NCBI RefSeq assembly: GCF_024345225.1
Contig: NZ_BROD01000001.1
Location: 930,001-994,000, forward strand
Source: Clostridium sp. TW13
GTDB lineage: Bacteria > Bacillota > Clostridia > Clostridiales > Clostridiaceae
Reading direction: 5' to 3'
Length of the DNA: 64,000 bases
In this document: positions 1 to 64,000 of the stretch, piece by piece
How the letters are laid out: the number at the start of each line of letters is the position of its first letter
How positions within the stretch are numbered: the first letter of the stretch is position 1
The notes under the pieces: model-generated
Database searches by the model: none
Told to the model about the DNA's origin: nothing
The model's input: only the letters and a program-made list of their open reading frames with translations
Translations under genes and position numbers: made by a program

Positions 1-165
1 CAAAGCAAAGAATTTAATCATTCTTTCAATAGAGAAGTTGCTTATCTTGTAGTTCATTCTATATTACACTTATTGGGTTACGATCATATGGAAGAAGATG
101 AAAAGATAATTATGAGAGGAAGAGAAGAAGAAATACTTAAAAAATTATATTTAACAAGAGATTAG
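1..165 (+). CDS. ybeY: Endoribonuclease YbeY, 3' part only
   Basis: This is the C-terminal 54 residues of a gene cut by the window edge. YbeY is a zinc-dependent endoribonuclease used in rRNA maturation and ribosome quality control. The visible zinc motif H-x3-H-x5-H ([11 protein letters not shown], fragment residues 19-29) is diagnostic of the family. It is followed after 10 bp by dgkA, matching the usual clostridial order ybeY-dgkA-cdd-era-recO. The start lies outside the window. Confidence 0.9.
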
Positions 166-175
166 GTGAGGGAAT

Positions 176-880
176 ATGAAAGTAAGAAAATTAGTAGATA
201 GCTTTAACTATGCAATAAACGGAATTTTAGATACATTAAGAACTCAGAGGAATATGCAAATTCACTTTGCTGTTACTGTAATAGTACTGATTTCCTGTCT
301 TCTGTTTGACATATCAAAAATTGAATTTTTAATATTATCAATAACAATATGTATGGTGATTTCTGCTGAATTAGTTAATACAGCCATAGAAAGTGTAGTG
401 GATCTGGCTGCTAATTACTATCATCCTGTTGCTAAGATTGCTAAGAATGCAGCAGCTGGTGCTGTGTTAATAACTGCTGTGAATGCAGTGGTAGTTGGCT
501 ATATTATTTTTTGGGATAAGTTAACTAATATAACCTTTAAGGTGCTTGGAGCAATTAAAAGTTCAAGCCCATACACTATTTTTATTGCATTAGTGCTTGT
601 ATGTATATTAACTATAATAGTGAAAGCATATTTTGGGGAAGGAACTCCATTAAAGGGAGGAATGCCTTCAGGGCATAGTGCATTATCTTTTTCCTTAGCA
701 ACAGCTATAACCTTAATTACAGAACAGCCAATTTGTATTGTTTTGAGTTTTCTTATGGCACTAATTACTGCTCAAAGTAGAGTGGATGCAGAAGTACATT
801 CAATATGGGAAGTAGCAGCAGGCGCTGTATTTGGAACTTTATTAACAATATTGGTTTTTAAGATATTTGCTGGGCAGTAA
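176..880 (+). CDS. dgkA: Diacylglycerol/undecaprenol kinase fused to PAP2 phosphatase
   Basis: The 234-residue membrane protein combines two lipid-phosphate domains. Residues 1-115 resemble the small integral-membrane DgkA kinase, with the conserved E-x2-N-x3-E-x3-D pattern in ISAELVNTAIESVVDLAA (about 63-79). Residues 130-230 form a short PAP2-type phosphatase with PSGH (164-167) and SR-x5-H (201-208); the first PAP2 motif (K-x6-RP) is not clear. In Gram-positives DgkA usually recycles undecaprenol. The gene lies 10 bp after ybeY with a GTGAGGG ribosome site. That one protein can both phosphorylate and dephosphorylate lipid is inference. Confidence 0.88.
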   Translation: MKVRKLVDSFNYAINGILDTLRTQRNMQIHFAVTVIVLISCLLFDISKIEFLILSITICMVISAELVNTAIESVVDLAANYYHPVAKIAKNAAAGAVLITAVNAVVVGYIIFWDKLTNITFKVLGAIKSSSPYTIFIALVLVCILTIIVKAYFGEGTPLKGGMPSGHSALSFSLATAITLITEQPICIVLSFLMALITAQSRVDAEVHSIWEVAAGAVFGTLLTILVFKIFAGQ

Positions 881-947
881 GAAAAATAATTGTAATTAGA
901 TGAATTAGTGAGTATAATATGAGATACACTAATTTTTGAAGATAAGT

Positions 948-1100
948 ATGAAAGAATCTATTAAAGCAAGAAAATTAGCATTCTTGTGACATATGTATGA
1001 AGACAATTGTAAGATTTGCGCAAGATGAGAGAATAGAATTATATAATGAAAAAGATTATGTAAAAAGACAATAGAAAAAATTTTGCCAGTTGCTTTTTAA
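948..1100 (+). pseudogene. cdd: Decayed cytidine deaminase (cdd) remnant
   Basis: Between dgkA and era, where clostridia normally carry cdd, short scraps in shifting frames resemble cytidine deaminase. The first reads MKESIKARKLAFL then stop, like the N-terminal helix. A later frame gives RIELYNEKDYVK, and after a frameshift [12 protein letters not shown] then stop, which fits the typical C-terminus (I-x-NEKG-x-Y ... T-x-x-x-LLP-x-AF). The zinc-binding middle is not recognisable. The reading rests on synteny plus two short matches, so it is a moderately confident inference. Confidence 0.5.
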
Positions 1101-1125
1101 AGGCTTGCAAAAACAAGGAGGAACA

Positions 1126-2016
1126 ATGTTTAAATCAGGATTTGTATCAATTGTAGGGAGACCTAATGTAGGAAAGTCAACATTAACGAATTTATTAATG
1201 GGAGAAAAGTTAGCAATAGTTTCTAATAAACCACAAACAACTAGGAAAAATATGCAAACTATATTAACAACTGATGATTATCAAATGATATTTGTAGATA
1301 CACCAGGTATACATAAGCCAAAACATAAACTTGGAGAATTCATGGTAAATGCCGCTAAGGATAGTTTTAAGGATGTTGATTTGGTTTTATTCTTAACAAC
1401 TCCAGAAGGAGATCTTGGAAAAGGGGATCAGTTTATTTTAGAAGCACTTAAAAATACAAAGGCACCTGTATTTTTAGTATTAAATAAGGTGGATGAAAAT
1501 ACAAGAGAAAAGGTAGCTGAAACACTTCAAAAGTATTCATCTGCTTTAGAATTTGCAGAAATAATTCCTATTTCAGCATTGAAATCTAAAAATACAGATA
1601 CATTATTAAAACTTATGGTAGATTATATGCCAGAGGGTCCTAAATATTATCCAGAGGACATGATAACAGATGTACAAGAAAGATTTATAATTTCCGAAAT
1701 AGTAAGAGAAAAAGCTCTTAGAAATTTAAGTCAAGAAGTTCCTCATGGAATAGCTGTTGATATAATTCAGATGAAGCAAAATGATAAGGGAATGTATAAT
1801 ATAGAAGTGGATTTAATTTGCGAGAAGGCATCTCATAAAGGAATCATAATAGGCAAAGATGGCCAAACATTAAAGAAAATTGGTGAAAGAGCAAGAATGG
1901 ATATTGAAAAATTCCTAGATGCTAGAGTTAATCTTAAAATTTGGGTAAAAGTGAGAAAAGAGTGGAGAGACAACCAACTGTTGCTTAACGAATTAGGCTA
2001 TAAAAAGTCTAAATAA
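1126..2016 (+). CDS. era: GTPase Era
   Basis: Era is an essential GTPase that binds the 3' end of 16S rRNA and helps assemble the small subunit. The P-loop GRPNVGKST (residues 11-19), a DTPGIH switch region and NKVD are visible, followed by a C-terminal KH domain containing [15 protein letters not shown]. The start chosen is ATG 1126, placed 5-6 bases after AAGGAGG; an upstream in-frame ATG at 1090 has no ribosome site and overlaps the cdd remnant. At 296 residues the length is normal. recO follows within about 15 bp. Confidence 0.95.
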
Positions 2017-2030
2017 AGGGGGCATCTATT

Positions 2031-2771
2031 CTGGGTTTAGTAAAAACTAAGGGTGTAGTAATAAAAACAAAGGATTTTAAAGAAAATGATAAGTTGGTAT
2101 GGATATTTTCTCAGGAAAGGGGAAAAATTACAACTATAGCGAAGGGAGCAAAAAAAAGCAAAAGTAAGTTTTTGTCTCCTACTCTTCCTTTAGCTTATGG
2201 AGAATTTGTAATGTTCAAAGGAAAAAGTTTATATAATTTACAAGAGGTAAAATTATTAAATTCCTTTCAGAAGCTACTTGATAATTTAGAAAAGCTTACA
2301 TATTCCTCTTACGTTTGTGAATTAGTAGATATATCAATGCAGGATGAAGAACCAAATGAAGAGCTATATAAGGATTTTATAACATGTCTGTACTTACTAG
2401 ATACAGATGCTTTAGATTATGAATTGCTAATTAGAGCGTTTGAGCTGAAGGTGCTAAAAGCCACAGGATATGGATTGAATTTTGATAATTGCGTTATTTG
2501 CAAGAGAAAGTTGAATAGCTCTGATTACATAAATTTATCATATTATGGAGGCGTTTGTGAAGATTGTGAAAAAACAAATGGATTAAAGATTTCAAAAGCA
2601 GCTTTCAGTGCTTTGAGATTTTTAAATAAGACTTCTATGGATAAAGTTTATAGATTATCTTTGAGCAAAGATGTAAAGAAGGAAATAGAGAAGATTAATA
2701 CTTCAATTATTTTTTCTAATTATTCGAAGAAACCAAAAAGTCTGGAAATGTTAAAATTTATAGAGGAGTGA
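2031..2771 (+). CDS. recO: DNA repair protein RecO (non-canonical start)
   Basis: RecO is a recombination mediator that loads RecA in the RecFOR pathway. The N-terminal OB-fold begins LGLVKTKGVVIKTKDFKEND, and a zinc motif C-x2-C...C-x2-C lies near residues 150-185. The first ordinary start in frame is TTG 2094, which would delete the first 21 residues of the OB-fold. Homology clearly extends back to about 2031, where only CTG (2031) or ATT (2028) is available, 5-9 bases after the strong site AAAGGGGG (2015-2022). CTG is used here. Translation may be coupled to era. Confidence 0.85.
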   Translation: MGLVKTKGVVIKTKDFKENDKLVWIFSQERGKITTIAKGAKKSKSKFLSPTLPLAYGEFVMFKGKSLYNLQEVKLLNSFQKLLDNLEKLTYSSYVCELVDISMQDEEPNEELYKDFITCLYLLDTDALDYELLIRAFELKVLKATGYGLNFDNCVICKRKLNSSDYINLSYYGGVCEDCEKTNGLKISKAAFSALRFLNKTSMDKVYRLSLSKDVKKEIEKINTSIIFSNYSKKPKSLEMLKFIEE

Positions 2772-2776
2772 AAAAA

Positions 2777-3400
2777 ATGAGCGAAATTACTTTGGAAAAA
2801 GTTGATCTTGTAAAAGATAGAATGGGTGTAAGTTATGCTGAAGCTAAAGAAGCATTAGAGATGAATGATGGAGATGTTTTAGAAGCTATTATATACTTAG
2901 AGAAAAAAATTAATGATGAGCTTACAGAAAAATATGGCGATGCAAATTGTTGGAATGAAGAGAACGAAAACAATAAGTATGAAACAATTGAAGATTTTAA
3001 AGTATGGTTAAAGGAATTGATTAATAAAGGTAATGTAAGCAGAGTCAAGATAAGAAAAGATGAAAAAGTTCTAGTAGATATACCTGTTAATGCAGGAATA
3101 GCAGCTGGTGTCATTGCAATAGTTATACCTCAATTACTTGCTATAGGTATAATAACTGCCATTGCTACTAAGCTTACAATAGAAATCACTAAGGATGATG
3201 GTACTGTAGAGGTAATAAATAAGATGGTAGCAAAAGCTGCTAAGGATGTTTCTGAAAAGACTCAGGATGTTGTTTCAAATGTAAAAGCTAAAGTGTCTTC
3301 AGTTAAATCAGATTTAGGACATCACACAAAAAATGGAAATACAAAAGCTGAAAGTGAGAGTATTTATTCCTATACTGTTAATTTTGATGAAGAACAGTAG
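2777..3400 (+). CDS. UBA/TS-N-like plus DUF4342 protein
   Basis: This 207-residue protein starts with a UBA/TS-N-like helical domain (KVDLVKDRMGVSYAEAKEAL, about 4-45), as in EF-Ts and nascent-chain factors. A DUF4342-type region follows, with a charged strand, the hydrophobic segment AGVIAIVIPQLLAIGIITAI and an acidic tail. It is probably membrane-associated. ATG 2777 lies 8 bases after GAGGAG; the GTG at 2768 overlaps the ribosome site and the recO stop. It is the last gene of the era-recO run. The biochemical function is unknown. Confidence 0.8.
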   Translation: MSEITLEKVDLVKDRMGVSYAEAKEALEMNDGDVLEAIIYLEKKINDELTEKYGDANCWNEENENNKYETIEDFKVWLKELINKGNVSRVKIRKDEKVLVDIPVNAGIAAGVIAIVIPQLLAIGIITAIATKLTIEITKDDGTVEVINKMVAKAAKDVSEKTQDVVSNVKAKVSSVKSDLGHHTKNGNTKAESESIYSYTVNFDEEQ

Positions 3401-3452
3401 CATTTTGAAGTAAAAGGGATATACTGCTAAATAAATCATCTATTGATAGAAA

Positions 3453-3567
3453 AATTTCAGTGATTTGTGCGATTTTTCAGAAAATTCAGCTTAGTAAAAA
3501 AATTGTTTGTATTATATAATTGATATATAGAATATATATCATAAACAAAGCTACAATCACTGAAATT
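3453..3567. repeat. Inverted repeat bracketing the ccpN-like promoter
   Basis: AATTTCAGTGATT at 3453-3465 recurs as its exact reverse complement AATCACTGAAATT at 3555-3567, leaving an 89-bp interval rich in TATA-like sequence. The arms could form a long-range stem in the leader RNA or be paired operator half-sites for a looping regulator. No T-run follows, so it is not an intrinsic terminator. Confidence 0.6.
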
Positions 3568-3604
3568 CTATATCTATTATAGATGTTAGAAAGAAGGGAA
3601 AAGT

Positions 3605-4246
3605 TTGAAGTTAACGCCAAGACAGCAAGTTATAGTCAATCTAGTGAGGGATGGACAACCAATAACAAGTGAAGCTCTTGCCGCTAAAGTAGGGGTTACC
3701 AGAGCAGCATTGCGACCAGATTTAGCTATATTAACCATGCTTGGAATTTTGGATGCACGTCCTAAGGTTGGATATATATATGTAGAAAAGCCATCTGAGA
3801 GCTTAGTTAAGCAATATATATCTAATATTAAGGTTGGAGAGATAATGTCAAAACCAGTTTTTATTAGTGAAGAGGTTACTGTTTATGATGCTATAGTCTT
3901 GATCTTTTTAAATGATGTTGGAACTATGTTTGTTGTAGATAGTGATCAATGTTTGATTGGAGCAGTTTCTAGAAAAGATTTCTTGAAGATTGCTATTGGA
4001 GGAACAGATATACATAAGGTACCAGTTGGTGTTATTATGACAAGAATGCCTAACATTATTTGGGCAGAATCAGAGGAAAGTGCATTTAGTGCAGCAAAAA
4101 AGATTATAACACATGAAATAGATTGTATTCCTGTAGTTGAAAGGGTAGCTTCTACAATGGAAAAAGAACAACTTAGAATAGTAGGAAAAATATCTAAAAC
4201 TAATATAACTAAGTTATTTTTAAAGTTAGCAGATAATAATATATAA
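3605..4246 (+). CDS. ccpN: CcpN-like HTH-CBS transcriptional regulator
   Basis: The 213-residue protein has an N-terminal winged helix (TPRQQVIVNLVRDGQPITSE, residues 3-60) and a pair of CBS domains (about 75-205). This is the layout of CcpN/YqzB, the Bacillus repressor of gluconeogenic genes that senses adenine nucleotides. It lies 130 bp upstream of ppdK, which fits control of the PEP/pyruvate node, but no PpsR-type kinase gene is present. The TTG start follows AGAAAGAAGGGAA. A 13-bp inverted repeat brackets the likely promoter upstream. Confidence 0.82.
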   Translation: MKLTPRQQVIVNLVRDGQPITSEALAAKVGVTRAALRPDLAILTMLGILDARPKVGYIYVEKPSESLVKQYISNIKVGEIMSKPVFISEEVTVYDAIVLIFLNDVGTMFVVDSDQCLIGAVSRKDFLKIAIGGTDIHKVPVGVIMTRMPNIIWAESEESAFSAAKKIITHEIDCIPVVERVASTMEKEQLRIVGKISKTNITKLFLKLADNNI

Positions 4247-4375
4247 ATATAGAAATTAAAACAATTGAAAAAATGTAAATGTTTTAAATGGTCAATAAGC
4301 TATTAACAAAGCTTTGCTTTGCTTTAATATAAATATAAATAAATTAAATCTAGTATTGAACGGAGGAGTATTGAG

Positions 4376-7006
4376 ATGGAAAATAAGAAGTATGTATACC
4401 TTTTTAAAGAAGGTAGTGCATCAATGAAGAATCTCTTGGGAGGTAAGGGTGCCAATTTAGCAGAAATGACCTTATTAGGTATTCCAGTTCCACAAGGCTT
4501 TACAGTAACTACAGAAGCATGTAATAAGTACTATGATGATGGAAAGATGATTTCCAAGGAAATAATGGATGAAATTTCTGTTAAGATGGGTGAATTAGAA
4601 GAGATAACAGGAAAGAAATTTGGTAGTTTAGAGAATCCACTACTAGTATCAGTAAGATCTGGTGCAAGGGTATCAATGCCAGGAATGATGGATACTATTT
4701 TAAATTTAGGGTTAAATGATGAAACAGTTGAAGCTATGATTAAATTAACTAATAATCCTAGATTCGTATATGATTCATATAGAAGATTTATTCAGATGTT
4801 CTCAGATGTTGTTATGGGAATTGAGAAAAGATTATTTGAAGATAGAATTGATGAAATTAAAGCTGAAAAGGGTGTTAAGTTTGATACAGAATTAACTGCT
4901 GATGACTTAAAGGTTTTAATTCAAAGATACAAAGAATTATACAAAAAAGAAATGTCAAAGGACTTCCCACAAGATCCAAAGGAACAGTTAATTGAATCTA
5001 TTACAGCAGTATTTAGATCATGGGATAACCCAAGAGCTATTGTATATAGAAGATTGAACGATATACCTGGAAACTGGGGAACAGCCGTAAATGTTCAACA
5101 AATGGTATTTGGTAATAAAGGAGAAACTTCTGGTACAGGAGTTGCATTCTCAAGAAACCCTGCTACAGGAGAAAAGAAGATTTATGGTGAATACTTAATG
5201 AATGCTCAAGGTGAAGATGTTGTTGCTGGTATAAGAACACCACAACCAATTTCTCAATTAGCAGAACAAAATGCTAAGATTTATGAGCAATTTGAATCAA
5301 TAGTTCATACTCTAGAAAATCATTACAAAGATATGCAAGATATGGAATTCACTATAGAAGATGGAACATTATATTTCTTACAAACTAGAAATGGCAAGAG
5401 AACAGCTCAAGCTGCATTAAAGATTGCTGTTGATTTAGTTGAGGAAGGAATGCTTTCAAAAGAGGAAGCAATTTTAAAGGTTGAGCCAAAACAATTAGAT
5501 TCAATACTTCACCCAACTTTTGCTCCAGAAGCATTAAAGAAGGCGGAATTAGTGGCAAAAGGCTTACCAGCTTCTCCAGGAGCAGCATGTGGTAAAGTTG
5601 CATTTACTGCAGAAGAAGCTAAGGAAAGAGCTGAAAATGGTGAAAAGGTAGTTTTAGTAAGACTTGAAACTTCACCAGAAGATATTGAAGGAATGATAGC
5701 AGCACAAGGTATCCTTACTGTAAGAGGTGGTATGACTTCTCATGCAGCAGTTGTTGCAAGAGGTATGGGAACTTGCTGTGTAGCTGGTTGTGGAGAGCTT
5801 AAAGTTAATGAAGCAAAGAAAACTTTAGAAGTTCAAGGTAAGGTTTTAACTACTAATGATTGGATTTCTATTGATGGTTCAACAGGAAATGTTTATGCTG
5901 AAGCTGTTAATACTGTTTCTCCAGAAATATCAGGTGACTTTGCAACATTTATGAAATGGGCAGATGAAATCAGAAAATTACAAGTAAGAACTAATGCAGA
6001 TACCCCAAGAGATGCTAAGCAAGCAGTACAATTTGGTGCTGAAGGTGTTGGTCTATGTAGAACAGAGCATATGTTCTTTGCTGAAGATAGAATAGCTGCT
6101 GTTAGAGAAATGATAGTTTCTAAGAGCATAGAGCAAAGAAAGAAAGCATTAGAAAAATTACTTCCAATGCAAAAAGGTGATTTTATAGGAATTTTTGAGG
6201 CTCTTGAAGGTAGACCAGTTACTATAAGATTCTTGGATCCACCACTACATGAATTCTTACCAACAGCTGAGGAAGATATCCAAAACTTAGCTAAGGAAAT
6301 GAATTTAACTTATGAAGACTTAAAGGAAACTATTGATGAACTTCATGAATTTAACCCTATGATGGGTCATAGAGGATGTCGTCTTGCAGTTTCTTATCCA
6401 GAAATAGCTGAAATGCAAACTAGAGCTGTTATTGAGGCTGCTATAGAGGTTAGAGAATCAAAGGGATATGAAATTATTCCTGAAATTATGATTCCTCTTG
6501 TTGGAGAAATTAAGGAATTGAAATATGTTAAGGATATAGTTGTTAGAACTGCTGAAGCTGTTCTTGCAGAAAAGAATGTTAAATTTGATTATCATATAGG
6601 TACAATGATAGAAATACCAAGAGCAGCATTAACAGCTGATGCAATTGCAAAAGAAGCTGAATTCTTCTCTTTTGGTACAAATGACTTAACTCAAATGACA
6701 TTTGGTTTCTCAAGAGATGATGCTGCTAAGTTCTTAAAAGATTACTATGAAAAGAAGATTTACGAACAAGATCCATTTGCAAAGCTTGATCAGACAGGAG
6801 TTGGTCAATTAGTACAAATGGCAGCTGAAAAAGGTAGATCAGTTAGATCAAACATTAAGCTTGGAATTTGTGGAGAACATGGTGGAGATCCATCATCAAT
6901 TGAATTCTGCCACAATATAGGTCTAAACTATGTTTCTTGTTCTCCATTCAGAGTTCCTGCAGCTAGACTTGCAGCAGCTCAAGCACAAGTAAAGAATAAG
7001 AGATAA
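4376..7006 (+). CDS. ppdK: Pyruvate, phosphate dikinase
   Basis: PPDK interconverts pyruvate + ATP + Pi with PEP + AMP + PPi in the cytoplasm. The 876-residue length matches clostridial PPDK. Visible parts are the N-terminal ATP-grasp domain, the swivelling phospho-histidine domain with GGMTSHAAVVARGMGTCC (catalytic His near 455), and the C-terminal PEP/pyruvate barrel with FGTNDLTQMTFGFSRDD and the catalytic Cys in LGICGEHGGDP (near 830). The start ATG follows CGGAGGAG. A strong terminator follows. The CcpN-like gene upstream is the likely regulator. Confidence 0.97.
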   Translation: MENKKYVYLFKEGSASMKNLLGGKGANLAEMTLLGIPVPQGFTVTTEACNKYYDDGKMISKEIMDEISVKMGELEEITGKKFGSLENPLLVSVRSGARVSMPGMMDTILNLGLNDETVEAMIKLTNNPRFVYDSYRRFIQMFSDVVMGIEKRLFEDRIDEIKAEKGVKFDTELTADDLKVLIQRYKELYKKEMSKDFPQDPKEQLIESITAVFRSWDNPRAIVYRRLNDIPGNWGTAVNVQQMVFGNKGETSGTGVAFSRNPATGEKKIYGEYLMNAQGEDVVAGIRTPQPISQLAEQNAKIYEQFESIVHTLENHYKDMQDMEFTIEDGTLYFLQTRNGKRTAQAALKIAVDLVEEGMLSKEEAILKVEPKQLDSILHPTFAPEALKKAELVAKGLPASPGAACGKVAFTAEEAKERAENGEKVVLVRLETSPEDIEGMIAAQGILTVRGGMTSHAAVVARGMGTCCVAGCGELKVNEAKKTLEVQGKVLTTNDWISIDGSTGNVYAEAVNTVSPEISGDFATFMKWADEIRKLQVRTNADTPRDAKQAVQFGAEGVGLCRTEHMFFAEDRIAAVREMIVSKSIEQRKKALEKLLPMQKGDFIGIFEALEGRPVTIRFLDPPLHEFLPTAEEDIQNLAKEMNLTYEDLKETIDELHEFNPMMGHRGCRLAVSYPEIAEMQTRAVIEAAIEVRESKGYEIIPEIMIPLVGEIKELKYVKDIVVRTAEAVLAEKNVKFDYHIGTMIEIPRAALTADAIAKEAEFFSFGTNDLTQMTFGFSRDDAAKFLKDYYEKKIYEQDPFAKLDQTGVGQLVQMAAEKGRSVRSNIKLGICGEHGGDPSSIEFCHNIGLNYVSCSPFRVPAARLAAAQAQVKNKR

Positions 7007-7067
7007 TTTGAAATAAAAAAATATAACTGTAGCTTATATAGTTGCTAAAAGATTAAAGTAAGAATGT

Positions 7068-7120
7068 AGGATAGTGTAACTTAAATTCATTATTGATTTT
7101 AAGTACACTATCCTATTTGT
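7068..7120 (+). terminator. ppdK intrinsic terminator
   Basis: A long imperfect hairpin pairs AGGATAGTGTAACTTAAA (from 7068) with TTTAAGTACACTATCCT (to 7114), followed by ATTTGTATTTT. It lies about 60 bp after the ppdK stop. Confidence 0.75.
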
Positions 7121-7177
7121 ATTTTGAAGTATTTATATAGAAATTAAGAAGATTTGCCATATCTTTAACAATAAACA

Positions 7178-7232
7178 CAAAAAACTTCAAACTCACCTAT
7201 GTAATATTAATTTGGTAAGTTGAAGTTTTTTA
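7178..7232. terminator. Terminator serving the minus-strand CotS-like gene
   Basis: AAAAAACTTCAA and TTGAAGTTTTTT (with further CTCACC/GGTAAG pairing) form a hairpin just beyond the 3' end of the minus-strand gene. The flanking A- and T-runs could make it bidirectional between the convergent ppdK and kinase genes. Confidence 0.7.
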
Positions 7233-7238
7233 TATAAA

Positions 7239-8288
7239 CTAATTTAGCAAATCATGAGATATTTTACACATAAAGTCAAATTGTGATTCAGCTTTATCGT
7301 TTATTTTTCGCATTAAATTGCAAAATGATATTTTATTTACTTTATTGAGATTATTATAGTAATCTCTACTAAGACGCCAATATTTTTGAGGAAATAAAAT
7401 ATAAGCTAATACATAAGCTAAGTCATCTTGATTAAGTTTCTTTATTGAATTGTAAGCAGCTAGACAATTTTGAGTAAGATCCAGATTCCAATTAGTATTG
7501 TCCCGTCTTAATAATCTTCTAAAGAAATAACCTATATCGTGAGCTGAAAAATCTATACAACATTTGTCAAAATCTATGATGCAAGTTTCACCATTTGAAT
7601 CTATTAAAATATTCTTATTTACATAATCACCATGACATATTGAACGAGATAGATTGTCTACATTTATTGAAGCAGCTAGATTAAATGCTTTTTTTGCTAA
7701 TTGTAAGTTTATTTCAAAAGTAGATAGAAACATAGAGGAAAAGGTATCATTGGTAATGACAGCTTTATTATAACAATTCAATAGTTGTTCAAGATGTTTC
7801 CCAAGGGATATGTATAAATCATCATATCCGGTTTTAAAATTACTACCATGTATTGGAGTGAAATTTTCTGAACATTTGTGAAGCTTAGCTAGAGTTTTTG
7901 TAACATTTATCAAAGTATCCATGGAATCATAGTCACACTTTTCACCGTGAATCCATGGGGTTAATATAAAAAGCATTGAATTATAATTTACAAATCTACT
8001 TCCATTCTTTGAAGGTAAAAATCTTGCTACATGAATGCCATTTCTATATAGCCATTCCACTACTGAATAAATAAAAAGCAAGTCTTTTTCATTATAGTAT
8101 ACTTTTTTTAGGCAAAACAAAGTGTTATCTTGAGATTCAATTTTGTAAACAGCCCTTTGCTTATCAGTATTTTTTACTTTAATTTCTTCTATAGTTGAAT
8201 TAAAAACATTAAATTCAGGTAATATATTTTTAATTATTTCTTCCTGAGATAAATTGAATTTTTGTATATTTTGTTCTTTCATAGGCAT
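7239..8288 (-). CDS. CotS-family spore coat kinase-like protein
   Basis: This 349-residue protein has the aminoglycoside-phosphotransferase/CotS fold: an N-lobe with FCLKKVYYNEKDLLFI, a catalytic loop CHGDYVNKNILID (HGD-x4-N) and a metal-binding IIDFDKC. CotS/YsxE/YutH proteins associate with the spore coat, and some phosphorylate coat proteins. The start ATG is 6 bases after AAGGAGG. It is monocistronic, transcribed against its neighbours, and its 166-bp upstream gap is shared with dgt. The substrate is not evident from sequence. Confidence 0.78.
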   Translation of the reverse strand: MPMKEQNIQKFNLSQEEIIKNILPEFNVFNSTIEEIKVKNTDKQRAVYKIESQDNTLFCLKKVYYNEKDLLFIYSVVEWLYRNGIHVARFLPSKNGSRFVNYNSMLFILTPWIHGEKCDYDSMDTLINVTKTLAKLHKCSENFTPIHGSNFKTGYDDLYISLGKHLEQLLNCYNKAVITNDTFSSMFLSTFEINLQLAKKAFNLAASINVDNLSRSICHGDYVNKNILIDSNGETCIIDFDKCCIDFSAHDIGYFFRRLLRRDNTNWNLDLTQNCLAAYNSIKKLNQDDLAYVLAYILFPQKYWRLSRDYYNNLNKVNKISFCNLMRKINDKAESQFDFMCKISHDLLN

Positions 8289-8454
8289 AGAAGACCTCCT
8301 TATTAAGCAACTTATTAATATAAGATATTAATGAAATTTATTTATTATACTTAAAATAATAAATAAGTAATATATAAGTTGATACAAAGATATATATTTA
8401 AAGTTAGAGGATTTTTTCAATTAGAGTAGAATAATATATTTAAGGAGGGGTTGT

Positions 8455-9483
8455 ATGAATATAAGAGAGAAAAATCAAAGTTTAGAAGAGTTGACATTGA
8501 TTAAAGAGGCTAAATGTTCAAAGGACACCTTAGGTAGAGTGTTTAAGGAACAGGAAGATGATATAAGAACTGTCTTTATGGTGGATAGGGACAGAATTAT
8601 TCATTGCAAATCTTTTAGAAGGTTGAAACATAAGACTCAAGTATTTATAAAAACTTCTGGCGACCATTATAGAACGAGACTTACTCATACTATTGAAGTA
8701 TCACAAATTGCAAGAACTATAGCTGTAGGAATCAGAGTTAATGAATATCTAGCAGAAGCAATTGCCATGGGGCATGATTTAGGGCATGTAGCTTTTGCAC
8801 ATACAGGAGAAAGTGTATTAAATAGTATGCTTAAAGATGGATTCAGGCATAATGAGCAGAGTGTAAGAATAGTATCTAAATTGGAGAATGATGGAAAAGG
8901 TCTGAATTTAACAAGAGAAGTTATAGACGGAATACTCAATCATAGTGGATTTAGCAATGAATTTTCTGAAGCTAAGACTTTGGAAGGACAAATTGTTAGA
9001 TTTAGTGATAAGATTGCATACGTAAATCATGATATTGATGATTCTATTAGAGCTGGTTTACTATCAGAAGAAGAATTACCTAAAGATATAGTAGAGATTT
9101 TGGGGAAAAGTAATAGTGAAAGAATAGACACTTTAGTTCATGACTTAGTTAATAATACTATTAGAAATATAGAAAATAATGAGGTTAAAGTATCCTTAAG
9201 CAAAGAAAAAGGAGAAGCTTTAGCTGAACTTAGAAAATTTATGTTTAAAAATATTTATCTTGGGGATATCTTAGATATAGAAAGAAAAAAGGCTAGTTTT
9301 GTTATTGAAAATGTGGTAAAATATTATTTCGTCCATCCTGAGCAAATGCCACTAATTTATAGGAATATAGCTGAAGAAGAAGGAATAGAGCGAGGAGTTG
9401 CAGACTACATAGCAGGAATGAGCGATGATTATTGTCTTAGCACATTTAATAAAATTTATGTACCTAAAATTGTGGTATATTAG
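8455..9483 (+). CDS. dgt: dGTPase-like HD phosphohydrolase
   Basis: Dgt-type enzymes hydrolyse dNTPs to the deoxynucleoside plus triphosphate. The HD metal site is spread over [32 protein letters not shown] and a later NHDIDD. The 342-residue length matches the shorter Gram-positive class. The start follows AAGGAGGGG. Location directly before dnaG and rpoD is the usual clostridial order. Exact nucleotide specificity cannot be read from the sequence. Confidence 0.9.
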
Positions 9484-9663
9484 CAGGTAATAGATATATT
9501 TCTAAAAAATGTGTATAAATATTCTTATAGTAACTCAAAATATCTATGTAAACTTAAGTAATAAAAATGATGTGAAAAATTTTAAAATAAAAAAAGGAAA
9601 CTATCATTTTGTGTCGAATATATAGTGAGTTGCGAAAAAATATTAAAGGTGGAGGGTTTCTTA

Positions 9664-11445
9664 TTGCAAATTCCAGAAGAAATTATTGAAAGAATAAAAG
9701 AAGAAAATGATATAGTTGATATAGTTTCTGAGGTAGTTAAGCTAAAAAGAGCCGGAAGAAACTATTCAGGTCTTTGTCCTTTTCATCATGAGAAAACGCC
9801 ATCCTTTAGCGTATCTCCAGATAAGCAAATTTATAAGTGTTTTGGATGTGGAGAAGCAGGAAATACAATTTCGTTTGTTATGAAAACAAGAAATATAGGA
9901 TTTGTTGATGCAGCAATATACTTAGCTGAAAGAGCAAACATACCATTAAATCTTGATGAAGGGAAAAATAAAAAATTAATCCAGAAAAAAGATTTAATAA
10001 TTAAGGTCAACACGGATGCAGCTAGATTTTATTTTTCTAATCTTAGAAAGAATTCTGCAGCAAAAGAATATTTTATGAGAAGAGGAATAAATGAAAAAAC
10101 TATTAATAGATTTGGTTTAGGCTTTTCAATGAATAATTGGGGTACGTTATTAACGTATTTGAGAGGAAAAGGATACAAAGACCAAACTATTATAGAAGCA
10201 GGATTAGCTATAAAAAGTGAAAGAGGCACCGTTTTTGATAGATTTAGAAATAGAGTGATGTTTCCTGTTTTTGATTACAAAGGAAAAGTAATAGGTTTTG
10301 GAGGAAGAGTTTTAGATGATTCTAAACCTAAATACTTAAATTCACCGGAAACGCCTGTGTTTAATAAAGGCTTCAATCTTTATGGACTTAATTATGCTAT
10401 AAAAAATGGATTGCCAGAAAAGTATTTTATAATAGTAGAAGGATATATGGATTGTATATCTTTGCAACAATATGGCATTTCTAATACAGTAGCATCCCTT
10501 GGTACGGCTCTTACTATTAATCAAGCTAGATTATTAAAGCGTTATGCTGAAAAAGTTATAATATCTTATGATGCAGATTTAGCTGGACAGAAGGCCACAT
10601 TAAGAGGATTAGACATATTAAGAGATGTTGGGTTTGATGTTAGAGTACTTACAGTACCTCAAGGTAAAGATCCTGATGAGTTCATTAGAAGTAATGGTAA
10701 AGAAGCGTTTATGAAACTTATTGAGAATGCTATACCTTTAATTGAATATAGGCTTCTCAAAGCAAAGGAAGGTATTGACTTTAAAGACAATACTAAAGTA
10801 ATTGAGTATGGGGAAAGGGTTACTGAGATTTTAGCAAATTTGAATCCAGTGGAAAAAGATGTTTATATAAAAAAGATATCAGAGGAAACTGGATTAAGAG
10901 AACAATCAATATATGATATGTTATCTAAAAAAATGACAAATTCTTTAGGAAACTTAGAATTAGAGAATAATAATACAAAAAATGGAACAAAATTATATGT
11001 GGAGCCTGCTTATGTTAAGGCTGAAAGAAGTATATTAAAATTAATGCTTCAAAAAGAATATTATAGTAATATTATACAATATATCGAAGAAGGCGACTTT
11101 GCAATGAAGTCCCATGATGAGTTATATAGAATAATTAAGGAACTTGTAGATAATAAAGAAGAAAACTTGGAATCAAAGATAGAGTTTAAATGCCAAAGTC
11201 CTGAGATATTAAAAGAATGGATATCAATTAAAGAGTTAGTGTTGGTTGTCAATGAGAATGATGTTTTGCAGGAAATTAATGATTATATGTATGAAATAAA
11301 AAAGTTTAAGCTTCAAGAAGAAAGAAAGAAAATTATGAAGCAACTTAAACAGTGTGAAGAAAATAATTTATTTGAGGAATCATTAAATCTTGTTAAGGCT
11401 AAAAAAGAAATTGATATGAAGTTAAAAAACTTGAACAGAAGTTAA
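9664..11445 (+). CDS. dnaG: DNA primase DnaG
   Basis: DnaG synthesises RNA primers at the replication fork. The N-terminal CHC2 zinc finger (C-x2-H...C-x2-C, in [13 protein letters not shown] to [11 protein letters not shown]) is followed by the Toprim core with [11 protein letters not shown] and [11 protein letters not shown], then a helical DnaB-binding C-terminus (about 430-593). The start chosen is TTG 9664, giving [16 protein letters not shown], the normal DnaG N-terminus, preceded by AGGTGGAGGG. An in-frame start at 9625 would add 13 non-homologous residues. rpoD follows after 25 bp. Confidence 0.95.
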
Positions 11446-11470
11446 GGATATGGCGGAAGGAGGCAAATTA

Positions 11471-12580
11471 ATGAAAGAAAAGAAAGTGTTAGTTGAGGAT
11501 AAGGCTAATGCAATTAATAAAGATAAAAATGCTAAAATGGTCATAGTAAAGAGACTTATAGATAAAGGCAAGAAAAGTGGGACTTTAACCTATAAAGAAA
11601 TAATGAGCGAACTTGAAGAGATAGATATAAATCCAGAACATATTGAAAAAATATATGAGGTGCTTGAATCATTAGGAATAGAGATAATAGGTGATATTGC
11701 TGCTAATGAGGAAGTACAAGAAGAATTAGATATATCTATTCCAGAAGGGATTGCAATTGATGACCCAGTTAGAATGTATCTGAAAGAAATAGGAAAAGTG
11801 CCTCTACTTTCATCTGAAGAAGAAATAGTTCTTGCTGAAAAAATAGAAGAAGGCGATCAAGCAGCAAAGAAAAAGCTTGCTGAAGCAAATTTAAGACTTG
11901 TTGTAAGTATAGCTAAAAGATATGTGGGAAGAGGAATGATGTTCCTTGATCTTATACAAGAAGGAAATCTAGGACTTATAAAAGCAGTTGAAAAGTTTGA
12001 TTATAGAAAAGGTTTTAAGTTTAGTACTTATGCTACATGGTGGATACGTCAAGCTATTACTAGAGCTATAGCAGATCAAGCTAGAACTATTAGAATACCA
12101 GTTCATATGGTAGAAACTATAAATAAACTTATAAGAGTGCAAAGACAATTAATTCAAGAACTTGGAAGAGATCCACTTCCAGAAGAATTGTCAAAGCATT
12201 TGGATATGCCAGTGGAAAAGGTAAGAGAAATCTTAAAGATAGCTCAAGAACCAGTTTCTTTGGAAACTCCAATTGGAGAAGAAGAGGATAGCCATTTAGG
12301 TGATTTCATTCCAGATGATGATGCATTGGCTCCTGCAGAAGCAGCAGCATTTACAATGCTTAAAGAGCAACTTATAAATGTCTTAGATACTTTAACTCCA
12401 AGAGAGGAAAAAGTATTAAGATTAAGATTCGGTCTTGATGATGGAAGAGCTAGAACTCTAGAAGAAGTTGGTAAAGAGTTTAATGTAACAAGAGAAAGAA
12501 TAAGACAAATAGAAGCTAAAGCTTTAAGAAAACTTCGTCATCCAAGTAGAAGTAAAAAATTAAAAGATTATTTAGACTAA
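11471..12580 (+). CDS. rpoD: Primary sigma factor RpoD (SigA)
   Basis: This is the housekeeping sigma-70. Visible are region 1.2 ([16 protein letters not shown]), regions 2.1-2.4 ([20 protein letters not shown] to [14 protein letters not shown]), region 3, and region 4.2 ([19 protein letters not shown]). At 369 residues it has the short N-terminus typical of Firmicutes. ATG 11471 is placed 6 bases after GGAGG; the ATG at 11450 overlaps the ribosome site region. It is cotranscribed with dnaG and ends at a clean terminator. Confidence 0.97.
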
Positions 12581-12607
12581 AATAGCACTTAGGTGCTATT
12601 TTTTTAT
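12580..12607 (+). terminator. rpoD intrinsic terminator
   Basis: AATAGCAC/GTGCTATT forms an 8-bp stem with a 4-base loop, followed by a run of T, directly at the rpoD stop codon. Confidence 0.9.
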
Positions 12608-12826
12608 ATAAGAATATCTGATTAAGATATAAATTGTAATTAATACTTTATATTGATAACATAAGTACAGTTAGAAATGAGTATATAGTTTATTTGTTAG
12701 AATATATAAATGTGAGAAAATGCAAGGTTATAGCTTTAAATTATTGAGCTATTTGTGATATAATTTGCAAGGATAACAAGGAATCTTCAAAAAGATTTCC
12801 AAAAGGTTGAAAAGGAGCAAAAGTCA

Positions 12827-13519
12827 ATGGAATTAAGCAAAAGACTTAACATGATTTTAAGTAAAGTAGATAGATGTGAATGTATTGCTGATGTTGGAAC
12901 AGATCATGGATATGTAGTGGTAGAATTAATAAAAAGAGAATTATGCAAAAAGGCAATTGCTACAGATATAAATAAAGGTCCTTTAGAAAAGGCTAAAACA
13001 AATATAGGATTTGAAGGAATGTTGGATAGAGTTTACTGCAGGCTTGGAGGTGGCTTTTTTCCAATAAAGAAGGGAGAAGTAAATGCAGTTATAGTTGCAG
13101 GAATGGGTGGAAATCTAATAAGAGATATTATCTTAGCTGATATGTCAAAGGTGAAGTTAATGGATTATTTAGTATTACAGCCAGCTCAAAATCCAGAGGT
13201 GCTTAGAGAATTTTTATATAACAATTCTTTTGAAGTTCTAGATGAGGATATCTGCGAGGATGATGGGAAATACTATGAGTGTTTCAAGGTAAAGTTTAAT
13301 AAGGATGTTAAAAATGTAGGTACATATGATGAACTTGATTATGAAATAAGTTCAGTATTAATTGATAAAGGTGACAGCACTATTAAAAATTATATAAGTA
13401 GCAAGATAGAATCTTATGAAAAAATATTAGGATATCTAAAAGATAATAGTGAGTCTGCTAAAGAGAGGAAACATGACTTAGAGGAAAAAGTTAAGAGATT
13501 GAAGGCAATGATAAACTAA
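12827..13519 (+). CDS. trmK: tRNA (adenine22-N1)-methyltransferase TrmK
   Basis: TrmK adds m1A at position 22 of tRNA using S-adenosylmethionine. The Rossmann motif IADVGTDHGYVVVEL (about residues 20-34) and the following ATDIN and VIVAGMGG match the family. A coiled C-terminal extension ends the 230-residue protein, as usual. It sits 246 bp after rpoD and 33 bp before a Nif3-like gene, the conserved Firmicute pair. The start ATG follows AAAGGAG. Confidence 0.92.
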   Translation: MELSKRLNMILSKVDRCECIADVGTDHGYVVVELIKRELCKKAIATDINKGPLEKAKTNIGFEGMLDRVYCRLGGGFFPIKKGEVNAVIVAGMGGNLIRDIILADMSKVKLMDYLVLQPAQNPEVLREFLYNNSFEVLDEDICEDDGKYYECFKVKFNKDVKNVGTYDELDYEISSVLIDKGDSTIKNYISSKIESYEKILGYLKDNSESAKERKHDLEEKVKRLKAMIN

Positions 13520-13552
13520 TCAATTTAAAAGATTGAAGGTGATGATATACAA

Positions 13553-14353
13553 ATGAAGTTAAAAGATTTTATTGAGATTATGGAAAGTATAGCTCCAAAA
13601 GAGCTTAAAGAGAGTTATGATAACGTAGGTCTTATGATTGGAGATTCACAAAAAGAGATAACAAAAATACTATTAGCTTTAGATTGCACTCTGGATGTAA
13701 TTGAGGAAGCAGTAGAGAATAAGGTGGAGCTTATTGTAACCCACCATCCTCTATTGTTTATAAAACCATCTAATATAACTACAGATACTCTGCAGGGCAG
13801 AAAGGTTATAAATTTAATTCAAAATGATATAGCTTTATATAGTTCTCACACTAATTTTGATACTGTATGTGGAGGCCTAAATGATAGTCTTCTTAGAATA
13901 TTAGGTTTTGAAAAAGGAGACATTATTGAAAAAGTTAATGATAGTAATTATAATGCAGCTGGTATTGGTAGAATAGTAGAACTTAAGGATGCAAGTCTTG
14001 GAATGGTTATAGACTTAGTGAAAGATAAATTGAATTTGAAGAATTTAAGATATGCAGGAAATTTAAATTCAAGTGTAAAAAAATTGGCTATAGTAAATGG
14101 AAGTGGAGAAGATTATTTTGAGTTGGCAAGAGCCAAAGGAGCAGATACTATATTAACTGGTGATACTACTTATCACTTTGTTAGTGATTATAAAGAAATG
14201 GGTATGAATATAATTGATGCAGGACATTTTGGTACAGAGTGGTTATCATTCTTGCAAGCAATAGAAATGCTTAAAACTAAAGTAAAGGAACAATATAGTA
14301 ATATAGAATTTATAGTATCTTCTAAAATAAAAGATCCTTATGAAATTATTTAA
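13553..14353 (+). CDS. Nif3-like dinuclear metal-centre protein
   Basis: This 266-residue protein belongs to the Nif3/YqfO/DUF34 family, which forms toroidal hexamers with a two-metal site. Metal ligands are visible in VTHHPLLF (about residues 62-69), SSHTNFD and the C-terminal DAGHFGTEW. The biochemical role is not settled; members have been linked to GTP cyclohydrolase and metal handling. It lacks the inserted PII-like domain of Bacillus YqfO. Pairing with trmK is conserved. Confidence 0.88.
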   Translation: MKLKDFIEIMESIAPKELKESYDNVGLMIGDSQKEITKILLALDCTLDVIEEAVENKVELIVTHHPLLFIKPSNITTDTLQGRKVINLIQNDIALYSSHTNFDTVCGGLNDSLLRILGFEKGDIIEKVNDSNYNAAGIGRIVELKDASLGMVIDLVKDKLNLKNLRYAGNLNSSVKKLAIVNGSGEDYFELARAKGADTILTGDTTYHFVSDYKEMGMNIIDAGHFGTEWLSFLQAIEMLKTKVKEQYSNIEFIVSSKIKDPYEII

Positions 14354-14380
14354 GTTAACAAGTTTTTGGGGGGAATATAA

Positions 14381-15715
14381 ATGAATAAAAGGGTTATGAG
14401 AAAAGAGCTAATTAGATTAACGTGGCCTTTATTTATCGAACTCTCATTATTTATGCTACTTGGAACAGTAGATACAATAATGTTAAGCAGATACTCAGAT
14501 AAGGCAGTAGCAGCAGTAAGTGTCAGTAATCAAATTGCAGGATTTATAAATTTATTATTTGCAGTAGTTACTACAGGTACTGCAATACTCTGTGCTCAAT
14601 ATAAAGGAGCGAAAGATGAGAAAAATTTAGGAATAGTAGCTACAGTATCACTGCTTTTTAATGCTACTTTAGGAATTGTATTGAGCTTAGTACTAATTTT
14701 ATTTGCAAAAAATTTATTATCCTTACTAAATGTACCTCAAGAGGTTATGCCCTATGGAGTGGATTACTTAACTATAGTTGGTGGAGCGGCTTTTGTACAA
14801 GCATTGCTAAGCACTATATCCGCTATAGTTAGAAGCCATGGCTTTACTAAGATAACTATGTATTCAGCAATAGGAATGAACATTCTTAATATTATAGGAA
14901 ATTATTTATTGATATTTGGAAAGTTTGGATTGCCTGCATTAGGGGTGAGAGGATCAGCCCTTTCAACCTCAGTAAGTAGAAGTTTAGCTTTAATAGTAAT
15001 GTTTATTATTTTGGTTAAAAAGGTAGATAAAAATATATCCTTTAAGTTACTTAGGCCTTTTCCGTTTGATATGCTTAAGAGGATATTAAAGATAGGAATA
15101 CCTAGTGCAGGAGAACAGATTTCTTATAATACATCTCAAATGGTAATAACATCATTTATTACGCAGATGGGAACAAATACTTTGGCTGCAAAGGCATATA
15201 TAAATAATATTACCATGTTTACCATTGTATTTACAGCAGCTATAGGACAAGGTACAAGTATTTTAGTAGGTAATAAGATAGGAGCAAAAAAACAAGAAGA
15301 GGCTTACCATATATGTTTAGATAGTGTGAAGGTTGGAATTGGAATTTCTGTTTCTGTAGCACTTATGTCAGCCGTATTCAGCAGAGCTCTGACATCTATA
15401 TTTACTTCAAATGAAGAAATAATAAAAATTGCCTCTTTAGTGCTTATTATTGATGTATTGGTAGAGGTTGGTAAGGTGTTTAATGTAGTAATTATAAGTT
15501 CATTAAGAGCTGCAGGAGATGTGAAGTTTCCAGTATACTGCGGGATTTTGTCTATGTGGGGAGTATCAGTCTTATTTTCATTTATTTTTGGTGTGAAATT
15601 TGGATTTGCTTTAGCAGGAATATGGATAGCTTGTGGGATGGATGAATGGTTACGAGGAATAATAATGCTTTTTAGATGGAAAAGTGGTAAATGGAGAAAG
15701 ATGGGGCTGATCTAA
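14381..15715 (+). CDS. MATE family efflux transporter
   Basis: This 444-residue protein has about twelve predicted membrane segments in two similar halves, starting ELIRLTWPLFIELSLFMLLG and with the family-typical QALLSTISAIVRSHG and GIPSAGEQISYN stretches. MATE transporters export cationic drugs or metabolites in exchange for Na+ or H+. The start follows GGGGGG. The substrate is unknown. The ncRNA candidate begins within about 10 bases of its stop codon. Confidence 0.9.
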   Translation: MNKRVMRKELIRLTWPLFIELSLFMLLGTVDTIMLSRYSDKAVAAVSVSNQIAGFINLLFAVVTTGTAILCAQYKGAKDEKNLGIVATVSLLFNATLGIVLSLVLILFAKNLLSLLNVPQEVMPYGVDYLTIVGGAAFVQALLSTISAIVRSHGFTKITMYSAIGMNILNIIGNYLLIFGKFGLPALGVRGSALSTSVSRSLALIVMFIILVKKVDKNISFKLLRPFPFDMLKRILKIGIPSAGEQISYNTSQMVITSFITQMGTNTLAAKAYINNITMFTIVFTAAIGQGTSILVGNKIGAKKQEEAYHICLDSVKVGIGISVSVALMSAVFSRALTSIFTSNEEIIKIASLVLIIDVLVEVGKVFNVVIISSLRAAGDVKFPVYCGILSMWGVSVLFSFIFGVKFGFALAGIWIACGMDEWLRGIIMLFRWKSGKWRKMGLI

Positions 15716-15723
15716 AGCATATG

Positions 15724-15925
15724 GATATCAAGTGAAACTTGATTCAGGTGGGGTTTGATCCCCATCTGAATCTTAGTTGAACTTATCCAGGAGCGTGCAG
15801 CCGTTATCTCCAACTTAAGCAGAGAACCTAAATCTATGATTTAGTGTGAATCGCTTACTCATCTGACTTTAGGAAGAGGAGTTTCATATAAGATTGGAGT
15901 GTTACGGATGCTAGCTATCGGATAA
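15724..15925 (+). ncRNA. Structured non-coding RNA candidate (about 200 nt)
   Basis: The 288-bp gap after the MATE gene has no convincing ORF, is markedly richer in G+C than its surroundings and is dense in base-pairing. Seen directly: hairpin ATCAAGT-GAA-ACTTGAT (15727-15743); a 10-bp hairpin TCAGGTGGGG/CCCCATCTGA (15744-15769); GGAG/CTCC plus GTT/AAC around 15777-15813; CTAAAT/ATTTAG (15828-15844) nested in TAAGC/GCTTA (15816-15857). TGAAACT near 15733 could also pair with AGTTTCA near 15880 to close the whole RNA. The multi-helix layout is unlike 6S RNA. The raiA-motif RNA of clostridia is a possible identity by size and lineage, but I cannot confirm it. It could also be a leader of the next gene. 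Confidence 0.65.
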
Positions 15926-16003
15926 AAATAGAAGATTATTAAATAAAGTGACTTCTCTCATCATATAATTTAATATGAACTAATGGGGGAAGGAATGTTA
16001 TAA

Positions 16004-16339
16004 ATGGCCAAAAGAAAGGGAAGTAGATATTACAGAAAAGGTACTAGTGAAGATAAATCCAGAGGATTTGATAATTTAGGGGATGACTTTAAAAAAGTAA
16101 TGGATGATGTTAAGGATAGCGTATCAGATAAAGGTTTCAAAGGCAATATTGGAGGAAAAGGAATTAAATTATCTCATTGGTTTGATAAATGGAAAAAGAA
16201 GATGGAAAAAAGCAATAGATTAAATCTTATATTAATTTTATTAGCAGTACTTGTAGGACTATTTATTTTAAGCAGAATAGGAATACCATTAGTAATGCTT
16301 ATCCTTCTCTTTGTTATTCTTTATCTTATTTTATTTTAA
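16004..16339 (+). CDS. Small basic protein with C-terminal membrane segments
   Basis: I do not recognise this 111-residue protein. Residues 1-65 are very basic and hydrophilic (MAKRKGSRYYRKGTSEDKSR). Residues 72-111 are almost entirely hydrophobic, enough for two short membrane helices, ending LLFVILYLILF. The start follows GGGGGAAGGA. It lies 80 bp after the structured RNA candidate, which may be its leader or an independent gene. Confidence 0.7.
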   Translation: MAKRKGSRYYRKGTSEDKSRGFDNLGDDFKKVMDDVKDSVSDKGFKGNIGGKGIKLSHWFDKWKKKMEKSNRLNLILILLAVLVGLFILSRIGIPLVMLILLFVILYLILF

Positions 16340-16370
16340 TATGTTTAGAAGAATAGGTATTTATGAATAG

Positions 16371-16415
16371 AAGCTACACTGTAATTTATTGAGAATAATG
16401 CGGTGTAGTTTTTGC
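16371..16415 (+). terminator. Intrinsic terminator
   Basis: AGCTACACTG and CGGTGTAGTT pair around a loop of about 22 bases, followed by TTTTTG. It follows the small membrane protein gene. Confidence 0.65.
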
Positions 16416-16583
16416 TATATGCATTAATTTTAAATAGGTGGTATAATTTAGAATGGCAATTATGCATATTAGTGTTTCATATTATTGATCTATACATACA
16501 GTTATGTTATTTGAGTATTTTGGAATTTCTGGAGGAAGCATAATGGAACTAATATTTCATATATAACTATAGTGGAGGATATG

Positions 16584-17660
16584 ATGAAAGAAAAATTTCA
16601 AGAAATATGCCAAAGATTTAGTGAAAATAATAATTTTTCAGGGGTATGTTTAATAAAAAAAGGGGAAAAAAAGATATTCGAAAAAGCTTATGGATTAGCT
16701 CATAAGGGGTTTATAATAGAGAATAAAGTAAATACAAAGTTTGATACAGCATCAATTACAAAAGTGTTTACTGCTACAGCTATATTGCTGCTAATACAAA
16801 AGAATTTATTGAAGCTTGAAGATAAGATTACAGATATTATTGATCTAAAGGGAACTACCATACCAACAGATGTAACAATTTTTCATTTATTAACTCATAC
16901 CTCAGGCATAGCTGATGATGCAGATGAAGAGGCTGGGGAAGATTATGCAGATTTATTTAAAGAAAAACCTAATTATTCAATTCGTAACACTGCTGATTTT
17001 CTTCCACAGTTCGCGTATAAAGAGCCTGTATTTAAGGCGGGGACAGATGTAAGGTATAATAATTGTGCTTTTGTACTACTTGGACTAGCTATAGAAAAAA
17101 TAACAGGTATAAGTTATCATCAGTTTGTTACTGAAAATATTTTTAGGCCTTTGGAAATGCATAATACAAAATTCTTAGCTATGGATTGTGTAAATGAAAA
17201 TACAGCAGAAGGTTATTATGAATATTGTGATGAGGATGGAAAGTTTATAGAATGGAGAAAAAATATATATTCATATCCACCAATAGGTGCACCAGATGCA
17301 GGCGTTTATACTACTGTAAATGATTTGGACATCTTTTTAAGAAAGCTCAAAGATAAAGAAATACTGAATGAGAAATATACAAATATGATATTTTCACCAC
17401 AGGTAAAGTTCTCTAAGCCTTTTTCAAAATGGAAACCCGTTCCTACTGCAACTATAAGAAATGGGTTTGCTTTTGAATTTGTTGAAATAGAGGATCAGGT
17501 TTTTTGTATGAGGAAAGATGGGATGAATTATGGTGTTGGAGCAATGCTTTCTTATTATCCTAAAGCTGATACAACAATTATAATTTTGTGTAACCAAGAT
17601 TGTAACATATGGGAGATGCATAGACAACTACAAACAGTTTTATATTATGAAGAATATTAA
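16584..17660 (+). CDS. Beta-lactamase-fold serine hydrolase
   Basis: This 358-residue protein has the class C beta-lactamase/DD-peptidase fold. The catalytic S-x-x-K is in DTASITKVFTATA, the Y-x-N motif in VRYNNCAFVLLG, and HTSGI is also family-typical. No signal peptide or membrane anchor is visible, so it may act in the cytoplasm as an esterase-like enzyme. ATG 16584 is 5 bases after TGGAGG; the GTG at 16572 overlaps the ribosome site and ATG 16581 is too close. The substrate is unknown. Confidence 0.85.
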   Translation: MKEKFQEICQRFSENNNFSGVCLIKKGEKKIFEKAYGLAHKGFIIENKVNTKFDTASITKVFTATAILLLIQKNLLKLEDKITDIIDLKGTTIPTDVTIFHLLTHTSGIADDADEEAGEDYADLFKEKPNYSIRNTADFLPQFAYKEPVFKAGTDVRYNNCAFVLLGLAIEKITGISYHQFVTENIFRPLEMHNTKFLAMDCVNENTAEGYYEYCDEDGKFIEWRKNIYSYPPIGAPDAGVYTTVNDLDIFLRKLKDKEILNEKYTNMIFSPQVKFSKPFSKWKPVPTATIRNGFAFEFVEIEDQVFCMRKDGMNYGVGAMLSYYPKADTTIIILCNQDCNIWEMHRQLQTVLYYEEY

Positions 17661-17827
17661 AAATGATATAATTTCTATACAAGCTTAAAAAGTATTAGGA
17701 AATCTGAAAATAGATTAGAATATGCCATTATCCTTAAGGAAGAAACAAATATGAATCATTATAATTACGAAGAATTACATTATAAAAAATACAAGGTAAA
17801 TATAATAATTTGAAGGAGAGTATAAAT

Positions 17828-18577
17828 TTGAGTAACACAAAAACAAGTAGGAAGAGCATGAAAAAAAGAATTTTTATAGGTATAGCTATAGTTTTAGTTG
17901 TATTCATTGGAGGAACTTTAATTTGGATGACAAATTCTTATAAGCATAAGTCTTTAGCGACTGTAGCACTTAAAAGTGATAATAGTATGGCAGTGACAGA
18001 TGGAGATTTTATAATATTTGATTCTAAAAATGAAAATGCAACTAAAGGACTTATTTTTTACCCTGGAGCAAAGGTTGATCCTATGGCATATGCACCTTTG
18101 TGCAGACAAATTGCAAATGCAGGATATAAGGTAGTAATAGTATCAATGCCATTAAATTTTGCAATATTTTCTCCAAACAAAGCAGATGAAGTTATAGAAA
18201 AATTTCCACAGATACAAACCTGGGCAATTGGTGGTCATTCCTTAGGTGGAGTTATGGCGTGTAAGTATGCTTCAAAGCATGACAAAATAAAAGGCGTAGC
18301 TTTATATGCTTCTTATCCACAAGGTGATGAACTTAAAAATAGTAATAAGCAGGTAGTATCTATATGGGGAAGTAATGATGGTGTTGCTAAGCTTGATAAG
18401 GTTAGAAATGCAGCTTTGCCAAAGGATACAACTTTTGTAGAAATAAAAGGTGGAAATCATGGGCAATTTGGAGATTATGGAGCTCAATCTGGGGATAAGC
18501 AAGCTACAATTTCTCAAGAAGAACAAGTTAAGCAGGCAGTTGATGCGACTGTAGAACTTATGAAAAAAATACAATAG
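17828..18577 (+). CDS. Membrane-anchored alpha/beta hydrolase
   Basis: This 249-residue protein has an N-terminal membrane anchor (KKRIFIGIAIVLVVFIGGTL) followed by an extracytoplasmic alpha/beta-hydrolase domain. The nucleophile elbow G-x-S-x-G is in WAIGGHSLGGVMACKYA, the acid is probably in SIWGSNDGVAK, and the His is in GGNHGQFGDYG. The closest class appears to be the dienelactone hydrolase/PF12695 type. TTG 17828 is chosen because AAGGAGAG lies 7 bases upstream; an in-frame TTG at 17810 precedes that site. Confidence 0.82.
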   Translation: MSNTKTSRKSMKKRIFIGIAIVLVVFIGGTLIWMTNSYKHKSLATVALKSDNSMAVTDGDFIIFDSKNENATKGLIFYPGAKVDPMAYAPLCRQIANAGYKVVIVSMPLNFAIFSPNKADEVIEKFPQIQTWAIGGHSLGGVMACKYASKHDKIKGVALYASYPQGDELKNSNKQVVSIWGSNDGVAKLDKVRNAALPKDTTFVEIKGGNHGQFGDYGAQSGDKQATISQEEQVKQAVDATVELMKKIQ

Positions 18578-18663
18578 TAAGATTTTATAGATTATAATTT
18601 AAGGAATCACATAAGAATTAAAGTAAAATTAATAATATTTCTATGATAGAGAGATGATAGATT

Positions 18664-19113
18664 TTGAATATAAGTATAGTTGAAAAAGATATAACTGAAA
18701 TTGATATTATAAGATCCTTATGGGAAAAGTTAAATGTTATGCATAAGGATAAGACTCAATATTTTAAGAGGAGATTTGAGAACTTTACCTTTGATCAAAG
18801 ATTTGTATCTATTAATGCTCAAGGAAATTATAAATTTGATGTGATTTTAGATAATGATAATAATAAATATGTAGGTTATTGTTTAAGTTCTATAGATGGT
18901 GCTTCAGGAGAGGTGCAATCAATTTATATTGAAAAGGAGTATAGAAAGTATGGTCTTGGTGGAAAGTTAATGGGAAGAGCTTTGAGTTGGTTTGAGGAAA
19001 ATGAGATAGCGAATATAGCCATTGGAGTAATTTATGGTAATGAAGAAGCGCTACCATTCTATGCTCGCTATGGTTTTATGCCATTAAGTTATAATTTGAA
19101 AAGGCAGAAATAA
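18664..19113 (+). CDS. GNAT family N-acetyltransferase
   Basis: This 149-residue protein has the GNAT fold: the central strand VQSIYIEKEYRKYGLGGKLM carries the acetyl-CoA pyrophosphate-binding R-x-x-G-x-G/A signature, and the C-terminal ALPFYARYGFMP matches motif B. The start is TTG. The acceptor substrate cannot be inferred. It is followed by a clear terminator. Confidence 0.87.
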   Translation: MNISIVEKDITEIDIIRSLWEKLNVMHKDKTQYFKRRFENFTFDQRFVSINAQGNYKFDVILDNDNNKYVGYCLSSIDGASGEVQSIYIEKEYRKYGLGGKLMGRALSWFEENEIANIAIGVIYGNEEALPFYARYGFMPLSYNLKRQK

Positions 19114-19184
19114 ATTCACTATATATTTTTTTGAATATATATTATTCATAGATTTATAAAATTTAGTTAAGTTTATATCTTTAT

Positions 19185-19217
19185 AAAAATAGTATGCCAA
19201 TTAGCATGCTATTTTTA
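19185..19217 (+). terminator. Intrinsic terminator after the GNAT gene
   Basis: AAAAATAGTATGC pairs with GCATGCTATTTTT (one wobble) around a 6-base loop, with further T bases after. Confidence 0.85.
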
Positions 19218-19296
19218 TTTACATAGAAAGTGCGTAATTACTTAATCATGAATACAGGTTGGAGAATATTAAATTATAATACTTTATTAAAAGCAT

Positions 19297-19310
19297 TGAA
19301 AACGATAACT
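19297..19310 (+). promoter_or_regulatory. cre-like catabolite operator
   Basis: TGAAAACGATAACT matches the CcpA/cre consensus TGWAANCGNTNWCA at all but the last base. It lies in the 378-bp gap 19114-19491, about 180 bp before an esterase gene that precedes a family 3 glycoside hydrolase. Apart from this and the GNAT terminator I see nothing else in that AT-rich gap. Carbon catabolite control is an inference. Confidence 0.45.
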
Positions 19311-19491
19311 AAAGGAATAAAGTTATAAAAATATGATGATAGTTATAAACAAACATTTATTTGATAGTAAAATATAACTAATATATTGATGAGTACTATT
19401 AAGAAGTTATTTATAGGGTTAATAGATATATATTCATTAATATGAACATTATATAGAACATTGAGAAAAAAATTGATGAGAGGTGTTTAGT

Positions 19492-20607
19492 TTGAAAGAA
19501 TATGAACAAGCTTTATTAGATGAATTACAACAGAAAACGATTACTATTAAAAATAATGGAATTGATGTTATTTTTAAGCCAAGCCCTGGAGAAGATAGAC
19601 CAGGATATTTAGATCCAAGAGAGTTAAATATTATGAAGGAACACTGGGCTGGAAACATGCAACAAGAGCCTCCGAAGGAACCTATACCTATGGAAGTTTT
19701 AATTCCTATAATGCGTGAGTTTATGGGATTTGCAAATCGTAATTTAAATACAGTTGAAATTCATACAAAATATGAGGAGTTAAAGGAAAGTGGGAATACT
19801 GTAGGACTTTGGCGCTATTATCCAAGAAAATCAGAAAAGAATAGAAAACGTCCGGCAGTTGTATTCATTCATGGAGGTGGATGGATAGGAGGTTCTGTTT
19901 ACACTGTAGAGAATTTCTGTAGATTATTAGCCGAATTGATTGATGGAGTAGTATTTAATGTAGATTATTCTCTTGCACCAGAAAAACCATATCCAAATGG
20001 ATTGAATGATAATTATTATGCAGTAAAGCATGTGTATGACCATGCAGAAGAATATGGCATTGATCCTGATAAAATTACAGTAGCAGGAGATAGTGCTGGA
20101 GGAAACTATACAGCTGCAGTTTGTTTAAAAGCAAGAGAGGAAGGAACACCTAAAATTGCACTACAAGCATTGATATATCCTGGAGTAGCTATTGGTGATG
20201 CTAGTGTTCCTGGGTATGAATGGTCAGAAGATCTTTTTGAAATATCAGAAGAACAGAAAGAGATAATTAAAGGATGCTTGATGCTTGGAAGACCAGCAAA
20301 GGATGCTTCAAGTGATCCTATGAGCGGTTGTTATATAACCAATAAAGAGGATATGTACAATCCATATGTTAGTCCAATGATGGCTAAGTCTCATGCTGAT
20401 TTACCAAGAGCTTTATTGTTTGGAGCAGAATTTGATGGATTACGTATTCAAACAGAATTTTATGCAAAACAATTATCTGATGATGGAGTACCTGTTACTA
20501 CTTTTAGATATAAGGGTATGACTCATGCCTTTATTGATAAAATAGGAATTGTTCCACAGGCAGAAGATTTATGTATAGAAATTGCAAAAGCAATTAAAGA
20601 ATTATAA
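19492..20607 (+). CDS. Alpha/beta hydrolase, hormone-sensitive-lipase type
   Basis: This 371-residue esterase-like protein shows the HSL-family oxyanion motif HGGGW, the nucleophile motif GDSAGG, a C-terminal acid in FGAEFDGLR and the catalytic His in MTHAFID. No signal peptide is visible, so it is probably cytoplasmic, perhaps deacylating imported glycosides. TTG 19492 is chosen, 8 bases after GAGAGG; the GTG at 19483 overlaps that site. It pairs with the downstream glycosidase and may share its catabolite control. Confidence 0.85.
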   Translation: MKEYEQALLDELQQKTITIKNNGIDVIFKPSPGEDRPGYLDPRELNIMKEHWAGNMQQEPPKEPIPMEVLIPIMREFMGFANRNLNTVEIHTKYEELKESGNTVGLWRYYPRKSEKNRKRPAVVFIHGGGWIGGSVYTVENFCRLLAELIDGVVFNVDYSLAPEKPYPNGLNDNYYAVKHVYDHAEEYGIDPDKITVAGDSAGGNYTAAVCLKAREEGTPKIALQALIYPGVAIGDASVPGYEWSEDLFEISEEQKEIIKGCLMLGRPAKDASSDPMSGCYITNKEDMYNPYVSPMMAKSHADLPRALLFGAEFDGLRIQTEFYAKQLSDDGVPVTTFRYKGMTHAFIDKIGIVPQAEDLCIEIAKAIKEL

Positions 20608-20618
20608 GTTATCTTCAA

Positions 20619-20667
20619 AAAATAAATAAGTCCAGATACTAGTTTATTTGGACTTGTTATTTATTTC
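20619..20667 (+). terminator. Intrinsic terminator after the esterase gene
   Basis: AAATAAATAAGTCCA pairs with TGGACTTGTTATTTATTT (one bulge) around a 12-base loop. If it works, the glycosidase downstream needs read-through or its own promoter. Confidence 0.65.
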
Positions 20668-20710
20668 TAGATACGTAAACTATAAAAGATAGAAGGATGG
20701 ATATTATATA

Positions 20711-23572
20711 ATGGGAAAGTATGATATAGATTGGAATTTATATGCTGATATTTCTAGAAGAGCTGCAGCAGAAGGAGCAGTCCTTTTAAAGAATGATAAT
20801 AAGGCTCTACCAATTAAAAAAGGAGAAACAGCATCTGTATTTGGAAGAATTCAATTAGACTACTATAAGAGTGGTACTGGTTCAGGTGGTATGGTTAATA
20901 CTAGATATGTGGTTGGTATTTTAGATGCGTTAAAGAATTGTAAAGACATATATATAAACAAAGATTTGTTAGGAATTTACGAAGAATGGGTAAAGGAACA
21001 TCCATGTAACAGAGGTATACATTGGGGAGAAGAACCTTGGTCTCAAGAAGAAATGCCATTAACTGATGAAGTGGTTTCTAATGCAGCTTTAAACTCTGAT
21101 CTTGCAGTAGTTATTATTGGCCGAACTGCAGGAGAAGATAAGGATAGCTCTGCAGAAAAAGGAAGTTACCTTCTAACTGATTTAGAAGAAGATATGCTTC
21201 AAAAGGTTTGCAAAGCATTCAAAAGAGTAGCTGTTGTTTTAAATGTTGGTAATATTATTGATATGAAGTGGGTAGATACTTATAACCCAGCAGCTGTATT
21301 ATATGCATGGCATGGTGGTCAAGAAGGTGGAAATTCAGTTCTAGATGTACTAACAGGAGAGGTAACACCTTGCGGTAAGCTAAGTGATACTATTGCTTAT
21401 AATATTGAAGATTATCCTTCTACAGCTTATTTTGGAGATAAAAAGCGTAATTTTTATGCTGAAGATATTTTTGTTGGATATCGTTACTTTGAAACTGTAG
21501 CAAAAGATAAAGTGATGTATCCATTTGGATTTGGTCTTTCTTATACTACATTCAAAACAGAAAATATCTTGTTTCAAGTTCCAAAGTTTGATGGACAAGA
21601 ATCTGATTGTCAGTTGAAGCATGATAAATCAGGAATAGTTAATATTTTGGTGAAGGTAACAAATACTGGAGATGTAAAAGGAAAAGAAGTTGTTCAAGCA
21701 TATTTATCTGCACCGCAAGGAAAACTAGGAAAACCTTCTAGAGAGTTAAAAGCCTTTGGAAAAACTAAAGAATTAGCACCAGGCTCAAATGAAACAATAG
21801 AACTTAGTATTTCTGTAAAAGATATTGCATCCTATGACGATAGTGGAGTAACAGGACATAAGTCTTGCTATGTATTAGAGGCTGGAAAATACGAATTCTA
21901 TGTTGGAACAGATGTTAGAAATGCAGCTTTGTCTGGAGTTTTAGAAATTGCGGAATTGATAGTGGTAGAAGAACTTGAGGAAGCAGTAGCTCCTAAAATA
22001 GCTTATGAAAGACTTCATGCAAATGAAACAGTTGCTGGAGTAGAATTAGTAAATGAAGCGACACCATTACGTACTATTGATTTACAAAAACGTATTATAG
22101 ATGGTCGCCCAGAAGAAATCCCTTATACAGGTGATAAAGGTTATAAATTAGGAGATGTTTTTGATAATAAGATTTCATTGGATGAGTTCTTAGCACAGCT
22201 TTCTGACGAAGATCTAATTCATATGTCTAGAGGAGAAGGTATGAGTTCTCCTAAGGTAACTCCAGGAACTGCTGGGGCTTTTGGAGGGGTTACTGATAAT
22301 CTTCATGGCTTTGGAATTCCAGTTGGTTGCTGTGCAGATGGCCCATCAGGAATAAGAATGGATTGTGGAACTTATGCTTTCAGTATGCCAAACGGAACTT
22401 GTCTTGCTTGTTCATTCAATACTGAACTTGTTAAAGAATTATACGTTATGGAAGGTAAAGAACTAAGAAAGAATAGAGTTGATACTTTACTTGGACCAGG
22501 CTTGAATATTCATAGAAATCCACTAAATGGACGTAACTTTGAGTATTTTTCTGAAGATCCTTTACTAACTGGTAAGATGGCAGTAGCTTGCTTAAGTGGT
22601 ATGCATGAATTTGGTGTTACAGGAACAATAAAGCATTTTGCAGGAAATAATCAAGAATTTGGGCGTAATGAAAGTGATAGTGTAATTTCTGAAAGAGCTC
22701 TTCGTGAAATTTATTTAAAGGGCTTTGAAATTGCAGTAAAAGAAGGAAAAGCTAGAAGTGTTATGTCTACCTATGGTGCACTAAATGGAATTTGGACAGC
22801 AGGTAATTATGATTTACTTACCACTATTTTGAGAAAAGAATGGGGATTTAAAGGAATCGTAATGACAGATTGGTGGGCAAAGATGAATGAAGATGGCGAA
22901 GAAACAGCAGCTCATACCAACACACAATACATGGTTCGTGCTCAAAATGATCTTTATATGGTAGTTGAAAATGCAGCAAAAAATACTGGTAATGACATTT
23001 TAGAAGAGAGCTTTAACAATGGTGTTGTTACTCGTGGTGAACTTATCAGAAATGCAGCAAACATTTGCTATATGTTAATGAATTCTCCTGTTATGGAACG
23101 TTTCCTTGGAAGAATGAGTGAAGAAGAAAAGGCAGCATCAGAAAATGCTCAGAATGAAGATAATATTGCTTTTGATTTAGCATATCAGAGAATAGAAGAT
23201 GACACTTTACTTGATTTAACAGGATTGAAAACAGGTAGAGGAGATACTACTATGTTTGCTTTGAATTTTGCTAAGAGAGGACTTTATGATATCAGCTTAA
23301 AGGTCAAATCCCATTCGGGTGAATTAGCTCAGATGCCAGTTACAATTTCTATTGATAGAAGTATAGTTTCAATGATTACTATCAATGGCACCAATGGAGA
23401 ATGGATAAATGTAACTAGAGATTTAGGTGTTATATTTAATCAAAACTGTTATTTAAAAATCTATTTTGCTCAAGGCGGAATGGAAGTAGATGAAATTAGG
23501 ATTAGCATACGAGAAGAAATTGATTTAAAAAAAATAATGGAAGATAAAACAAAAGAAGAAGATAACGAATAA
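20711..23572 (+). CDS. Glycoside hydrolase family 3 with permuted domain order
   Basis: This 953-residue beta-glucosidase-like enzyme has GH3 domains in reversed order. Residues 10-260 look like the usual C-terminal domain (AAAEGAVLLKNDNKALPI, GSGGM). A fibronectin-III-like stretch follows (about 300-420), then the TIM barrel normally found at the N-terminus (about 500-770), with CADGPSGIRMD, TIKHFAGNNQEF and nucleophile Asp720 in GIVMTDWW. A CBM-like tail ends the protein. Permuted GH3 enzymes are known from ruminococci. No signal peptide is seen, so it acts on imported glycosides. Substrate specificity is unknown. Confidence 0.88.
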   Translation: MGKYDIDWNLYADISRRAAAEGAVLLKNDNKALPIKKGETASVFGRIQLDYYKSGTGSGGMVNTRYVVGILDALKNCKDIYINKDLLGIYEEWVKEHPCNRGIHWGEEPWSQEEMPLTDEVVSNAALNSDLAVVIIGRTAGEDKDSSAEKGSYLLTDLEEDMLQKVCKAFKRVAVVLNVGNIIDMKWVDTYNPAAVLYAWHGGQEGGNSVLDVLTGEVTPCGKLSDTIAYNIEDYPSTAYFGDKKRNFYAEDIFVGYRYFETVAKDKVMYPFGFGLSYTTFKTENILFQVPKFDGQESDCQLKHDKSGIVNILVKVTNTGDVKGKEVVQAYLSAPQGKLGKPSRELKAFGKTKELAPGSNETIELSISVKDIASYDDSGVTGHKSCYVLEAGKYEFYVGTDVRNAALSGVLEIAELIVVEELEEAVAPKIAYERLHANETVAGVELVNEATPLRTIDLQKRIIDGRPEEIPYTGDKGYKLGDVFDNKISLDEFLAQLSDEDLIHMSRGEGMSSPKVTPGTAGAFGGVTDNLHGFGIPVGCCADGPSGIRMDCGTYAFSMPNGTCLACSFNTELVKELYVMEGKELRKNRVDTLLGPGLNIHRNPLNGRNFEYFSEDPLLTGKMAVACLSGMHEFGVTGTIKHFAGNNQEFGRNESDSVISERALREIYLKGFEIAVKEGKARSVMSTYGALNGIWTAGNYDLLTTILRKEWGFKGIVMTDWWAKMNEDGEETAAHTNTQYMVRAQNDLYMVVENAAKNTGNDILEESFNNGVVTRGELIRNAANICYMLMNSPVMERFLGRMSEEEKAASENAQNEDNIAFDLAYQRIEDDTLLDLTGLKTGRGDTTMFALNFAKRGLYDISLKVKSHSGELAQMPVTISIDRSIVSMITINGTNGEWINVTRDLGVIFNQNCYLKIYFAQGGMEVDEIRISIREEIDLKKIMEDKTKEEDNE

Positions 23573-23658
23573 TACAATGCTAATGAAAAAGTCAGAGAAA
23601 ATAATAGAACACTTGGTACTAAAAATCTTTGTAACCAATAAGATTAATTTAAAAAAAT

Positions 23659-23687
23659 TTGCAATACAGATTTAAATATGTTAATAT
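23659..23687 (+). promoter_or_regulatory. rnpB promoter
   Basis: TTGCAA (23659-23664), a 17-bp spacer and TAATAT (23682-23687) form a good sigma-A promoter. Transcription would begin close to 23694, the expected 5' end of the RNase P RNA. Confidence 0.8.
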
Positions 23688-23693
23688 AAATCT

Positions 23694-24051
23694 TGCGAGT
23701 AAGCCAGGCAATCGCTGCTAAGTTTTACTTAGGAGAGGAAAGTCCGAGCTCCACAGGGCAGGGTGCTGGTTAATGGCCAGTCGAGGTGACTCGAAGGAAA
23801 GTGCAACAGAGATATACCACCTTAAGGTTCACCAGAAACCTTAGGGAAAGGGTGGAAAGGTGAGGTAAGAGCTCACCAGCATATAGGTGACTATATGGCT
23901 ATGTAAACCCCACTTGGAGCAAGACCGAATAGAGGGGCATTATGGGATTGCCCGTCCCGCCTCCGGGTGTGTCGCTTGAGCCTATTGGCAACGATAGGCC
24001 TAGATAGATGATTGCTTAATACAGAACTCGGCTTATACGACTTATCTCGCA
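23694..24051 (+). ncRNA. rnpB: RNase P RNA (M1 RNA), bacterial type A-like
   Basis: This is the catalytic RNA of RNase P, which matures tRNA 5' ends. The conserved core GAGGAAAGTCCGAGCTCCAC and GTGCAACAGAGATA, and near the 3' end ACAGAACTCGGCTTA, are all present. P1 pairs GCGAG and TAAG at the 5' end with CTTATCTCGC at the 3' end. The about 358-nt length is normal. The final 33 bases are the prophage attachment core, so the present 3' end is partly supplied by the phage, yet P1 pairing is kept. Confidence 0.97.
24018..24050 (+). mobile_element. attL, prophage left attachment core inside rnpB
   Basis: The 33-bp core starts AATACAGAACTCGGCTTATA and ends GACTTATCTCGC. It recurs at 63850-63881 with a single missing base (the C at 24038). 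It forms the 3' end of rnpB. The integrase gene begins 30 bp beyond it. Integration into a structural RNA gene with 3'-end restoration is typical of tyrosine integrases. Confidence 0.93.
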
Positions 24052-24054
24052 ACA

Positions 24055-24089
24055 ATATAGCTAGTTTAACGACTAGCTATTATTTTTTT
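24055..24089 (+). terminator. Prophage-supplied terminator for rnpB
   Basis: ATAGCTAGT (24057-24065) pairs with ACTAGCTAT (24072-24080), followed by TATTTTTTT. It lies on the phage side of attL, so integration gives rnpB a new terminator. Its T-tract overlaps the stop codon and last lysine codons of the convergent integrase gene. Confidence 0.85.
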
Positions 24090-25246
24090 GCCACCAATTT
24101 GCCACCAAAAATATTATTTAATTTTTCTGTAGCATTTTTTTGCATCTCTTTATTAACATGAGCGTAAATATTTAAAGTTGTATTAATATCCTCATGCCCT
24201 AGTCTTGTTTGCACTGTTTTAAAATCCACACCTTGTTGAATTAATAAAGTCGCATTAGTATGTCTTAAGTCATGAAAACGAATAGTTTTATCTATTCCAG
24301 CAGCAGCTACAACCTTTTTTATTTTATTAGTGTAGTACATAGGGTGAATGTATTTTCCATTATCCCACCTCATGACTAGATCATAACTTTTATCATTAAA
24401 AATATTATTTTCATAGAACTCTCCGTATTCATTTTTTTTGAATTCTTGCCTTTTATTTAATTGAGTTAACATCTCTAAAAGTTCATTTGAAACATAAATA
24501 GTTCTGGTACTTCCTTTTGTTTTTGTAGTTTCCATGTAAGTGTGTCCGTAGTTATAAATTAAATTATTGTGAATGGATACCACATTTTCTCCGTAGCTTA
24601 TATCTTCCCAAGTCAACCCAGCTAATTCTCCACGCCTAAGACCTAGTTCTAAGGTTAATCTAAAAGCTACATAAAACATATAATCATATTCATTTTCTAA
24701 ATCTAAAGTTTTAATTAATAATGGTATTTCTTCAACTTCTAATACATCGGTTTGTTTTTTATTTCTCTGTGGTCGCTCAACGCCTTTGCAGGGATTGTTT
24801 TGTATCAGATGCAGTTTTATACTTCTTTCAAATATGGAATTACAAAGCGTATATATTCCTTGCAAAGTAGTATCGCTAATATTATTCTTTTTTATATCTA
24901 GTAACATTCGTTCTATATCTAAAGCGGTTATTTTATTTATTTCTTTAAAACCTAAATAGGGAATCAAATATTTTTTATTCATTTCTTTATATCTACTATA
25001 TGTCGTTATTTTTCTAAGAGGTTTTATATATTCCTCTAACCATTGTGTAGATACACTTGTAAAGTTAACTTTAGTAGGCTCAATATATCCTTTTTCAAAT
25101 TCGCTTATTGCATCACGGAGAGCCTTTTCGGCTTCTTTTTTTGTTTTAAAACCTCCTTTTTCTTTCTTTTTACGTTTCCCGTCGATTAATCCTAGGTTAA
25201 AATAGTAACTCCATGTGTCACCACGTTTCCTTACAGCACCTTTCAT
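24080..25246 (-). CDS. int: Tyrosine-family site-specific integrase
   Basis: This 388-residue recombinase integrates the phage into rnpB. It has an N-terminal arm-binding domain (KRGDTWSYYFNLGLIDGKRK, 6-50), a SAM-like core-binding domain (about 65-155) and a C-terminal catalytic domain. The catalytic residues are Arg in LELGLRRGELAGL, H-x-x-R in FHDLRHTNATLL, His in RLGHEDINTTL and Tyr in NIYAHV. ATG 25246 lies directly after GGAGGAAAA; ten upstream in-frame residues (to 25276) overlap the ribosome site. A terminator-like hairpin separates it from the small gene upstream. Confidence 0.95.
   Translation of the reverse strand: MKGAVRKRGDTWSYYFNLGLIDGKRKKKEKGGFKTKKEAEKALRDAISEFEKGYIEPTKVNFTSVSTQWLEEYIKPLRKITTYSRYKEMNKKYLIPYLGFKEINKITALDIERMLLDIKKNNISDTTLQGIYTLCNSIFERSIKLHLIQNNPCKGVERPQRNKKQTDVLEVEEIPLLIKTLDLENEYDYMFYVAFRLTLELGLRRGELAGLTWEDISYGENVVSIHNNLIYNYGHTYMETTKTKGSTRTIYVSNELLEMLTQLNKRQEFKKNEYGEFYENNIFNDKSYDLVMRWDNGKYIHPMYYTNKIKKVVAAAGIDKTIRFHDLRHTNATLLIQQGVDFKTVQTRLGHEDINTTLNIYAHVNKEMQKNATEKLNNIFGGKLVAKK
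24088..24108. repeat. Left pair of integrase arm-type sites
   Basis: TTGCCACCAA occurs at 24088-24097 and 24099-24108, 11 bp apart, inside the 3' end of the integrase gene and about 40 bp from the attL core. The same paired arrangement recurs near attR (63715-63735). This is the pattern of arm-binding sites for a tyrosine integrase N-terminal domain. Confidence 0.75.
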
Positions 25247-25266
25247 TTTTCCTCCTTCTTGGAAAT

Positions 25267-25293
25267 AAAAAGCCACTATTTAGTGGCTTTTTC
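25267..25293. terminator. Terminator-like hairpin between the RHH-like gene and int
   Basis: AAAAAGCCACTA and TAGTGGCTTTTT pair around two bases, overlapping the stop codon of the small minus-strand gene. Read in the integrase direction it has a T-run after it, so int would be expressed only by read-through, antitermination or another promoter. Confidence 0.7.
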
Positions 25294-25437
25294 TAACTCG
25301 GATAAGTAATTTTCAAAAATCATATTGCAAAAATTACTTAAAGTTCTTCCATCCTTTTCCGCTAACTCTATTAATTTGTCCTTTGTTGCTTTTTTTGAAA
25401 CAACCATGATTTTGTCTTTGTTCTCCGCAATAGCCAT
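25276..25437 (-). CDS. Small ribbon-helix-helix-like DNA-binding protein
   Basis: This 53-residue protein begins MAIAENKDKIMVVSKKATKD and continues with two predicted helices, the layout of Arc/CopG ribbon-helix-helix proteins: a basic strand and then a helix in GRTLSNFCNMIFENYL. It sits directly upstream of int on the same strand, so it could be a recombination directionality factor or an integrase regulator. Its promoter (25466-25494) contains two copies of a repeat shared with the divergent regulator promoter. The assignment is structural inference. Confidence 0.6.
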   Translation of the reverse strand: MAIAENKDKIMVVSKKATKDKLIELAEKDGRTLSNFCNMIFENYLSELEKATK

Positions 25438-25465
25438 TATATCACCTCAATATCATTGCAATTTC

Positions 25466-25494
25466 AGTATACACTTATATACACTTATAAGCAA
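25466..25494 (-). promoter_or_regulatory. Promoter of the RHH-like/int transcript
   Basis: On the minus strand TTGCTT (25494-25489), a 17-bp spacer and TATACT (25471-25466) form a near-consensus sigma-A promoter about 30 bp upstream of the ATG at 25437. Two tandem 10-bp repeats TATACACTTA (25468-25477 and 25478-25487, plus strand) lie within the spacer and -10, ideally placed for repression. Confidence 0.75.
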
Positions 25495-25537
25495 GTTGTT
25501 TACGAAAATAAAATTGCAAAAAGTTTTTGCCACAGTG

Positions 25538-25567
25538 TTGACGAGTGTATAACCTATATGGTAATAT
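25538..25567 (+). promoter_or_regulatory. Promoter of the HTH-TPR regulator with operator-like motif
   Basis: TTGACG (25538-25543) and TAATAT (25562-25567) with an 18-bp spacer form a probable promoter about 55 bp before the regulator start. The spacer begins with AGTGTATA (25544-25551), the reverse complement of the TATACACT core repeated in the divergent int promoter. A shared regulator for both promoters is inferred. Confidence 0.65.
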
Positions 25568-25624
25568 ATTGATATGGAATAAGTAAACTGAATAAATAAA
25601 AAATACTGTGGTTGGGGGAGAGCT

Positions 25625-26815
25625 ATGGAGACTAGACTTAAGCAAATAAGAAAAGATTTAAAAATAAAACAAGAAGAATTAGCTTGCCAAGGGCTAAGCA
25701 GAACTGCTGTGAGTAAGTTAGAAAATGGACAGAATAAATTAAAACGCAGGCAAGCAATAAAGTTAGCCAATAAAGCAGTTGAAGTGCAAAGGCAAAAAGG
25801 CATAATCTTAGATTACGCAATAAATTCCGATTTTTTAATGGGGATAGTGGCTTGCGATGTTGAAGAAATCCTTGCAAATTTAGATATAAATAATGAAAAA
25901 ACAATAGAGGAATTTGAAAATGCTCTTAGATTTATTGTACCAGAAGAACAAAAAGATATGTTAATGAAAGCAAATGAAAAGTTAGGAAAAGATTTATATA
26001 CAAGCAGTTCTTTAATAAAAACAAATTGTCTTAAATTAATTCATCTAAATCTTAATAGCAATGAAAGAATAGATAATTTTTTATTGTTAATTAAATCTTT
26101 TTATGCAACAGGAGATTATAAAAATGTAATTGATACTAGTAAGTTAATACAATACGATATCGAGATAATAAAAGACGAAAAGAAAAAACTGTCTTATTAT
26201 TATAATTTAGGAGTTGCATATTATGAAGAAAAAAATTATAGCAAGACTTTGCAAATACTCGAATTAATTAAAAAGTTAAAAATCAAAGAAAATATAGAAA
26301 CAGTATTGACTTTAGAAGCTAATACATTAACTATGCTAAAAAAATATGATGAAGCATTAAACATATATTGCAAAATAGTTCGCAGAACTAATGACGAGAA
26401 TCTAAAAGCTAACACTTATGCTAGTATTACTTATATATATACATTATTACATCATTACAAAACTGCAGAGAAATATATTGATAAAGCGTGTGCAAATATA
26501 AGTAATATTAGAATCTGGTACAAATATAATGTATTAAGCAATAAAATGATTTTACAAATTGCTAAAAAAGATACGGAAGAAAATGTTTTTAACACATTTG
26601 CAGATGTAGCATACTTACTTAGCAAAATGAACAATGAAAAAGAAGTGGTAAAAATGTATAATTATATTTTCCCGTTTTTTAGTAAGTCCGAATCATATTC
26701 ATATAAAATTTTAGAAATAATATTGAAAAAATGTAACTTGCCGATAGATGTAAGAATGATAAGTAATATAGTGAAAAGTTTTTCTTGCGACGATAAATTA
26801 CGTGGGTTATTATAG
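25625..26815 (+). CDS. HTH-TPR regulator, RRNPP/arbitrium-receptor-like
   Basis: This 396-residue protein has an N-terminal Xre-type HTH (residues 4-58, with QEELACQGLSRTAVSKLENG), then an all-helical region of about 300 residues rich in paired amphipathic helices such as LSYYYNLGVAYYEEKNYSKT and KYDEALNIYCKIV, i.e. TPR repeats. This layout and length match the RRNPP group (Rgg, PlcR, PrgX, NprR) and phage AimR. A secreted short-peptide gene follows 21 bp later, as in known receptor-peptide pairs. The start follows GGGGGAG. It lies divergently from the integrase transcript. Confidence 0.82.
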   Translation: METRLKQIRKDLKIKQEELACQGLSRTAVSKLENGQNKLKRRQAIKLANKAVEVQRQKGIILDYAINSDFLMGIVACDVEEILANLDINNEKTIEEFENALRFIVPEEQKDMLMKANEKLGKDLYTSSSLIKTNCLKLIHLNLNSNERIDNFLLLIKSFYATGDYKNVIDTSKLIQYDIEIIKDEKKKLSYYYNLGVAYYEEKNYSKTLQILELIKKLKIKENIETVLTLEANTLTMLKKYDEALNIYCKIVRRTNDENLKANTYASITYIYTLLHHYKTAEKYIDKACANISNIRIWYKYNVLSNKMILQIAKKDTEENVFNTFADVAYLLSKMNNEKEVVKMYNYIFPFFSKSESYSYKILEIILKKCNLPIDVRMISNIVKSFSCDDKLRGLL

Positions 26816-26836
26816 AAATGAAGGGTGGTGTTGGAA

Positions 26837-26959
26837 TTGAAGAAGAAAATATCAATACTTTTAGCTGGATTAATGCTAGCGTGTACATTTACAGTTGTGA
26901 ATCCTGCAACTAGAATAGTTTGTTTTAGTAATGATCCAGGTACAACAGAACCGTTATAG
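26837..26959 (+). CDS. Secreted pro-peptide, putative quorum/arbitrium signal
   Basis: This 40-residue ORF starts at TTG 26837, 8 bases after AAGGGTGG (GTG 26828 is an in-frame alternative). Residues 2-4 are lysines and 5-21 are hydrophobic (ISILLAGLMLACTFTVV), a typical Sec signal. The polar C-terminus ends FSNDPGTTEPL. In RRNPP systems such precursors are exported and trimmed to a 5-10-residue C-terminal peptide that re-enters via Opp and binds the TPR regulator encoded just upstream. LMLAC might alternatively act as a weak lipobox, as for enterococcal pheromone precursors. Its position and shape are strong; function is inferred. Confidence 0.7.
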   Translation: MKKKISILLAGLMLACTFTVVNPATRIVCFSNDPGTTEPL

Positions 26960-26985
26960 TATTAGAAATGTGACGTATTCGACAA

Positions 26986-27000
26986 GATGTGAGTCACATC
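26986..27000. promoter_or_regulatory. 15-bp palindrome, possible distal operator
   Basis: GATGTGA-G-TCACATC is a perfect palindrome about 25 bp after the pro-peptide stop. Its ATGTGA half-sites resemble those in the repressor operators near 27571 and 27661. No T-run follows, so it is more likely a protein-binding site than a terminator. Confidence 0.5.
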
Positions 27001-27063
27001 GAGTGTTGTAAAAGCATTCCTATAGTTGTAATATATTTGTAACGCAACTTTGGGGGTGCTTTT

Positions 27064-27174
27064 ATGTTAAGGCAGAGGTTATTAAAATTTAAAAAAATTA
27101 AACAATTAAAAGAAGAAGATATTCAAACCATAATTAATTATGTTGCAGAAAAGAAAAAAGCTAGTAAAAGCTAG
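27064..27174 (+). CDS. Small basic helical protein, unknown
   Basis: This 36-residue ORF starts MLRQRLLKFKKIKQLKEEDI after GGGGGTG, with helical and strongly basic character. It ends in a bidirectional terminator shared with the convergent repressor gene, which supports a real transcript end here. It is not recognised. Confidence 0.45.
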   Translation: MLRQRLLKFKKIKQLKEEDIQTIINYVAEKKKASKS

Positions 27175-27181
27175 CTTTTTT
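27155..27181. terminator. Bidirectional terminator
   Basis: AAAAAGCTAG pairs with CTAGCTTTTT around a 6-base loop, between the convergent small ORF and the repressor gene. A- and T-runs on both sides allow action in both directions. Confidence 0.8.
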
Positions 27182-27533
27182 CTTTTATTTTTTTGTCTAT
27201 TTGTAATTTAACAGCGTATGCGATAAGTTCTTCTGTATCGGGATCTATATTATTTACATCAGTGATAATATTACTTTCTATTAGTTTATCTATTAATTTA
27301 TCTACAACAGCTAGAGAAGCTTTATCATTTCCTTCTATACAATCAATATCATCCAAATCTTCAACAGTAACATTAAAAAATTCTGCTATAGCTTTAGCAG
27401 TTTCTAAAGTAGGAGTTCTTTTATTAGTTTCATACATTCTTATGCTACTTCCAGAAATATTTAATTCTTTTGCAAGTTGATTTTGCGTTAAATGCTTACT
27501 ATCTCTTAGTTTTTTTAACACTTCACCTTTCAT
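27171..27533 (-). CDS. Xre-family repressor (CI-like)
   Basis: This 120-residue protein has an N-terminal HTH (KLRDSKHLTQNQLAKELNIS then GSSIRMYETNKRTPTLETAK, residues 6-58) and a short C-terminal helical part with no peptidase domain. It is therefore not a LexA/CI-type self-cleaving repressor. It faces a Cro-like gene across a 205-bp region containing operator-like repeats, the classical lysogeny switch. Induction probably needs an antirepressor, e.g. the Rha-like protein or the peptide-sensing regulator. Confidence 0.85.
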   Translation of the reverse strand: MKGEVLKKLRDSKHLTQNQLAKELNISGSSIRMYETNKRTPTLETAKAIAEFFNVTVEDLDDIDCIEGNDKASLAVVDKLIDKLIESNIITDVNNIDPDTEELIAYAVKLQIDKKIKEKS

Positions 27534-27570
27534 ATTAATACCTCAAAACATATACTTTTTTATCGATTAT

Positions 27571-27711
27571 ATCACATTGTGTGACAAAATTAAAGAGAAA
27601 CTTAATAATTCAAAGCAAATGATATAAACCAAGTAATCGAACAAGCCTATTTTTGTCAACGATGTGATAAAAGTGATACTAAGGTTTTGAAAATATCACT
27701 GTGGGTGATAT
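27571..27711. promoter_or_regulatory. Lysogeny-switch operator region
   Basis: Between the divergent repressor and Cro-like genes three related sites are visible: TTTTGTCACACAATGTGATA (minus strand, near 27571-27590), TTTTGTCAACGATGTGATAA (plus strand, near 27651-27670), and the palindrome ATATCAC-TGTGG-GTGATAT (27693-27711). GTGAT also repeats at 27664 and 27673. The shared ATGTGATA half-site suggests cooperative repressor binding over both promoters. Confidence 0.65.
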
Positions 27712-27738
27712 TATAATAACTGTAAGGAGGTTCAAAAC

Positions 27739-27972
27739 ATGAAACGAAAAACATTCGGAGATTTAAGGAAGATGAGCAAAATGAGTGCTACTCAAACTGC
27801 TAAAAAGCTTGGGATTAGTGAATCGGCTTATAGGAAATATGAGTGTTCTAACAGATTGCCACCGATACCTATTGTGATAAAAATGTTACAAACGTATCAA
27901 TGTAGTGCGGAGGATTTATTAGAAGCATGCGAGTTTCACAATACAGTTAGAAAATTTAGAAAGGATAATTAG
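27739..27972 (+). CDS. Xre-family Cro-like regulator
   Basis: This 77-residue protein is essentially one HTH domain (KMSATQTAKKLGISESAYRK), as in Cro proteins and small phage repressors. AAGGAGG lies 7 bases upstream of the ATG. It is the first gene of the rightward early operon and sits next to the operator repeats. Confidence 0.82.
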   Translation: MKRKTFGDLRKMSKMSATQTAKKLGISESAYRKYECSNRLPPIPIVIKMLQTYQCSAEDLLEACEFHNTVRKFRKDN

Positions 27973-27973
27973 T

Positions 27974-28129
27974 ATGGAAAATATTTATACAGTTAAAGAA
28001 GTGTCAAAAATGCTTAAAACAAGTATTAAAAGAATTTACACATTAATAGAAAGCGGAGAGTTAAAAGCAATTAAAATTGGGATTTATAAGATTACAGAAA
28101 CAGAATTGCAAAGATTCTTAAACCAATAA
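27974..28129 (+). CDS. Excisionase-type HTH_17 small protein
   Basis: This 51-residue protein, MENIYTVKEVSKMLKTSIKR then IYTLIESGELKAIKIGIYKI, has the winged MerR-like fold of Xis/HTH_17 proteins. It starts 1 bp after the Cro-like stop. It could be the phage excisionase or an early regulator. Being far from int does not exclude an Xis role. Confidence 0.75.
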   Translation: MENIYTVKEVSKMLKTSIKRIYTLIESGELKAIKIGIYKITETELQRFLNQ

Positions 28130-28146
28130 AAAAAGGAGTAATGAGT

Positions 28147-28365
28147 ATGGAAAATCAAAAACAATTATCAGAAAAGGATAGAAAATTTTTAGAGAGGTTA
28201 GCAGAAAATGCTTATGAAAGTGAAATTTTAGAAGCAGATGAACTTGAAGTGGCTCTAAAAATTATAGAAAATCTAAACGGAATAAATGTATTTAGAGCCA
28301 CAGCAATATTAAATGTTTGTATTAAACTTTGTAAGTTTAAAAATTGTAGATCAAAAAGTAACTAG
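28147..28365 (+). CDS. Small acidic hypothetical phage protein
   Basis: This 72-residue protein is not recognised. It is acidic and helical in the first 50 residues (LSEKDRKFLERLAENAYESE) and basic with two cysteines at the end. ATG 28147 is 7 bases after AAGGAG; ATG 28141 is too close. Its stop overlaps that of the convergent minus-strand gene (shared CTAG at 28362-28365). Confidence 0.65.
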   Translation: MENQKQLSEKDRKFLERLAENAYESEILEADELEVALKIIENLNGINVFRATAILNVCIKLCKFKNCRSKSN

Positions 28366-28565
28366 GGTTCCATATTATCTAAACCACTTAATGCGCTATA
28401 TTGGTAATCTTCACTTTTTAAAATATTCGCCTTAAGTTCTTCAAATGTTTTTTGGTAACTTTCTAATAATTCTGTGGCGGTTTTATTAGAAAAGTCAAAA
28501 GTTTCAAAAACATATTTTTTAGATAATTCTGATATTAAATTTTGGTCAAAAACAGATAAGTCCAT
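28362..28565 (-). CDS. Hypothetical minus-strand protein in the early region
   Basis: This 67-residue protein, MDLSVFDQNLISELSKKYVF then ETFDFSNKTATELLESYQKT, is not recognised and is predicted mostly helical. ATG 28565 is 9 bases after AAGGGGGGTG; an earlier ATG at 28586 overlaps that site. Opposite orientation inside an early operon suggests a separately expressed lysogenic or accessory gene. Confidence 0.6.
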   Translation of the reverse strand: MDLSVFDQNLISELSKKYVFETFDFSNKTATELLESYQKTFEELKANILKSEDYQYSALSGLDNMEP

Positions 28566-28651
28566 GAAAAAACACCCCCCTTCCATTACTAAATATTATC
28601 ATTTATAAAAAATATTGCAAGGGGCAGCAAATATAAAAAGGAGTGATTAAA

Positions 28652-29353
28652 ATGGAAAAATTAGAAAACAAATTATCAAGCAGAGAAGTAGCTGGAATGA
28701 TGGAAATGGATCATAAGCATTTATTAAGAAAAATAGAAGGAATCAATGAAGATTTAACTAAGTCCAAAATTGGTCTCAGTAAATATTGGGTTGAAGGAAC
28801 TTACAAAGATACAAGCGGTAAATCTAATAAAGAATATCAAATTACTAAAAGAGGTTGTGAGTTTTTAGCACATAAGACTACTGGAACAAAAGGAAACTTA
28901 TTTACAGATAAATATATGGACAAATTTGCAGTAATGGAACAGCAATTACAACAACCACAAAAACAATTAGCACCTTTGGAGTTGCTAAGACTTCAATACG
29001 CAGCAATAGAAGAACAGGAAAAGAAACTAGGGAATATAGAAAATAAAATGGATCATTTAGAAAATAACATTCCGTTGTTTAATGTAGAGTGCAAAGAGCT
29101 CCAAGCATTAGTTAAAAAGGTAGCAACTAGAGAACTAGGAGGATATAAGAGCCAAGCCTACAATGAAAAATGGCTAAGAAGTAAAGTATATTCAGACTTA
29201 CAACAACAATTAAGGCGAGAGTTCGGAGTAAGCAGGTACGAAGCAATCAAAAGATCACAATTAAATCGTGCTTGCGAGATAGTAAAAGCATATAAAGCAC
29301 CACTGGTATTACAAGAAGAAATAACACTTTTAAATAGCCAAGTAACCATATAG
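28652..29353 (+). CDS. Rha-family regulator with ORF6C-like C-terminus (antirepressor)
   Basis: This 233-residue protein begins with the Rha domain (LSSREVAGMMEMDHKHLLRK to EYQITKRGCEFLA, about residues 4-90). A coiled-coil linker and an ORF6C-type C-terminal domain follow (YNEKWLRSKVYSDLQQQLRR). Such proteins act as phage antirepressors or anti-immunity regulators. ATG 28652 follows AAGGAG; the GTG at 28643 overlaps it. Since the CI-like repressor lacks a cleavage domain, this is a plausible inducer. Confidence 0.85.
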   Translation: MEKLENKLSSREVAGMMEMDHKHLLRKIEGINEDLTKSKIGLSKYWVEGTYKDTSGKSNKEYQITKRGCEFLAHKTTGTKGNLFTDKYMDKFAVMEQQLQQPQKQLAPLELLRLQYAAIEEQEKKLGNIENKMDHLENNIPLFNVECKELQALVKKVATRELGGYKSQAYNEKWLRSKVYSDLQQQLRREFGVSRYEAIKRSQLNRACEIVKAYKAPLVLQEEITLLNSQVTI

Positions 29354-29361
29354 GTGTGAAC

Positions 29362-29469
29362 ATGACTAAAAGTTGCAAAAAAGAAATAAGAACGAATGTA
29401 TTTTATAGTACAGTATGGCTTTTAATGTTAATGGTTTTAGAAACTATAACTTTTAAAATTTACAAATAG
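29362..29469 (+). CDS. 35-residue membrane peptide
   Basis: A basic N-terminus (MTKSCKKEIR) precedes one hydrophobic segment (VWLLMLMVLETITF). GGTGTG lies upstream and the gene is tightly packed in the early operon. Not recognised. Confidence 0.45.
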   Translation: MTKSCKKEIRTNVFYSTVWLLMLMVLETITFKIYK

Positions 29470-29481
29470 GTGGGGATGATT

Positions 29482-29646
29482 ATGTTGGAAATTATTAAGC
29501 AAAACCTTAACGAGGAACTAAGAAAGGCATATCCAAGTAAGTCAATGGAAGATGTAGAGAAATACGGAAAGTATTTAAGAGAAAAAGCATTGTTCGCTTA
29601 TAGAGTTAGTTTTCTAGTAGATAGAGTAATAAGGAGGGCGAAGTAA
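29482..29646 (+). CDS. Small charged hypothetical protein
   Basis: This 54-residue protein, MLEIIKQNLNEELRKAYPSK, is helical and charged. It has a GGTGGGGATGA ribosome site and its stop overlaps the next start (TAATG). Not recognised; tight packing supports translation. Confidence 0.6.
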   Translation: MLEIIKQNLNEELRKAYPSKSMEDVEKYGKYLREKALFAYRVSFLVDRVIRRAK

Positions 29647-29783
29647 TGGACAAGTATAAATTGTTCGCAATCGGTGGTTTAGCAGCTATGGCAGTAATAG
29701 CGTGGACACCATTTGCAGCAGCCGTAGCAGGGATAGCAAGTGTAGCAATAGTGTTGACAGATGAAAATAAGAAAAATAAATAA
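29646..29783 (+). CDS. Small hydrophobic membrane protein
   Basis: This 45-residue protein has one or two membrane segments (FAIGGLAAMAVIAWTPFAAA, VAGIASVAIVL) and a lysine-rich end. AAGGAGG precedes it, inside the end of the preceding gene. Not recognised; it may be a moron-like envelope protein. Confidence 0.55.
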   Translation: MDKYKLFAIGGLAAMAVIAWTPFAAAVAGIASVAIVLTDENKKNK

Positions 29784-29809
29784 AAAATTAAATTTTAGGA
29801 GGATTCAAA

Positions 29810-30859
29810 ATGATAAAAGGATTTAAAGTATTTGAAAATGATTGGACATGTAGGGAATATCAATACGAGGTAGGTAAGACTTTTAAACATGAAGGAAATA
29901 TCGAAATGTGTGGAGCAGGATTTCACTTTTGCCAAAAGGCTAGTGATTGTTTTAATTACTACAGTTTTAACAGCAACAACAAAGTCGCAGAAGTTGAAGC
30001 AGTAGGACATGTAGAAACTAGAGAGGATAAATCTGTTACAGATGAATTGAGAATAGTTAGAGAAATAAGCTGGCAAGAGTTATTAACTATAGTTAACACT
30101 GGCAAAGATTGCACAGGCTTAAATAATAGTGGTAACAGGAATAGTGGTGACTGGAATAGTGGTAACAGGAATAGTGGTGACAGGAATAGTGGTAACAGGA
30201 ATAGTGGTAACGGGAATAGTGGTAACGGGAATAGTGGTGACTGGAATAGTGGTAACAGGAATAGTGGTGACAGGAATAGTGGTAACAGGAATAGTGGTAA
30301 CGGGAATAGTGGTAACGGGAATAGTGGTAACAGGAATAGTGGTGACAGGAATAGTGGTGACTGGAATAGTGGTGACTGGAATAGTGGTGACAGGAATAGT
30401 GGTGACTGGAATAGTGGTAACAGGAATAGTGGTAACGGGAATAGTGGTAACGGGAATAGTGGTAACAGGAATAGTGGTGACAGGAATAGTGGTGACTGGA
30501 ATAGCACTAACCGATCTAGCAATGTTTTTTCTACCAAACAAGAAAAACTTAAGATATTTGATAAAGAAACAGATATGACATTCGACGCATGGAGAAACAG
30601 CGAAGCTTGCAGTATATTAGCTTGGAATTTTAACTCTACAGTTTGGATATATGAAGAAAATATGACAGACGAAGAAAAAGAGAAACATCCTTCTTATAAA
30701 ACTACAGGCGGTTATCTTAAAGAGTTTACATTTAGAGAAGCATGCAAAAATATGTGGGGCTGCCTAACCACAAGAGAAAAAGAAGTTATTGAAAATATAC
30801 CTAACTTTGATAATGATAAATTCAAATCAATAACAGGTATAGAGGTAGAAAAAGAATGA
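29810..30859 (+). CDS. DUF7666-like protein with a pentapeptide (NSGNx) minisatellite domain
   Basis: This 349-residue protein has an N-terminal domain common in phage proteins (KGFKVFENDWTCREYQYEVG, with CGAGFHFC; residues 1-100). Residues 106-230 are 25 perfect-register pentapeptides NSG[N/D][R/G/W], like PF01469-type beta-solenoids of PPE-MPTR proteins. A conserved C-terminal part with WIYEENMTDEEKEKHPSYKT follows. The start follows AGGAGG. Its stop overlaps the sigma factor start (ATGA). Function is unknown; the solenoid may be a length-variable spacer or binding surface. Confidence 0.8.
   Translation: MIKGFKVFENDWTCREYQYEVGKTFKHEGNIEMCGAGFHFCQKASDCFNYYSFNSNNKVAEVEAVGHVETREDKSVTDELRIVREISWQELLTIVNTGKDCTGLNNSGNRNSGDWNSGNRNSGDRNSGNRNSGNGNSGNGNSGDWNSGNRNSGDRNSGNRNSGNGNSGNGNSGNRNSGDRNSGDWNSGDWNSGDRNSGDWNSGNRNSGNGNSGNGNSGNRNSGDRNSGDWNSTNRSSNVFSTKQEKLKIFDKETDMTFDAWRNSEACSILAWNFNSTVWIYEENMTDEEKEKHPSYKTTGGYLKEFTFREACKNMWGCLTTREKEVIENIPNFDNDKFKSITGIEVEKE
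30125..30514 (+). repeat. 15-bp coding minisatellite (25 units plus one degenerate)
   Basis: The unit AATAGTGGTAACAGG (variants GAC for AAC and GGG or TGG for AGG) is repeated 25 times without indels from 30125 to 30499, followed by a degenerate copy. Units 2-7 and 8-13 are an exact higher-order duplication (DW-NR-DR-NR-NG-NG) of 90 bp. Every reading frame on both strands stays open, producing artefactual ORFs. Confidence 0.97.
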
Positions 30860-31422
30860 ATGAGTTAATAGAAAACAATCTAGGTTTAGTTTATTCATAT
30901 GTAAAGAAAAACAGGTGGTTACAAAACTTAATGGAATATGATGATTTAATAGGTTATGGAATGGTTGGTTTAACTATAGCATCGAGAAGATATGATCCAA
31001 GCAAAGGCACTGCATTTTCTACATTTGCTTACTTTTATATAAGCGGAACAATAAAATCAGCTATAAGAGATATGTCTGGTTTTATAGCTTCAAAGGCAGA
31101 AAGAGGAACTTATAGAGTTCATAAGCCTACACCTTTTAGTTTCTATGAGGGTTTGAATGAATCTAAGCAAGATAAAGACAGCAGTTCTCCGATGGATTAT
31201 TACATCCATGAACAAAGTTTCGAAGATGAAAGCATTTTAAATGCTATGTTAGATAAATTCAAAGCGAGTTTAGATGAAATAAATAGAACTATATTCGAGA
31301 AATGTATATTACAAGGCATTCCACAACGAGAAGTTGCCGAAATAGTAGGAATGAGACAAGGCTCCATTTCTCGCAAAATGAGAAAAATGGATAAGCAGTT
31401 AATAGATATATTAACCGCCTAA
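30856..31422 (+). CDS. Phage-encoded sigma-70 family factor
   Basis: This 188-residue protein shows sigma region 2 (NLGLVYSYVKKNRWLQNLME, YDDLIGYGMVGLTIASRRYD and STFAYFYISGTIKSAIRDM) and a region 4 HTH near the C-terminus (VAEIVGMRQGSISRKMRK). It overlaps the preceding gene by 4 bases (ATGA), so the two are translationally coupled. It could direct middle or late phage transcription or redirect host polymerase. A typical ECF anti-sigma partner is not seen. Confidence 0.87.
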   Translation: MNELIENNLGLVYSYVKKNRWLQNLMEYDDLIGYGMVGLTIASRRYDPSKGTAFSTFAYFYISGTIKSAIRDMSGFIASKAERGTYRVHKPTPFSFYEGLNESKQDKDSSSPMDYYIHEQSFEDESILNAMLDKFKASLDEINRTIFEKCILQGIPQREVAEIVGMRQGSISRKMRKMDKQLIDILTA

Positions 31423-31473
31423 CCAAAAATAAAACGCAAATTTATTATATCACTATGGAAGGGGTAATTCAAA

Positions 31474-32082
31474 TTGACAGAAGTTAAATTAAATATATAT
31501 CAAAAGTTGCAGAAATGCAGAGTTGAGATACAAAACAAAAAAATTAAAGCCACTGGTAAAAATGAATATTCAAATTATGAGTACCTAGAACTTTCAGACT
31601 TTTTACCAGCAGTTAACGAGGTTGCTAAAAATAATAACTTATGTACCTTATTCCAATTTGGAATAGAAAAAGCAACTCTAACAATTATAGACACCGAGGA
31701 CTTAAATTCAAAAATAGAATTTTCAACTCCGGTTGCTATTGCTCAATTAAAAGGGTGTAACCAAATGCAGAATGTAGGAGGAACACAGACTTATGCCAGA
31801 AGGTATTTATATATGTCAGCGTTTGAAATATCAGAAAGTGATCTACTGAACAAGCTAGAAGAAGATAAAGAAGCCGTTGAGGGTATGCAAAAGATAGATT
31901 CAAGTAAAGTTCAGACATTAAAAAATTTGATAGAAAAAACAGGTACCAAAGAAGTTGACTTTTTGAAATGGAGAAAAGTAAAGAGTATTGAAGACATAAC
32001 AAACATAGCATTTTACGAGTGTATAAATATGCTAGATAAAAAAATGAAAAAAATAGAAGATGATTTGAAAGGGGCAATTTAG
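31474..32082 (+). CDS. erf: ERF-family single-strand annealing recombinase
   Basis: This 202-residue protein matches the ERF superfamily: YQKLQKCRVEIQNKKIKATG, EYSNYEYLELSDFLPAVNEV, and the conserved QNVGGTQTYARRYLYMSAF. ERF proteins anneal complementary single strands and often support phage circularisation. TTG start after GGAAGGGG. Neighbours (DUF1351, SSB, RuvC-like) fit a recombination module. Confidence 0.9.
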   Translation: MTEVKLNIYQKLQKCRVEIQNKKIKATGKNEYSNYEYLELSDFLPAVNEVAKNNNLCTLFQFGIEKATLTIIDTEDLNSKIEFSTPVAIAQLKGCNQMQNVGGTQTYARRYLYMSAFEISESDLLNKLEEDKEAVEGMQKIDSSKVQTLKNLIEKTGTKEVDFLKWRKVKSIEDITNIAFYECINMLDKKMKKIEDDLKGAI

Positions 32083-32084
32083 AA

Positions 32085-32990
32085 ATGAAAGAAATTGAAT
32101 TAAACAAACAACTACCAATAGTAACAATGAATTTTGAGGAAGTTAAGCAATCCTTGGTGCAGACCATGGAGAAGTACAAAGGAATTATAGTAACAGAGGA
32201 CACATTGCAAGATTGTAAAGCAACACAAAAAGAACTTGCAGGAATCCGAATTAAGATAGACACCTATAGAAAAGATGTAAAAAAAGAAATGGAAGTGCCT
32301 ATCAAAGCTTTTGAGGGACAATGCAAAGAATTAATAGGACTTATAGAAAATGCGGAGCAGCCTATTAAAAATGGAATTTCTGTATTTGATAATAAGCGCA
32401 GAGAGGAAAAGAAAGACAAGGCTTTAGAACTTATCAAAGAAGCTATAGAAAGCCACCAGTTAAATGGAAACTATGCTAGTAAGCTTACTATAGTAGATAA
32501 ATATTTAGTGCTTAATGGAAGTGTAAAGGCAGTTAAAGAGGATATAGAATTTAGAGCAAAATTTTTAAAGCAAGAACAGGACAGGGAAGAACAACAAAGG
32601 GCAGAGAGAAAAGCAGCAATAGAAACAGCTTTAGAAAGTGCTAATAGAAACATTAATAAAAAACTAAAACTTGAAGATTTTGAAAGATATATTAGTTCTA
32701 ATCAACCTTTATCAACTATATTGCAAGCTGTAAATCAAAGAGCACAAATGATCTATGAAGCTGAAAATCCTCCAAAAGTTGAACCTAAAGAAGAAATAAA
32801 AGAAGAAATTAAGCTGGAAGTTAAGACAACGCCAGTTATTCAACCTAAACCAATAGAAAAGGCAAAGGAAGAAATAGTATATTTCGTAAATTTAAGAACC
32901 GAAGGAACTAGGGAAGAAATAGCAGCCTTAAGCAAATTCTTAAATGATAATGGTTATAAGTATAAAGTAATTGGAAAAGGAAGGGTTTAA
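32085..32990 (+). CDS. DUF1351 phage recombination-associated protein
   Basis: This 301-residue highly charged protein contains long coiled-coil segments (FEGQCKELIGLIENAEQPIK; KEEIKEEIKLEVK) and a C-terminal small alpha/beta domain (IVYFVNLRTEGTREEIAALS). It fits DUF1351, commonly found beside Erf/RecT genes. It starts 2 bp after erf. The molecular function is not established. Confidence 0.78.
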   Translation: MKEIELNKQLPIVTMNFEEVKQSLVQTMEKYKGIIVTEDTLQDCKATQKELAGIRIKIDTYRKDVKKEMEVPIKAFEGQCKELIGLIENAEQPIKNGISVFDNKRREEKKDKALELIKEAIESHQLNGNYASKLTIVDKYLVLNGSVKAVKEDIEFRAKFLKQEQDREEQQRAERKAAIETALESANRNINKKLKLEDFERYISSNQPLSTILQAVNQRAQMIYEAENPPKVEPKEEIKEEIKLEVKTTPVIQPKPIEKAKEEIVYFVNLRTEGTREEIAALSKFLNDNGYKYKVIGKGRV

Positions 32991-33137
32991 ATGGACCATT
33001 GGGTTAAAGAAAATGTAAAAGAATTTTTGGAATTTCTATTGGTTGAAGCTAAGAAACAAAATGACAAGCTTTTAATAGAGGACATTGATAGGGGATTGGA
33101 ACAACTTGAAACGACAGGAATACTAATACCATTCTAG
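32991..33137 (+). CDS. Small hypothetical protein
   Basis: This 48-residue acidic helical protein, MDHWVKENVKEFLEFLLVEA, starts directly after the DUF1351 stop, 3-4 bases after GGAAGGG. Not recognised. Confidence 0.55.
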   Translation: MDHWVKENVKEFLEFLLVEAKKQNDKLLIEDIDRGLEQLETTGILIPF

Positions 33138-33147
33138 GAGGAAGGAC

Positions 33148-33912
33148 ATGGCAGAGGGTTGGATAAAACTCCATAGAGGAATAACAAACAACCCTCTATG
33201 GACACAAGATGTATTTAGCAGAGGTCAAGCTTGGGTTGACTTACTTTTAATGGTTAATCATGAGGACAAAAAAATATTATTTGATGGTGGCTTAGTAGAG
33301 TGCAAAAGAGGCGAGAGAATACTTTCAATAAGGCATCTAAGCGAGCGGTGGAAATGGTCAAGAGATAAAACAAAGCGTTTTTTAGATTTGCTTCAAAGTG
33401 ATGGAATGATTACGTATAAAACCGACCACAAAAAAACCATCGTAAACGTAGTGAATTACAGTGTTTACCAAGATACAATTATTCAAGAAAAGCCAGTAAA
33501 AAGCCACAGAAAAGCCACTGAAAAGCCACTGACCGACACAAACAAGAATGAAAAGAATGAAAAGAATGATAAAGAAGATAAGAAGTATATATACATTCGA
33601 GAATTTACAGAAAACAAAGATTTGATAAAAACAATAATAGACTTTATGAAGATGCGAGAAAAGATTAAGAAGCCAGTTACAGACCGAGCGCTGAAAAGCA
33701 TGATAAATAAATTAAATGAACTATCCAAAGATGAATCTATACAGATAAAAATATTAGAACAAAGTATTTTTAATTGTTGGCAAGGGATATTTCCATTAAA
33801 GGAGGGAAGCTATGGAAGCACTGGACAGAATACTGGAGCAGATAAGAAAAAATACAATGTCAAGCCAAGCGAATGGAAACCAAAAGCAACAGGGGGCGAC
33901 GATCCAATATAA
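33148..33912 (+). CDS. DnaD-like phage replication initiation protein
   Basis: This 254-residue protein has a winged-helix N-terminal half typical of phage replisome organisers (WIKLHRGITNNPLWTQDVFS; LSERWKWSRDKTKRFLDLLQ), a lysine-rich linker and a DnaD-like C-terminal helical domain ending NCWQGIFPLKEG. It would bind the phage origin and recruit the loader encoded next. Its last 101 bases overlap the DnaC-like gene in another frame. The start follows AGGAGGA. Confidence 0.85.
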   Translation: MAEGWIKLHRGITNNPLWTQDVFSRGQAWVDLLLMVNHEDKKILFDGGLVECKRGERILSIRHLSERWKWSRDKTKRFLDLLQSDGMITYKTDHKKTIVNVVNYSVYQDTIIQEKPVKSHRKATEKPLTDTNKNEKNEKNDKEDKKYIYIREFTENKDLIKTIIDFMKMREKIKKPVTDRALKSMINKLNELSKDESIQIKILEQSIFNCWQGIFPLKEGSYGSTGQNTGADKKKYNVKPSEWKPKATGGDDPI

Positions 33913-34585
33913 GTGTGATTTATGCAAGGACTTAGGATATATAATGACACCTCAAGAACACTCTCAACCTTTGTTCACTCCTTGCAAATGCCAAGAAAGA
34001 GAAAAACTTAAAAGGCTATGGAACGCTAGTGGTATAAATATTGACAACTTAGATAAGACATTCACTAATTTTGAAGAATGGTCAACTAAAGCTAAAGAAA
34101 TGAAAGATAAGGCTATAGATTACTATAGGTGCTTTAACACTATAAGAAAAGAAAGAAAAAACAGTATATTGTTGTGTGGGAATCCTGGAAGTGGTAAAAC
34201 TCATATAGCCTTAGCACTGGCTAATAACTTTCTTAAAAAAGGTATAAGGGTTGTTTACATGCCTTATCGAGATATAATCACAAATTTAAAACAAAACATG
34301 GTGGATGAAGAAAACTATAAAAAGACCTTAAGCAAGTATCAAACAGCCGAAGTTTTACTCCTGGATGATCTATACAAAGGAAAGATAAATGAAACAGATA
34401 TTAATATCATGTTTGAGTTAATCAATTATAGGTACCTCAATAATTTACCTATGATAGTAAGTACGGAATTTTCCATAGAAAGGCTATTAGAGTTTGACGA
34501 AGCAATAGGCAGCAGAGTACACGAAATGTGTAAAGATTATGAAATTGAAGTAGAAGGAAAGGAAAATAATTATAGATTGAGGTGA
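33812..34585 (+). CDS. DnaC/DnaI-like helicase loader
   Basis: This 257-residue AAA+ ATPase has Walker A GNPGSGKTH, Walker B VLLLDDLYKG and a sensor IVSTEFS. An N-terminal zinc motif is suggested by CDLCKDLGY and CKC. It loads replicative helicase at the phage origin. AAAGGAGGGAAGCT immediately precedes ATG 33812, so the 101-bp overlap with the initiator gene is probably real. Confidence 0.88.
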   Translation: MEALDRILEQIRKNTMSSQANGNQKQQGATIQYKCDLCKDLGYIMTPQEHSQPLFTPCKCQEREKLKRLWNASGINIDNLDKTFTNFEEWSTKAKEMKDKAIDYYRCFNTIRKERKNSILLCGNPGSGKTHIALALANNFLKKGIRVVYMPYRDIITNLKQNMVDEENYKKTLSKYQTAEVLLLDDLYKGKINETDINIMFELINYRYLNNLPMIVSTEFSIERLLEFDEAIGSRVHEMCKDYEIEVEGKENNYRLR

Positions 34586-34589
34586 GAAA

Positions 34590-34973
34590 GTGGAACATTA
34601 TTGTGAAATATGTGGAACTTGGCAAGGCATAGAAAAGCACCATATAGTTTTTAGGAGCCAATGCAAGCCACTAGAGAATTGCAAGAGAAACCATATTTAC
34701 CTATGCAGAAAACACCATAGGGATCATAAAACAGGAGTTCATTTTAATAAAGCATTAGACCACAAATTAAAGTTAGAATTTCAAAATTATTTAGAAGCTG
34801 TTTTTGATAAAGAATATCTAACCGAGGAAGATATAAGGCAAGGTTTGGAAATATCTATACAGAATGTTAGAAGGCTGTTAAAAACGGTTGAATACAGTTC
34901 AAAGGGTTATGAGAGGTTAGAAATAATAAAAGCCTGTCTAGGCGGTAAATTAATTTTAGAAGGGGAGCAATAA
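34590..34973 (+). CDS. HNH-like zinc protein of the replication module
   Basis: This 127-residue protein begins YCEICGTWQGIEKHHIVFRS and has LCRKHHRDHKTGVHF, a C-x2-C...HH...C-x2-HH arrangement typical of compact HNH-like phage proteins. The C-terminal half is helical and unassigned. Start GTG after TTGAGGTG. It may nick DNA or only bind zinc structurally. Confidence 0.72.
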   Translation: MEHYCEICGTWQGIEKHHIVFRSQCKPLENCKRNHIYLCRKHHRDHKTGVHFNKALDHKLKLEFQNYLEAVFDKEYLTEEDIRQGLEISIQNVRRLLKTVEYSSKGYERLEIIKACLGGKLILEGEQ

Positions 34974-34975
34974 AA

Positions 34976-35206
34976 ATGAGTATTAAAGAAAGAATAGAAA
35001 AGTTTGATTGTTTAATTAAGCAACTTAAAACAGCAGAAAGCTACAGAGAAAGGATTGAAGATATACCATCTGGTGATTGCTTTGTACTAATAAGAGGGGA
35101 AGAGCTTCTAGTAAACGAAGAAACAATAGTAAAAATTAAAACTGTACTTTTAGAAGAGTACGACAGAATAATAGCAAAAATTTTAAAAGAAATTAAAGAG
35201 ATATAG
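34976..35206 (+). CDS. Hypothetical helical protein
   Basis: This 76-residue protein (RIEKFDCLIKQLKTAESYRE) is acidic and helical, with a short beta segment around GDCFVLIRGEELLVNEE. AAGGGGAG precedes the start. Not recognised; packed in the early operon. Confidence 0.65.
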   Translation: MSIKERIEKFDCLIKQLKTAESYRERIEDIPSGDCFVLIRGEELLVNEETIVKIKTVLLEEYDRIIAKILKEIKEI

Positions 35207-35207
35207 T

Positions 35208-35552
35208 ATGAATCCACAGGGTTTAATAAATAGAATGGAAAACCTAGTTAGCCAGTTGGGAAAAAAGAACGAGGAACAAAAGCAACTAGGGAGAGAGAAA
35301 GCAGAAGCAGAACAAAGCTACAGAGTGGCAAAGGCTAAGGAGATATTAAGACTAAAAGCAGAGAAATATCCAGTTACCTTAATAGCAGATTTAACAAAAG
35401 GCAATGAGAAGGTAGCAGAATTAAAACTAAAAAGTGATATAGCTGAAAGTGCTTATTTTACGGCAATAAGTGCAACGGAGAATATAAGGCTAGAAATTGA
35501 GATCATAAGAAGCCAATTAACTTGGCTAAGAAGTGAAATGAATAATCAATAG
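35208..35552 (+). CDS. Coiled-coil hypothetical phage protein
   Basis: This 114-residue protein is almost entirely coiled coil (LINRMENLVSQLGKKNEEQK; AEQSYRVAKAKEILRL). It starts 1 bp after the previous stop. Not recognised. It may be a structural or accessory early protein. Confidence 0.65.
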   Translation: MNPQGLINRMENLVSQLGKKNEEQKQLGREKAEAEQSYRVAKAKEILRLKAEKYPVTLIADLTKGNEKVAELKLKSDIAESAYFTAISATENIRLEIEIIRSQLTWLRSEMNNQ

Positions 35553-35562
35553 GAGGGCAAAC

Positions 35563-35727
35563 ATGGAATTTAAAGAAGCTATAACTCAATTTAAAAACTA
35601 TATAGCAGGGATAGAACTATCAAAGGAAACTTGTTTATACAACAGGAATGAAAGGTGTTCTTTAGATAATAAGAAATGCAAGTGTAAGGATTGCCAAAGC
35701 TACAAAAGGAAGTGTTTAAAGTGCTAA
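35563..35727 (+). CDS. Small cysteine-rich protein
   Basis: This 54-residue protein carries a C-terminal cysteine cluster (CSLDNKKCKCKDCQSYKRKC), suggesting zinc binding. AGGAGGG lies 7 bases before the ATG. Not recognised by family. Confidence 0.62.
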   Translation: MEFKEAITQFKNYIAGIELSKETCLYNRNERCSLDNKKCKCKDCQSYKRKCLKC

Positions 35728-35906
35728 ATAGAGAAGATGGAAAGCTAGAATTTAATCAAGCAAAGGCTGAAATAGAAATAGGAGATATACTCCACAAATG
35801 CTGGACAAAGGAAGAAGTTGAGTGGTTAAAAGAACAATTAAAGCCAATAGTTAAACAATTAGTGGATGAAAGAATAAAAAATATAGAACGTTGCAGGAGG
35901 AGTTAA
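35721..35906 (+). CDS. Hypothetical protein overlapping its neighbour
   Basis: This 61-residue acidic helical protein uses GTG 35721 after AGGAAG and overlaps the preceding gene by 7 bases; an earlier TTG (35691) would overlap more. Sequence LNREDGKLEFNQAKAEIEIG is not recognised. Confidence 0.55.
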   Translation: MLNREDGKLEFNQAKAEIEIGDILHKCWTKEEVEWLKEQLKPIVKQLVDERIKNIERCRRS

Positions 35907-35914
35907 AGGAAAAA

Positions 35915-36436
35915 ATGATACTAGCAATTGATCCAGGAAATATAGAAAGTGCTTATGTTCTAATAAGAGAAAAAGATTTAGAACCTGTAAAATTTGCAAA
36001 GATTGAAAATAAAGCCTTGCTGGGTTATTTAAGGAGCCTATATGCAAACTATGACATTAAATATGCAGCTATAGAAATGGTAGCTAGTTATGGAATGGCA
36101 GTAGGGGCAACAGTTTTCGAAACTTGCGTGTGGATAGGCAGATTTTACGAAACTCTAAAAAATATAGATAGTGAGTGGGGAATTTCTGATATAACTTATA
36201 TTTACCGCAAAGATGAAAAAATGAATTTGTGTGGCAGTATGAAAGCTAAAGATAGTAATATTATTCAAGCTTTAATCGATAGGTTTGCACCTAATGCTAG
36301 TAATAAAGGCAAGGGAACGAAGAAAAATCCAGAGTGGTTTTATGGATTTAAAAAAGATATTTGGCAAGCTTATGCTGTAGGTGTAACTTACCATGATATG
36401 TATCTAAATAAGGATGGTGGATTGATTGAAAATTAA
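35915..36436 (+). CDS. RuvC-like Holliday junction resolvase / RNase H-fold nuclease
   Basis: This 173-residue protein starts MILAIDPGNIESAYVLI, the first strand of RNase H-fold resolvases with its catalytic Asp. A second acidic residue is in YAAIEMVASYGMAVG, and KDIWQAYAVGVTYHD near the end supplies the last. ATG 35915 follows AAAGGA and replaces an upstream TTG at 35891. It probably resolves branched DNA before packaging. Confidence 0.8.
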   Translation: MILAIDPGNIESAYVLIREKDLEPVKFAKIENKALLGYLRSLYANYDIKYAAIEMVASYGMAVGATVFETCVWIGRFYETLKNIDSEWGISDITYIYRKDEKMNLCGSMKAKDSNIIQALIDRFAPNASNKGKGTKKNPEWFYGFKKDIWQAYAVGVTYHDMYLNKDGGLIEN

Positions 36437-36743
36437 TATAGGAGATTATCTAATAGAAACAGATAACTTACAATTCATAGTTAAGTCTAAAAAGGTAATA
36501 GAAGAAAGCAGACTTACTAAGCAAGAAAATATAGGCAAAGAAGTTTATAAAGTAGTAGCATACTGTAGGAACTTTGAAGGTGCTTTGAAATTCATTCCAC
36601 AGGACATTTTAAGGACTAATGACGATATAAATGTCATTAAGGAAAAACTACAGCTTATAAACGATTCTATAAAGGAGATTAAAGAAGTGCCACAAATTGA
36701 ACATGATGAAATGAAAACATTAGGAGGGGAAGAAGTTGAATAA
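36426..36743 (+). CDS. Hypothetical phage protein
   Basis: This 105-residue protein begins MKINIGDYLIETDNLQFIVK and has a mixed alpha/beta start and an acidic helical end. TTG start, overlapping the resolvase by 11 bases and the ssb gene by 8. Its place between resolvase and ssb suggests a DNA-metabolism accessory role, but no family is recognised. Confidence 0.6.
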   Translation: MKINIGDYLIETDNLQFIVKSKKVIEESRLTKQENIGKEVYKVVAYCRNFEGALKFIPQDILRTNDDINVIKEKLQLINDSIKEIKEVPQIEHDEMKTLGGEEVE

Positions 36744-37125
36744 ATATATAGTTAATGGAAACCTAGTAAAAGAAATAGATTTACAATTTGTAGCAGGAAC
36801 AGGAACAGCAGTATTAAAAAATACAATAGCAAGTAAGAGAAAGTTTAAAGAAAAGGGAACAGATGAATATAAATCTGACTTTATTCCAGTAGTAGCATTT
36901 GGAAAGACAGCGGAGTTTATAGCCAATAACTTCATTAAAGGACAAGGTATACAGATAGAGGCAAGGATGCAGAGCGGAAGTTATGAAAAAGATGGAGTTA
37001 AGCATTATACACTAGAAGCAGTAGTAGAGAATGTAGAGTTTTATGGATCAAAGAAAAATCAAGGCAATACAAATAGCTTCGGTGAGGACATGACACCAGT
37101 TGACGATGGAGATATACCTTTTTAA
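36736..37125 (+). CDS. ssb: Single-stranded DNA-binding protein
   Basis: This 129-residue OB-fold protein (MNKYIVNGNLVKEIDLQFVA; FGKTAEFIANNFIKGQGIQI; YTLEAVVENVEFYG) ends with the acidic tail DDGDIPF that recruits partner proteins. TTG start after AGGAGGGG. It belongs to the phage replication/recombination module and is distinct from the host ssb. Confidence 0.92.
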   Translation: MNKYIVNGNLVKEIDLQFVAGTGTAVLKNTIASKRKFKEKGTDEYKSDFIPVVAFGKTAEFIANNFIKGQGIQIEARMQSGSYEKDGVKHYTLEAVVENVEFYGSKKNQGNTNSFGEDMTPVDDGDIPF

Positions 37126-37158
37126 TACTTAGCTTGTAGAAAGGGTGAAGGTAGAGAT

Positions 37159-37362
37159 ATGAAACAAGAAAAAGGGCAGCAAAATTTCTTGGATCAAGGT
37201 TTTGGAAGAGATAAATGTTTATTCGATAGTAAATATCCATGTACACATTATTGGGCAGTATGGACTATGCAACTTTGTGAAGATAAAGATTGCGATAAGA
37301 AATGTTGTAAAGGATGCGAAGAAATGTGTGGGTATAGATGCAACGCATCAAATGATCTATAG
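37159..37362 (+). CDS. Cysteine-rich putative zinc-binding protein
   Basis: This 67-residue protein has eleven cysteines, e.g. CEDKDCDKKCCKGCEEMCGY, consistent with a small zinc ribbon or finger. GGTGAAGG lies about 10 bases upstream. Not assigned to a family. Confidence 0.6.
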   Translation: MKQEKGQQNFLDQGFGRDKCLFDSKYPCTHYWAVWTMQLCEDKDCDKKCCKGCEEMCGYRCNASNDL

Positions 37363-37400
37363 AAATTTATAATTGCTACAGAGAATAAAAACTAAATAGG

Positions 37401-37440
37401 GAATAGAGAATAAAAGCTTTATTGTTATACTTCTCTATTC
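37401..37440. promoter_or_regulatory. Stem-loop upstream of the methyltransferase
   Basis: GAATAGAGAA (37401-37410) and TTCTCTATTC (37431-37440) are exact reverse complements with a 20-base loop. The ribosome site of the methyltransferase follows 14 bases later and there is no T-run. It may be a leader hairpin or operator. Confidence 0.55.
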
Positions 37441-37468
37441 TCATATGAAAATCAAATGAGAGGTAAAA

Positions 37469-38479
37469 ATGATTATAGTAAGTCTATTTGACGGTATAAG
37501 CTGCGGGAGAGTAGCTTTAGAAAGAGTAGGAATAAAAGTAGATAAATATTATTCAAGTGAAATTGATAAAAATGCAATATCTGTTACTAAAAATAATTAT
37601 CCAGATAATATTCAATTAGGTGACGTAGTTAAATTAAAAAGGTTCTTAAAAGCTAAGATGTCAGTATTAAAAAAGCTTATTTTAAAAAATAATAAGTACG
37701 CAAAATTAATTTTAGAATTAAAAAACAATAAAATAGATTTGATTATTGGTGGAAGTCCATGTCAAGGGTTTTCAAAAGCAGGATTGCAATTAAACTTTAA
37801 TGATCCAAGAAGTAAATTATTTTTTGAATACGTAGAAGTATTAGAAATTCTTAATCCTAAGCATTTCTTACTTGAAAATGTATGTATGAAACAAGAATAT
37901 AGAGATATTATCTCAAGCTATTTAGGAGTACAGCCAATAAGGATAAATTCAAGTTTGGTGTCAGCGCAGAAAAGGGATAGGTTATATTGGACAAATATAC
38001 CTGACGTTGAAGTTCCAGAAGATAAAGGAATATTACTAGAATCTATATTAGAAAATGGTGATGTGGATCAGGACAAAGCATATTGTTTAGATGCAAATTA
38101 TTTTAAAGGAACTAATGTTAAAACATATTTAACTAAAAGCAAAAGACAAATTGTTTGGATGATTCCAGAAGCAACTAAAAAAGGCTATGTTGAGGTTTCA
38201 GAAGGTCAATGTATAGATTTAACTTTCATAAAGTCAAAAACAAGGCGTGGACGATTAATGATTGAAAAGAGTAATTGTCTTACAGCAACAAACTTTAATT
38301 ATTGCAAGGTTACATCAGATTGGTTTAGAAAGTTAACTCCAGTAGAATGTGAAAGGCTGCAAACATTACCGGACAATTATACAGAAGGAATAAGTAATAC
38401 ACAAAGGTATAAATGTCTAGGGAATGGATGGACAGTTGATGTTATAACACACATCTTAAAAGGAATAAAAGAAAATTAA
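37469..38479 (+). CDS. DNA (cytosine-5) methyltransferase, orphan
   Basis: This 336-residue enzyme has the m5C-MTase motifs in order: I (SLFDGISCGRVALERVGI), IV with catalytic Cys (GGSPCQGFSKAG), VI (FLLENV), VIII (QKRDRLYWTNIP), a target-recognition region (about 185-270), IX (LTPVECERLQTLPDNYTEG) and X (LGNGWTVDVITHILKG). No restriction endonuclease is adjacent, so it probably protects phage DNA or alters expression. The start follows GAGAGG. Confidence 0.92.
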   Translation: MIIVSLFDGISCGRVALERVGIKVDKYYSSEIDKNAISVTKNNYPDNIQLGDVVKLKRFLKAKMSVLKKLILKNNKYAKLILELKNNKIDLIIGGSPCQGFSKAGLQLNFNDPRSKLFFEYVEVLEILNPKHFLLENVCMKQEYRDIISSYLGVQPIRINSSLVSAQKRDRLYWTNIPDVEVPEDKGILLESILENGDVDQDKAYCLDANYFKGTNVKTYLTKSKRQIVWMIPEATKKGYVEVSEGQCIDLTFIKSKTRRGRLMIEKSNCLTATNFNYCKVTSDWFRKLTPVECERLQTLPDNYTEGISNTQRYKCLGNGWTVDVITHILKGIKEN

Positions 38480-38494
38480 TGAGAGGGTGAATTT

Positions 38495-38761
38495 ATGTAT
38501 ATAGGTTGTAAAGTAAAAATAGAGAATGTAAGACTTAATAGAACAGAAATAGCAAGACCAAATGTAAAAGTCGGTGAGGTTGTGGCTATATATCCACATC
38601 ATATTGTTATTCAGTATGAAAAGTTGGCTAGTAAAGAAAGTTTTAATTTTGCGGATGTATGCCAGCCAAGAGAAACATTATTAACTTTTAAGAAAGACAA
38701 AGAGTGGTTAAGAGTAAAAGCAGGCAGAGCAAGAGATTTTAAGGAATTAGGGTGGATATAA
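38495..38761 (+). CDS. Hypothetical phage protein, beta-rich
   Basis: This 88-residue protein, YIGCKVKIENVRLNRTEIAR, has a predicted small barrel of beta strands and a basic C-terminus (EWLRVKAGRARDFKELG). GAGAGGGTGA precedes it, and its stop overlaps the next start. Not recognised. Confidence 0.62.
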   Translation: MYIGCKVKIENVRLNRTEIARPNVKVGEVVAIYPHHIVIQYEKLASKESFNFADVCQPRETLLTFKKDKEWLRVKAGRARDFKELGWI

Positions 38762-39363
38762 TGAAAACTATGACAGAAAAGGATTGGGAAAAAGCCAAGG
38801 AATTAAGAGAAAGCGGAGCCAAGTATATAGTAATAGCTAAACAATTTGAAAAAACTCCGCAGACAATAAAGCAAGGATTAGATAGAAGATACGGAAAAGA
38901 AAATAACACAACGCAGACAGAAAAAGTAATGAAGTATTTAGAAGAACATCGAGAAACATATGAAAATAAGCTGGAATCTAAAGAAGGAATTAAAAAGTTA
39001 GCGAAACATTTTGGAATAAGTCCAGATACAGCAAAACATTATTATTATCAGTGGAGAATTGTTTACTTAAAAAAGAGATCACCATTAACAGCCAAACGAA
39101 GAAAAGTAGAACTTAAGAATATAGACTTAACAGGAATAACAGAAACAGAGGAATATGCAAAGCTGGCGGAAGAACATGGAGAGTTTATGACAGCCTTAGA
39201 GAAAAAGGACAAGGAAAACGCGATTGAGGAATTTTGGGACGTAGTGCAAGTATATCTAGGAATATTAGACATTGAATTAGGCATACCAGCGGACGAGATC
39301 ACATTAGGGTATTCTAAGCACTTAGAAAAGATTAAAAATAGACCAAGAGCAAAGGAGAATTAG
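38761..39363 (+). CDS. HTH protein with MazG-like C-terminal domain
   Basis: This 200-residue protein has two HTH-like segments in its N-terminal half (YIVIAKQFEKTPQTIKQGLD; IKKLAKHFGISPDTAKHYYY). A C-terminal all-alpha NTP-pyrophosphohydrolase-like domain (TEEYAKLAEEHGEFMTALEK, then EFWDVVQVYLG) shows the E-x-x-E...E-x-x-D metal pattern. Phage MazG proteins may lower (p)ppGpp or clear non-canonical dNTPs. The HTH-MazG fusion is notable. ATG 38761 overlaps the previous stop (TAATG). Confidence 0.75.
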   Translation: MKTMTEKDWEKAKELRESGAKYIVIAKQFEKTPQTIKQGLDRRYGKENNTTQTEKVMKYLEEHRETYENKLESKEGIKKLAKHFGISPDTAKHYYYQWRIVYLKKRSPLTAKRRKVELKNIDLTGITETEEYAKLAEEHGEFMTALEKKDKENAIEEFWDVVQVYLGILDIELGIPADEITLGYSKHLEKIKNRPRAKEN

Positions 39364-39366
39364 AAA

Positions 39367-39594
39367 ATGTTATGTAGTTGGTTAACATGTAAATATAATT
39401 CAGCAGTAGTTAAAGATAATGCTTGGGTGTGTGACAAGGTAATAGAGGGTACAGAGTTAGGGACATGCAAATGTAAAGGTGAGCTCGCTTTGACAACTTA
39501 TCAGTGTACAGAAAGGGAACAGCAGGAAGAAGAAGGATTATATTGTACAGGGTATGAAATCAAAGCAGATTTTAGAGTGTGTGAAGTTGAATAA
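39367..39594 (+). CDS. Small cysteine-containing hypothetical protein
   Basis: This 75-residue protein has eight cysteines (CSWLTCKYNSAVV; CDKVIEG; CKCKGEL) spread through it, suggesting zinc binding. AAAGGAG precedes the start. Not recognised. Confidence 0.62.
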   Translation: MLCSWLTCKYNSAVVKDNAWVCDKVIEGTELGTCKCKGELALTTYQCTEREQQEEEGLYCTGYEIKADFRVCEVE

Positions 39595-39631
39595 CAGGCA
39601 AAATGTAGCTAATACAAGGGCGACGGTAAAT

Positions 39632-39666
39632 AAAAAACCAAGGAAGGCAAAACAGCCAACCTTGGC
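39632..39666 (-). terminator. Terminator of the minus-strand small gene
   Basis: Read on the minus strand CCAAGGTTGGC and GCCTTCCTTGG pair around TGTTTT, followed by TTTTTTATTT. It lies directly downstream of the 39-residue minus-strand ORF. Confidence 0.75.
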
Positions 39667-39671
39667 ATGTA

Positions 39672-39791
39672 CTAAAGCCCTATGTATTTACAAACCATAT
39701 TAGCAAGAATACCTGCCAACACACCGCCTATAAATCCAGTAGTTAATAGCTTTACTACATCAATCTTTACGGTTAAAGTAAATTCAACCAT
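39672..39791 (-). CDS. 39-residue hydrophobic membrane protein
   Basis: This minus-strand ORF reads MVEFTLTVKIDVVKLLTTGF then IGGVLAGILANMVCKYIGL, one membrane helix. AAGGGGGGTGA lies 6 bases before the ATG and an intrinsic terminator follows, so it looks like a complete monocistron. It could be a type I toxin-like or lysogeny-expressed peptide; no family is recognised. Confidence 0.6.
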   Translation of the reverse strand: MVEFTLTVKIDVVKLLTTGFIGGVLAGILANMVCKYIGL

Positions 39792-39860
39792 AAACTCACC
39801 CCCCTTTTATTTTTTTAAAATTATTAATAAATTTAAAAAATAAAAAGGAGAGATAATAAA

Positions 39861-39959
39861 ATGACAATTTGTACAAGCAAGCTGTACAAAAACATTGTAC
39901 ACTTTTTTACTATAAGTGTAAAGTATTACAATAATATTAATAAGCAGAAAGTAAATTGA
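39861..39959 (+). CDS. Doubtful 32-residue ORF over repeat sequence
   Basis: An AAAAAGGAGAG ribosome site precedes ATG 39861, but the ORF covers three TGTACA repeats and encodes MTICTSKLYKNIVHFFTISV, which lacks features of a family. It may be a leader peptide or non-coding. Confidence 0.25.
   Translation: MTICTSKLYKNIVHFFTISVKYYNNINKQKVN
39870..39901. promoter_or_regulatory. Three TGTACA palindromes at 13-bp spacing
   Basis: TGTACA occurs at 39870-39875, 39883-39888 and 39896-39901, each exactly 13 bp apart, about 90 bp upstream of the ArpU/RinA-like gene. It is a candidate operator for control of the late regulator. Confidence 0.55.
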
Positions 39960-39988
39960 AGTGATTCTAAAATCAAGCGAGGTGTAAA

Positions 39989-40549
39989 ATGGATAAAGAG
40001 CAATTTAGAAAAATAGAATCAAGGTTATATAAATACTATAGGGATATAAAGCTAATAGAAAAGCTTAAAAGAAAAGTAGTATTACTATATAAGCAAGTAG
40101 AAGCAATATCAAAAGAGAAAGTAGAACTTAAACACATGAGCCTAGATACCTACACCAATTTAGGAGTGGACTACAGCAGAGAGAAAATACAAAGTAGTTC
40201 TACTGGTACAAGTGAAGCAGAGAGGGAAACAATAAAATATATAGACAAGTTAGAGAAAGAGAGAATAAATAAAATAAAGAAGATGCAAAAGACAAATTGC
40301 AGGATCAGAACAATAGAAGAAGAACAGGAAGACATGAGAAGCAATATAGAAATGCTCAACGAAGAAAATAAAAGGTTCCTGGAATGGAAGTATGGAGAAC
40401 AAAAGTCAATGGATTGGATAGCAATAGAAATGTTCCAAGGTGCTAGAACTACAGCATATAGAAAAAGAGAAGAGATAATACAAGATTTGGGGCAATGGTC
40501 ATACTTTAAAAAAAGTGGTACAAAAGTGGTACAAAGTTGGGATTTTTAA
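39989..40549 (+). CDS. ArpU/RinA-type late transcription regulator
   Basis: This 186-residue protein is a long coiled coil (YRDIKLIEKLKRKVVLLYKQ; EEEQEDMRSNIEMLNEENKR) ending with a sigma-region-4-like HTH (WKYGEQKSMDWIAIEMFQGA then RTTAYRKREEIIQDLG). Such proteins activate the packaging/structural operon in Gram-positive phages. Position just before the packaging region fits. The 3' end of the gene contains a tandem 11-bp repeat (40514-40535). Confidence 0.82.
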   Translation: MDKEQFRKIESRLYKYYRDIKLIEKLKRKVVLLYKQVEAISKEKVELKHMSLDTYTNLGVDYSREKIQSSSTGTSEAERETIKYIDKLEKERINKIKKMQKTNCRIRTIEEEQEDMRSNIEMLNEENKRFLEWKYGEQKSMDWIAIEMFQGARTTAYRKREEIIQDLGQWSYFKKSGTKVVQSWDF

Positions 40550-40896
40550 GCATAAAAGTAAGGTAAAATAGATATTGTAAGATTATTTCATTGAACCCCT
40601 CCTTATTAGATTAAAGCATCTAGTTAATTGCTAGGTGCTTTTTTGTTGCATAAAAATAGTAATGTTCTAACCAGTGCGAACAATAGGAGGATAAAGGAAA
40701 ATAAAAAGCCGATAATTTTGACATAAACACGAACAATAGTAAATACATACCAATAAAAAATAATTTATAAAAGGAAGGTGAAATCTTCCTAAACACATAT
40801 AGTACACATAGGTATGTCATGCAGCAATCACCATCAAAAAGAATTAGCAAGGGTGTGAGTATTGTTGCATGTTACATAATATAAGGAGGAAAAAAG
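40550..40896 (+). other. Non-coding gap with terminator, before the packaging genes
   Basis: The 347-bp gap contains an intrinsic terminator at 40612-40643 (AAAGCATCTAG/CTAGGTGCTTTTTT). A short hairpin GGAAG-GTGAAAT-CTTCC lies near 40782. A 14-codon ORF at 40814-40858 (MSCSNHHQKELARV) has no good ribosome site. The late promoter controlled by the ArpU-like protein is probably here, but I cannot place it. Confidence 0.6.
40612..40643 (+). terminator. Intrinsic terminator after the late regulator
   Basis: AAAGCATCTAG pairs with CTAGGTGCTTT around a 7-base loop (one wobble), followed by T6. It separates early and late transcription. Confidence 0.85.
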
Positions 40897-41205
40897 ATGA
40901 AATTTTTAATAACTGGAAGAAGAATTATTGAGCAATTAAAAGCTATGGACAGAAAATATTCAGCACTTTTGGAATTAGAAAATAAGCATCCTATAAAGAA
41001 AAAACTATATGGTACAGAATTTGAGATATGGACTAAACGTGACTTTGTGGAGTCTTATATGTCAACACATACAGAAACAGACATAGAAAAAGTAAATGAA
41101 AAATGGAATAAGCTAAGGAAAAATCATAACTTTATAATAGTAAGTATAAAGCCAAATGAAATATGTTTTTACAGTGTAGATTATTTTAATAAAGTATTTT
41201 GTTAA
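40897..41205 (+). CDS. Hypothetical phage protein
   Basis: This 102-residue protein (MKFLITGRRIIEQLKAMDRK) is alpha/beta and fairly basic; residues 50-80 (FVESYMSTHTETDIEKVNEK) are helical. AAGGAGG precedes the start. Not recognised. Confidence 0.65.
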   Translation: MKFLITGRRIIEQLKAMDRKYSALLELENKHPIKKKLYGTEFEIWTKRDFVESYMSTHTETDIEKVNEKWNKLRKNHNFIIVSIKPNEICFYSVDYFNKVFC

Positions 41206-41217
41206 AGGAGAGATAGT

Positions 41218-41385
41218 ATGTTTATTTTAGAATTAATTTTATTATTCATATCTGTACTTGTAATAATAACAATGACTAAAGAATTAATAAAAAGTTATGA
41301 TGCAACAGAAAGGGCAAGTTATTGTGTAGCAATAGCAATTTTCTTAATGGTTTTAGCAGAACAAATATTATTATTAAGTAAATAA
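41218..41385 (+). CDS. Small two-helix membrane protein
   Basis: This 55-residue protein has two hydrophobic segments (ILELILLFISVLVIITM and CVAIAIFLMVLAEQILLL). AAAGGAGAG precedes it. The HNH gene starts 1 bp after its stop. Not recognised. Confidence 0.6.
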   Translation: MFILELILLFISVLVIITMTKELIKSYDATERASYCVAIAIFLMVLAEQILLLSK

Positions 41386-41386
41386 A

Positions 41387-41863
41387 ATGCCAATATTAAA
41401 ACAATGCAGTTATAGAAATTGTATAAAGATAGTAGATCAAGATACAAAGTATTGTGAGTATCATGCTAAGAGAGCAGCAAAAGAAGAAAAAGAAAGATAT
41501 AGAGTGTATCAGAATAAGCGCAGACATGATGCAGAACAGAAAGTATACCAAGACTTTTACAGTTCTAGTCCATGGCTAAATCTAAGTGAAACCATAAAAA
41601 GACATTTCTTTGGTATGTGTGTAATATGTTGGGTAAGAAATAAAACAAATAGAAGTAAAATAAATGAATGTAGTACAACACATCATATAGAGGAATTAAG
41701 CGATAGATATGATTTAAGATTAGATGAAGACAACTTAATATGCTTATGTAGTAAGTGCCACCAAAGAACACACGTTGAATATAACAATGGTGAGAAGGAA
41801 AAGGAACAAATGAAAAAGATATTGTATTCAGCAGTAGAGAAGTTTAATGAAGAATATTATTAA
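41387..41863 (+). CDS. HNH endonuclease of the packaging module
   Basis: This 158-residue protein has an N-terminal cysteine pair (CSYRNCIKIVDQDTKYCEYH), a basic helix, and the HNH core FGMCVICW, TTHHIEELSDRYDLRLDEDN and CSKCHQRTH. HNH proteins next to terminase genes are required for cos cleavage and packaging in HK97-like phages. This supports a cos mechanism. Confidence 0.87.
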   Translation: MPILKQCSYRNCIKIVDQDTKYCEYHAKRAAKEEKERYRVYQNKRRHDAEQKVYQDFYSSSPWLNLSETIKRHFFGMCVICWVRNKTNRSKINECSTTHHIEELSDRYDLRLDEDNLICLCSKCHQRTHVEYNNGEKEKEQMKKILYSAVEKFNEEYY

Positions 41864-41876
41864 GGAGAGTAAGAGA

Positions 41877-42146
41877 ATGAATTATAAAGAATCATTATTG
41901 AACATGATAGACATAGCTATAGATAATAAAAGTAAGTATATAGCAGTAGTGGTTGTCAATGCAAATAGCAAAGGTAGAGAGCTAATAATAAATCCTACAG
42001 ATAACTTTGATTATAAGAAAGAATACTATAACAACGCTTATGATGATACCCTTAAACTAAAAGCATGTAAGGACATAAGCATAGTAGCTTTTGCTCATGA
42101 CAGTGATTTAAGCCAGCTTGCTTACAAACTAAGATATTGGCTTTAG
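41877..42146 (+). CDS. Hypothetical phage protein
   Basis: This 89-residue protein (MNYKESLLNMIDIAIDNKSK; IAVVVVNANSKGRELIINP) appears alpha/beta. ATG 41877 follows AAGGAGAG; an earlier ATG at 41847 overlaps the HNH gene. Not recognised. Confidence 0.62.
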   Translation: MNYKESLLNMIDIAIDNKSKYIAVVVVNANSKGRELIINPTDNFDYKKEYYNNAYDDTLKLKACKDISIVAFAHDSDLSQLAYKLRYWL

Positions 42147-42164
42147 AATGGAAGGAGAGATACT

Positions 42165-42329
42165 ATGTTTATAAAGGCAATGGCAGTAATAGCGACTATA
42201 AGTACAGTGATGGATGTACGATATGTAATCAAACGAAATGATATTAAGAAGTTAAAGTCTATTGCAGCGTTCAATAGCTTTTTATTATGTTTATTTTTTA
42301 TTGGAATGATTTTCGGAAAAGTAAATTAA
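42165..42329 (+). CDS. Small membrane protein
   Basis: This 54-residue protein has hydrophobic ends (KAMAVIATISTVMDV; FLLCLFFIGMIFG) around a basic middle. GAAGGAGAG precedes the start. Not recognised. Confidence 0.55.
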   Translation: MFIKAMAVIATISTVMDVRYVIKRNDIKKLKSIAAFNSFLLCLFFIGMIFGKVN

Positions 42330-42424
42330 ATACCCGGGGGAGGGTGACTCTTTAATTTTTGTGTTGCGGAAGTCGCAATGGTAATCTAGCGTGAGTTATT
42401 TCGCAATATTTTACAAGGGGTGGT
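42330..42424 (+). other. Candidate cos site upstream of terminase
   Basis: The 95-bp gap before the small terminase gene has a rare GC-rich patch, CCCGGGGGAGGG (from 42332), the inverted repeat TTGCG-GAAGT-CGCAA (near 42363-42377) and a second TTTCGCAA. Location between HNH and terS matches cos sites of HK97-like phages. The exact cut is not visible. Confidence 0.5.
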
Positions 42425-42442
42425 TTGAAAGGAAGTGGTAGG

Positions 42443-42814
42443 ATGGCAAAAAAAGCACCAGAAAGTTTAGGGACAATAGGTCAAAAAGAATGGAAAAGAA
42501 TGTACAAGTTAATAGAAAAAGAGTGCAAAGATTTTACAGACAAAGACCTTGCATTATTAGAAGTCTACTGTAAGAACTATGAAAAGTGGATAAATGCAGA
42601 AAAGTTTTTAGACGAACATGGCTATAGTTATATATGTTCTACTGGGTACCCTTCACCATACCCCGAAGTGACAATATCTAATAATGCACAAAAACAAATG
42701 ATGTCAGCAATGAGAGAACTTGGTTTAAGCCCTGCCGCACGATCTAAAATTAAGCAGCTAATAAAGCCTAATTCTAATGTAGATGAAGAAATGGACAGGA
42801 TGATTGCTAAATGA
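42443..42814 (+). CDS. terS: Terminase small subunit, P27-like
   Basis: This 123-residue protein fits the P27 family (KAPESLGTIGQKEWKRMYKL; LLEVYCKNYEKWINAEKFLD; MMSAMRELGLSPAARSKIKQ). It recognises the packaging site. ATG 42443 follows AAAGGAAG; the upstream TTG 42425 overlaps that site. It overlaps terL by 4 bases. Confidence 0.9.
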   Translation: MAKKAPESLGTIGQKEWKRMYKLIEKECKDFTDKDLALLEVYCKNYEKWINAEKFLDEHGYSYICSTGYPSPYPEVTISNNAQKQMMSAMRELGLSPAARSKIKQLIKPNSNVDEEMDRMIAK

Positions 42815-44490
42815 TAAGCAAAGAATTAAAAGAAAGCTTAAAACTAATTAAAAAAAACATAGAATATCAAACAAATTACAAACTCGATCATGCTATAAAG
42901 AAGCAGCAAGAAAAGTATGACAACGATAAATACTTTTTTGATGTTGAAGAAGCACATCGAGTTTTTGATTTTATAAGTAAGCTTACTTTAGATAAGGGCA
43001 AGAAAGGACAGAAAGTAAAACTATTAAGATTTCAATTCAATATACTTACTTCTATTTTATGTGTTAAGGATAGAGAAACAGGTTTCAGAAGATTTAAAGA
43101 AGCACATTTAAATATTGGTCGTAAGAATGGAAAAGGAAGTTTAGTAACTTGGATAATGATTTATCTATTCTTTACAGAGCCGGTTTATGGAGCGGAATAT
43201 ATTATCGTTGCTAATACAAGAGATCAAGCTACTAATTTATATAACAGTATATTAATAACTATAAAGAATAATGAAACTCTTAAGGGGTATGTAAAAATCA
43301 CAGAAAGCAAAAAGATGATAGAACGTAAGAAGTTCAATAGTACGTTAAGGGTATTGAGTAATGATGGTTCTAACCTAGACAGTTACGCTTCGTATATAGT
43401 TGTGTTGGATGAAGTTCATGAATATGCAAGTGATGAAGCATACTCGAAATTGATAACAGGTATGGGACTTTGGGATAATCCAATTATGTTCACTACAACA
43501 ACGGCATCCAGCGGAGAAGATGAAACAAACTTAGAGTATCAAATGTACAGTTATTCTAAAAAGCTAGAAACTGGAGATATAGAAGACGGTGACGATACTT
43601 TTTTCTATGATATTTACGAAGCTGAAAAAGGTTGCGACATAATGGATGTTAAGCAATGGATAGCAGCAAATCCAGCATTAGGAATATTTAAAAAGATAGA
43701 CGATTTTATTAAACTTGCCAAGAAAGCAGTAAACATGAAAACTTTTGAAGCTAAGTTTAGAAGGTTGTACTTAAATCAGCATGTCGCCACAGATAATATA
43801 AAGAACGCTATTAATATGGAACTATGGAATAAAGCCTTAAGAGATGTAAACCTAAAAGAGTTAATAGGTATGAAAGCATGGAGCGGTATGGACTTGTCTA
43901 GTAAGAATGATATTACTGGATTTGTACAAACTTTTTACGATGAGAGCAACGATAAGTATATAGTTTACCCACATTTATTTACGCCGCTTGATACTTTGCA
44001 GGAGCGTGAGGAAGAAGACGGCAACACATATACAACTTGGGTTAAAGATAAACAATTAATAGCGTTTGAGGGGCGATATATAAAGTTTAATGAGGTACTA
44101 GAGTATATTATGAAGCTTGATGAAGACAATCCAACCGAAAAATTAGGGTTTGACCGTTGGGGAACTCCAACTATTTTAAATGTATTAGAAAGTAACTGGA
44201 CTGTTATTCCGCTAGGTCAAGGCACCGTTACAATGACACAGGCAATTAATATATTTGAAAATCTATTAGCTGATGAAAGATTAATAATTGCAAATAATGC
44301 TACATTTAACTTTATGGCAAAGAACTGTATAGCAATAGTAACAGAAAGCGGGGTTAAATACAGTAAATTAAAATCTAAACTAAAGATAGATGGAATTATT
44401 GCATTGCTAATGAGCCTATTATTAGCAGTATGTGACAATGATGTGGAACATTACAACGCTATTGATGCTTTAGATAAGATGGATTGGTAA
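42811..44490 (+). CDS. terL: Terminase large subunit
   Basis: This 559-residue packaging motor has an ATPase half with a Walker A-like loop IGRKNGKGSLVTW and Walker B YIVVLDEVHEY, a coupling motif TTTTASSGED, and a C-terminal nuclease with Asp in GMDLSSKNDITGF. It is of the Terminase_1 (HK97-like) type. Start ATG overlaps terS (ATGA). Together with terS and HNH it cuts and packages concatemeric DNA. Confidence 0.94.
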   Translation: MISKELKESLKLIKKNIEYQTNYKLDHAIKKQQEKYDNDKYFFDVEEAHRVFDFISKLTLDKGKKGQKVKLLRFQFNILTSILCVKDRETGFRRFKEAHLNIGRKNGKGSLVTWIMIYLFFTEPVYGAEYIIVANTRDQATNLYNSILITIKNNETLKGYVKITESKKMIERKKFNSTLRVLSNDGSNLDSYASYIVVLDEVHEYASDEAYSKLITGMGLWDNPIMFTTTTASSGEDETNLEYQMYSYSKKLETGDIEDGDDTFFYDIYEAEKGCDIMDVKQWIAANPALGIFKKIDDFIKLAKKAVNMKTFEAKFRRLYLNQHVATDNIKNAINMELWNKALRDVNLKELIGMKAWSGMDLSSKNDITGFVQTFYDESNDKYIVYPHLFTPLDTLQEREEEDGNTYTTWVKDKQLIAFEGRYIKFNEVLEYIMKLDEDNPTEKLGFDRWGTPTILNVLESNWTVIPLGQGTVTMTQAINIFENLLADERLIIANNATFNFMAKNCIAIVTESGVKYSKLKSKLKIDGIIALLMSLLLAVCDNDVEHYNAIDALDKMDW

Positions 44491-44506
44491 GAAAAGGGGT
44501 GAAAAT

Positions 44507-44716
44507 GTGAAGGAAAAACTAAATAATTTACTCAAAAAGACCGTTTCGAATGAGTTGTTTATCATTGAAACGATCTTTTTTATTGGGGTTTTTATCATTG
44601 TTTTCACTAATTTTATTGTAAATTTGGTGCTTGGATTGTACTTTTTAGGTGTGATTTTAATACTTTTCAGCGTGTTTTTATTTAAATTTCCAATAAAAAG
44701 AGGTGATAAACAGTGA
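44507..44716 (+). CDS. Two-helix membrane protein between terL and portal
   Basis: This 69-residue protein has two long hydrophobic segments (LFIIETIFFIGVFIIVFTNF; LVLGLYFLGVILILFSVFLF). GTG start after AAAGGGGTG. A terminator-like hairpin (44535-44581) lies inside its 5' part, which makes expression uncertain. Similar small membrane proteins occur at this place in other phages. Confidence 0.55.
   Translation: MKEKLNNLLKKTVSNELFIIETIFFIGVFIIVFTNFIVNLVLGLYFLGVILILFSVFLFKFPIKRGDKQ
44535..44581 (+). terminator. Terminator-like hairpin inside a small ORF
   Basis: AAAAGACCGTTTC pairs with GAAACGATCTTTT (one mismatch) around a 19-base loop, with T bases following. It lies between terL and the portal gene and could lower downstream expression or be modulated by the phage. 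Confidence 0.5.
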
Positions 44717-45963
44717 TATTTGACAGAATACAAGAGAAAAGAGAAACAGACGTAAACGAATGGAAAACTATATATAGCTTTGAGAATGGTTATGATGTTA
44801 CACCTTTTGGTTTGGAAATGAAAGAGAGTGTTTATTTTACTTGTATAAAAATAATAGCTGAATCAATAGCGAAATGTAATCTGCAAGTTAAACAAAAAAC
44901 TGATAAGGGCGAAATACTTGGAGAAGATCATTACCTTTACGAAATGTTAAGCTTAAGACCTAATGCTTATATGAACGCTATTGATACACTCAAAACTTTT
45001 GTTGCTTTATCTAAACATTATGGTTATTCCGGCATGTTTATAAATAGACAAGGCAGCAAAATAGAGGGATTATATCCAGTTAGAATAACTAATTGTACCA
45101 TAGACGATGCTGGATTAATAAAAAGCACTAAGCAAAATAAAATATTGTGGGATTTTCAAGGCGTAAACGGCGAAATTGGATCATGTTTCGATAAAGAAAT
45201 ACTTATCTTAAGAGATTTTACACTGGATGGAATAAAGGGAAAATCTAATAGAACTATACTTTCGGAAAGCTTAGATACAAGCATAAAGAGCCAAAATTAC
45301 CTCAATAAACTGTTTAGTAATGGACTTACTAACAAAATAGTGGTTCAAATGACTTCTGATATCAAAGAAGAGAAGGAAATAAAGAAAGTCCAAGATAAGT
45401 TTGATAGAATCTACCAAAATAATGGAAGAGTATTCACAGTTCCAGCAGGCTATAACGTAAGTTCTTTAAATTTATCTTTAAGTGATGCACAGTATACAGA
45501 ACTTAGAAAGCTATCAAAAGAAGAAATTGCAGCAAGCTTTATAGTTCCACTTTCTAAACTTGGCATAATGAGAGATACAGCAGTAAGTGAAGAACAGGAT
45601 AATATAAAATTCTTAACAGATTGCTTGCTAATTATCTTTGAACAGATTGAACAGGAAATGGATTGGAAGCTTTTAACCCCACAGGATCGTGCAAAAGGCT
45701 ACAAGATAAGGTTTAATATTAGTACATTATTGCGAACAGATGCAAAAACACAATCAGAGGTTATTTGCAATTATGTTAAGAATGGAATTTATGACCTAGA
45801 ATACGCTAGAGATATTGTGGGGGTAAAGAAAATAGACGATGATATGATAATTACTTTACCAAGCGGTCAAGTTTTATTAAAAGACTTGTTAGCAGGTAAT
45901 GTAAGTTATCAAAATAACAAAGAACCAACTCAAAAAGAAGGTGATAATGTTGACACTCAATGA
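44713..45963 (+). CDS. Portal protein (HK97 family)
   Basis: This 416-residue protein forms the dodecameric DNA gate at the capsid vertex. The sequence ESVYFTCIKIIAESIAKCNL, the MLSLRPNAYMNAIDTLKTFV stretch and FIVPLSKLGIMRDTAVSEEQ are typical of HK97-type (Phage_portal) proteins. GTG start after AGAGGTGA. It overlaps the connector gene by 17 bases. Confidence 0.92.
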   Translation: MIFDRIQEKRETDVNEWKTIYSFENGYDVTPFGLEMKESVYFTCIKIIAESIAKCNLQVKQKTDKGEILGEDHYLYEMLSLRPNAYMNAIDTLKTFVALSKHYGYSGMFINRQGSKIEGLYPVRITNCTIDDAGLIKSTKQNKILWDFQGVNGEIGSCFDKEILILRDFTLDGIKGKSNRTILSESLDTSIKSQNYLNKLFSNGLTNKIVVQMTSDIKEEKEIKKVQDKFDRIYQNNGRVFTVPAGYNVSSLNLSLSDAQYTELRKLSKEEIAASFIVPLSKLGIMRDTAVSEEQDNIKFLTDCLLIIFEQIEQEMDWKLLTPQDRAKGYKIRFNISTLLRTDAKTQSEVICNYVKNGIYDLEYARDIVGVKKIDDDMIITLPSGQVLLKDLLAGNVSYQNNKEPTQKEGDNVDTQ

Positions 45964-46234
45964 TGTTAAAGAATATCTAAAAATTGATTATACCGAGGAA
46001 GATAATTATTTAACTAATTTGATAGAAGTATCACAAATTTACATCGATTCTATGGTCGGTGAAGCTTACAAGATAGACACAAAAGCCACTAAGTTGGCAG
46101 GATTATTACAAATGAAACTTATATCAGATATGTATGATAACAGAGGAACAGAGATTGAAGCCAAGACTAAGAAAGATATGATAGTTACAAGTATCTTAGA
46201 TAAATTAAGTAATTATACCGAGGTGATAGTTTGA
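45947..46234 (+). CDS. Head-tail connector (gp6-like)
   Basis: This 95-residue helical protein (MLTLNDVKEYLKIDYTEEDN; YLTNLIEVSQIYIDSMVG) matches the gp6/DNA-packaging connector family. ATG 45947 follows GAAGGTG. It sits between portal and protease rather than after the capsid, an uncommon order. Confidence 0.83.
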   Translation: MLTLNDVKEYLKIDYTEEDNYLTNLIEVSQIYIDSMVGEAYKIDTKATKLAGLLQMKLISDMYDNRGTEIEAKTKKDMIVTSILDKLSNYTEVIV

Positions 46235-46830
46235 GAATTGAAATAAGAGAAGATAGTGTTTTGATAGCAGGCTATGTCAATGCAGTTGAGAGAGATAGCA
46301 GGGCATTGAGTTCGCCGCAAGGCTCATTTGTAGAACAGGTTAGAAGTGGAGTGTGGCAAAATGCTATAAATAAAAATCCGGATATTGCTGTTCTATTAAA
46401 CCATGATTGGAATAGAAAACTAGGATCAACTAAAGATAATCTTAAGCTTAAAGAAGACAATATCGGACTTTATGCAGAAGCTAGAATTTACGATAAAGAT
46501 GTAATTCAAAAAGCAAAAGACAAGAAACTAAGCGGCTGGTCATTTGGCTTTAAAGCTAATAAACAAAGCTGGGGGAAAAGTGATGCAGGAACAGAAAGAA
46601 GGTACTTGGATGATGTTGATTTGTTTGAAGTTTCTATATTAGATGATACGCGAACACCAGCTTATTACGGTACTTCCGTAGAAGCGAGGGACAATGAGGA
46701 AATTTGCATTGAGCAAAGATTTGTAAAAGATGAAATTGAGATTATTACAGCAGATACAAAGGAAGAAGAAAAAAGAGAAGATGAAACAGAATTAAAACTT
46801 AAGTTATTAAATTTAGAACTGGAATTATAA
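46231..46830 (+). CDS. HK97-family prohead protease
   Basis: This 199-residue S78-type serine protease trims the capsid precursor. The catalytic His is in VLLNHDWNRKLGS and the Ser in KLSGWSFGFKA; DVDLFEVSILDDTRTPAYYG is family-typical. TTG start overlapping the connector by 4 bases. The acidic tail may be a scaffolding region. Confidence 0.92.
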   Translation: MRIEIREDSVLIAGYVNAVERDSRALSSPQGSFVEQVRSGVWQNAINKNPDIAVLLNHDWNRKLGSTKDNLKLKEDNIGLYAEARIYDKDVIQKAKDKKLSGWSFGFKANKQSWGKSDAGTERRYLDDVDLFEVSILDDTRTPAYYGTSVEARDNEEICIEQRFVKDEIEIITADTKEEEKREDETELKLKLLNLELEL

Positions 46831-46878
46831 CAGTTCTTTTTTTATGCAATTTTCTAAATATGAAAGTGAGGAATTAAA

Positions 46879-47958
46879 ATGAATTTAAAAGAATTATTGG
46901 CATTATTAGACGGTAAAAAGGCAGAAATAAGAAGTTATATTGCTGCTAAAGATGTGGAAAACGCTGAAAAAGCCACACAAGAAAAGAGAGATTTAGAGAA
47001 ACTTATAACAGCAGCAAAAGAACTTGAAGAAGAAGAAAAAAGAGATTTAGAAACACAAAGAGATAATAAAAAGACTTTAGGTGAAGAAGTTAATGAAATG
47101 AGATCAATAACCAAGAAGGTACTTGGCGAGGAAATGACAGCAGAGGAAAGAGCAATAGTAAAAACAACAGATAATGCAGCAGTATTACCAAAACAATTTA
47201 TAAATCAATTAATGCAAATTGAAAAAGGATACGGATCACTTGAAGAGTATGTTGATGTTATCCCGGTTACAAAGAATGAGGGAACAATGCCAGTTTCTAT
47301 AGTAGATGAAACTGAATTACCGGATGTTTTAGAGGGTGATGATATTACTGATTCATCTTTAACAACTTCTGATATAGCCTTTAAATGTTCTAAGGTTGGA
47401 GAAATTTATACTTTAACAAGTGAATTAGTTGATGATGCAGAAGCTGAAATTGAAGGGCTGGCACAAAATAATTTCACAGCAAAAACAGTTAGAACTAAGA
47501 ATGCAAGGATCACCAAGGTTATAAAGGATAATGCGGTTGCATTTACAGGAGTAGGAAGCTATGAGGACATAAACACAGTTATAGATAAGGCTGTTCCAGC
47601 AGTAAAAGCTAGATTAGTGACATTTACAAATCCAACTGGATATTCTTTGTTGAAGAATATGAAAGATGCACAAAAAAGACCATTAAATCTAGTTACAGAA
47701 ATAAATGGAAAGTACTATTTCAATAACAAAGAATTAGTTGTTGTGGATGAAACTTTATTACCAACAGAAGCAACTAAAACTGCTACTTTTTATGTGTGCA
47801 ATTCTAAAGAATTAGTAAAACTTTTCAAGAGAAACGAAATAACAATAGCAAGAAGTACAGAAGCAGGGTTCAACAATGATACTATTAAATTAAGAGTTCT
47901 AGGCAGATTTGGAGTATCAAAAGGATATGCAAGAAACTGCTATGTAATATCATTCTAA
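46879..47958 (+). CDS. Major capsid protein (HK97 fold)
   Basis: This 359-residue precursor begins with a coiled-coil delta/scaffold domain (residues 1-90, AKDVENAEKATQEKRDLEKL) that the protease should remove. The HK97-fold body follows with LEEYVDVIPVTKNEGTMPVS and the C-terminal LRVLGRFGVSKGYARNCYV. The start follows AAAGTGAGG. Highly expressed late protein. Confidence 0.92.
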   Translation: MNLKELLALLDGKKAEIRSYIAAKDVENAEKATQEKRDLEKLITAAKELEEEEKRDLETQRDNKKTLGEEVNEMRSITKKVLGEEMTAEERAIVKTTDNAAVLPKQFINQLMQIEKGYGSLEEYVDVIPVTKNEGTMPVSIVDETELPDVLEGDDITDSSLTTSDIAFKCSKVGEIYTLTSELVDDAEAEIEGLAQNNFTAKTVRTKNARITKVIKDNAVAFTGVGSYEDINTVIDKAVPAVKARLVTFTNPTGYSLLKNMKDAQKRPLNLVTEINGKYYFNNKELVVVDETLLPTEATKTATFYVCNSKELVKLFKRNEITIARSTEAGFNNDTIKLRVLGRFGVSKGYARNCYVISF

Positions 47959-47998
47959 TTTTTGAGTGGCTTAGCGCCACTCTTTTTGAGGTGATGTT

Positions 47999-48328
47999 AT
48001 GTTAGAAACAAGCAAAATGAATAATAGAATTCTAATAGAAAACAGAACAATATCAAAAGTTAAAGGTGTGCCAACTGATGTATGGAATGCCTTTTATTCT
48101 TGTTGGTGTTTTATAAATAGCTTATATGGTAGTGAATTATATAAAGCATTAGAAATAAGAGAGGAAAATGTACTTAACTTTACAGTTAGATATAGTAAAA
48201 ATTTAGAGGTTTTAAATACTAAAGATTACAGAGTGGTTTGGAAAGATAGAGTATTTAACATAATTGCAATAGATTTTTACGGATTTACTAAAGAAAAAAT
48301 AACAATAAAGGCTAAAGAGGTGGTTTAG
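47999..48328 (+). CDS. Head closure / head-tail adaptor protein
   Basis: This 109-residue beta-rich protein (MNNRILIENRTISKVKGVPT; FTVRYSKNLEVLNTKDYRVV) fits the SPP1 gp16-like head closure family. GAGGTGA precedes the start. It seals the connector below the gp6-like protein. Confidence 0.8.
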   Translation: MLETSKMNNRILIENRTISKVKGVPTDVWNAFYSCWCFINSLYGSELYKALEIREENVLNFTVRYSKNLEVLNTKDYRVVWKDRVFNIIAIDFYGFTKEKITIKAKEVV

Positions 48329-48676
48329 ATGGACATTGTAGAAAAAGTAGATGATGTATTATCAACATTACTTAAGCCACTTGGAATAGAAAGCTTTTAC
48401 GGATGGTATGACAAGGATATCAATGATACTCATGTAACTTTTATATTGGTTAGTGATACCGAAGAAGACTATTCAGACGATGAAGCAGAAAGTATAAATT
48501 ATCTAATTCAAGTTGATATTTGGAGCAAACAAAACATGGAAACATTGAAAGAAAACATAAAAGCAACTATGAAAACATTGGATAATTGCACATATGAGAG
48601 TGGAGCAGACTTATACGAAGATGATGTAAAGATATATCATAAAGCTTTAAGGTTTAATTTTTGGGTGGAAATATGA
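48329..48676 (+). CDS. Tail terminator-like (minor capsid/tail completion) protein
   Basis: This 115-residue protein (DVLSTLLKPLGIESFYGWYD; YLIQVDIWSKQNMETLKENI) resembles the gpU/DUF3168-type tail terminator group. It starts directly after the head closure stop. Assignment rests on fold-like features and gene order. Confidence 0.68.
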   Translation: MDIVEKVDDVLSTLLKPLGIESFYGWYDKDINDTHVTFILVSDTEEDYSDDEAESINYLIQVDIWSKQNMETLKENIKATMKTLDNCTYESGADLYEDDVKIYHKALRFNFWVEI

Positions 48677-49071
48677 GTACGAATGATTTTGAAGTTGAAG
48701 GACTAGACACTTTACTTAGAAAATTAGAGAACTTGGGAAAAGAAGGGGCAGTTATAAAAGCCGAGTCTTTAAAAGAAGCAGTTGAGCCAGTTTTGAAGGA
48801 CATGAAAAACACTACAAAATTTAAAGATAGGACAGGGAAACTAAGAGAAAGCCTAAAAGTAAGTCCAGTTAAAAAAACATCATTTGGCTATATGGTGTGG
48901 GTAGGCGATGTAGATAATAAAACAAAGTATTCTTGGTATGTTGAATATGGAAGTACTAAAAGTAAGCCACATGATCCAAGAGAATTTGTTAGATTAGCAT
49001 ATAGCAATAACAAAGATAAAATTTTTAAGAGGTTAAAAGAAGCAATAGAAAACAACTTAAAGAAATTATAG
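48673..49071 (+). CDS. HK97 gp10-family tail completion protein
   Basis: This 132-residue protein (FEVEGLDTLLRKLENLGKEG; TGKLRESLKVSP; YSWYVEYGSTKSKPHDPREF) matches the HK97-gp10 family. ATG 48673 overlaps the previous stop; the TTG at 48661 precedes the ribosome site. It joins the head-tail interface. Confidence 0.87.
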   Translation: MSTNDFEVEGLDTLLRKLENLGKEGAVIKAESLKEAVEPVLKDMKNTTKFKDRTGKLRESLKVSPVKKTSFGYMVWVGDVDNKTKYSWYVEYGSTKSKPHDPREFVRLAYSNNKDKIFKRLKEAIENNLKKL

Positions 49072-49085
49072 AAAGGAAGTATAGA

Positions 49086-49661
49086 ATGAGTAGACAAATA
49101 GGTTTAAAAGATTTTAGTATAGCAGTTCTAAAAACTGATGATATATCAGGGGTAACATATGATGCAGTTAAAAAATTAGAGAGATCAGTTTCAGCGAAAA
49201 TAACACCTAAAACAGATTCATCCCCTCAATATAGTGATGATTCTTTGGAAGAAGTAATAAACAGTTTTTCTTCTGTAGATGTAGAAATAGAATTAAATCA
49301 ATTATCTTTAGCAAGTAGAGCAATTTTGCTAGGCAAGACACTTATTAATGGTGTTATGGTAGAAAATAAGGATGATGTAACAACTTCCCCTTATGTTGCT
49401 TTGATATTTAAATCTAAAAAGAGTAACGGTGCTTATAGATATGTTTGTTTGTATAAAGGTAAATTTGAATTAGCAGAGGAAGATTATGAAACAACAGCAG
49501 ATAAAATAAAGGCTCAAACTGCTAAATTAAAAGGCACATTCATGCCAAGGCAATTTGATGGTAATTGGAGATTAATCGGTGACAGTGATGCAACAGGGGC
49601 AGTAGTAGCAGATTTAGATAAATGGTTTACTACAGTGCCTACCGTTCCAGTAGCAGCATAA
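49086..49661 (+). CDS. Major tail (tube) protein
   Basis: This 191-residue protein (RQIGLKDFSIAVLKTDDISG; LERSVSAKITPKTDSSPQYS; YVALIFKSKKSNGAYRYVCL) matches the siphophage tail tube family. AGGAAG precedes the start. It polymerises around the tape measure protein. Confidence 0.88.
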   Translation: MSRQIGLKDFSIAVLKTDDISGVTYDAVKKLERSVSAKITPKTDSSPQYSDDSLEEVINSFSSVDVEIELNQLSLASRAILLGKTLINGVMVENKDDVTTSPYVALIFKSKKSNGAYRYVCLYKGKFELAEEDYETTADKIKAQTAKLKGTFMPRQFDGNWRLIGDSDATGAVVADLDKWFTTVPTVPVAA

Positions 49662-49727
49662 AAATAAATTATTTCGAGAGTAGTTAATTACTACTCTCTT
49701 TATTTTTTGAAAGAAAGGTGAAGCAGA

Positions 49728-50078
49728 ATGGCAAAGAAAAAAGTAACTGCAAAAGAATTGCAAGGTAAGAAACCAGTAACTTTGGAGATAGGCGGAAAAG
49801 AATATGAATTAACATATAATTTCGGAGTTTTGGGAGAATTAGAGGAATGTTACGGGACTGTAGAAAAAGCTATGCAAGAACTACAGAAAGGTAAAATCAA
49901 AGCTATAAGTAGATGGATTTGGGCGAACATGCTCGTACAGGATGATAATGAGAATTTGACAGTAAGACAAGTCGAGAGAATGTTGAATGTTGATTTCATG
50001 GAAAGAGTTATAGAAAAAATGAATTTAGCTATGGAACAAAGTTTTGGCGATCCTACAGGTGAAGAGTTGGGGGAATAG
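49728..50078 (+). CDS. Tail assembly chaperone, short product (gpG-like)
   Basis: This 116-residue protein (KPVTLEIGGKEYELTYNFGV; EECYGTVEKAMQELQKGKIK) is the usual short chaperone encoded before the tape measure gene. GAAAGGTGA precedes the start. It ends at a slippery G-rich sequence and can be extended by a -1 frameshift. Confidence 0.88.
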   Translation: MAKKKVTAKELQGKKPVTLEIGGKEYELTYNFGVLGELEECYGTVEKAMQELQKGKIKAISRWIWANMLVQDDNENLTVRQVERMLNVDFMERVIEKMNLAMEQSFGDPTGEELGE

Positions 50079-50278
50079 ATACGTCCGATTCCGAAAAAGG
50101 TTGGGATTGGACGAGAAGCTTATATATTTGGCGCAAAAAACTAGGGTTTGAAGAAGAAAAGTTTTGGAAAACAACGCCTAGAATGTTTACAGAATATTTA
50201 GAAGTTCTGCAAGAAATTAATGATCCAGAAGGGCAACAAGAAAAAGAAACAGGTTTTATTGATGATATTTTATTTTAG
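49728..50278 (+). CDS. Tail assembly chaperone, -1 frameshift product (gpGT-like)
   Basis: At the end of the short chaperone the sequence GAGTTGGGGGAATAG gives the zero-frame stop at 50076. A -1 shift over the run of five G continues in frame as IDTSDSEKGWDWTRSLYIWR for 67 more codons to 50278. The W-rich, helical extension is typical of the gpT part in siphophages. The fused product would be about 183 residues. Confidence 0.78.
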
Positions 50279-50293
50279 AAGCGAGGTGAGAGA

Positions 50294-52615
50294 ATGGCAG
50301 ATGAAATACAAGGTTTAGCGGTCAAAACTACCATAAGTGATGATTTGTTTACGAAAGGTGTAAGTAAAATTAATGCTAGTATGAAGCTTTTACAAAGTGA
50401 ATTTAAGGCAAGTAGCGAACATTTGAAAACATTCGGAACGGCTTCACAGCAATTAAGTGTTAAAAGTGAAAATTTAAACAAAGCCATAGAACTGCAAAAG
50501 CAAAAAGTAAAAGCACTTCAAGAAAGTTACCAAAAGTCTAAAACAGAGTGTGGAGAGTTCGCTAATTCTACTATGAGCGCTGGAACTAAAGTAAATAATG
50601 CGGTCGCTCAACTTGCTAAAATGCAAAACGAGTTAAAATCTGTAGATGCAGAACTTAAAAAAGCCGAAGCAGATGAAAAGAAGCTAGGAATAAGTGAAGG
50701 ATTAAATAAGTTTAGCACCAAAATAGATAATGTGGTTGGCAAATTTAAAAAATTAGCTGTGCCTTTAGTTGGAGCAGGTGTTGCAAGTGGGAAAATGGCT
50801 ATGGATTTTGAAGATAGCATGGCAAAAGTAAATACTATAAGCGATAGCACGCAAGTGCCACTTGATACATTAAGAAAACAAATTTTAAAACTTAGTAGCG
50901 ATACTGGCATAAGCGCAGATGAAATAGCTAATAACGTATATGATGCAATAAGTGCTGGTCAAAAAACTGGAGATGCCGTAAACTTTGTGTCCAATAGTAC
51001 TAAACTAGCAAAAGCAGGATTTGCAGAAGCAGGGCAGTCATTAGATGCTTTAACAACAATATTAAATGCTTATAAACTTAAAGCAAGCGAAGTTAATAAT
51101 GTAAGTGATATTCTAATTCAGACTCAGAATGTTGGTAAAGTGACTGTTGGAGAATTAAGTAATGATATTGGTAAAGTAATACCTACTGCATCTGCATTAG
51201 GAGTAAATTTAAAGCAGTTAGGTGCAAGTTATGCGTTAATGACTTCTAATGGTATTAAATCTGCAGAAGCAACAACTTATTTAAACAGTATGTTAAATGA
51301 GCTTGGCAAATCTGGAACTGTAAGTGATAAGTCATTAAGACAAATTACAGGGCAATCTTTCAAGCAATTAACAGCTGGTGGGAAAAACATAAGCGATGTA
51401 TTAAATATACTAAATAATAATGCCAAGAAAAGTGGAAAATCTTTAAGTGATATGTTTGGAAATGCAGAAGCAGGAAAAGCAGCACTAGTATTAAGCCAAA
51501 ATGCAGGACAAGATTACTCAAAAACATTAAAAGATATGGGTAATGTAGCAGGAGCAACAGAACAAGCATTTGATAAAGTTAATAATACAGATGGACAAAA
51601 GTTTAGAAAAAGCTTAAACGAAGGAAAAAATGCAATGATACAATTCGGTGATACTGCATCTCCTATTATCGATGTTTTTTCTAGTAATTTAAGTAGTTTG
51701 ACTAAATGGTTAAATAGCTTAGATAATGGACAAAGAAAAGTAGTGTTAGGTTTAGGTACTTTTACTTTAGGAGCAGGTGCAACATTAATAGGTATTAGCA
51801 AATTAAGCAAAGGTATTATAGCTATTACAGATGGCATTAATATATTAAAAAGTAGTACATTAATTGCAAATGGAGCAACAAAAATGATGACATTAGCACA
51901 AGGAGCATTAAATATTGTTATGAATGCCAATCCAATAGGCTTAGTGGTACTGGCTATAACCGCTTTAGTAGCAGGATTTATATTGGCTTACAATAAGTGC
52001 GAATGGTTTAGAAACATGGTTAATGGTGCTTTTAAGGCTATAGGTGGAGCAATAAAGTGGGCTTTAAATGAGGTCGTAGGATTTATTAAAAATTGGGGAG
52101 CAGAAATATTAATTCCGATTGCTCCTTTTATCGGTATTCCACTTACTATTATGAAACATTGGGGGCAGATAAAAGAATTTTTCGGGAATTTAGGAACTTG
52201 GCTAAAACAAAAACTTAAAGATATGTTCCATTTTGATTTGCCACATATTCCGTTACCACACTTTAACATCGATGGTAAGTTTAGCTTGACACCTCCAAGT
52301 ATACCAACCTTAGGGGTTAAATGGTATGCAAAAGGTGGTATTATGACACAACCAACGCTATTCGGCATGGATGGTAATAACGCAATGGTCGGCGGAGAAG
52401 CAGGACACGAAGCAGTTTTACCGTTATCTTTACTATGGCAACAACTTAATTCTAATTTTAATAGATTGGAGCAAAGATTAAATTCTAATTCTAGTGTTCC
52501 TATCTATGTAAATATTACTGTAGATAATAATTTAGATAGTAAAAAGTTAAGCAATTTAGTTACAACAAAAGTAATTAAAGCAATAGATAAAAACAAGGAT
52601 AGAAAGAGGGTGTAG
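50294..52615 (+). CDS. Tail tape measure protein
   Basis: This 773-residue TP901-type protein sets tail length. The first 150 residues are coiled coil (VKALQESYQKSKTECGEFAN). A conserved block follows (MDFEDSMAKVNTISDSTQVP; GISADEIANNVYDAISAGQK), and a hydrophobic stretch LVVLAITALVAGFILAYN lies near 555. By the usual residue-to-length ratio the tail would be of moderate length. GAGGTGAGAG precedes the start. Confidence 0.93.
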   Translation: MADEIQGLAVKTTISDDLFTKGVSKINASMKLLQSEFKASSEHLKTFGTASQQLSVKSENLNKAIELQKQKVKALQESYQKSKTECGEFANSTMSAGTKVNNAVAQLAKMQNELKSVDAELKKAEADEKKLGISEGLNKFSTKIDNVVGKFKKLAVPLVGAGVASGKMAMDFEDSMAKVNTISDSTQVPLDTLRKQILKLSSDTGISADEIANNVYDAISAGQKTGDAVNFVSNSTKLAKAGFAEAGQSLDALTTILNAYKLKASEVNNVSDILIQTQNVGKVTVGELSNDIGKVIPTASALGVNLKQLGASYALMTSNGIKSAEATTYLNSMLNELGKSGTVSDKSLRQITGQSFKQLTAGGKNISDVLNILNNNAKKSGKSLSDMFGNAEAGKAALVLSQNAGQDYSKTLKDMGNVAGATEQAFDKVNNTDGQKFRKSLNEGKNAMIQFGDTASPIIDVFSSNLSSLTKWLNSLDNGQRKVVLGLGTFTLGAGATLIGISKLSKGIIAITDGINILKSSTLIANGATKMMTLAQGALNIVMNANPIGLVVLAITALVAGFILAYNKCEWFRNMVNGAFKAIGGAIKWALNEVVGFIKNWGAEILIPIAPFIGIPLTIMKHWGQIKEFFGNLGTWLKQKLKDMFHFDLPHIPLPHFNIDGKFSLTPPSIPTLGVKWYAKGGIMTQPTLFGMDGNNAMVGGEAGHEAVLPLSLLWQQLNSNFNRLEQRLNSNSSVPIYVNITVDNNLDSKKLSNLVTTKVIKAIDKNKDRKRV

Positions 52616-52619
52616 AAGG

Positions 52620-53333
52620 GTGTTTTTTGTATATTTCAATGGCAAGAGAGATTTAGACTTAGGGATAAAGACAATTAAACGTCCTTCTATTCCAATTCCT
52701 AAAAAGCGATATAAAACAACAACAGTAAGTGGGAAAGATGGAGATTATTACACTACAAATGGAGAATACGAGGATATAACAATTCCCGTTGATTTTAATT
52801 TTATAGATAGAACTAATTTTCACGCTAAGTGTAGGCAGATTGATAAATGGTTAAATAAAATAAAAGATTATCAGCTTAAATTTAGTGATGATTTAGGCGT
52901 TTTTTATAAGGTAAAAAAAATTGAGTGTGACGAGATAGAAAGAGTTTATAAAGTCTTGGGTAAGTTTACTGTAAAATTTACTTGCGATCCGTATGCTTGG
53001 TTAGTAGAAGGGCAACAAAGTATAACTTTGAATGGCAATAATATAATTAATGATTTTGAAGCAACTAAACCAATTTATATTATTAATGCAGAAGGTTTAA
53101 TAACTCTAAAGGTAAATGGTAAAGAAGTTACTATAAATGTGGGACAACAGGTAACAATTAATACAGAATTGCAACTATGCTTTAAGAATAAAGAGTTAAT
53201 AAATCTGGCTTTAAAGACAGGGAAATTTGAAGATTTATATTTAAATGAAGGTATAAATACTATTGAGTATTCGGTAGGAACTAGTGGAACGCTAGCAAGT
53301 ATTCAACTAATTCCTAACTGGAAAACATTATAG
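52620..53333 (+). CDS. Distal tail protein (Dit)
   Basis: This 237-residue protein begins with the Dit/SPP1 gp19.1-type barrel (IKTIKRPSIPIPKKRYKTTT; GDYYTTNGEYEDITIPVDF) and ends with a galectin-like domain. It forms the hub between tube and tail tip. GTG start after GAAGG, 4 bp after the tape measure stop. Confidence 0.87.
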   Translation: MFFVYFNGKRDLDLGIKTIKRPSIPIPKKRYKTTTVSGKDGDYYTTNGEYEDITIPVDFNFIDRTNFHAKCRQIDKWLNKIKDYQLKFSDDLGVFYKVKKIECDEIERVYKVLGKFTVKFTCDPYAWLVEGQQSITLNGNNIINDFEATKPIYIINAEGLITLKVNGKEVTINVGQQVTINTELQLCFKNKELINLALKTGKFEDLYLNEGINTIEYSVGTSGTLASIQLIPNWKTL

Positions 53334-53343
53334 GAGGGATTGG

Positions 53344-55599
53344 ATGATACAAGTATATAATGCAGGCAATACAAATTTTAATGTAAATGGAGATATGGTG
53401 ATCCAACCTATAAGCGTTATTTTAAGTAATCAAATTAATATTATTCCTTCCTTAGAAATGGAATTAAGTTACGATGAATATGGTGTTTGGGAATATGTAA
53501 AAGAAGATTGTGTAATTAAATGCAATACTCCTTATGGAGAAGATTTATTTCGAGTTTACAATACTGTTAAAAATGATGATACCTATACAGTTTATGCAAA
53601 ACATATTTTCAGTGATCTAATAGATACAGTAGCGAAAGATATGAGTAATGATGATATATGTATCGTAAAAACAGGAAACGCAACAGGGCAACAAGCAATA
53701 GCAAAGCTATTTAATAACACAGATTTTACTGGACATAGTGATATATTGAAAACTGATAGTGTAGTTTGGGAAAGAAAATATATAACTACAGCATTACTTG
53801 GAAATGATGATAATTCATTCTTAAAACGCTGGGGTGGTGAATTATATATAAACAAATTTGATGTTTATATGTATAACCAACTTGGCAGTGATAATAATAC
53901 ATTAATTTCCTATGGTAAAAACCTAGAAAGTATAGAAGAAGAAATTAAGATTGATGAAGTAGTTACTCGTATAATTCCAGTTGGCGCTAATGGACTAAGG
54001 CTAACAGGTCAAACACCGTGGATAGATAGTCCTAACATAAATAAATATTCTAATATAAAAGAAAAAGTAGTAGAGTTTTCTAATGTAAAAGTTAAGGAAA
54101 AACCAGAAGATGAAGAAGGATTTGCAACAATAGATTTGGCAAGAGCGGAACTGATAAGACTTAGTAATCTTATGTTTAGTGAGCAACATGTAGATACCCC
54201 AAGTGTAAATATTAAAACTAACATGACAGATATTAGAGATTCTATAGAATACCAACAACTAGGCTATTCTGGAGTAGAAAAGATAGGATTAGGAGATACA
54301 GTTACATGTAGACATTACAAACTTGGGATAGAAACTAAGGCAAGAGTTATTTCTTATAAGTGGGATGTTCTAACAGAAAAGTTTGTAGAGATTGAAATCG
54401 GTGATACTCAACTTAATTATTTTGACAAGCAGACGGATATAAGCAATAAAGTTAGCAAAGTTCTAAATGATAATGGTAATGTTATTGCAGAATATGTCCA
54501 AGGAATTATAGATGCAACTAAATCTAAATTTAGAGCATTAAAGGACGTGGCACAGACACAGCATATAAGAGCCATGTTGTTCGAGGATTTAGACAGTTCT
54601 AGTCCGACTTTTGGCGCAATGTGTTGTGGCACGGCTGGGTTTGAAATATCGAATAAAAGAAACTCGGATGACACTGATTGGAACTGGACCACTTTCGGTA
54701 CTGGGAAAGGCTTTGTAGCAGATTGTATTACAGCAGGAACTATAAATGCTAATCTAATAAAAGCCGGAATATTAAGTGCTATAAAGATACAAAATCAAGA
54801 TGGTTCTTTCATAATGGATTTAGGCGGTACTGGTGGTTTAACTTGTAAAAGAAATGGTCAAAATTCCTTGTCTATAGAGGGAAGTCATATAAATTTTTAT
54901 AGATTCGATGATAGCGGAAAATATAGTGGCAGTATTGGTACTACAACAATAATTGGAGATAACACTAAACAAGCAATAAATATATACAACGATAAAGGTT
55001 CTTATGTAACAATTGGATATATAGGGGGCGATGGTAACATCCACTCATATATGGACTTTGATGAAAGCCAAGTTGAGTCTACAAATAAGCGTAGTATAAA
55101 TTTTTGGAAAAATGCAATGTTGCACAATGGAGCTTGTTTATATATAGGAGATGTAGATAATTGTTATTTAACATCGTCTTCTACAGGCGGAGCGTATTTA
55201 GGAGGAGATATGTATGTAAGCGGAACATTAAGTGCTGGTGGTAGTAAAACAAGAGTAGTAGACACAAGTCAAGGTAAAAGAGGACTTAATGCATATGAAA
55301 CTCCAAACGCATTATTCGCAGATTATGGACATGATACATTAGACAGTAATGGAGAATGTACTATTAATATAGATACTTTATTTTTAGAAACAGTAACAGC
55401 AAGTGAAGGCTATGAGGTGTTTTTAACTAAATACGGAAAAGGTGATATTTGGGTGGAAGAAACAAATGATACAAATTTCAAGGTATGCGGTGAGCCTAAT
55501 TTAAAATTCAGTTGGAATATTGTACTTAAGCAAAAAGGATATGAAAATACACGGTTACAAAAAATAGATGTAGGAGATGCTAAGAATGAGACCATTTAA
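53344..55599 (+). CDS. Tail-associated Tal/tail tip protein
   Basis: This 751-residue protein has an N-terminal hub domain of the prophage tail endopeptidase/gp44 type (residues 1-370, e.g. IIPSLEMELSYDEYGVWEYV; GYSGVEKIGLGDTVTCRHYK). A long beta-rich C-terminal part with repeated gly-rich turns follows (ADCITAGTINANLIKAGILS). It binds Dit and carries receptor-binding elements. AGGAGGG precedes the start. Confidence 0.88.
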   Translation: MIQVYNAGNTNFNVNGDMVIQPISVILSNQINIIPSLEMELSYDEYGVWEYVKEDCVIKCNTPYGEDLFRVYNTVKNDDTYTVYAKHIFSDLIDTVAKDMSNDDICIVKTGNATGQQAIAKLFNNTDFTGHSDILKTDSVVWERKYITTALLGNDDNSFLKRWGGELYINKFDVYMYNQLGSDNNTLISYGKNLESIEEEIKIDEVVTRIIPVGANGLRLTGQTPWIDSPNINKYSNIKEKVVEFSNVKVKEKPEDEEGFATIDLARAELIRLSNLMFSEQHVDTPSVNIKTNMTDIRDSIEYQQLGYSGVEKIGLGDTVTCRHYKLGIETKARVISYKWDVLTEKFVEIEIGDTQLNYFDKQTDISNKVSKVLNDNGNVIAEYVQGIIDATKSKFRALKDVAQTQHIRAMLFEDLDSSSPTFGAMCCGTAGFEISNKRNSDDTDWNWTTFGTGKGFVADCITAGTINANLIKAGILSAIKIQNQDGSFIMDLGGTGGLTCKRNGQNSLSIEGSHINFYRFDDSGKYSGSIGTTTIIGDNTKQAINIYNDKGSYVTIGYIGGDGNIHSYMDFDESQVESTNKRSINFWKNAMLHNGACLYIGDVDNCYLTSSSTGGAYLGGDMYVSGTLSAGGSKTRVVDTSQGKRGLNAYETPNALFADYGHDTLDSNGECTINIDTLFLETVTASEGYEVFLTKYGKGDIWVEETNDTNFKVCGEPNLKFSWNIVLKQKGYENTRLQKIDVGDAKNETI

Positions 55600-57361
55600 T
55601 ATAAATGCAGACTTATATAATAAAGGTTGCTACTCTTTAGAGTGCAAGCAAAACGATGATATAGTCTTAAATCTTAATATTTTGGAAAATGGAGTAGCAA
55701 GTGATTTAAGCAATGCTACTTTTTCTTTTAACTTTAGGAAACCGGACAATACAATAGTATCCATAGTAGGCAGTAACATAAGCGCCAGTGGAAACACAGT
55801 AACTATTATATGCCCTACGGATTGTACTAGAGTGCCTAGTACTGCATATTGTGAATTAACAATAGTTCAAAATTCTAAACAAATAACAACGTTTGATATT
55901 GCTATAAATGTACTACCAAGCGTATTCCAAGGACAAGAAGTAAGCAAAAATGTGGCTACTCTGATAGAAGAAATTAATAATTCTAATGTAACAGTTACAA
56001 ATCTTTTAAATGCTTTGATTAATTGGCAGGCTAATAATGGCAGTGTTATAGACTTAAATAATAGATTTAACAATATGAAAATAGGCGTGAGAAATCTATT
56101 ATTGAATAGTACTGGCAACTTAGGCACTAATTATTGGCAAAATGGAATTATATCAGAAACAAAATATAGTTTTCAAAGTTTTAGAATTTCAAATACTTTA
56201 ACAACACAAGAATTAAATTATAGTTCTTATAGAATAGCTTTAAAACCAAATACTACCTATACAATAAGCTTTTATGTAACAGCGGATAGCAATTTAGTAA
56301 GTACAGACATGTTTGTTTTATGTAGAAAAATAAATTCTACGCAAACATTTGATTATATTTATTCAAAGACGAATTTAATGCCTTCGGTAAATAATTTTGA
56401 TTATGTGGTTTGGCAGTTTACAACCGCAGCAGATGTGCAAGATGGATATATAAGATTAGACAATAATGGTACAAAAACAACTGGTGTTGCTTCGAATGTT
56501 TGGTTTAGTCGAATAAACCTAGTAGAAGGTAATAAATCTCCTATAGATTGCCTTCCAGCGCCAGAGGATACACAATTACAAATTGACTCAATTAAATCTG
56601 CTTTACCTAACAAAGCAGATAAAACTTATGTAGATAATTTAATTTTAACAACTAAAGGCAAGTGCCGGTTTATAGCACACCGAGGATTAAATGTGGTAGC
56701 ACCAGAAAACACCTTGCCAGCTTATACCGCGGCAGGACATTTCGGATTTTGGGGAGCGGAAACAGATGTAACGACCACTGCGGACGGTGTTTGGGTGGTT
56801 ATGCACGACGATACAGTAGATAGGATGGCAACAGGAACCGGCAATGTAAGTTCTTTAACTTTGGCGCAAATAAAAGCCTTAAATATAGATGCAGGAAGTT
56901 TCTACAATGCTTATCCTAACTTAAAAATACCGACTTTTGAGGAGTATCTTTTAACTTGTAAGAAAAACGGTTTAGTTCCTATCATAGAGATCAAAATAAC
57001 CGCGGACATTACAAAAATATCAAATTTGATAGCAATATTAAAAAAATATGATATGGAACAACATGTAATTATCATTTCTTTTGGTCTTAATTTTTTACAA
57101 GAAGTTAGAAAATATAGCAATGTAAAAATCCAATACATTGTAAACAGTATAACAGCAGATACTATAAATTCAGCAGTGGCACTCGGTAACGCTGGTATAG
57201 ATTCTAGTTATACAAGCGTAACACAACAAAATATAGTAGACTCGCATAATTTGGGAGTCGAAGTCGGGGCTTGGACGGTTGACGATTTTAATGCTTGTCT
57301 GCAATTGGTTAACTGGGGTATAGATTTTATAACAAGTAATTCGGTAGGGGGGATGGAATAA
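55586..57361 (+). CDS. Receptor-binding protein: BppU domain + carbohydrate-binding-like + GDPD
   Basis: This 591-residue tail protein begins with a BppU-type N-terminus (residues 1-110, NADLYNKGCYSLECKQNDDI). A jelly-roll, carbohydrate-binding-like middle follows (about 160-330), and a C-terminal glycerophosphodiester phosphodiesterase from about residue 357: FIAHRGLNVVAPENTLPAYT, ETDVTTTADGVWVVMHDDTV and IEIK. The GDPD may cleave glycerol-phosphate teichoic acid during adsorption. ATG 55586 is 9 bases after AGGAG; ATG 55577 is too close. Confidence 0.87.
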   Translation: MRPFNINADLYNKGCYSLECKQNDDIVLNLNILENGVASDLSNATFSFNFRKPDNTIVSIVGSNISASGNTVTIICPTDCTRVPSTAYCELTIVQNSKQITTFDIAINVLPSVFQGQEVSKNVATLIEEINNSNVTVTNLLNALINWQANNGSVIDLNNRFNNMKIGVRNLLLNSTGNLGTNYWQNGIISETKYSFQSFRISNTLTTQELNYSSYRIALKPNTTYTISFYVTADSNLVSTDMFVLCRKINSTQTFDYIYSKTNLMPSVNNFDYVVWQFTTAADVQDGYIRLDNNGTKTTGVASNVWFSRINLVEGNKSPIDCLPAPEDTQLQIDSIKSALPNKADKTYVDNLILTTKGKCRFIAHRGLNVVAPENTLPAYTAAGHFGFWGAETDVTTTADGVWVVMHDDTVDRMATGTGNVSSLTLAQIKALNIDAGSFYNAYPNLKIPTFEEYLLTCKKNGLVPIIEIKITADITKISNLIAILKKYDMEQHVIIISFGLNFLQEVRKYSNVKIQYIVNSITADTINSAVALGNAGIDSSYTSVTQQNIVDSHNLGVEVGAWTVDDFNACLQLVNWGIDFITSNSVGGME

Positions 57362-57834
57362 TGGAAATGTCCGTTTACACAGCAGACGACTTTTTAAAAT
57401 ATGTAAATAAAAATTGGGCGTATGCAAAGAGTTATGCAAACGACCAAACTACAATTTCAGCTAACTCTCTAGCGTGGAACACAAATTACAAAGCATTCCG
57501 AACAAATGATGCAACGAGTAGTAGCAGCGCATGTATACAAATACCTATAGGCTATTTGCGAGTTGGGGATAGAGTAGAACTAGAAGCAGAATTTAAAAAT
57601 GTAAGTGGAACTAAGGCTAAAATAGCTTTAGATATATTTCCGGATACAACTTATACAGCGGGGATGAATAATGTGTTTGTTTTAAATAGCACATATACAG
57701 ACGGTCAGTTTGAGCATATAAAAGTTACGGTTATATGCACTTACGAAGGGTACGGAGTAGCTGACTTCGGAGTCTTTACCGCAGATGTAGGGGATTTTTA
57801 TGTTAGAAATGTAAGAATAAAAACTTATATATAA
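57361..57834 (+). CDS. Tail-associated beta-rich protein
   Basis: This 157-residue protein (SAWKF-like folds absent; visible RVGDRVELEAEFKNVSGTKA and YEGYGVADFGVFTADVGDF) is predicted all-beta, like a carbohydrate-binding or fibre accessory domain. It overlaps the GDPD gene by 1 base. No family is recognised; location suggests a tail fibre accessory. Confidence 0.65.
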   Translation: MEMSVYTADDFLKYVNKNWAYAKSYANDQTTISANSLAWNTNYKAFRTNDATSSSSACIQIPIGYLRVGDRVELEAEFKNVSGTKAKIALDIFPDTTYTAGMNNVFVLNSTYTDGQFEHIKVTVICTYEGYGVADFGVFTADVGDFYVRNVRIKTYI

Positions 57835-57845
57835 AGAGGTGTAGC

Positions 57846-58043
57846 ATGGATGAATTAATTAAAGTAGCTTTGAGTCAAGGGCTTGGTTATGGTTTGTTCG
57901 TCTTTTTACTATTATATGTGTTAAAGACAACAAGAGAGCGGGAAGAAAAGTACCAATTATTGTTGGATAAAACAGTAGATAAACTTAGCATAGTAGAAGA
58001 TATAAAAGAAGATGTAAAAGAAATTAAGAGTAGATTTAAATAG
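57846..58043 (+). CDS. BhlA/UviB-like holin-associated protein
   Basis: This 65-residue protein has one N-terminal membrane helix (LGYGLFVFLLLYVLK) and a charged coiled C-terminus (DKLSIVEDIKEDVKEIKSRF), the BhlA/UviB layout. Such proteins act as holins or with bacteriocin/endolysin release. GAGGTGTAGC precedes the start. Confidence 0.85.
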   Translation: MDELIKVALSQGLGYGLFVFLLLYVLKTTREREEKYQLLLDKTVDKLSIVEDIKEDVKEIKSRFK

Positions 58044-58056
58044 TCTACTCTTTTTA
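58026..58056 (+). terminator. Intrinsic terminator after the BhlA-like gene
   Basis: AGAGTAGA pairs with TCTACTCT around a 9-base loop, followed by TTTTT. The stop codon of the BhlA-like gene lies in the loop. Confidence 0.7.
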
Positions 58057-58090
58057 TATTAAAAAAATTATAAAAAGGTGGTATATAAAT

Positions 58091-58573
58091 ATGAAAGAAT
58101 TTTTATTAACAACAATGTTACCTATTTTAGTACAAAGTATTAAGGCTGCTTTACTAGCTTTAATAGCTTATGCAGGAAATGAAGCAGTATTATTTATTAG
58201 AACAAAGAAAGAAAAAGTAAATCAAGAGATCAAGTCAAGTGGACATGAGCAAGATATTAAGGCAGCTTGGGAAGTATGGAACATGGTCGAAGAAAAATTT
58301 AGAATATCAGATAATGTTGATAAATTTGTAAATTCAAAGGCTGATATGTTTGAAAATTTATTGATGCAAAAATGTCCATGGTTAAACAAGCAAGATATAG
58401 AGGGCTTAAGGTTTGCTATAGCTGGAGAATTTAACAAAGGAAAAGCGGCTGTTTTATCAAGTGATGATGCAGCCAAACAGTTACAAGCAGAAAATGAAAA
58501 ATTACAAATAGAAATTACTAATCTTAACAGTAAATTAAATCAAGTACAAAATGTAGTTGTACAAAGTAGATAG
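58091..58573 (+). CDS. Phage holin, LLH family
   Basis: This 160-residue protein has one N-terminal membrane segment (LLTTMLPILVQSIKAALLAL) and a long helical cytoplasmic part (AAWEVWNMVEEKFRISDNVD) ending in a coiled coil, as in LLH/holin_6 proteins. AAAGGTGG precedes the start. It should time lysis with the endolysin downstream. Confidence 0.82.
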   Translation: MKEFLLTTMLPILVQSIKAALLALIAYAGNEAVLFIRTKKEKVNQEIKSSGHEQDIKAAWEVWNMVEEKFRISDNVDKFVNSKADMFENLLMQKCPWLNKQDIEGLRFAIAGEFNKGKAAVLSSDDAAKQLQAENEKLQIEITNLNSKLNQVQNVVVQSR

Positions 58574-58593
58574 GTGGCTTTTTAGTCACCTTT
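58570..58593 (+). terminator. Weak terminator-like hairpin
   Basis: AGGTGGC and AGTCACCT pair around TTTTT immediately after the holin stop, followed by TTATT. It may only attenuate, since the endolysin gene follows within 25 bp. Confidence 0.45.
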
Positions 58594-58615
58594 ATTAATT
58601 TTATAGAGGTGTAGT

Positions 58616-59308
58616 ATGGAAATAAAAGAAGTATATTTACAAGGGCAGGAAGAAGCCTACGGGTATAATAATCCTAACAAAATAATAATCCACCATCCAG
58701 AGTGGCATGGAGATATTCAAGGGTTAAACGACCTTATGCGTGGTATGGATTACTATATGATAGGTTATAACTATTATGTGAGAATGGACGGTACGGTGTG
58801 GAAGGGTAGACCAGATAACGTGACAGGTGCTAACTGCTATGGTCAAAATAATTGTTCTTTAGGTGTGTGTTTTGAGGGTAACTTTGAAGTTGACACGATG
58901 CCAGAGGTTCAATTTAATAGTGGGGTTGAACTTATTAAGTATTTAAAAGAAAAGGATAATATCAGTGAGGTTGGAGGACATAAAAAGTACTTTAATACTG
59001 CGTGTCCAGGAAAGAATTTTCCACTTGATAGGATGCTAGATGCAGTTAATGGAACAGTTATAAATAAGCAAGTAGCAAGCAAACCAATAAATAATGATGG
59101 AGGTTTTAAAGAAATGGATAAAGTATATAAGAATGGAAGTACACCAGAGCCAGTTTATCAAACAGAAGCTTGTAATAATCAAATAGGTTCCCTTGATCCT
59201 TGGGAATTAGCAAACGCTATAGGTGATGTAAATGGTAAGATAATTGTCTTATATAATACAAACAGCGGTAAAAAGGTTGGCTTTGTAAAGTATAGAGCAG
59301 GATTATAA
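58616..59308 (+). CDS. Endolysin: N-acetylmuramoyl-L-alanine amidase
   Basis: This 230-residue lysin has an Amidase_2 domain (residues 8-145) with zinc ligands His26 (IIIHHPEWH), His122 (GGHKKYF) and Cys130 (NTACPGKNF). A linker leads to a C-terminal wall-binding domain (KVYKNGSTPEPVYQTEACNN; GSLDPWELANAIG) of the type seen in clostridial phage lysins. An internal GGAGG plus ATG at 59114 (Met167) would give the binding domain alone. No signal peptide; release depends on the holin. Confidence 0.93.
   Translation: MEIKEVYLQGQEEAYGYNNPNKIIIHHPEWHGDIQGLNDLMRGMDYYMIGYNYYVRMDGTVWKGRPDNVTGANCYGQNNCSLGVCFEGNFEVDTMPEVQFNSGVELIKYLKEKDNISEVGGHKKYFNTACPGKNFPLDRMLDAVNGTVINKQVASKPINNDGGFKEMDKVYKNGSTPEPVYQTEACNNQIGSLDPWELANAIGDVNGKIIVLYNTNSGKKVGFVKYRAGL
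59099..59308 (+). CDS. Internal start giving the free wall-binding domain (about 64 residues)
   Basis: Within the endolysin gene GGAGG (59099-59103) stands 10 bases before in-frame ATG 59114, exactly at the linker-to-binding-domain boundary. Known clostridial lysins (CD27L, CTP1L) also yield a free C-terminal domain from an internal translation start. Here the same is inferred from position and spacing; coding starts at 59114. Confidence 0.6.
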   Translation, partial: GGFKEMDKVYKNGSTPEPVYQTEACNNQIGSLDPWELANAIGDVNGKIIVLYNTNSGKKVGFVKYRAGL

Positions 59309-59314
59309 AAGCAG

Positions 59315-59356
59315 GGTAGTATGCAGATTAATTTCTGTATACTACCTCTTTTTTTA
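59315..59356 (+). terminator. Strong terminator ending the late operon
   Basis: GGTAGTATGCAGA pairs with TCTGTATACTACC (one wobble) around a 6-base loop, followed by TCTTTTTTT. It closes the structural-lysis transcript. Confidence 0.92.
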
Positions 59357-59644
59357 TATATAAAAATAAATTAGAAGATTCAATATTTAAATATTAAACC
59401 TTCTAATTTTGAGAAAAATGGACATAACAGGATAATTGGTACCAAACATTTACCCTGCTAGTTACATATTAAATGTATTTATATTCAAAGTCAACTAAAT
59501 TATAGTAAGTAGTCCAACCATACATAAAGTTAATATTCCAATAATTATAGATAAATCAATTTTTATAAAACTTCTTTTTATTTTTACCACCTCATAGATA
59601 TTTTTGACAATTAATGTTAAAATTAATCATAGGAGGGTGTATAT
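59357..59644. other. Non-coding gap between the late operon and the right-end module
   Basis: The gap holds an inverted repeat TTAGAAG/CTTCTAA (about 59370-59404) around a palindromic AATATTTAAATATT, and a doubtful minus-strand membrane peptide at 59495-59590. A consensus -35 TTGACA lies at 59604-59609, with a weak TCATAG -10, before the HTH gene. Otherwise it is plain AT-rich sequence. Confidence 0.5.
59495..59590 (-). CDS. Doubtful 31-residue membrane peptide
   Basis: A minus-strand GTG ORF (VKIKRSFIKIDLSIIIGILT then LCMVGLLTII) has a basic start and one hydrophobic helix, like type I toxins or leader peptides. GAGGTG overlaps the start codon, so translation is uncertain. Confidence 0.28.
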   Translation of the reverse strand: MVKIKRSFIKIDLSIIIGILTLCMVGLLTII

Positions 59645-59851
59645 ATGGTTAAAAATAGATTATTACAAATAAGATTAAGTTTAGGGTATAAGAAACAAAA
59701 AGACTTTGCGGATTTTTTAGGAGTTGCGCAAGCTAATTATAATAAGTGGGAAAATAATAGTAGCCAACCAGGTATAGAATTTGGGTTAAAAGTTGCTGGA
59801 AAATTAGATATGACTTTTGAAAGTATATTTTATTTAGAGGATGAAGGGTAA
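59645..59851 (+). CDS. Xre-family HTH regulator of the right-end module
   Basis: This 68-residue protein is a single HTH domain (KQKDFADFLGVAQANYNKWE). AGGAGGG lies about 8 bases upstream and a TTGACA -35 is nearby. It starts the accessory module and may act as its own repressor, separate from the phage CI-like repressor. Confidence 0.82.
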   Translation: MVKNRLLQIRLSLGYKKQKDFADFLGVAQANYNKWENNSSQPGIEFGLKVAGKLDMTFESIFYLEDEG

Positions 59852-59967
59852 AAACTTCGTTCTTTTCTTTTTTACATAAAAAATAATAAATTTATAAAAA
59901 AATGAGAAACTTTAAAGAAAATTAAGCATATATTAAACCATAAAGCAAAGCAAGAGAGGTTGAGCGT

Positions 59968-60102
59968 ATGGCGGTAGTTATTCCGGTATCTTTCAAAAAC
60001 AAAGAGAAGTATTTACTAGAATACGTAAAAGATAAAGATTTTAGTTATTATGTTAAGCAGCTAATAAAAAAAGATATGAAAAGTAAAGAGAAAGAAATAT
60101 AA
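59968..60102 (+). CDS. Small RHH-like protein
   Basis: This 44-residue protein (MAVVIPVSFKNKEKYLLEYV; FSYYVKQLIKKDM) shows a beta strand followed by two helices as in CopG-type plasmid copy-number regulators and some plasmid partition/replication regulators. GAGAGG precedes the start. It fits the plasmid-like character of the module. Confidence 0.6.
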   Translation: MAVVIPVSFKNKEKYLLEYVKDKDFSYYVKQLIKKDMKSKEKEI

Positions 60103-60120
60103 ATTTTAGGAGGTATTTAC

Positions 60121-60501
60121 ATGGAAAATAGTAAAGAAGAATACACACAATTTTCTACAGAAATTATAGTTGAAGGTGAAGAAAGTGTACCATTTTGCAT
60201 AAAAGTTGTACTTACTAGAGAAAACGGCATAAAGAATCAATTTTCAGTTTATACACCTACGGATCTTTTAAGGTTTTTTAAAGCAATCATAGCTGAAGGT
60301 AAAGAAAAATTATATCGTTGTATTGATTGTTTTTTTGAAAGAGATTATCGTATTCTTTCCATAGGACAGTTACATTTTGACTATGTTGATGAATATAATA
60401 GCTTTCTTATAGCTTTTGGTGATAGTACATTTGTTGACGAGATTAATAGTCATCTTGAAGAAATTTTAACTACAAACATTTTGGAAGGAGAAAAGTTATG
60501 A
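60121..60501 (+). CDS. Hypothetical acidic protein of the right-end module
   Basis: This 126-residue acidic protein (FSTEIIVEGEESVPFCIKVV; LFSY-like motifs absent; RDYRILSIGQLHFDYVDEYN) appears alpha/beta. AGGAGG precedes the start and it overlaps the next gene by 4 bases. Not recognised. Confidence 0.65.
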   Translation: MENSKEEYTQFSTEIIVEGEESVPFCIKVVLTRENGIKNQFSVYTPTDLLRFFKAIIAEGKEKLYRCIDCFFERDYRILSIGQLHFDYVDEYNSFLIAFGDSTFVDEINSHLEEILTTNILEGEKL

Positions 60502-60779
60502 ATAGCAGATATGAAAAAGATGAAATAGACATTAATAAAACAATAATTAAAGGAGTTGCAATTACAGTAGTATCATTAGTTACTATAAAGTTCATGCCAC
60601 TTTTAGGTATAAATGCAGCTATAGGAAATGGTGTAACTTGGATTACTGGAGGGACAAGAGTTGCAGATGGCTTTATGATCCCAAACTATTTTAAAGCATT
60701 AGTAGGCTTAATGTTTGGAGTGGATGTTTACTGTGTTGTGAAGAAAGATAATAGCAATTTTAAGAAGGTTAGAAGATGA
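60498..60779 (+). CDS. Membrane protein of the right-end module
   Basis: This 93-residue protein has two hydrophobic segments (IIKGVAITVVSLVTIKFMPL; YFKALVGLMFGVDVYCVV). It overlaps both neighbours by 4 bases, so it is translated in one coupled block with the FtsK-like gene. It might anchor that ATPase at the membrane. Not recognised. Confidence 0.65.
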   Translation: MNSRYEKDEIDINKTIIKGVAITVVSLVTIKFMPLLGINAAIGNGVTWITGGTRVADGFMIPNYFKALVGLMFGVDVYCVVKKDNSNFKKVRR

Positions 60780-62056
60780 TACCAGCTATTGCATTAGTGC
60801 CAGTTGCAGTTGGGTTAGGGAGTTATGCTAGTTACTTATATAAAAGTACAGCATATATTAGAAGGTTTAAGGAAGATTTTAATAACATTATGATAGCTAC
60901 AGGAATAGAAAACAAAAACCATGAAACATTTAAAATAGTAGATATTCATTCTAAAAATTATGGATTAGAGGTATTTTTAAATGTACCAGATGGCTTATCT
61001 ATAGAACATTTGAATAATAAGCTGAATATTTTACAAGATAATTTTAATGGAATTGTAGAGTTAGAAAAAGATAGATTTAAAAATTATATACAACTAGATT
61101 TAATAACTAAAGATATAGCCAAGTATCAATTTACGCCAGTTAAAGCTAAAGAAAGTGAACTGTCATTAGGCAAGGACTATAAAGGACGAGATTTCCTTTT
61201 AGATGTAAATAAAAACCCACATTTAGGTATATTCGGGACTACTGGAAGTGGCAAAAGTTTCTTACTAGCAAGTATTTTAAGCAACCTTTTATACAATTCT
61301 GCTGATATGGTAGACATTTATTTAAATCAAGTTGTAAAGAGCGAACTAGCTTGTTTTAGGGATTGCAAGGGCGTTAAATTCACAGCAACTACATTTTTAG
61401 AAGTAGATTTAATATTAGATAAGATACGCCTAATATTGGAGAATAGAAGTGAGTTATTCGATGTATACGGAATTAGAAATATAACTCAATACAATAAGCA
61501 TTATCCTAAGCGGAAATTAAAACGAATATATTTCGTCATAGAAGAAATTAGTTTCTTTATGGAGGAAGGATTTCAGTATATATGGAATAACTTATTATTA
61601 ATTGCCAAAGCTGGGAGAGCATTGGGTATACATCTTATTTGCGCTAGTCAGAGAGCGGTGGCAACCGAAATTAATCCAACATTTAAGCAACAACTAACTA
61701 AAGTTTGCTTACAAATGTCTTCTTTAGATTCAGTTAATATATTAGGCGTAGGTGATGCCAAAGACCTTAAAGAAAGAGAAATTCTAATTTTAACAACTAA
61801 GGGATTTATAAGGACGAGCTCACCATGGATAGACGAAGATTATAGGATCCTGCATAATTTCATTAAAGAAATTCACATTCCCAACCATGATAAAAAAGAG
61901 CCTACCAAACCAGTTTTATTATTATCTAGTCCGGCTACAAAGAAAAAGGACAGTAAAGATATTACCATTGTAGATGTACCATTTAAAGAAGAACCCCCAA
62001 AAGATAAAAAGAAACGCAAAGGCGAAATAGATATTGACGAATGGAGTGATTTCTAA
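60776..62056 (+). CDS. FtsK/SpoIIIE (TcpA-like) DNA translocase ATPase
   Basis: This 426-residue protein has an N-terminal hydrophobic stretch (AIALVPVAVGLGSYASYLY), then an FtsK-type motor domain with Walker A GIFGTTGSGKSFLLA, Walker B IYFVIEEISFF and ICASQRAVATEINP ([14 protein letters not shown] region). A lysine- and aspartate-rich tail follows. The length and architecture fit TcpA/Tcp-coupling or plasmid/ICE FtsK-like proteins rather than chromosomal FtsK. It stands just before a replication-relaxation-like gene. ATGA overlap with the previous gene. Confidence 0.85.
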   Translation: MIPAIALVPVAVGLGSYASYLYKSTAYIRRFKEDFNNIMIATGIENKNHETFKIVDIHSKNYGLEVFLNVPDGLSIEHLNNKLNILQDNFNGIVELEKDRFKNYIQLDLITKDIAKYQFTPVKAKESELSLGKDYKGRDFLLDVNKNPHLGIFGTTGSGKSFLLASILSNLLYNSADMVDIYLNQVVKSELACFRDCKGVKFTATTFLEVDLILDKIRLILENRSELFDVYGIRNITQYNKHYPKRKLKRIYFVIEEISFFMEEGFQYIWNNLLLIAKAGRALGIHLICASQRAVATEINPTFKQQLTKVCLQMSSLDSVNILGVGDAKDLKEREILILTTKGFIRTSSPWIDEDYRILHNFIKEIHIPNHDKKEPTKPVLLLSSPATKKKDSKDITIVDVPFKEEPPKDKKKRKGEIDIDEWSDF

Positions 62057-62643
62057 TGCTTACAGAACGTGACACAAAGGTTTTAAAATGGATAGAAGAT
62101 AATAAGGTTATTACTATAGAAGAAGCTAGATACATGTTTTTTGAGGGCAATTATAAGGTATGTTGGAGAAGGCTAGACCAATTAGAACAAATGGAGATTT
62201 TAAAGAGTTATAAGAATAAATACGATGGTAAAAAAGTTTATTACCAAGATAAGAAAATCAGCAGTCATGATTTATTTATTCATTACTTTTTGGGAGAAAT
62301 TTATAAAAGAGGTGGAGAATTACTGCAAATAAAGTATCAGCCAAGATACCTAAATGACCTCATTCGCCCCGATAGCTTTTTAGCTTTTAAATGGAACAAT
62401 AGAGTATTTTTAATACTATTAGAAGTGGATTACACTCATTTCACTGATACAAGCAAATTCATTCTTTATGAAAAGATGTTCAAAGAGGACTCTCTAGGAA
62501 CAATAAAAAAATTCGGAACATTCCCCAAACTTTTAATAGTAAGACCAAATCTAAATACTACTAGATACAGTAGTAAAAACTTTGAGGTGATCTATACCAC
62601 GCTTAATTATAAAAATTTGGACGAGTTCTTGTTTATTACCTAA
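62056..62643 (+). CDS. Replication-relaxation-like (PF13814-type) protein
   Basis: This 195-residue protein has an N-terminal winged helix (LTERDTKVLKWIEDNKVITI; NYKVCWRRLDQLEQMEILKS) and a C-terminal core with LLEVDYTHFTDTSKFILYEK and FGTFPKLLIVRPNL, which resembles the Replic_Relax family found beside FtsK-like ATPases in plasmids and ICEs. It starts in the FtsK-like stop (TAATG). Whether it initiates replication, nicks or only binds DNA is not known. Confidence 0.68.
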   Translation: MLTERDTKVLKWIEDNKVITIEEARYMFFEGNYKVCWRRLDQLEQMEILKSYKNKYDGKKVYYQDKKISSHDLFIHYFLGEIYKRGGELLQIKYQPRYLNDLIRPDSFLAFKWNNRVFLILLEVDYTHFTDTSKFILYEKMFKEDSLGTIKKFGTFPKLLIVRPNLNTTRYSSKNFEVIYTTLNYKNLDEFLFIT

Positions 62644-62877
62644 TTACTTATTATTATATTCCTTAAATCCTATATTCCCTTATTATTATCAAGAAACAAA
62701 AATGACTTATTTACTAAGTTTGAAGGGTGCACTTTGTAGATAATATAAAAAAATATCTCCATAGTTTTCTACACCCTTTTCTACACATTAATCTACAGTT
62801 ATTTCTACATACCACTATAGAAAAAACTCACACAAAACACAAGATTAAAATTATACAAAACAGGAGCGTGATTAACT
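62644..62877. other. Non-coding region with origin-like repeats
   Basis: This 234-bp gap after the replication-relaxation-like gene contains four CTACA-centred 12-bp units (62766-62812), one inverted TGTAGA near 62735, and AT-rich flanks. An ORF drawn through it (62727-62948) merely translates the repeat as FLHPFLHINLQLFLHTT and lacks a ribosome site, so I treat it as non-coding. Confidence 0.55.
62765..62812 (+). repeat. Four 12-bp-phased CTACA repeats (iteron-like)
   Basis: CTACA begins at 62769, 62781, 62793 and 62805, each exactly 12 bp apart, with unit TTTTCTACACCC and close variants. An inverted copy lies about 30 bp upstream. Regular phasing beside a replication-type gene suggests iterons of an origin, or an operator for the module regulator. 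Confidence 0.65.
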
Positions 62878-63267
62878 ATGGAGACAATATCCATACTAAT
62901 AATATTATGTACAGTAATAAAAATAATATACACTTGGTGTATAAATAAACTTTTTGCTAGTACCCCAGCATTTGCAGAGATCAGCGCAGAGCAGTACATT
63001 GATTATGTTAATTCTAAAACATTACGTAGCTGCGATGTAGAATGTGCCTACGCTCAAACTCGTAATCTATTCAATCAGGCTTTAAAATCTGGTGAATTAG
63101 ATAGGGGTAAAATACTTGCTGTTAAATTATACTTAGAGAAACATGTCAAGAAGTACCAAACACAAAGGAAATTCGAGAATGATGCTCACAAAATCTATGC
63201 GATGTTAAAGGCGGCTGACATTAAGGTTAGGGACTTTAAAGTCGTAGATTCAATTATTTTTAAATAA
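62878..63267 (+). CDS. Hypothetical protein with N-terminal membrane helix
   Basis: This 129-residue protein has an N-terminal hydrophobic helix (TISILIILCTVIKIIYTWC) and a helical charged rest (CAYAQTRNLFNQALKSGELD). Ribosome site GGAGCG is weak. It follows the repeat region and ends in a terminator. Not recognised. Confidence 0.65.
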   Translation: METISILIILCTVIKIIYTWCINKLFASTPAFAEISAEQYIDYVNSKTLRSCDVECAYAQTRNLFNQALKSGELDRGKILAVKLYLEKHVKKYQTQRKFENDAHKIYAMLKAADIKVRDFKVVDSIIFK

Positions 63268-63274
63268 CTAGATT

Positions 63275-63316
63275 GACTTAGGAATTACAGTGGTATGTTT
63301 CCTAAGTCTTTTTTTA
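63275..63316 (+). terminator. Intrinsic terminator
   Basis: GACTTAGGA pairs with TCCTAAGTC around a 16-base loop, followed by T8. It ends the right-end module transcript. Confidence 0.85.
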
Positions 63317-63375
63317 CATAATAAGGAAGGATTTTTAAATAGAATATAGAAATGTACTCAAGGAGGTGGAAAATT

Positions 63376-63525
63376 ATGAAAAAGGTGAAAATGATAAATG
63401 GATTCAAAGTTATTGAAATAGAGAAGGAAGTTGACGAGAAAACACTTGAAGAAAACAGAAGAAAAGCACTTCAAGAATTATACGATATCTTCTATAATAA
63501 AGATACGGAGAACTCTATAAAATAA
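63376..63525 (+). CDS. Small hypothetical protein, near attR
   Basis: This 49-residue protein (MKKVKMINGFKVIEIEKEVD) has a short strand-rich start and a charged helix. AGGAGGTGG precedes the ATG. Not recognised; a good ribosome site supports translation. Confidence 0.6.
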   Translation: MKKVKMINGFKVIEIEKEVDEKTLEENRRKALQELYDIFYNKDTENSIK

Positions 63526-63540
63526 AAGGGGTGAAGAAAT

Positions 63541-63684
63541 ATGGTTAAGGTGACTATAATAGAACCGGATATCACACAGGAAGAAAATGAAAGACGATTA
63601 GAAATTGTTAAACAAATACTTCAACAGATAGCAAATGAACCAAATGAACCAGATGAGCCTATAAAGAGCGGCAATAAAAAATGA
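63541..63684 (+). CDS. Small hypothetical protein, last gene before attR
   Basis: This 47-residue acidic protein (MVKVTIIEPDITQEENERRL) has a strand plus helix layout similar to the preceding small protein, suggesting an old duplication (both start with a K-V-x-x-I strand, then E-x-D-x-x-x-x-E-E/N-x-R-R). GGGGTG precedes the start. Function is unknown. Confidence 0.58.
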   Translation: MVKVTIIEPDITQEENERRLEIVKQILQQIANEPNEPDEPIKSGNKK

Positions 63685-63693
63685 CCTAATATA

Positions 63694-63735
63694 AAATTGG
63701 TGGCAAGTTTAATTTTGCCACCAATTTGCCACCAA
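63694..63735. repeat. Right arm-type integrase sites
   Basis: TTGCCACCAA occurs at 63715-63724 and 63726-63735 (11-bp step, as on the left), and inverted at 63697-63706. The inverted pair forms a perfect 13-bp palindrome arm AAATTGGTGGCAA/TTGCCACCAATTT. The recurrence at both prophage ends indicates arm sites bound by the integrase N-terminal domain. Confidence 0.75.
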
Positions 63736-63740
63736 AAAAG

Positions 63741-63790
63741 AATAAAAAGTAATAAAAAGTAATACATAAAAATACATAAAAATAATTTAA
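63741..63790. repeat. 10-bp-phased A-tract repeats beside attR
   Basis: AATAAAAAGT twice and AATACATAAA twice, then AATAATTTAA, occupy five consecutive 10-bp turns between the arm sites and the attR core. Helically phased A-tracts bend DNA, and tandem sites can bind excisionase. The region may assemble the excision complex. Confidence 0.6.
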
Positions 63791-63849
63791 AAAAGTTGAA
63801 AATGCTATACTTACACAAAAATAAACATAAGTGTCAATAAGTAAAATGA

Positions 63850-63881
63850 AATACAGAACTCGGCTTATAGACTTATCTCGC
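63850..63881 (+). mobile_element. attR, prophage right attachment core
   Basis: AATACAGAACTCGGCTTATA then GACTTATCTCGC repeats the rnpB 3' end with one base less than attL. Beyond it the host sequence resumes with the likely original rnpB terminator. Confidence 0.93.
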
Positions 63882-63892
63882 TAACTTGATTG

Positions 63893-63923
63893 AAACACTC
63901 ACTTTATTGTGGGTGTTTTTTTA
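63893..63923 (+). terminator. Original host rnpB terminator, displaced by integration
   Basis: ACACTCAC (63895-63902) pairs with GTGGGTGT (63909-63916) around a 6-base loop, followed by T6. It lies 12-14 bp beyond attR, where the rnpB terminator would stand in an uninfected chromosome. The remaining sequence to 64000 shows no ORF I can support. Confidence 0.75.
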
Positions 63924-64000
63924 GTTATACGCTGATTTTTAATAGTCTACGACAGAGTGTTATTACTTCTTTAAACATATATTGATCTATAATAATAAAT

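Follow-up and report, generated by a model that had tools for sequence, protein, structure and literature searches.

Short repeats lie over two divergent promoters between an integrase unit and a putative peptide-receptor operon in a prophage of Clostridium sp. TW13. The question raised by this locus is whether one protein could read these repeats at both promoters and, if so, which protein it is. In the window (the whole 64,000-nucleotide stretch of DNA that was analysed), two divergent units, rhh and int reading leftward and the HTH-TPR gene and a propeptide-like ORF reading rightward, flank a space of 187 bp (25438-25624). The reading that we prefer, at a probability of roughly 0.7, predicts from the sequence that the AGTGT repeats in this space serve as operators for the small RHH protein, which would repress its own rhh(-int) transcript as well as the HTH-TPR/propeptide operon. 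The features of the locus are listed in Table 1.

Table 1. Coordinates of the features at the divergent locus, with the strand and the basis of each assignment.
Feature	Position	Strand	Basis or remark
Tyrosine integrase, first listed start; an internal ATG may be the true start	24080..25276	-	domain matches
Terminator-like hairpin at the rhh-int junction	25267..25292	-	perfect 12-bp inverted repeat, A- and U-tracts
53-aa RHH protein, proposed box binder	25276..25437	-	weak RHH_5 and Arc-like matches
Putative rhh/int promoter, TTGCTT (25494-25489) -17- TATACT (25471-25466)	25466..25494	-	read from the sequence
Candidate RHH operator pair AGTGT-N5-AGTGT, spans both TATACACT copies	25471..25485	-	in rhh/int promoter spacer and -10
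Perfect dyad GCAAAAAGTTTTTGC	25516..25530	.	between the two promoters; such a dyad in 5% of shuffles
Opposite candidate operator pair AGTGT-N5-AGTGT	25534..25548	+	box 1 overlaps and box 2 adjoins the HTH-TPR promoter -35
Putative HTH-TPR promoter, TTGACG (25538-25543) -18- TAATAT (25562-25567), TG before the -10	25538..25567	+	listed by the scanner
HTH-TPR regulator, RRNPP-like, 396 aa	25625..26815	+	domain matches, model, fold searches
Propeptide-like ORF, 40 aa, TTG start chosen by eye, end NDPGTTEPL	26837..26959	+	sequence

AGTGT boxes in the divergent space

The initial annotation had described TATACACT twice in tandem and once inverted, and the sequence confirmed these three copies, at 25468-25475 and 25478-25485 on the forward strand and, as AGTGTATA, at 25544-25551. 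As an 8-mer the triple was weakly beyond chance: the 64-kb window held six copies of TATACACT where 3.6 were expected, some 8-mer was present three times in 67 of 2000 shuffles of the 187-bp space, and the two-sided arrangement, defined post hoc, was reached by 3 of 2000. The 5-bp box AGTGT is the better repeat unit. Four copies were found in this space, where 0.50 would be expected (at least four in 2 of 5000 shuffles), and they formed two pairs with 10-bp spacing in opposite orientation, an arrangement that none of 5000 shuffles reproduced. A search-wide null, in which any 5-mer forming a two-sided pair at a spacing of 8-13 was counted, was reached by 151 of 5000 shuffles (∼3%); the sequence statistics alone are therefore moderate, and the case rests on the relatives of the RHH protein. 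The exact motif AGTGT-N5-AGTGT occurred twice in the window (0.05 expected) and four times on both strands of the 4.64-Mb genome, half of these in this space. No further pair was found at other phage promoters, and allowing one mismatch added two matches in the window, which is within chance.

At the rhh/int promoter proposed earlier, TTGCTT-N17-TATACT, the boxes are present in the spacer and the -10 as claimed, but the -35 is weak, matching the consensus at 3 of 6 positions, and the promoter was absent from the promoter scan listing. At the regulator promoter, which the scanner does list, AGTGTATA was seen directly after the TTGACG -35 as described. The second box of the opposite pair is part of this copy at 25544 and had been located, whereas the AGTGT box at 25534-25538 had been overlooked.

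No site for the HTH-TPR protein stood out in the 187-bp space. The dyad between the two promoters was rejected as a palindromic site of this protein at its 5% chance level; it is not significant and is possibly a site of another regulator. A palindrome at 25548-25566 was also rejected as an HTH-TPR site, its class being reached by 81% of shuffles. TATCAC/GTGATA palindromes at 27570-27586 and 27694-27710 flank the cI/cro-like divergent promoters and are likely cI-type operators; they were set aside as other DNA than the AGTGT boxes.

The RHH protein and its relatives

On its own, the window RHH protein scored 18.7 bits, below the Pfam cut-off of 26. In its alignment all nine members matched RHH_5 at an E of 0.1 or better, and the alignment profile matched solved RHH proteins, namely ORF56 (2e-4), AvtR (1e-3), CopG (8e-3) and also Mnt. 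By sequence the protein has an RHH fold, and short boxes recur over the promoter of its own gene.

In a search of 206 genomes from the same family, relatives with an E no higher than 1e-4 came from the genome itself and from two others, G065 (46%) and G108 (40%); neither of these two is one of the eight genomes of the 206 that had an HTH-TPR match at E 1e-8. In both loci from this first search (L027 and L028), boxes lie upstream of the RHH gene, and a palindromic box copy directly follows the -35 of a divergent gene that is unrelated: TTGACAGGTGATTCACTT and TTGACAAGTGATATCACCT, compared with TTGACGAGTGTATAACCT in the window. The relaxed pattern RGTGW was picked after these upstream regions had been seen. 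Profile searches returned matches in 23 of 200 and then 12 of 391 genomes, the own genome included, and gave 39 loci; three more matches of the former search had no locus and are outside the count. L040 was dropped for an internal stop and an uncertain start, L045, L047, L049 and L066 because they were poor or out of frame, and L033, L043, L053, L054, L057 and L060 as near-duplicates, L048 and L050 both being retained despite their likeness. Eight of the 28 loci kept, the window among them, had RGTGW-N5-RGTGW or RGTGW-N0-3-WCACY upstream, and the remaining 79,640 bp, used as the control, held five box-pair matches; the 20 loci with no upstream box pair belong to the more distant relatives. Strict AGTGT was counted at the 27 homologous loci, with the window excluded, and occurred 18 times against 9.4 expected, which placed it 16th of 481 5-mers (AGTGA ranked fourth).

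Because RGTGW had been picked post hoc, a held-out test with criteria fixed beforehand was carried out on new genomes. A phylum-wide draw gave an RHH match in 7 of 368 genomes, one of them the own genome. The two strongest of the six new relatives, L067 and L069, each had three direct pairs, and the other four, which were weak matches, had no box pair; 17,748 bp of control sequence contained no direct pair and one palindrome. In L067, as judged by eye, the promoter TTGTCA-TATAAT of the RHH gene has two boxes within its 17-bp spacer, near the arrangement of the window, and three boxes lie behind the -35 of a divergent TTGACA-17-TATAAT promoter. L067 and L069 come from one genus and their upstream regions have a mean column identity of 92%, so that the two amount to roughly a single event.

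The four closest RHH relatives found are about 38-43% identical to the window protein and carry equivalent RGTGW boxes upstream. No HTH-TPR gene was seen beside any of them, and inspection by eye of the 16 kb surrounding L067 showed none among ORFs of at least 90 aa. What is observed at the window locus is the boxes, their arrangement, their rarity and their recurrence at the closest RHH relatives in other gene company. A search of viral contigs found no RHH relatives, the window protein matched phage records at chance level only, and the L027 protein had no match in phage records or in plasmids.

The putative receptor, its propeptide-like neighbour and the sister modules

The HTH_3 match of the HTH-TPR protein scored 24.5 bits and so passed the cut-off of 23, and the TPR models stayed below their own cut-offs. 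In the predicted model, whose mean pLDDT is 78.6 with low values over residues 1-100, an HTH-like part is accompanied by a TPR-like solenoid. A fold search returned NprR (Z 18.6), RapI (18.2) and PlcR (15.4), with unrelated TPR proteins tying (LGN, 19.5); the search with the predicted model is unspecific, quorum sensors not standing apart from other TPR proteins. An adjacent small ORF whose product has a hydrophobic stretch at the N-terminus and ends in a short peptide was seen by eye in all three prophage-like modules (the window, L012 and L014) and in L013. Together the HTH-TPR gene and the propeptide-like ORF resemble a pair of the RRNPP type, set in a prophage module that is conserved, with the HTH-TPR protein as the putative receptor.

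One clear relative of the HTH-TPR protein (35%) was found, in a prophage of Clostridium manihotivorum CT4 (L012) whose module has the same order: int, a 70-aa gene, HTH-TPR, propeptide, a small ORF, cI, cro and a small HTH gene. Besides this prophage, the viral contigs held no relatives of the HTH-TPR protein or the integrase, and no HTH-TPR relatives were found in plasmids. In L014 the HTH-TPR gene, a propeptide-like ORF, cI and cro follow in the same order and a 589-aa ORF (8004-9773) replaces the integrase; judged by eye this ORF is probably a serine recombinase, so that the recombinase type would have been exchanged beside the kept signalling module. The slot of the RHH gene holds the 70-aa protein in C. 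manihotivorum and a small HTH-like ORF in L014. The propeptides end alike in the window (26837-26959, NDPGTTEPL) and in L012 (9521-9640, GEPGITDPI) even with no more than 35% identity between the receptors, and the similar ends may be a lead to the mature peptide.

No copy of AGTGT was present between the divergent genes of either L012 or L014; since only about half a copy was expected by chance, this absence is mild evidence against the HTH-TPR protein as the binder. No word common to both promoters was found in L012 and L014 as a module-wide rule, so that the shared operator is seen in this one prophage only. TATAGTACAA, which occurs twice in L012, was rejected as a shared operator, a repeated 10-mer arising in 593 of 1000 shuffles.

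Candidate binders and the proposed switch

The initial annotation had named either the peptide sensor or the RHH-like protein as the possible binder. If the HTH-TPR receptor bound the boxes, both promoters would follow the peptide signal. One of the divergent units encodes it, it has an HTH domain and a propeptide-like neighbour, and RRNPP regulators often act on nearby promoters. This binder is nevertheless unlikely, as RHH relatives keep the boxes where no HTH-TPR gene is seen adjacent, and the sister modules L012 and L014 have the HTH-TPR gene with no AGTGT in the divergent space; the boxes at such RHH relatives favour the RHH protein instead. That the repeats arose by chance or slippage in AT-rich promoter DNA and are read by no regulator is improbable in our judgement. 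Slippage can create a 10-bp tandem duplication, and shuffling alone produced 8-mer triples (67/2000) and generic two-sided 5-mer pairs (151/5000), but the opposite pair at 25534 lies outside the tandem and held-out RHH relatives have the same box arrangement. The integrase might also bind the boxes and repress its own promoter: it has an Arm-DNA-bind_4 domain, and such repression is known for integrases, according to the accessible part of PMC8612738. We regard this as very improbable, the boxes recurring at RHH relatives that by eye have no integrase directly adjacent among the listed neighbour ORFs.

With the RHH protein as the preferred binder, we infer its binding, repression by binding and the timing of the switch. 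RHH dimers would occupy the AGTGT boxes and, because these lie one helical turn apart, two dimers would sit on one face of the DNA. On the 25471-25485 pair, at the spacer and -10, they would block polymerase and cause autorepression of rhh(-int); on the 25534-25548 pair, at the -35, they would block polymerase and repress the HTH-TPR/propeptide operon. Once the RHH protein has accumulated, both divergent units would be silent and low in the lysogen, and when it is scarce, e.g. just after infection, both would open together. The earlier proposal of one protein for both promoters gains from the boxes at the own and divergent promoters of the closest RHH relatives, but the shared logic is not seen in the two sister modules. 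A direct tie to integration had also been claimed. The rhh and int genes do form one leftward unit, but the claim is weakened by the hairpin between them, which looks like an intrinsic terminator (-17.9 kcal/mol with its surroundings, z -2.6; absent from a simple terminator scan). Because this hairpin follows rhh, the promoter at 25466-25494 may drive mainly rhh, and the integrase is probably only a partial target. The window contains no tRNA genes.

If the RHH reading is true, a clostridial phage peptide receptor would be placed under a dedicated repressor common to the integration unit, and the peptide sensor need not be the reader of the shared operator. The reading reduces to a cheap and concrete set of one 53-aa protein, four AGTGT boxes and two promoters. 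Rather doubtful, and put forward tentatively, is a wider idea, in which clostridial temperate phages would have their own peptide-signalling module: a small exchangeable DNA-binding protein between an exchangeable recombinase (tyrosine or serine) and the receptor would set both, so that one repressor switches communication and integration. The literature searched, which included few subscription papers, gave no description of a wiring of RHH repressor, peptide receptor and integration.

The RHH repressors of mobile elements (CopG, Mnt/Arc and Omega/ParB of pSM19035) are alike, as far as the accessible sources go, in combining a small RHH protein with short repeats that cover its own promoter and a further one; the WATCACW repeats of Omega overlap several promoters, its own and others (PMC9499535, accessible part). 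Here, by contrast, the box is AGTGT with 10-bp spacing in only two pairs, and the putative targets are the int unit of a phage and the operon of a peptide receptor. The accessible text of PMC10075063 mentions a c1-associated layout for RRNPP pairs of (pro)phages, which are similar in that an HTH-TPR gene is followed by a secreted-peptide-like ORF and adjoins a cI-like gene; the window pair, known from sequence alone, differs in lying beside int and in being apparently RHH-controlled. The same text names the clostridial QssR/Qsr systems, with an HTH-TPR receptor and a propeptide, to which the window pair and a similar chromosomal pair in L013 are alike; the window pair differs in its prophage setting, where int, cI, cro and a small HTH gene accompany it. 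The arbitrium system (AimR-AimP) is alike in outline, as a phage-borne TPR regulator and peptide at the lysogeny region; the HTH-TPR protein had no match in phage records by tblastn, and no AimR was among the PDB matches listed, by sequence or by fold.

Several minor observations were made in and around the modules. TTCGACAA follows the propeptide in all three modules (∼26977-26985 in the window) and is the sole 8-mer that they have in common there, any shared 8-mer being found in 5 of 1000 shuffled sets; it resembles a Spo0A box, and in L014 it lies inside a hairpin loop. The small ORFs behind the propeptide (27064-27174 in the window, 9737-9856 in L012) have C-terminal halves that look alike by eye (EDIQTIINYV and EDNIKTIIDHI). 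The leader of the HTH-TPR gene in L014 (∼7575-7616, minus strand) has a long inverted repeat around AACTCCGTAGGT, perhaps an RNA element. In L013 the propeptide-like ORF of the HTH-TPR gene (LCGGPGGVSP...) lies at 7696-7824, with phage genes not evident nearby. Farther along the window, the ORF at 29810-30859 has a long run of NSG(N/D)(R/W/G) pentapeptide-like repeats.

Follow-up and report, generated by a model that had tools for sequence, protein, structure and literature searches.

A putative arbitrium-like peptide communication module of a clostridial RRNPP lineage in a Clostridium prophage

Results

A prophage of Clostridium sp. TW13 was found to carry a small module which very probably contains a phage-borne receptor-signal pair of the RRNPP type. 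The module lies in a window of 64,000 bp (the whole stretch of DNA analyzed, contig NZ_BROD01000001.1, positions 930,001 to 994,000) and coordinates refer to this window unless otherwise given. Control of lysis and lysogeny is its probable role. As judged from sequence, it is likely to be an arbitrium-like peptide communication module of a clostridial RRNPP lineage, in which host sporulation commitment would probably be read too. Confidence falls in the order phage RRNPP pair, lysogeny control, Spo0A input and the sign of each effect.

Prophage Setting and Extent of the Module

The prophage is 39.7 kb in size, appears intact and is bounded by two copies of a 26-bp repeat, which start at 24086 and 63713. 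The attL repeat (TTTTGCCACCAATTTGCCACCAAAAA, 24086-24111, other copy 63713-63738) is the longest exact match between the prophage ends. It follows rnpB (23696-24053), which encodes the RNase P RNA, by approximately 33 bp, and this places the insertion point of the prophage. Terminase, portal, protease, major head, tape-measure and tail genes are encoded. An FtsK/SpoIIIE-like protein (phrog_1358) and its neighbor (phrog_9996) are present as unusual cargo at the right end of the prophage (60776-62643). A tail-region protein has a phosphodiesterase-like C-terminal part (phrog_19279, 55577-57361). The protein encoded at 29810-30859 contains a long NSGDWNSGNR-type repeat, and the repeat DNA keeps other frames open on both strands.

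A tyrosine integrase is encoded on the minus strand at 24080-25276 (Phage_integrase 8.1e-29, phrog_1 2.2e-82), next to a small RHH/Arc-like ORF on the same strand (25276-25437) with weak matches to RHH_5 and Arc-like PHROGs. The receptor and peptide ORFs are on the plus strand and are divergent from the integrase, as originally described. Beyond them are a tiny ORF and, convergent with it, a CI-like repressor gene of 120 codons on the minus strand (27171-27533; HTH_3 2.3e-18, phrog_8 2e-18). Inverted repeats with TATCAC/GTGATA half-sites are located in the divergent region between the CI-like gene and the early genes (27568-27713).

The original prediction had confined the cassette to 25538-26959. 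The start can be kept, as it is the -35 of a promoter-like site, while the end has to be moved since the functional unit appears to reach approximately 27533. The third gene, the convergent CI-like gene, a hairpin hiding a Shine-Dalgarno (SD) sequence and a Spo0A (0A) box were all outside its account.

Receptor

The receptor gene (25625-26815, plus strand) encodes an RRNPP-type protein of 396 aa, identified from Pfam matches, a predicted model, structural matches and homologues. The candidate promoter of the receptor-peptide operon, TTGACG-N18-TAATAT (25538-25567, plus strand), came from a consensus scan and is only indicative, as such matches occur near chance level. The N-terminus matched HTH_3 above the gathering score (Pfam E 2.8e-5). 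Several TPR matches in Pfam were weak and sub-threshold. The predicted model, built from 31 clostridial relatives, had a mean pLDDT of 88.5 and was nearly all helical. Its best structural matches were TPR superhelices. These included NprR (Z 19.4, rmsd 6.9-7.6, 272-303 residues), RapI (Z 19.0, rmsd 4.3, 258 residues) and the phi3T Rap protein (Z 18.4, rmsd 7.2, 281 residues). Since generic TPR proteins reach equally high scores (LGN, Z 21.6), the structural matches show fold and not family, and the likeness to NprR-NprX and Rap-Phr is one of a common TPR fold. The receptor is thus predicted to consist of an HTH domain and a TPR superhelix. An HTH-TPR regulator of 396 residues had been proposed from the sequence, and the proposal was to be given up if no TPR fold was predicted; the HTH_3 match, the weak TPR matches and the predicted superhelix, with NprR and Rap proteins among the matches, all agree with it. 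Asparagines 194, 233, 302, and 306 are invariant across four related receptors, consistent with a peptide-binding ladder.

Relatives of the receptor were sought across the family, in 207 genomes that each represent one species. The best matches came from C. manihotivorum CT4 (34-35% identity), C. hydrogenum (31-33%) and C. acetobutylicum (approximately 22-24%), with independent E values of 3e-62, 1e-31, and 1.3e-16, respectively. The C. acetobutylicum genome is presumably that of strain ATCC 824. Against a profile of their own the four receptors scored E ≤ 1e-164 and the next clostridial RRNPP proteins only approximately 1e-20; the gap and not the E value carries the point, because the four receptors themselves built the profile. 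On these sequence scores the four receptors are one subfamily. Sampling of the wider class (391 genomes) gave no further members. In IMG/VR scans with the receptors the sole match was a 53.6-kb viral contig with a C. manihotivorum-type locus, and a scan with the CI-like protein gave no match. No full relative was found by tblastn in phage and plasmid records.

The window, C. manihotivorum and C. acetobutylicum prophages have the same gene order: integrase and small ORF on the minus strand, receptor, peptide, tiny ORF, CI-like gene on the minus strand and early genes. The integrase type differs among them (tyrosine or serine), with a serine integrase and an antirepressor in the C. acetobutylicum prophage. 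In C. hydrogenum the receptor-peptide pair is at the other (late) end of its prophage, and no tiny ORF was recognized at that locus. It had been asked whether the small ORF is conserved with the regulator, and the peptide gene does travel with the regulator in other prophages, in a conservation case of only four loci.

Signal Propeptide

The peptide gene (26837-26959, plus strand) begins exactly 21 bp past the receptor stop and encodes a putative signal propeptide of 40 aa (LKKKISILLAGLMLACTFTVVNPATRIVCFSNDPGTTEPL). It has a TTG start, and an alternative GTG start at 26825 would give a propeptide of 44 aa. The sequence has KKK, then a hydrophobic stretch predicted to be an export segment, and ends in FSNDPGTTEPL. 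The spacing, the length of 40 residues, the KKK, the hydrophobic segment and the NDPGTTEPL end were as read in the original prediction. The ORF is conserved with C. manihotivorum, and the alignment of the two propeptides was better than all of 5000 shuffles. The C-termini, NDPGTTEPL in the window and GEPGITDPI in C. manihotivorum, have [DE]PGxT[DE]P[LI] in common. Over the last nine codons all four identical residues differ synonymously, and changes at codon positions 1, 2, and 3 number 2, 2, and 8, respectively. This is as expected of a selected protein end.

Short, basic, hydrophobic ORFs are also known in general as toxins, and the small ORF could encode a type I toxin of this hydrophobic kind, or some unrelated peptide of the membrane to which the regulator does not respond. 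Such a product is very unlikely, as the conserved part takes in the polar C-terminus, with its synonymous codon changes, and most relatives of the window receptor also have an exported-peptide-like ORF downstream. A signal propeptide is therefore the preferred reading.

The propeptides of C. acetobutylicum (ending VIGSPSVS) and C. hydrogenum (ending GGPGGVSPAATEATLQIK) keep the export segment, and no recognizable match to the C-terminal motif was found in either. Such divergence is expected if signals diverge with their receptors. The case is also at its weakest here. The C. acetobutylicum receptor gene is followed by an exported-peptide-like ORF of 36 aa with a strong ribosome site (9126-9236 of that locus, minus strand). 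By position this receptor is probably CA_C1949. CA_C1949 is listed as an RRNPP-type regulator by Kotte et al. and is missing from their regulators with a peptide gene (PMC7376267).

Third Gene and Its Hairpin

A tiny ORF of 36 aa (27064-27174, plus strand) starts 104 bp after the peptide gene, in the position of aimX in arbitrium phages. It is similar to the ORF in the corresponding position of C. manihotivorum, with none of 5000 shuffles as good. The tiny ORF of C. acetobutylicum has no recognizable sequence similarity to it. A candidate promoter, TTGTAA-N17-TAATAT (27006-27034, plus strand), was identified from sequence and geometry. A hairpin at 27009-27064 (plus strand) would pair the tiny-ORF SD in read-through RNA. 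The SD would be hidden only in read-through RNA because the 5' arm of the hairpin is upstream of the inferred transcription start near 27042. With promoter and start positions inferred and pairing predicted, the probability that the SD is unpaired in the three phages is 0.00, 0.13, and 0.00 in read-through RNA compared to 0.65, 0.67, and 0.44 in RNA from the gene's own promoter. The hairpin would silence read-through translation, and so the tiny ORF is probably a genuine gene, transcribed from a promoter of its own.

In phage phi3T AimR antiterminates the transcript from the aimP promoter, between aimP and aimX, and AimX is a protein of 51 aa (PMC10769878). By analogy the window receptor could bind the GTGAC-type inverted repeats after the peptide gene and antiterminate read-through from that gene, leaving the tiny-gene promoter unimportant. 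Hairpins are present at this position in C. acetobutylicum and C. hydrogenum, and that of C. hydrogenum has a T-run after it. The window hairpin, however, has no T-run after it, and antitermination would not relieve the hiding of the tiny-ORF SD by read-through RNA, which is predicted in all three phages. This mechanism is thus considered improbable, and expression of the tiny gene from its own promoter is preferred.

Three other ideas on the tiny gene were rejected. As a mimic of the CI-like C-terminus it was matched by 1153 and 3464 of 5000 shuffles, and by 75 of 5000 in C. acetobutylicum. The likeness of its promoter to the receptor promoter, as a possible copy, was not significant (42 of 500 shuffles). 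Antisense RNA features in some arbitrium models; directed at the CI-like gene it is a weak candidate here, since the tiny ORF and this convergent gene share just 4 bp and a terminator-like hairpin (27149-27186) stands between them.

Spo0A Box After the Peptide Gene

The octamer TTCGACAA is invariant in all four loci, 18, 13, 20, and 23 bp past the peptide stop, in an intergenic region which has otherwise diverged. Its complement, TTGTCGAA, is a perfect 0A box on the minus strand (26978-26985) and contains TGTCGAA, the tested core of Spo0A sites, which is bound by Spo0A (PMC3485338). The core lies near a candidate promoter, as expected of a site regulated by Spo0A. From the -10 of the tiny gene to the start of the 0A motif there are 51 bp in the window, and 49 and 51 bp in two relatives. 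TGTCGAA occurs as a single copy in the whole prophage. In the 4.64-Mb genome TTCGACAA has 39 copies compared to 317 of its reversed control, approximately 8-fold rarer. Many of the host-genome copies sit in a dispersed repeat (TGGTGGACAAGTTACAAAAATTCGACAAAATTTTCACCAACATTTAGGTGGA). The 10-mer TATTCGACAA has four to seven copies per genome, one of which precedes spo0A in both C. acetobutylicum and C. hydrogenum. The spo0A promoter of the window's own host contains TTGTCGAAT.

The box is within inverted repeats, ATGTGAC/GTCACAT and the palindrome GATGTGAGTCACATC (26968-27000), which form a candidate operator. The palindrome is unique in the genome, even when one mismatch is allowed. Most of 30 genomic copies of the octamer examined are without a stem of at least 7 pairs, so arms are not a general feature of it. 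Rather than a Spo0A site, the octamer could belong to an operator at which the receptor or the CI-like repressor binds, or it could form a loop in RNA. The arms flank it in three of the four loci, and they resemble half-sites upstream of the CI-like gene, so that a repressor operator overlapping the 0A box is possible. That likeness was set aside as a lead only, as in such AT-rich DNA words of 7-9 bases are shared at close to the chance level. The octamer is constant while the arms vary between phages, was not found upstream of receptor genes or in the CI divergent regions examined, and equals both the 0A core and the sequence before three host spo0A genes. An operator or loop in place of a Spo0A site is therefore rather unlikely, and on this sequence pattern we lean slightly towards a functional 0A box.

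Discussion

Comparison With Known Systems

The original prediction called the cassette arbitrium-like. As an analogy of architecture this stands, and as family membership it does not. The curated models NF038310 and phrog_1728 match phi3T AimR and none of the four receptors here, which rules out AimR membership and places the regulator outside the described AimR clades, as had been suspected. In hhalign the subfamily profile aligned to AimR with a probability of 2%. AimR chains were not among the structural matches listed, which says nothing about a difference in fold.

The layout is close to that of SPbeta and phi3T. In both the module is phage-borne, with receptors of similar size, a TTG-started propeptide a few bases later, a gap of approximately 100-130 bp and a tiny ORF. 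The phi3T locus has aimR (378 aa), 30 bp, aimP (43 aa), 132 bp and aimX (51 aa), and these sizes and spacings are nearly those of the window. The third gene after the peptide gene resembles aimX in position. The DPG motif, reported to be widespread in AimR-type peptides (PMC12700828), is also present in the window propeptide. The two differ in control. The tiny gene of the window has its own promoter-like site and the SD-hiding hairpin and is convergent with a CI-like gene, whereas phi3T has a terminator with antitermination, and no 0A box occurs between aimP and aimX in phi3T. In AimR operators the boxes are separated by 25 bp, and spacings of 23-28 bp are bound well (PMC6458997). The inverted arms here are 18 bp and 1 bp apart, in contrast to two 6-bp AimR boxes approximately 25 bp apart, and as an operator of the receptor they are a candidate only.

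The nearest relatives outside the subfamily are HTH-TPR proteins of the Qsr/QssR kind, described in solventogenic clostridia with a downstream exported-peptide ORF (PMC7376267). Membership of that group has been defined by a minimum identity of 30% to a member, over 80% (PMC10075063). The clostridial relatives compared from outside the four had approximately 16-23% identity to the receptor, and to that extent Qsr/QssR membership seems less likely. Qsp peptides are described with a common C-terminal L, P, and W (PMC7376267), not found in the peptides here, and the Qsr/QssR loci are without TTCGACAA after the peptide gene.

RRNPP pairs in prophages are already known. RRNPP_detector predicted such pairs, one of them in C. 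acetobutylicum ATCC 824 (PMC10075063), and the module is a variant of the same kind. The passages covered of PMC10075063 and PMC7376267 make no mention of the tiny gene, SD hairpin or 0A box.

Proposed Switch

In the proposed model the propeptide would be exported and trimmed to a C-terminal peptide of approximately DPGTTEPL, which would be re-imported and bound in the TPR groove of the receptor. The peptide-free receptor would favor expression of the tiny gene. The tiny protein, convergent transcription or both would then counter the CI-like repressor and lead to lysis. With many infections peptide would accumulate, the tiny gene would be turned off and lysogeny would follow. Phosphorylated Spo0A bound between the peptide gene and the tiny gene would bring the host's sporulation state into the decision. 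The direction of effect in this model is put a little short of an even chance.

The pair might alternatively serve or manipulate the host (sporulation, solvent production) and not the phage's own choice between lysis and lysogeny, a role that has been suggested for some RRNPP pairs of prophages. A 0A box is present at the control point, and prophage pairs beside AbrB, Spo0E, or Rap homologues were reported with RRNPP_detector, one in C. acetobutylicum (PMC10075063). The C. acetobutylicum locus has a small protein, read as AbrB-like (antitoxin in PHROG), approximately 4 kb downstream. In three prophages, however, the module is between the integrase and the CI-like gene, where lysogeny is normally controlled. 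No sporulation gene was recognized among its neighbors in the window prophage, and the 0A box would have Spo0A acting on the phage and not the reverse. A host role is for these reasons considered unlikely, and control of the phage's own decision is preferred.

In the literature found, all arbitrium systems with an experimental description belong to Bacillus phages. More speculatively, the module may be a second, independently assembled phage communication system without AimR. Its output gene would integrate peptide and Spo0A, the phage would choose to lyse the host, to stay as a lysogen or to travel inside the spore, and the SD hairpin would shield the output gene from read-through. If true, a phage decision circuit of arbitrium architecture was assembled more than once, also in anaerobic spore formers. 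The module yields a short candidate signal peptide. The conserved 0A box gives the concrete hypothesis that temperate phages of spore formers make their decision depend on sporulation of the host. A version of the module is carried by C. acetobutylicum ATCC 824, a laboratory strain that is tractable, which makes the question directly testable.

A second RRNPP-type regulator, of 383 aa and followed by an exported-peptide-like ORF of 46 aa, is encoded approximately 0.8 kb downstream of the host's own spo0A (approximately 1506002-1508797 of the chromosome).

Follow-up and report, generated by a model that had tools for sequence, protein, structure and literature searches.

Why does a complete tailed prophage with its own replication genes carry a plasmid-like gene pair for an FtsK-type ATPase and a Replic_Relax-like protein? 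In the available portions of the reports describing them, such pairs in Gram-positive phages and plasmids are named plasmid replication or segregation genes without test (PMC9703825, PMC9658697, PMC8026635), and searches of open-licence PMC papers listed none whose title or abstract opening gives a phage-borne Replic_Relax, relaxase or oriT cassette a mobilisation role. The initial annotation of this locus, which lies within the 64-kb stretch of DNA analysed here (the window), proposed a second replication- or transfer-type system. The evidence fits a nicking and translocation cassette, for mobilisation or segregation, better than a second replication system, and we regard the block as a plasmid- or IME-type DNA-processing cassette in a temperate phage, most likely for mobilisation (probability about 0.4). 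The conserved cis site, a naturally occurring fusion of both proteins and the MobC-like nuclease layout make this function directly testable.

Prophage context and composition of the module

The prophage has integrated into the rnpB 3' end, between att repeats that start at 24018 and 63850. The left copy lies within the 3' portion of the RNase P RNA gene, and the right copy (attR, 63850..63890) repeats the rnpB 3' end. Its gene content includes integrase, repressor, ERF, DnaD- and DnaC-like proteins, terminase, portal, protease, capsid, tail, tape measure and amidase, in agreement with the earlier description of a complete phage. The module lies between the endolysin gene and attR, and in the circular prophage it adjoins the tyrosine integrase gene (24080..25276, − strand; PHROG 1, E = 3.1e-82). 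A terminator-like hairpin 3' of the endolysin gene (59314..59347) forms its left border, in line with the endolysin terminator first proposed; this hairpin and all module features below are on the + strand. Support for the module as a self-contained transcribed unit is weaker than first stated: promoter-like sites show no excess over shuffled sequences (21 versus 26.6), so independent transcription is unsupported.

The open reading frames of the initial annotation were all recovered at the same positions. The first encodes an XRE-type HTH protein of 68 residues (59645..59851; HTH_3, E = 6.7e-8), as anticipated, which is the probable regulator of the module; a similar HTH occurs within the 20-kb regions of 15 of 20 relatives. 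The following 44-residue protein (59968..60102), previously called CopG-like, may have an RHH/CopG-like fold, but it has no Pfam match and matches only PHROGs of unknown function (PHROG 14312, E = 3.7e-8); four of the 20 relatives possess a counterpart. A 126-residue protein (60121..60501) has no Pfam match and no homologue in any of the 20 relatives. The next gene encodes a small membrane protein of 93 residues (60498..60779; hydrophobic stretch, KD 2.11) and overlaps the ATPase gene, and a small hydrophobic protein occupies the matching place in most of 13 relatives examined. Downstream of the ATPase gene, the Replic_Relax-like gene and a 234-nt non-coding region lies the gene for a membrane-anchored protein of 129 residues (62878..63267; PHROG 20704, E = 2e-9; KD 2.34 near the N-terminus), with counterparts in 10/20 relatives. 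Two small open reading frames, of 57 residues (63352..63525) and 47 residues (63541..63684; PHROG 15837, E = 8.8e-7), are of uncertain membership.

The ATPase and its Replic_Relax-like partner

The 426-residue ATPase (60776..62056) has a hydrophobic N-terminal helix and matches FtsK_SpoIIIE (E = 1.4e-14) and PHROG 1358 (E = 1.2e-53), in agreement with the FtsK/TcpA-like motor first suggested. By profile it is as close to FtsK (E = 4.1e-33) as to the solved TcpA of pCW3 (E = 1.5e-33, residues 71–353). The top structural match of its model is the FtsK motor (Z 31.1, rmsd 3.7, 337 aligned), and those to TcpA (Z 28.5–29.4, rmsd 4.4–8.8, 323–328 aligned), TrwB (Z 15.0, rmsd 3.6, 204 aligned) and HerA (Z about 15–19) are also recorded, FtsK and HerA sharing a common fold. 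Matches to the HerA models of PADLOC are weak. The pCW3 plasmid has a TcpA-type coupling ATPase, which the window ATPase resembles, but it is conjugative and its TcpM is related to tyrosine recombinases, according to the part of the source available (PMC12857230).

The partner gene (62056..62643) overlaps the ATPase gene and encodes a 195-residue protein (RR) with a predicted winged helix and nuclease-like domain. Its earlier designation as Replic_Relax-like stands as a likeness, although the score against PF13814 (17.4 bits, E = 0.005) is below the gathering cut-off of 25.3; 14 of 20 relatives match the family at E ≤ 0.01, the best at 7.8e-10. In the alignment of 20 RR sequences D106, E123, H128 and P157 are invariant and D125 is present in most, with H128 near the place of the lysine in PD...ExE(...K). 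The RR model has a pLDDT of 90.5. Its structural comparison rows (VIA) cover the winged helix only (for example MexR, Z 10.1, rmsd 1.5, 64 aligned), the best Foldseek rows are to McrBC (E = 2.7e-3 and 3.1e-3), and the predicted layout resembles a restriction enzyme rather than a Rep protein. No PADLOC model matched RR.

RR bears a likeness to relaxases of the MobC type (PF13814). On a MOBC-typed plasmid a T4CP gene is followed by an overlapping MobC gene, the MobC matching PF13814 at 1.7e-22; direct profile comparison (hhalign) with a MOBC-typed MobC gave a non-significant E of 0.18. A PF13814 scan of this genome is uninformative, giving matches neither in the genome nor in the controls. As partly available, the literature describes MOBC relaxases as PD-(D/E)XK-like, and TraX of pAD1 as binding direct repeats away from nic (PMC12857230). 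The MobB–MobC pair of CloDF13-type mobilisable plasmids has the same arrangement, an ATPase gene and, directly after and overlapping it, a gene whose winged-helix product carries a PD...EV(E/D) motif, and MobB is stated in the accessible part of one account to function both in relaxation and in coupling (PMC7431656). However, MobB is VirD4-like (PF12696) whereas the window motor is FtsK/TcpA-like, RR has its histidine near the lysine of MobC and falls below the Pfam cut-off, and the window module is carried by a tailed phage.

Recurrence of the pair and a conserved cis site

Of 30 RR loci among 206 genomes of the same family, 28 have FtsK no more than 1.5 kb from RR. The block recurs as a unit, as had been suggested, and not as scattered unrelated genes; the pair is found in prophages, phage-plasmids and plasmids, consistent with the plasmid/ICE-like character first assigned to it. 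On the Sarcina plasmid p1, FtsK and RR form a single 625-residue open reading frame, a natural fusion with a small RHH-like protein before it and an inverted repeat, GTACATACC and ACAAAA after it. An order of small protein, FtsK and RR is also seen in the Bacillus/Geobacillus phages phi18-2, SpaA1, GBSV1 and PK3.5, where the module likewise follows an amidase gene, and in pBM400; the RR proteins of all five belong to another subgroup, and the four phages, unlike the window, lack ACATAYY just downstream of RR.

The non-coding region directly 3' of the RR gene (62644..62877) is an oriT-like candidate. It contains the iteron-like repeats of the initial annotation, four copies of TCTACA starting at 62768, 62780, 62792 and 62804 with a spacing of exactly 12 bp (62768..62809); the window has only three places where an identical 6-mer recurs four times at one fixed spacing of 7–40. 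The conserved motif ACATAYY, here ACATACC (62807..62813), overlaps the fourth repeat and is followed by two ACAAAAC boxes (62832–62838 and 62855–62861) 23 bp apart, with similar boxes in relatives. That this cis site is conserved is a point absent from the earlier description: in most Clostridiaceae relatives an inverted repeat or 12-bp repeats, ACATAYY and ACAAAA boxes follow RR in this order, which we propose as a putative oriT. Of the 30 loci, 20 have ACATAYYMY 3' of RR, a count that includes the loci on which the motif was first noticed, versus 2.2 in shuffles (at most 8 across 500) and none on the other strand. The 12-bp periodicity of the cis site is 0.458, versus a 99.9th percentile of 0.353 for shuffles, and lag-12 periodicity is conserved in relatives. 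The inverted repeat of the window itself is not above chance (p = 0.50); over 21 loci, which are related and non-independent and exclude those with no motif or with less than 40 nt before it, the arms average 7.5 versus 6.4 in shuffles (Wilcoxon p = 1.8e-4).

A universal site downstream of RR was considered and rejected, since the four Bacillus/Geobacillus-type phages lack it there and 10 of the 30 Clostridiaceae-type loci (L063, L065, L066, L067, L068, L069, L070, L071, L074 and L093) lack ACATAYYMY; of these, L066 and L070 retain ACATAYY. A search for orphan copies of the site found the 15-base pattern in 72 viral stretches, and RR or FtsK lay near it only on contigs already known to carry RR.

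Mobilisation and alternative functions

In the proposed mechanism RR would act as a MobC-like site-specific nickase: its winged helix may read the 12-bp repeats (in relatives, a hairpin) in the gap that follows the RR gene, and the nuclease-like domain may nick near ACATAYY. Tethered to the membrane by its N-terminal helix, and probably by the small membrane protein too, the ATPase would then take over the nicked circle and pump DNA. The most likely purpose would be mobilisation of the excised circular prophage through the conjugation channel of another element, the parallel being IMEs that carry tcpA and a relaxase gene and no channel. In the accessible part of the account of streptococcal IMEs (tcpA–relaxase–xis–int), tcpA adjoins the relaxase gene, channel genes are lacking and the pair is near the integrase once circular, as in the window phage; in contrast, TcpA was not found there together with any PF13814/MobC relaxase, and the window pair is inside a complete phage (PMC5357655). 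The layout of the window element, a relaxase-like gene and candidate oriT with its own integrase and no channel, fits an IME, and the element is also a complete phage. Above-cut-off VirB4-type channel genes, which an ICE would carry itself, are missing genome-wide. No canonical helper conjugation system is seen in this genome, because it contains no MobP relaxase, no VirD4 C-terminal domain (TraG-D_C) and no above-cut-off VirB4-type ATPase (AAA_10). VirD4-type genes show no association with RR (6/30 carriers versus 44/176 non-carriers). Also against mobilisation, RR on plasmid pGS18 lacks a neighbouring FtsK and lies beside CopG and ParM, and the plasmid has its own MobQ relaxase.

A close rival, itself quite possible, is plasmid-style maintenance of a circular form of the phage, either a phage-plasmid stage or the excised circle. 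RR would relax or resolve the circle at the repeats, the FtsK-type motor would carry copies across the septum of division or sporulation, and elements that are always extrachromosomal would have partition genes in addition. The pair indeed occurs on circular phage-plasmids of Paraclostridium, where ParM adjoins RR, and of Clostridiaceae 14S0207, on plasmids with ParM or ParA/RHH and on pBM400, and Priestia accounts for 123 of the 147 plasmid records that have an RR of Bacillus type. The FtsK motor as top structural match also favours maintenance, and authors interpret such genes in this sense in the accounts cited at the outset. The partly available accounts of the Bacillus Tyroviruses and of Novomoskovsk and Bolokhovo report a phage-borne FtsK or T4SS-like gene with Replic_Relax and, in the portions available, describe no cis site; the Thrax phages, unlike the window phage, have ParM and three tyrosine recombinases (PMC9703825, PMC9658697). 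Against maintenance, the window phage has an integrase of its own and resides in rnpB rather than outside the chromosome, the scanned subset of window reading frames contains no ParA/ParM-type match, and the strictly conserved D106 and E123 suggest cleavage, an activity that partition would not require.

It is improbable that the block is a second origin at which RR starts theta or rolling-circle replication from the 12-bp iterons. The repeats adjoin the RR gene and the family is named Replic_Relax, but the phage already has DnaD- and DnaC-like genes, none of the block's genes was identified as a replication initiator, RR is not Rep-like in layout, and the loci of group B lack iterons and keep the ACATAYY motif. 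The second replication system first proposed is further weakened by the Sarcina p1 and pMU3262 plasmids, which carry the pair together with a separate annotated Rep. More improbable still is defence or superinfection exclusion by a HerA/FtsK motor and nuclease acting on competing DNA, for which the accessory slot between the lysis genes and attR, the fold shared with HerA and the weak PADLOC HerA matches could speak. The motor is far nearer to FtsK and TcpA, RR has no PADLOC match, and a gene-linked cis site and presence on many plasmids would be unexpected. PADLOC gave no positive evidence for an interference role or for the hitchhiking satellite once suggested.

The mobilisation reading may be extended to Firmicute temperate phages of several kinds, which would carry a mobilisation cassette with its own oriT and leave as a virion or as naked DNA via a helper channel, the same cassette being present on plasmids typed non-mobilizable; we consider this generalization less likely than not. 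Were mobilisation the function, prophages would have a further exit route and typing tools would count too few mobilisable plasmids: all five records found with the window RR are typed non-mobilizable.

A cassette shared by phages and plasmids

The window covers positions 930001–994000 of its contig and contains a complete tailed prophage, bounded by the 3' part of the gene for RNase P RNA on the left and by a copy of that gene's end at 63850 on the right. The prophage encodes an integrase, a repressor, an antirepressor, ERF and DnaD- and DnaC-like proteins, together with terminase, portal, head protease, capsid, tail proteins, tape measure and amidase. Beyond a terminator-like hairpin (59314–59347) that follows the amidase gene starts a cassette that includes a small CopG-like protein (59968–60102), a TcpA/FtsK-type ATPase (60776–62056, forward), a Replic_Relax/MobC-like protein (RR; 62056–62643, forward) and a membrane-anchored PHROG-20704 protein (62878–63267). 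Among 206 genomes of the family, RR was found in 30 (E ≤ 1e-4) and the ATPase in 24 (E ≤ 1e-20). The ATPase lies within 1.5 kb of RR at 28 of 30 RR loci, a count that leaves out two further RR matches without a locus. The block moves as a unit, a point that the initial annotation had named as a check. Within 20 fetched 20 kb regions, a similar HTH protein occurs in 15 (although some of these may be a different repressor belonging to that element), the PHROG-20704 protein in ten and the CopG-like protein in four; the two small proteins encoded between the CopG-like protein and FtsK occur in none of them. The carriers include predicted viral contigs, plasmids and circular phage-plasmids, one of the last with a tail-sheath gene. 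Four Bacillus- and Geobacillus-type phages carry the module shortly 3' of the amidase gene, followed in three by an integrase or recombinase gene. The cassette of phages and plasmids is real and widespread, and its function is putative.

Decayed copies also occur, with the ATPase split by a stop (L066) or RR truncated (L072). Priestia accounts for 123 of the 147 plasmid records having a Bacillus-type RR, some with two copies. A 35.4 kb plasmid record of Paraclostridium bifermentans is a circular phage genome in which ParM adjoins FtsK-RR.

The ATPase, RR and the downstream region

The 426-residue ATPase matches FtsK_SpoIIIE, and its family profile scores about equally against pCW3 TcpA, whose structure is solved (E = 1.5e-33, residues 71–353), and FtsK (E = 4.1e-33). 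Its AlphaFold model (pLDDT 78.2) superimposes on the FtsK motor with Z = 31.1 (r.m.s.d. 3.7, 337 aligned), on TcpA with Z = 29.4 (r.m.s.d. 4.4, 326 aligned), on HerA-type proteins with Z of about 15–19 and on TrwB with Z = 15.0 (r.m.s.d. 3.6, 204 aligned). The N-terminal helix is hydrophobic, and a small hydrophobic protein is encoded just before the ATPase.

The gene for RR (195 amino acids) follows and overlaps the ATPase gene; in a MOBC-typed plasmid the MobC gene likewise directly follows and overlaps that of the coupling protein. One domain of RR is a winged helix (MexR, Z = 10.1, r.m.s.d. 1.5, 64 aligned). A single ORF of the Sarcina sp. JB2 plasmid p1 (L182, 19860–21737) joins the ATPase to RR, motor first and then the RR winged helix, the same place that the winged-helix gamma domain occupies after the FtsK motor; a small RHH-like protein lies directly 5'. 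The second domain of RR is predicted (pLDDT 90.5) to have the order helix-strand-strand-strand-helix-strand, and its top Foldseek matches are McrBC (E = 2.7e-3 and 3.1e-3). A survey of hitcher elements names MOBC as related to restriction endonucleases (PMC11389934). Residues D106, E123, H128 and P157 are invariant across 20 relatives. The window protein misses the cut-off of PF13814, the Replic_Relax family, and we therefore claim no MOBC membership for it. PF13814 is matched at E ≤ 0.01 by 14 of the 20 members of the RR alignment, four more distant RR proteins (three phage, one Thermoanaerobacterium plasmid) pass the cut-off and MobC of the MOBC-typed plasmid gives 1.7e-22.

The longest gap within the module follows RR (62644–62877) and holds four TCTACA repeats with 12 bp spacing, the last overlapped by ACATACC, as well as a pair of ACAAAAC boxes at 23 bp spacing. 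After removal of L084 as redundant from 31 loci, and with repeats of the same contigs or genomes left out, ACATAYYMY occurs within 300 bp downstream of RR at 20 of 30 loci; shuffled sequences average 2.2 (maximum 8 in 500), the opposite strand gives none and random windows give about 1.0. The count is partly circular, since the motif was first noticed in some of the loci counted. Among loci that had no part in shaping the motif, Sarcina p1 has the element, with an inverted repeat (arms of 10, loop of 31) placed 5 nt ahead of the motif, and no such element lies just downstream of RR in the four Bacillus- and Geobacillus-type phages. Thirteen of the 20 motif-bearing loci were grouped as window-like, and identity at lag 12 is 0.458 in these (99.9th percentile of the highest lag in 1000 shuffles, 0.353). 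The 12 bp period was not seen in the other seven; in several of these a hairpin takes its place immediately ahead of the motif.

Mobilization and maintenance

The cassette is built like a relaxase-plus-coupling-protein module, with a putative role. RR would probably read the repeats downstream of its own gene and nick by the ACATAYY motif, and the ATPase would probably move the DNA. Mobilization is favoured because a MobC-like layout is combined with a coupling-protein-like partner and a cis site, because the module has RHH-like small proteins, as accessory relaxosome proteins often are (PMC12857230), and because the gene order of the circular prophage resembles the tcpA–relaxase–…–int described for IMEs (PMC5357655). 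In pGIAK1 a Replic_Relax gene adjoins VirD4- and VirB4-like genes, and the authors call the plasmid self-mobilizable (PMC3756968). Sarcina p1 is typed as non-mobilizable.

Maintenance of the circular form is a close rival, because several observations count against mobilization: no helper was seen when looked for in this genome; VirD4-type genes show no association with RR (six of 30 carriers, 44 of 176 non-carriers); the conjugative plasmid pGS18, in which CopG and ParM adjoin an RR-like gene (L207, 6995–8237), has a separate MobQ relaxase; and ParM or ParA/RHH often accompany the module on plasmids. Maintenance is also the reading given to similar Bacillus phage genes in passages of three papers (PMC9703825, PMC9658697, PMC8026635).

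Prophage ends and an early repeat protein

The prophage is inserted in the RNase P RNA gene (23696–24053; Rfam RNaseP match) at its 3' end, with att copies at 24018–24055 and 63850–63890, and the right-hand copy preserves a near-identical gene end. Direct repeats of TTTGCCACCAA near both ends, on the integrase side (24087 and 24098) and before attR (63714 and 63725), may be integrase arm sites. Early in the prophage, an ORF matching PHROG 14105 (29810–30859) contains a long 15 bp tandem repeat at about 30125–30454 and possibly encodes a variable-repeat protein.
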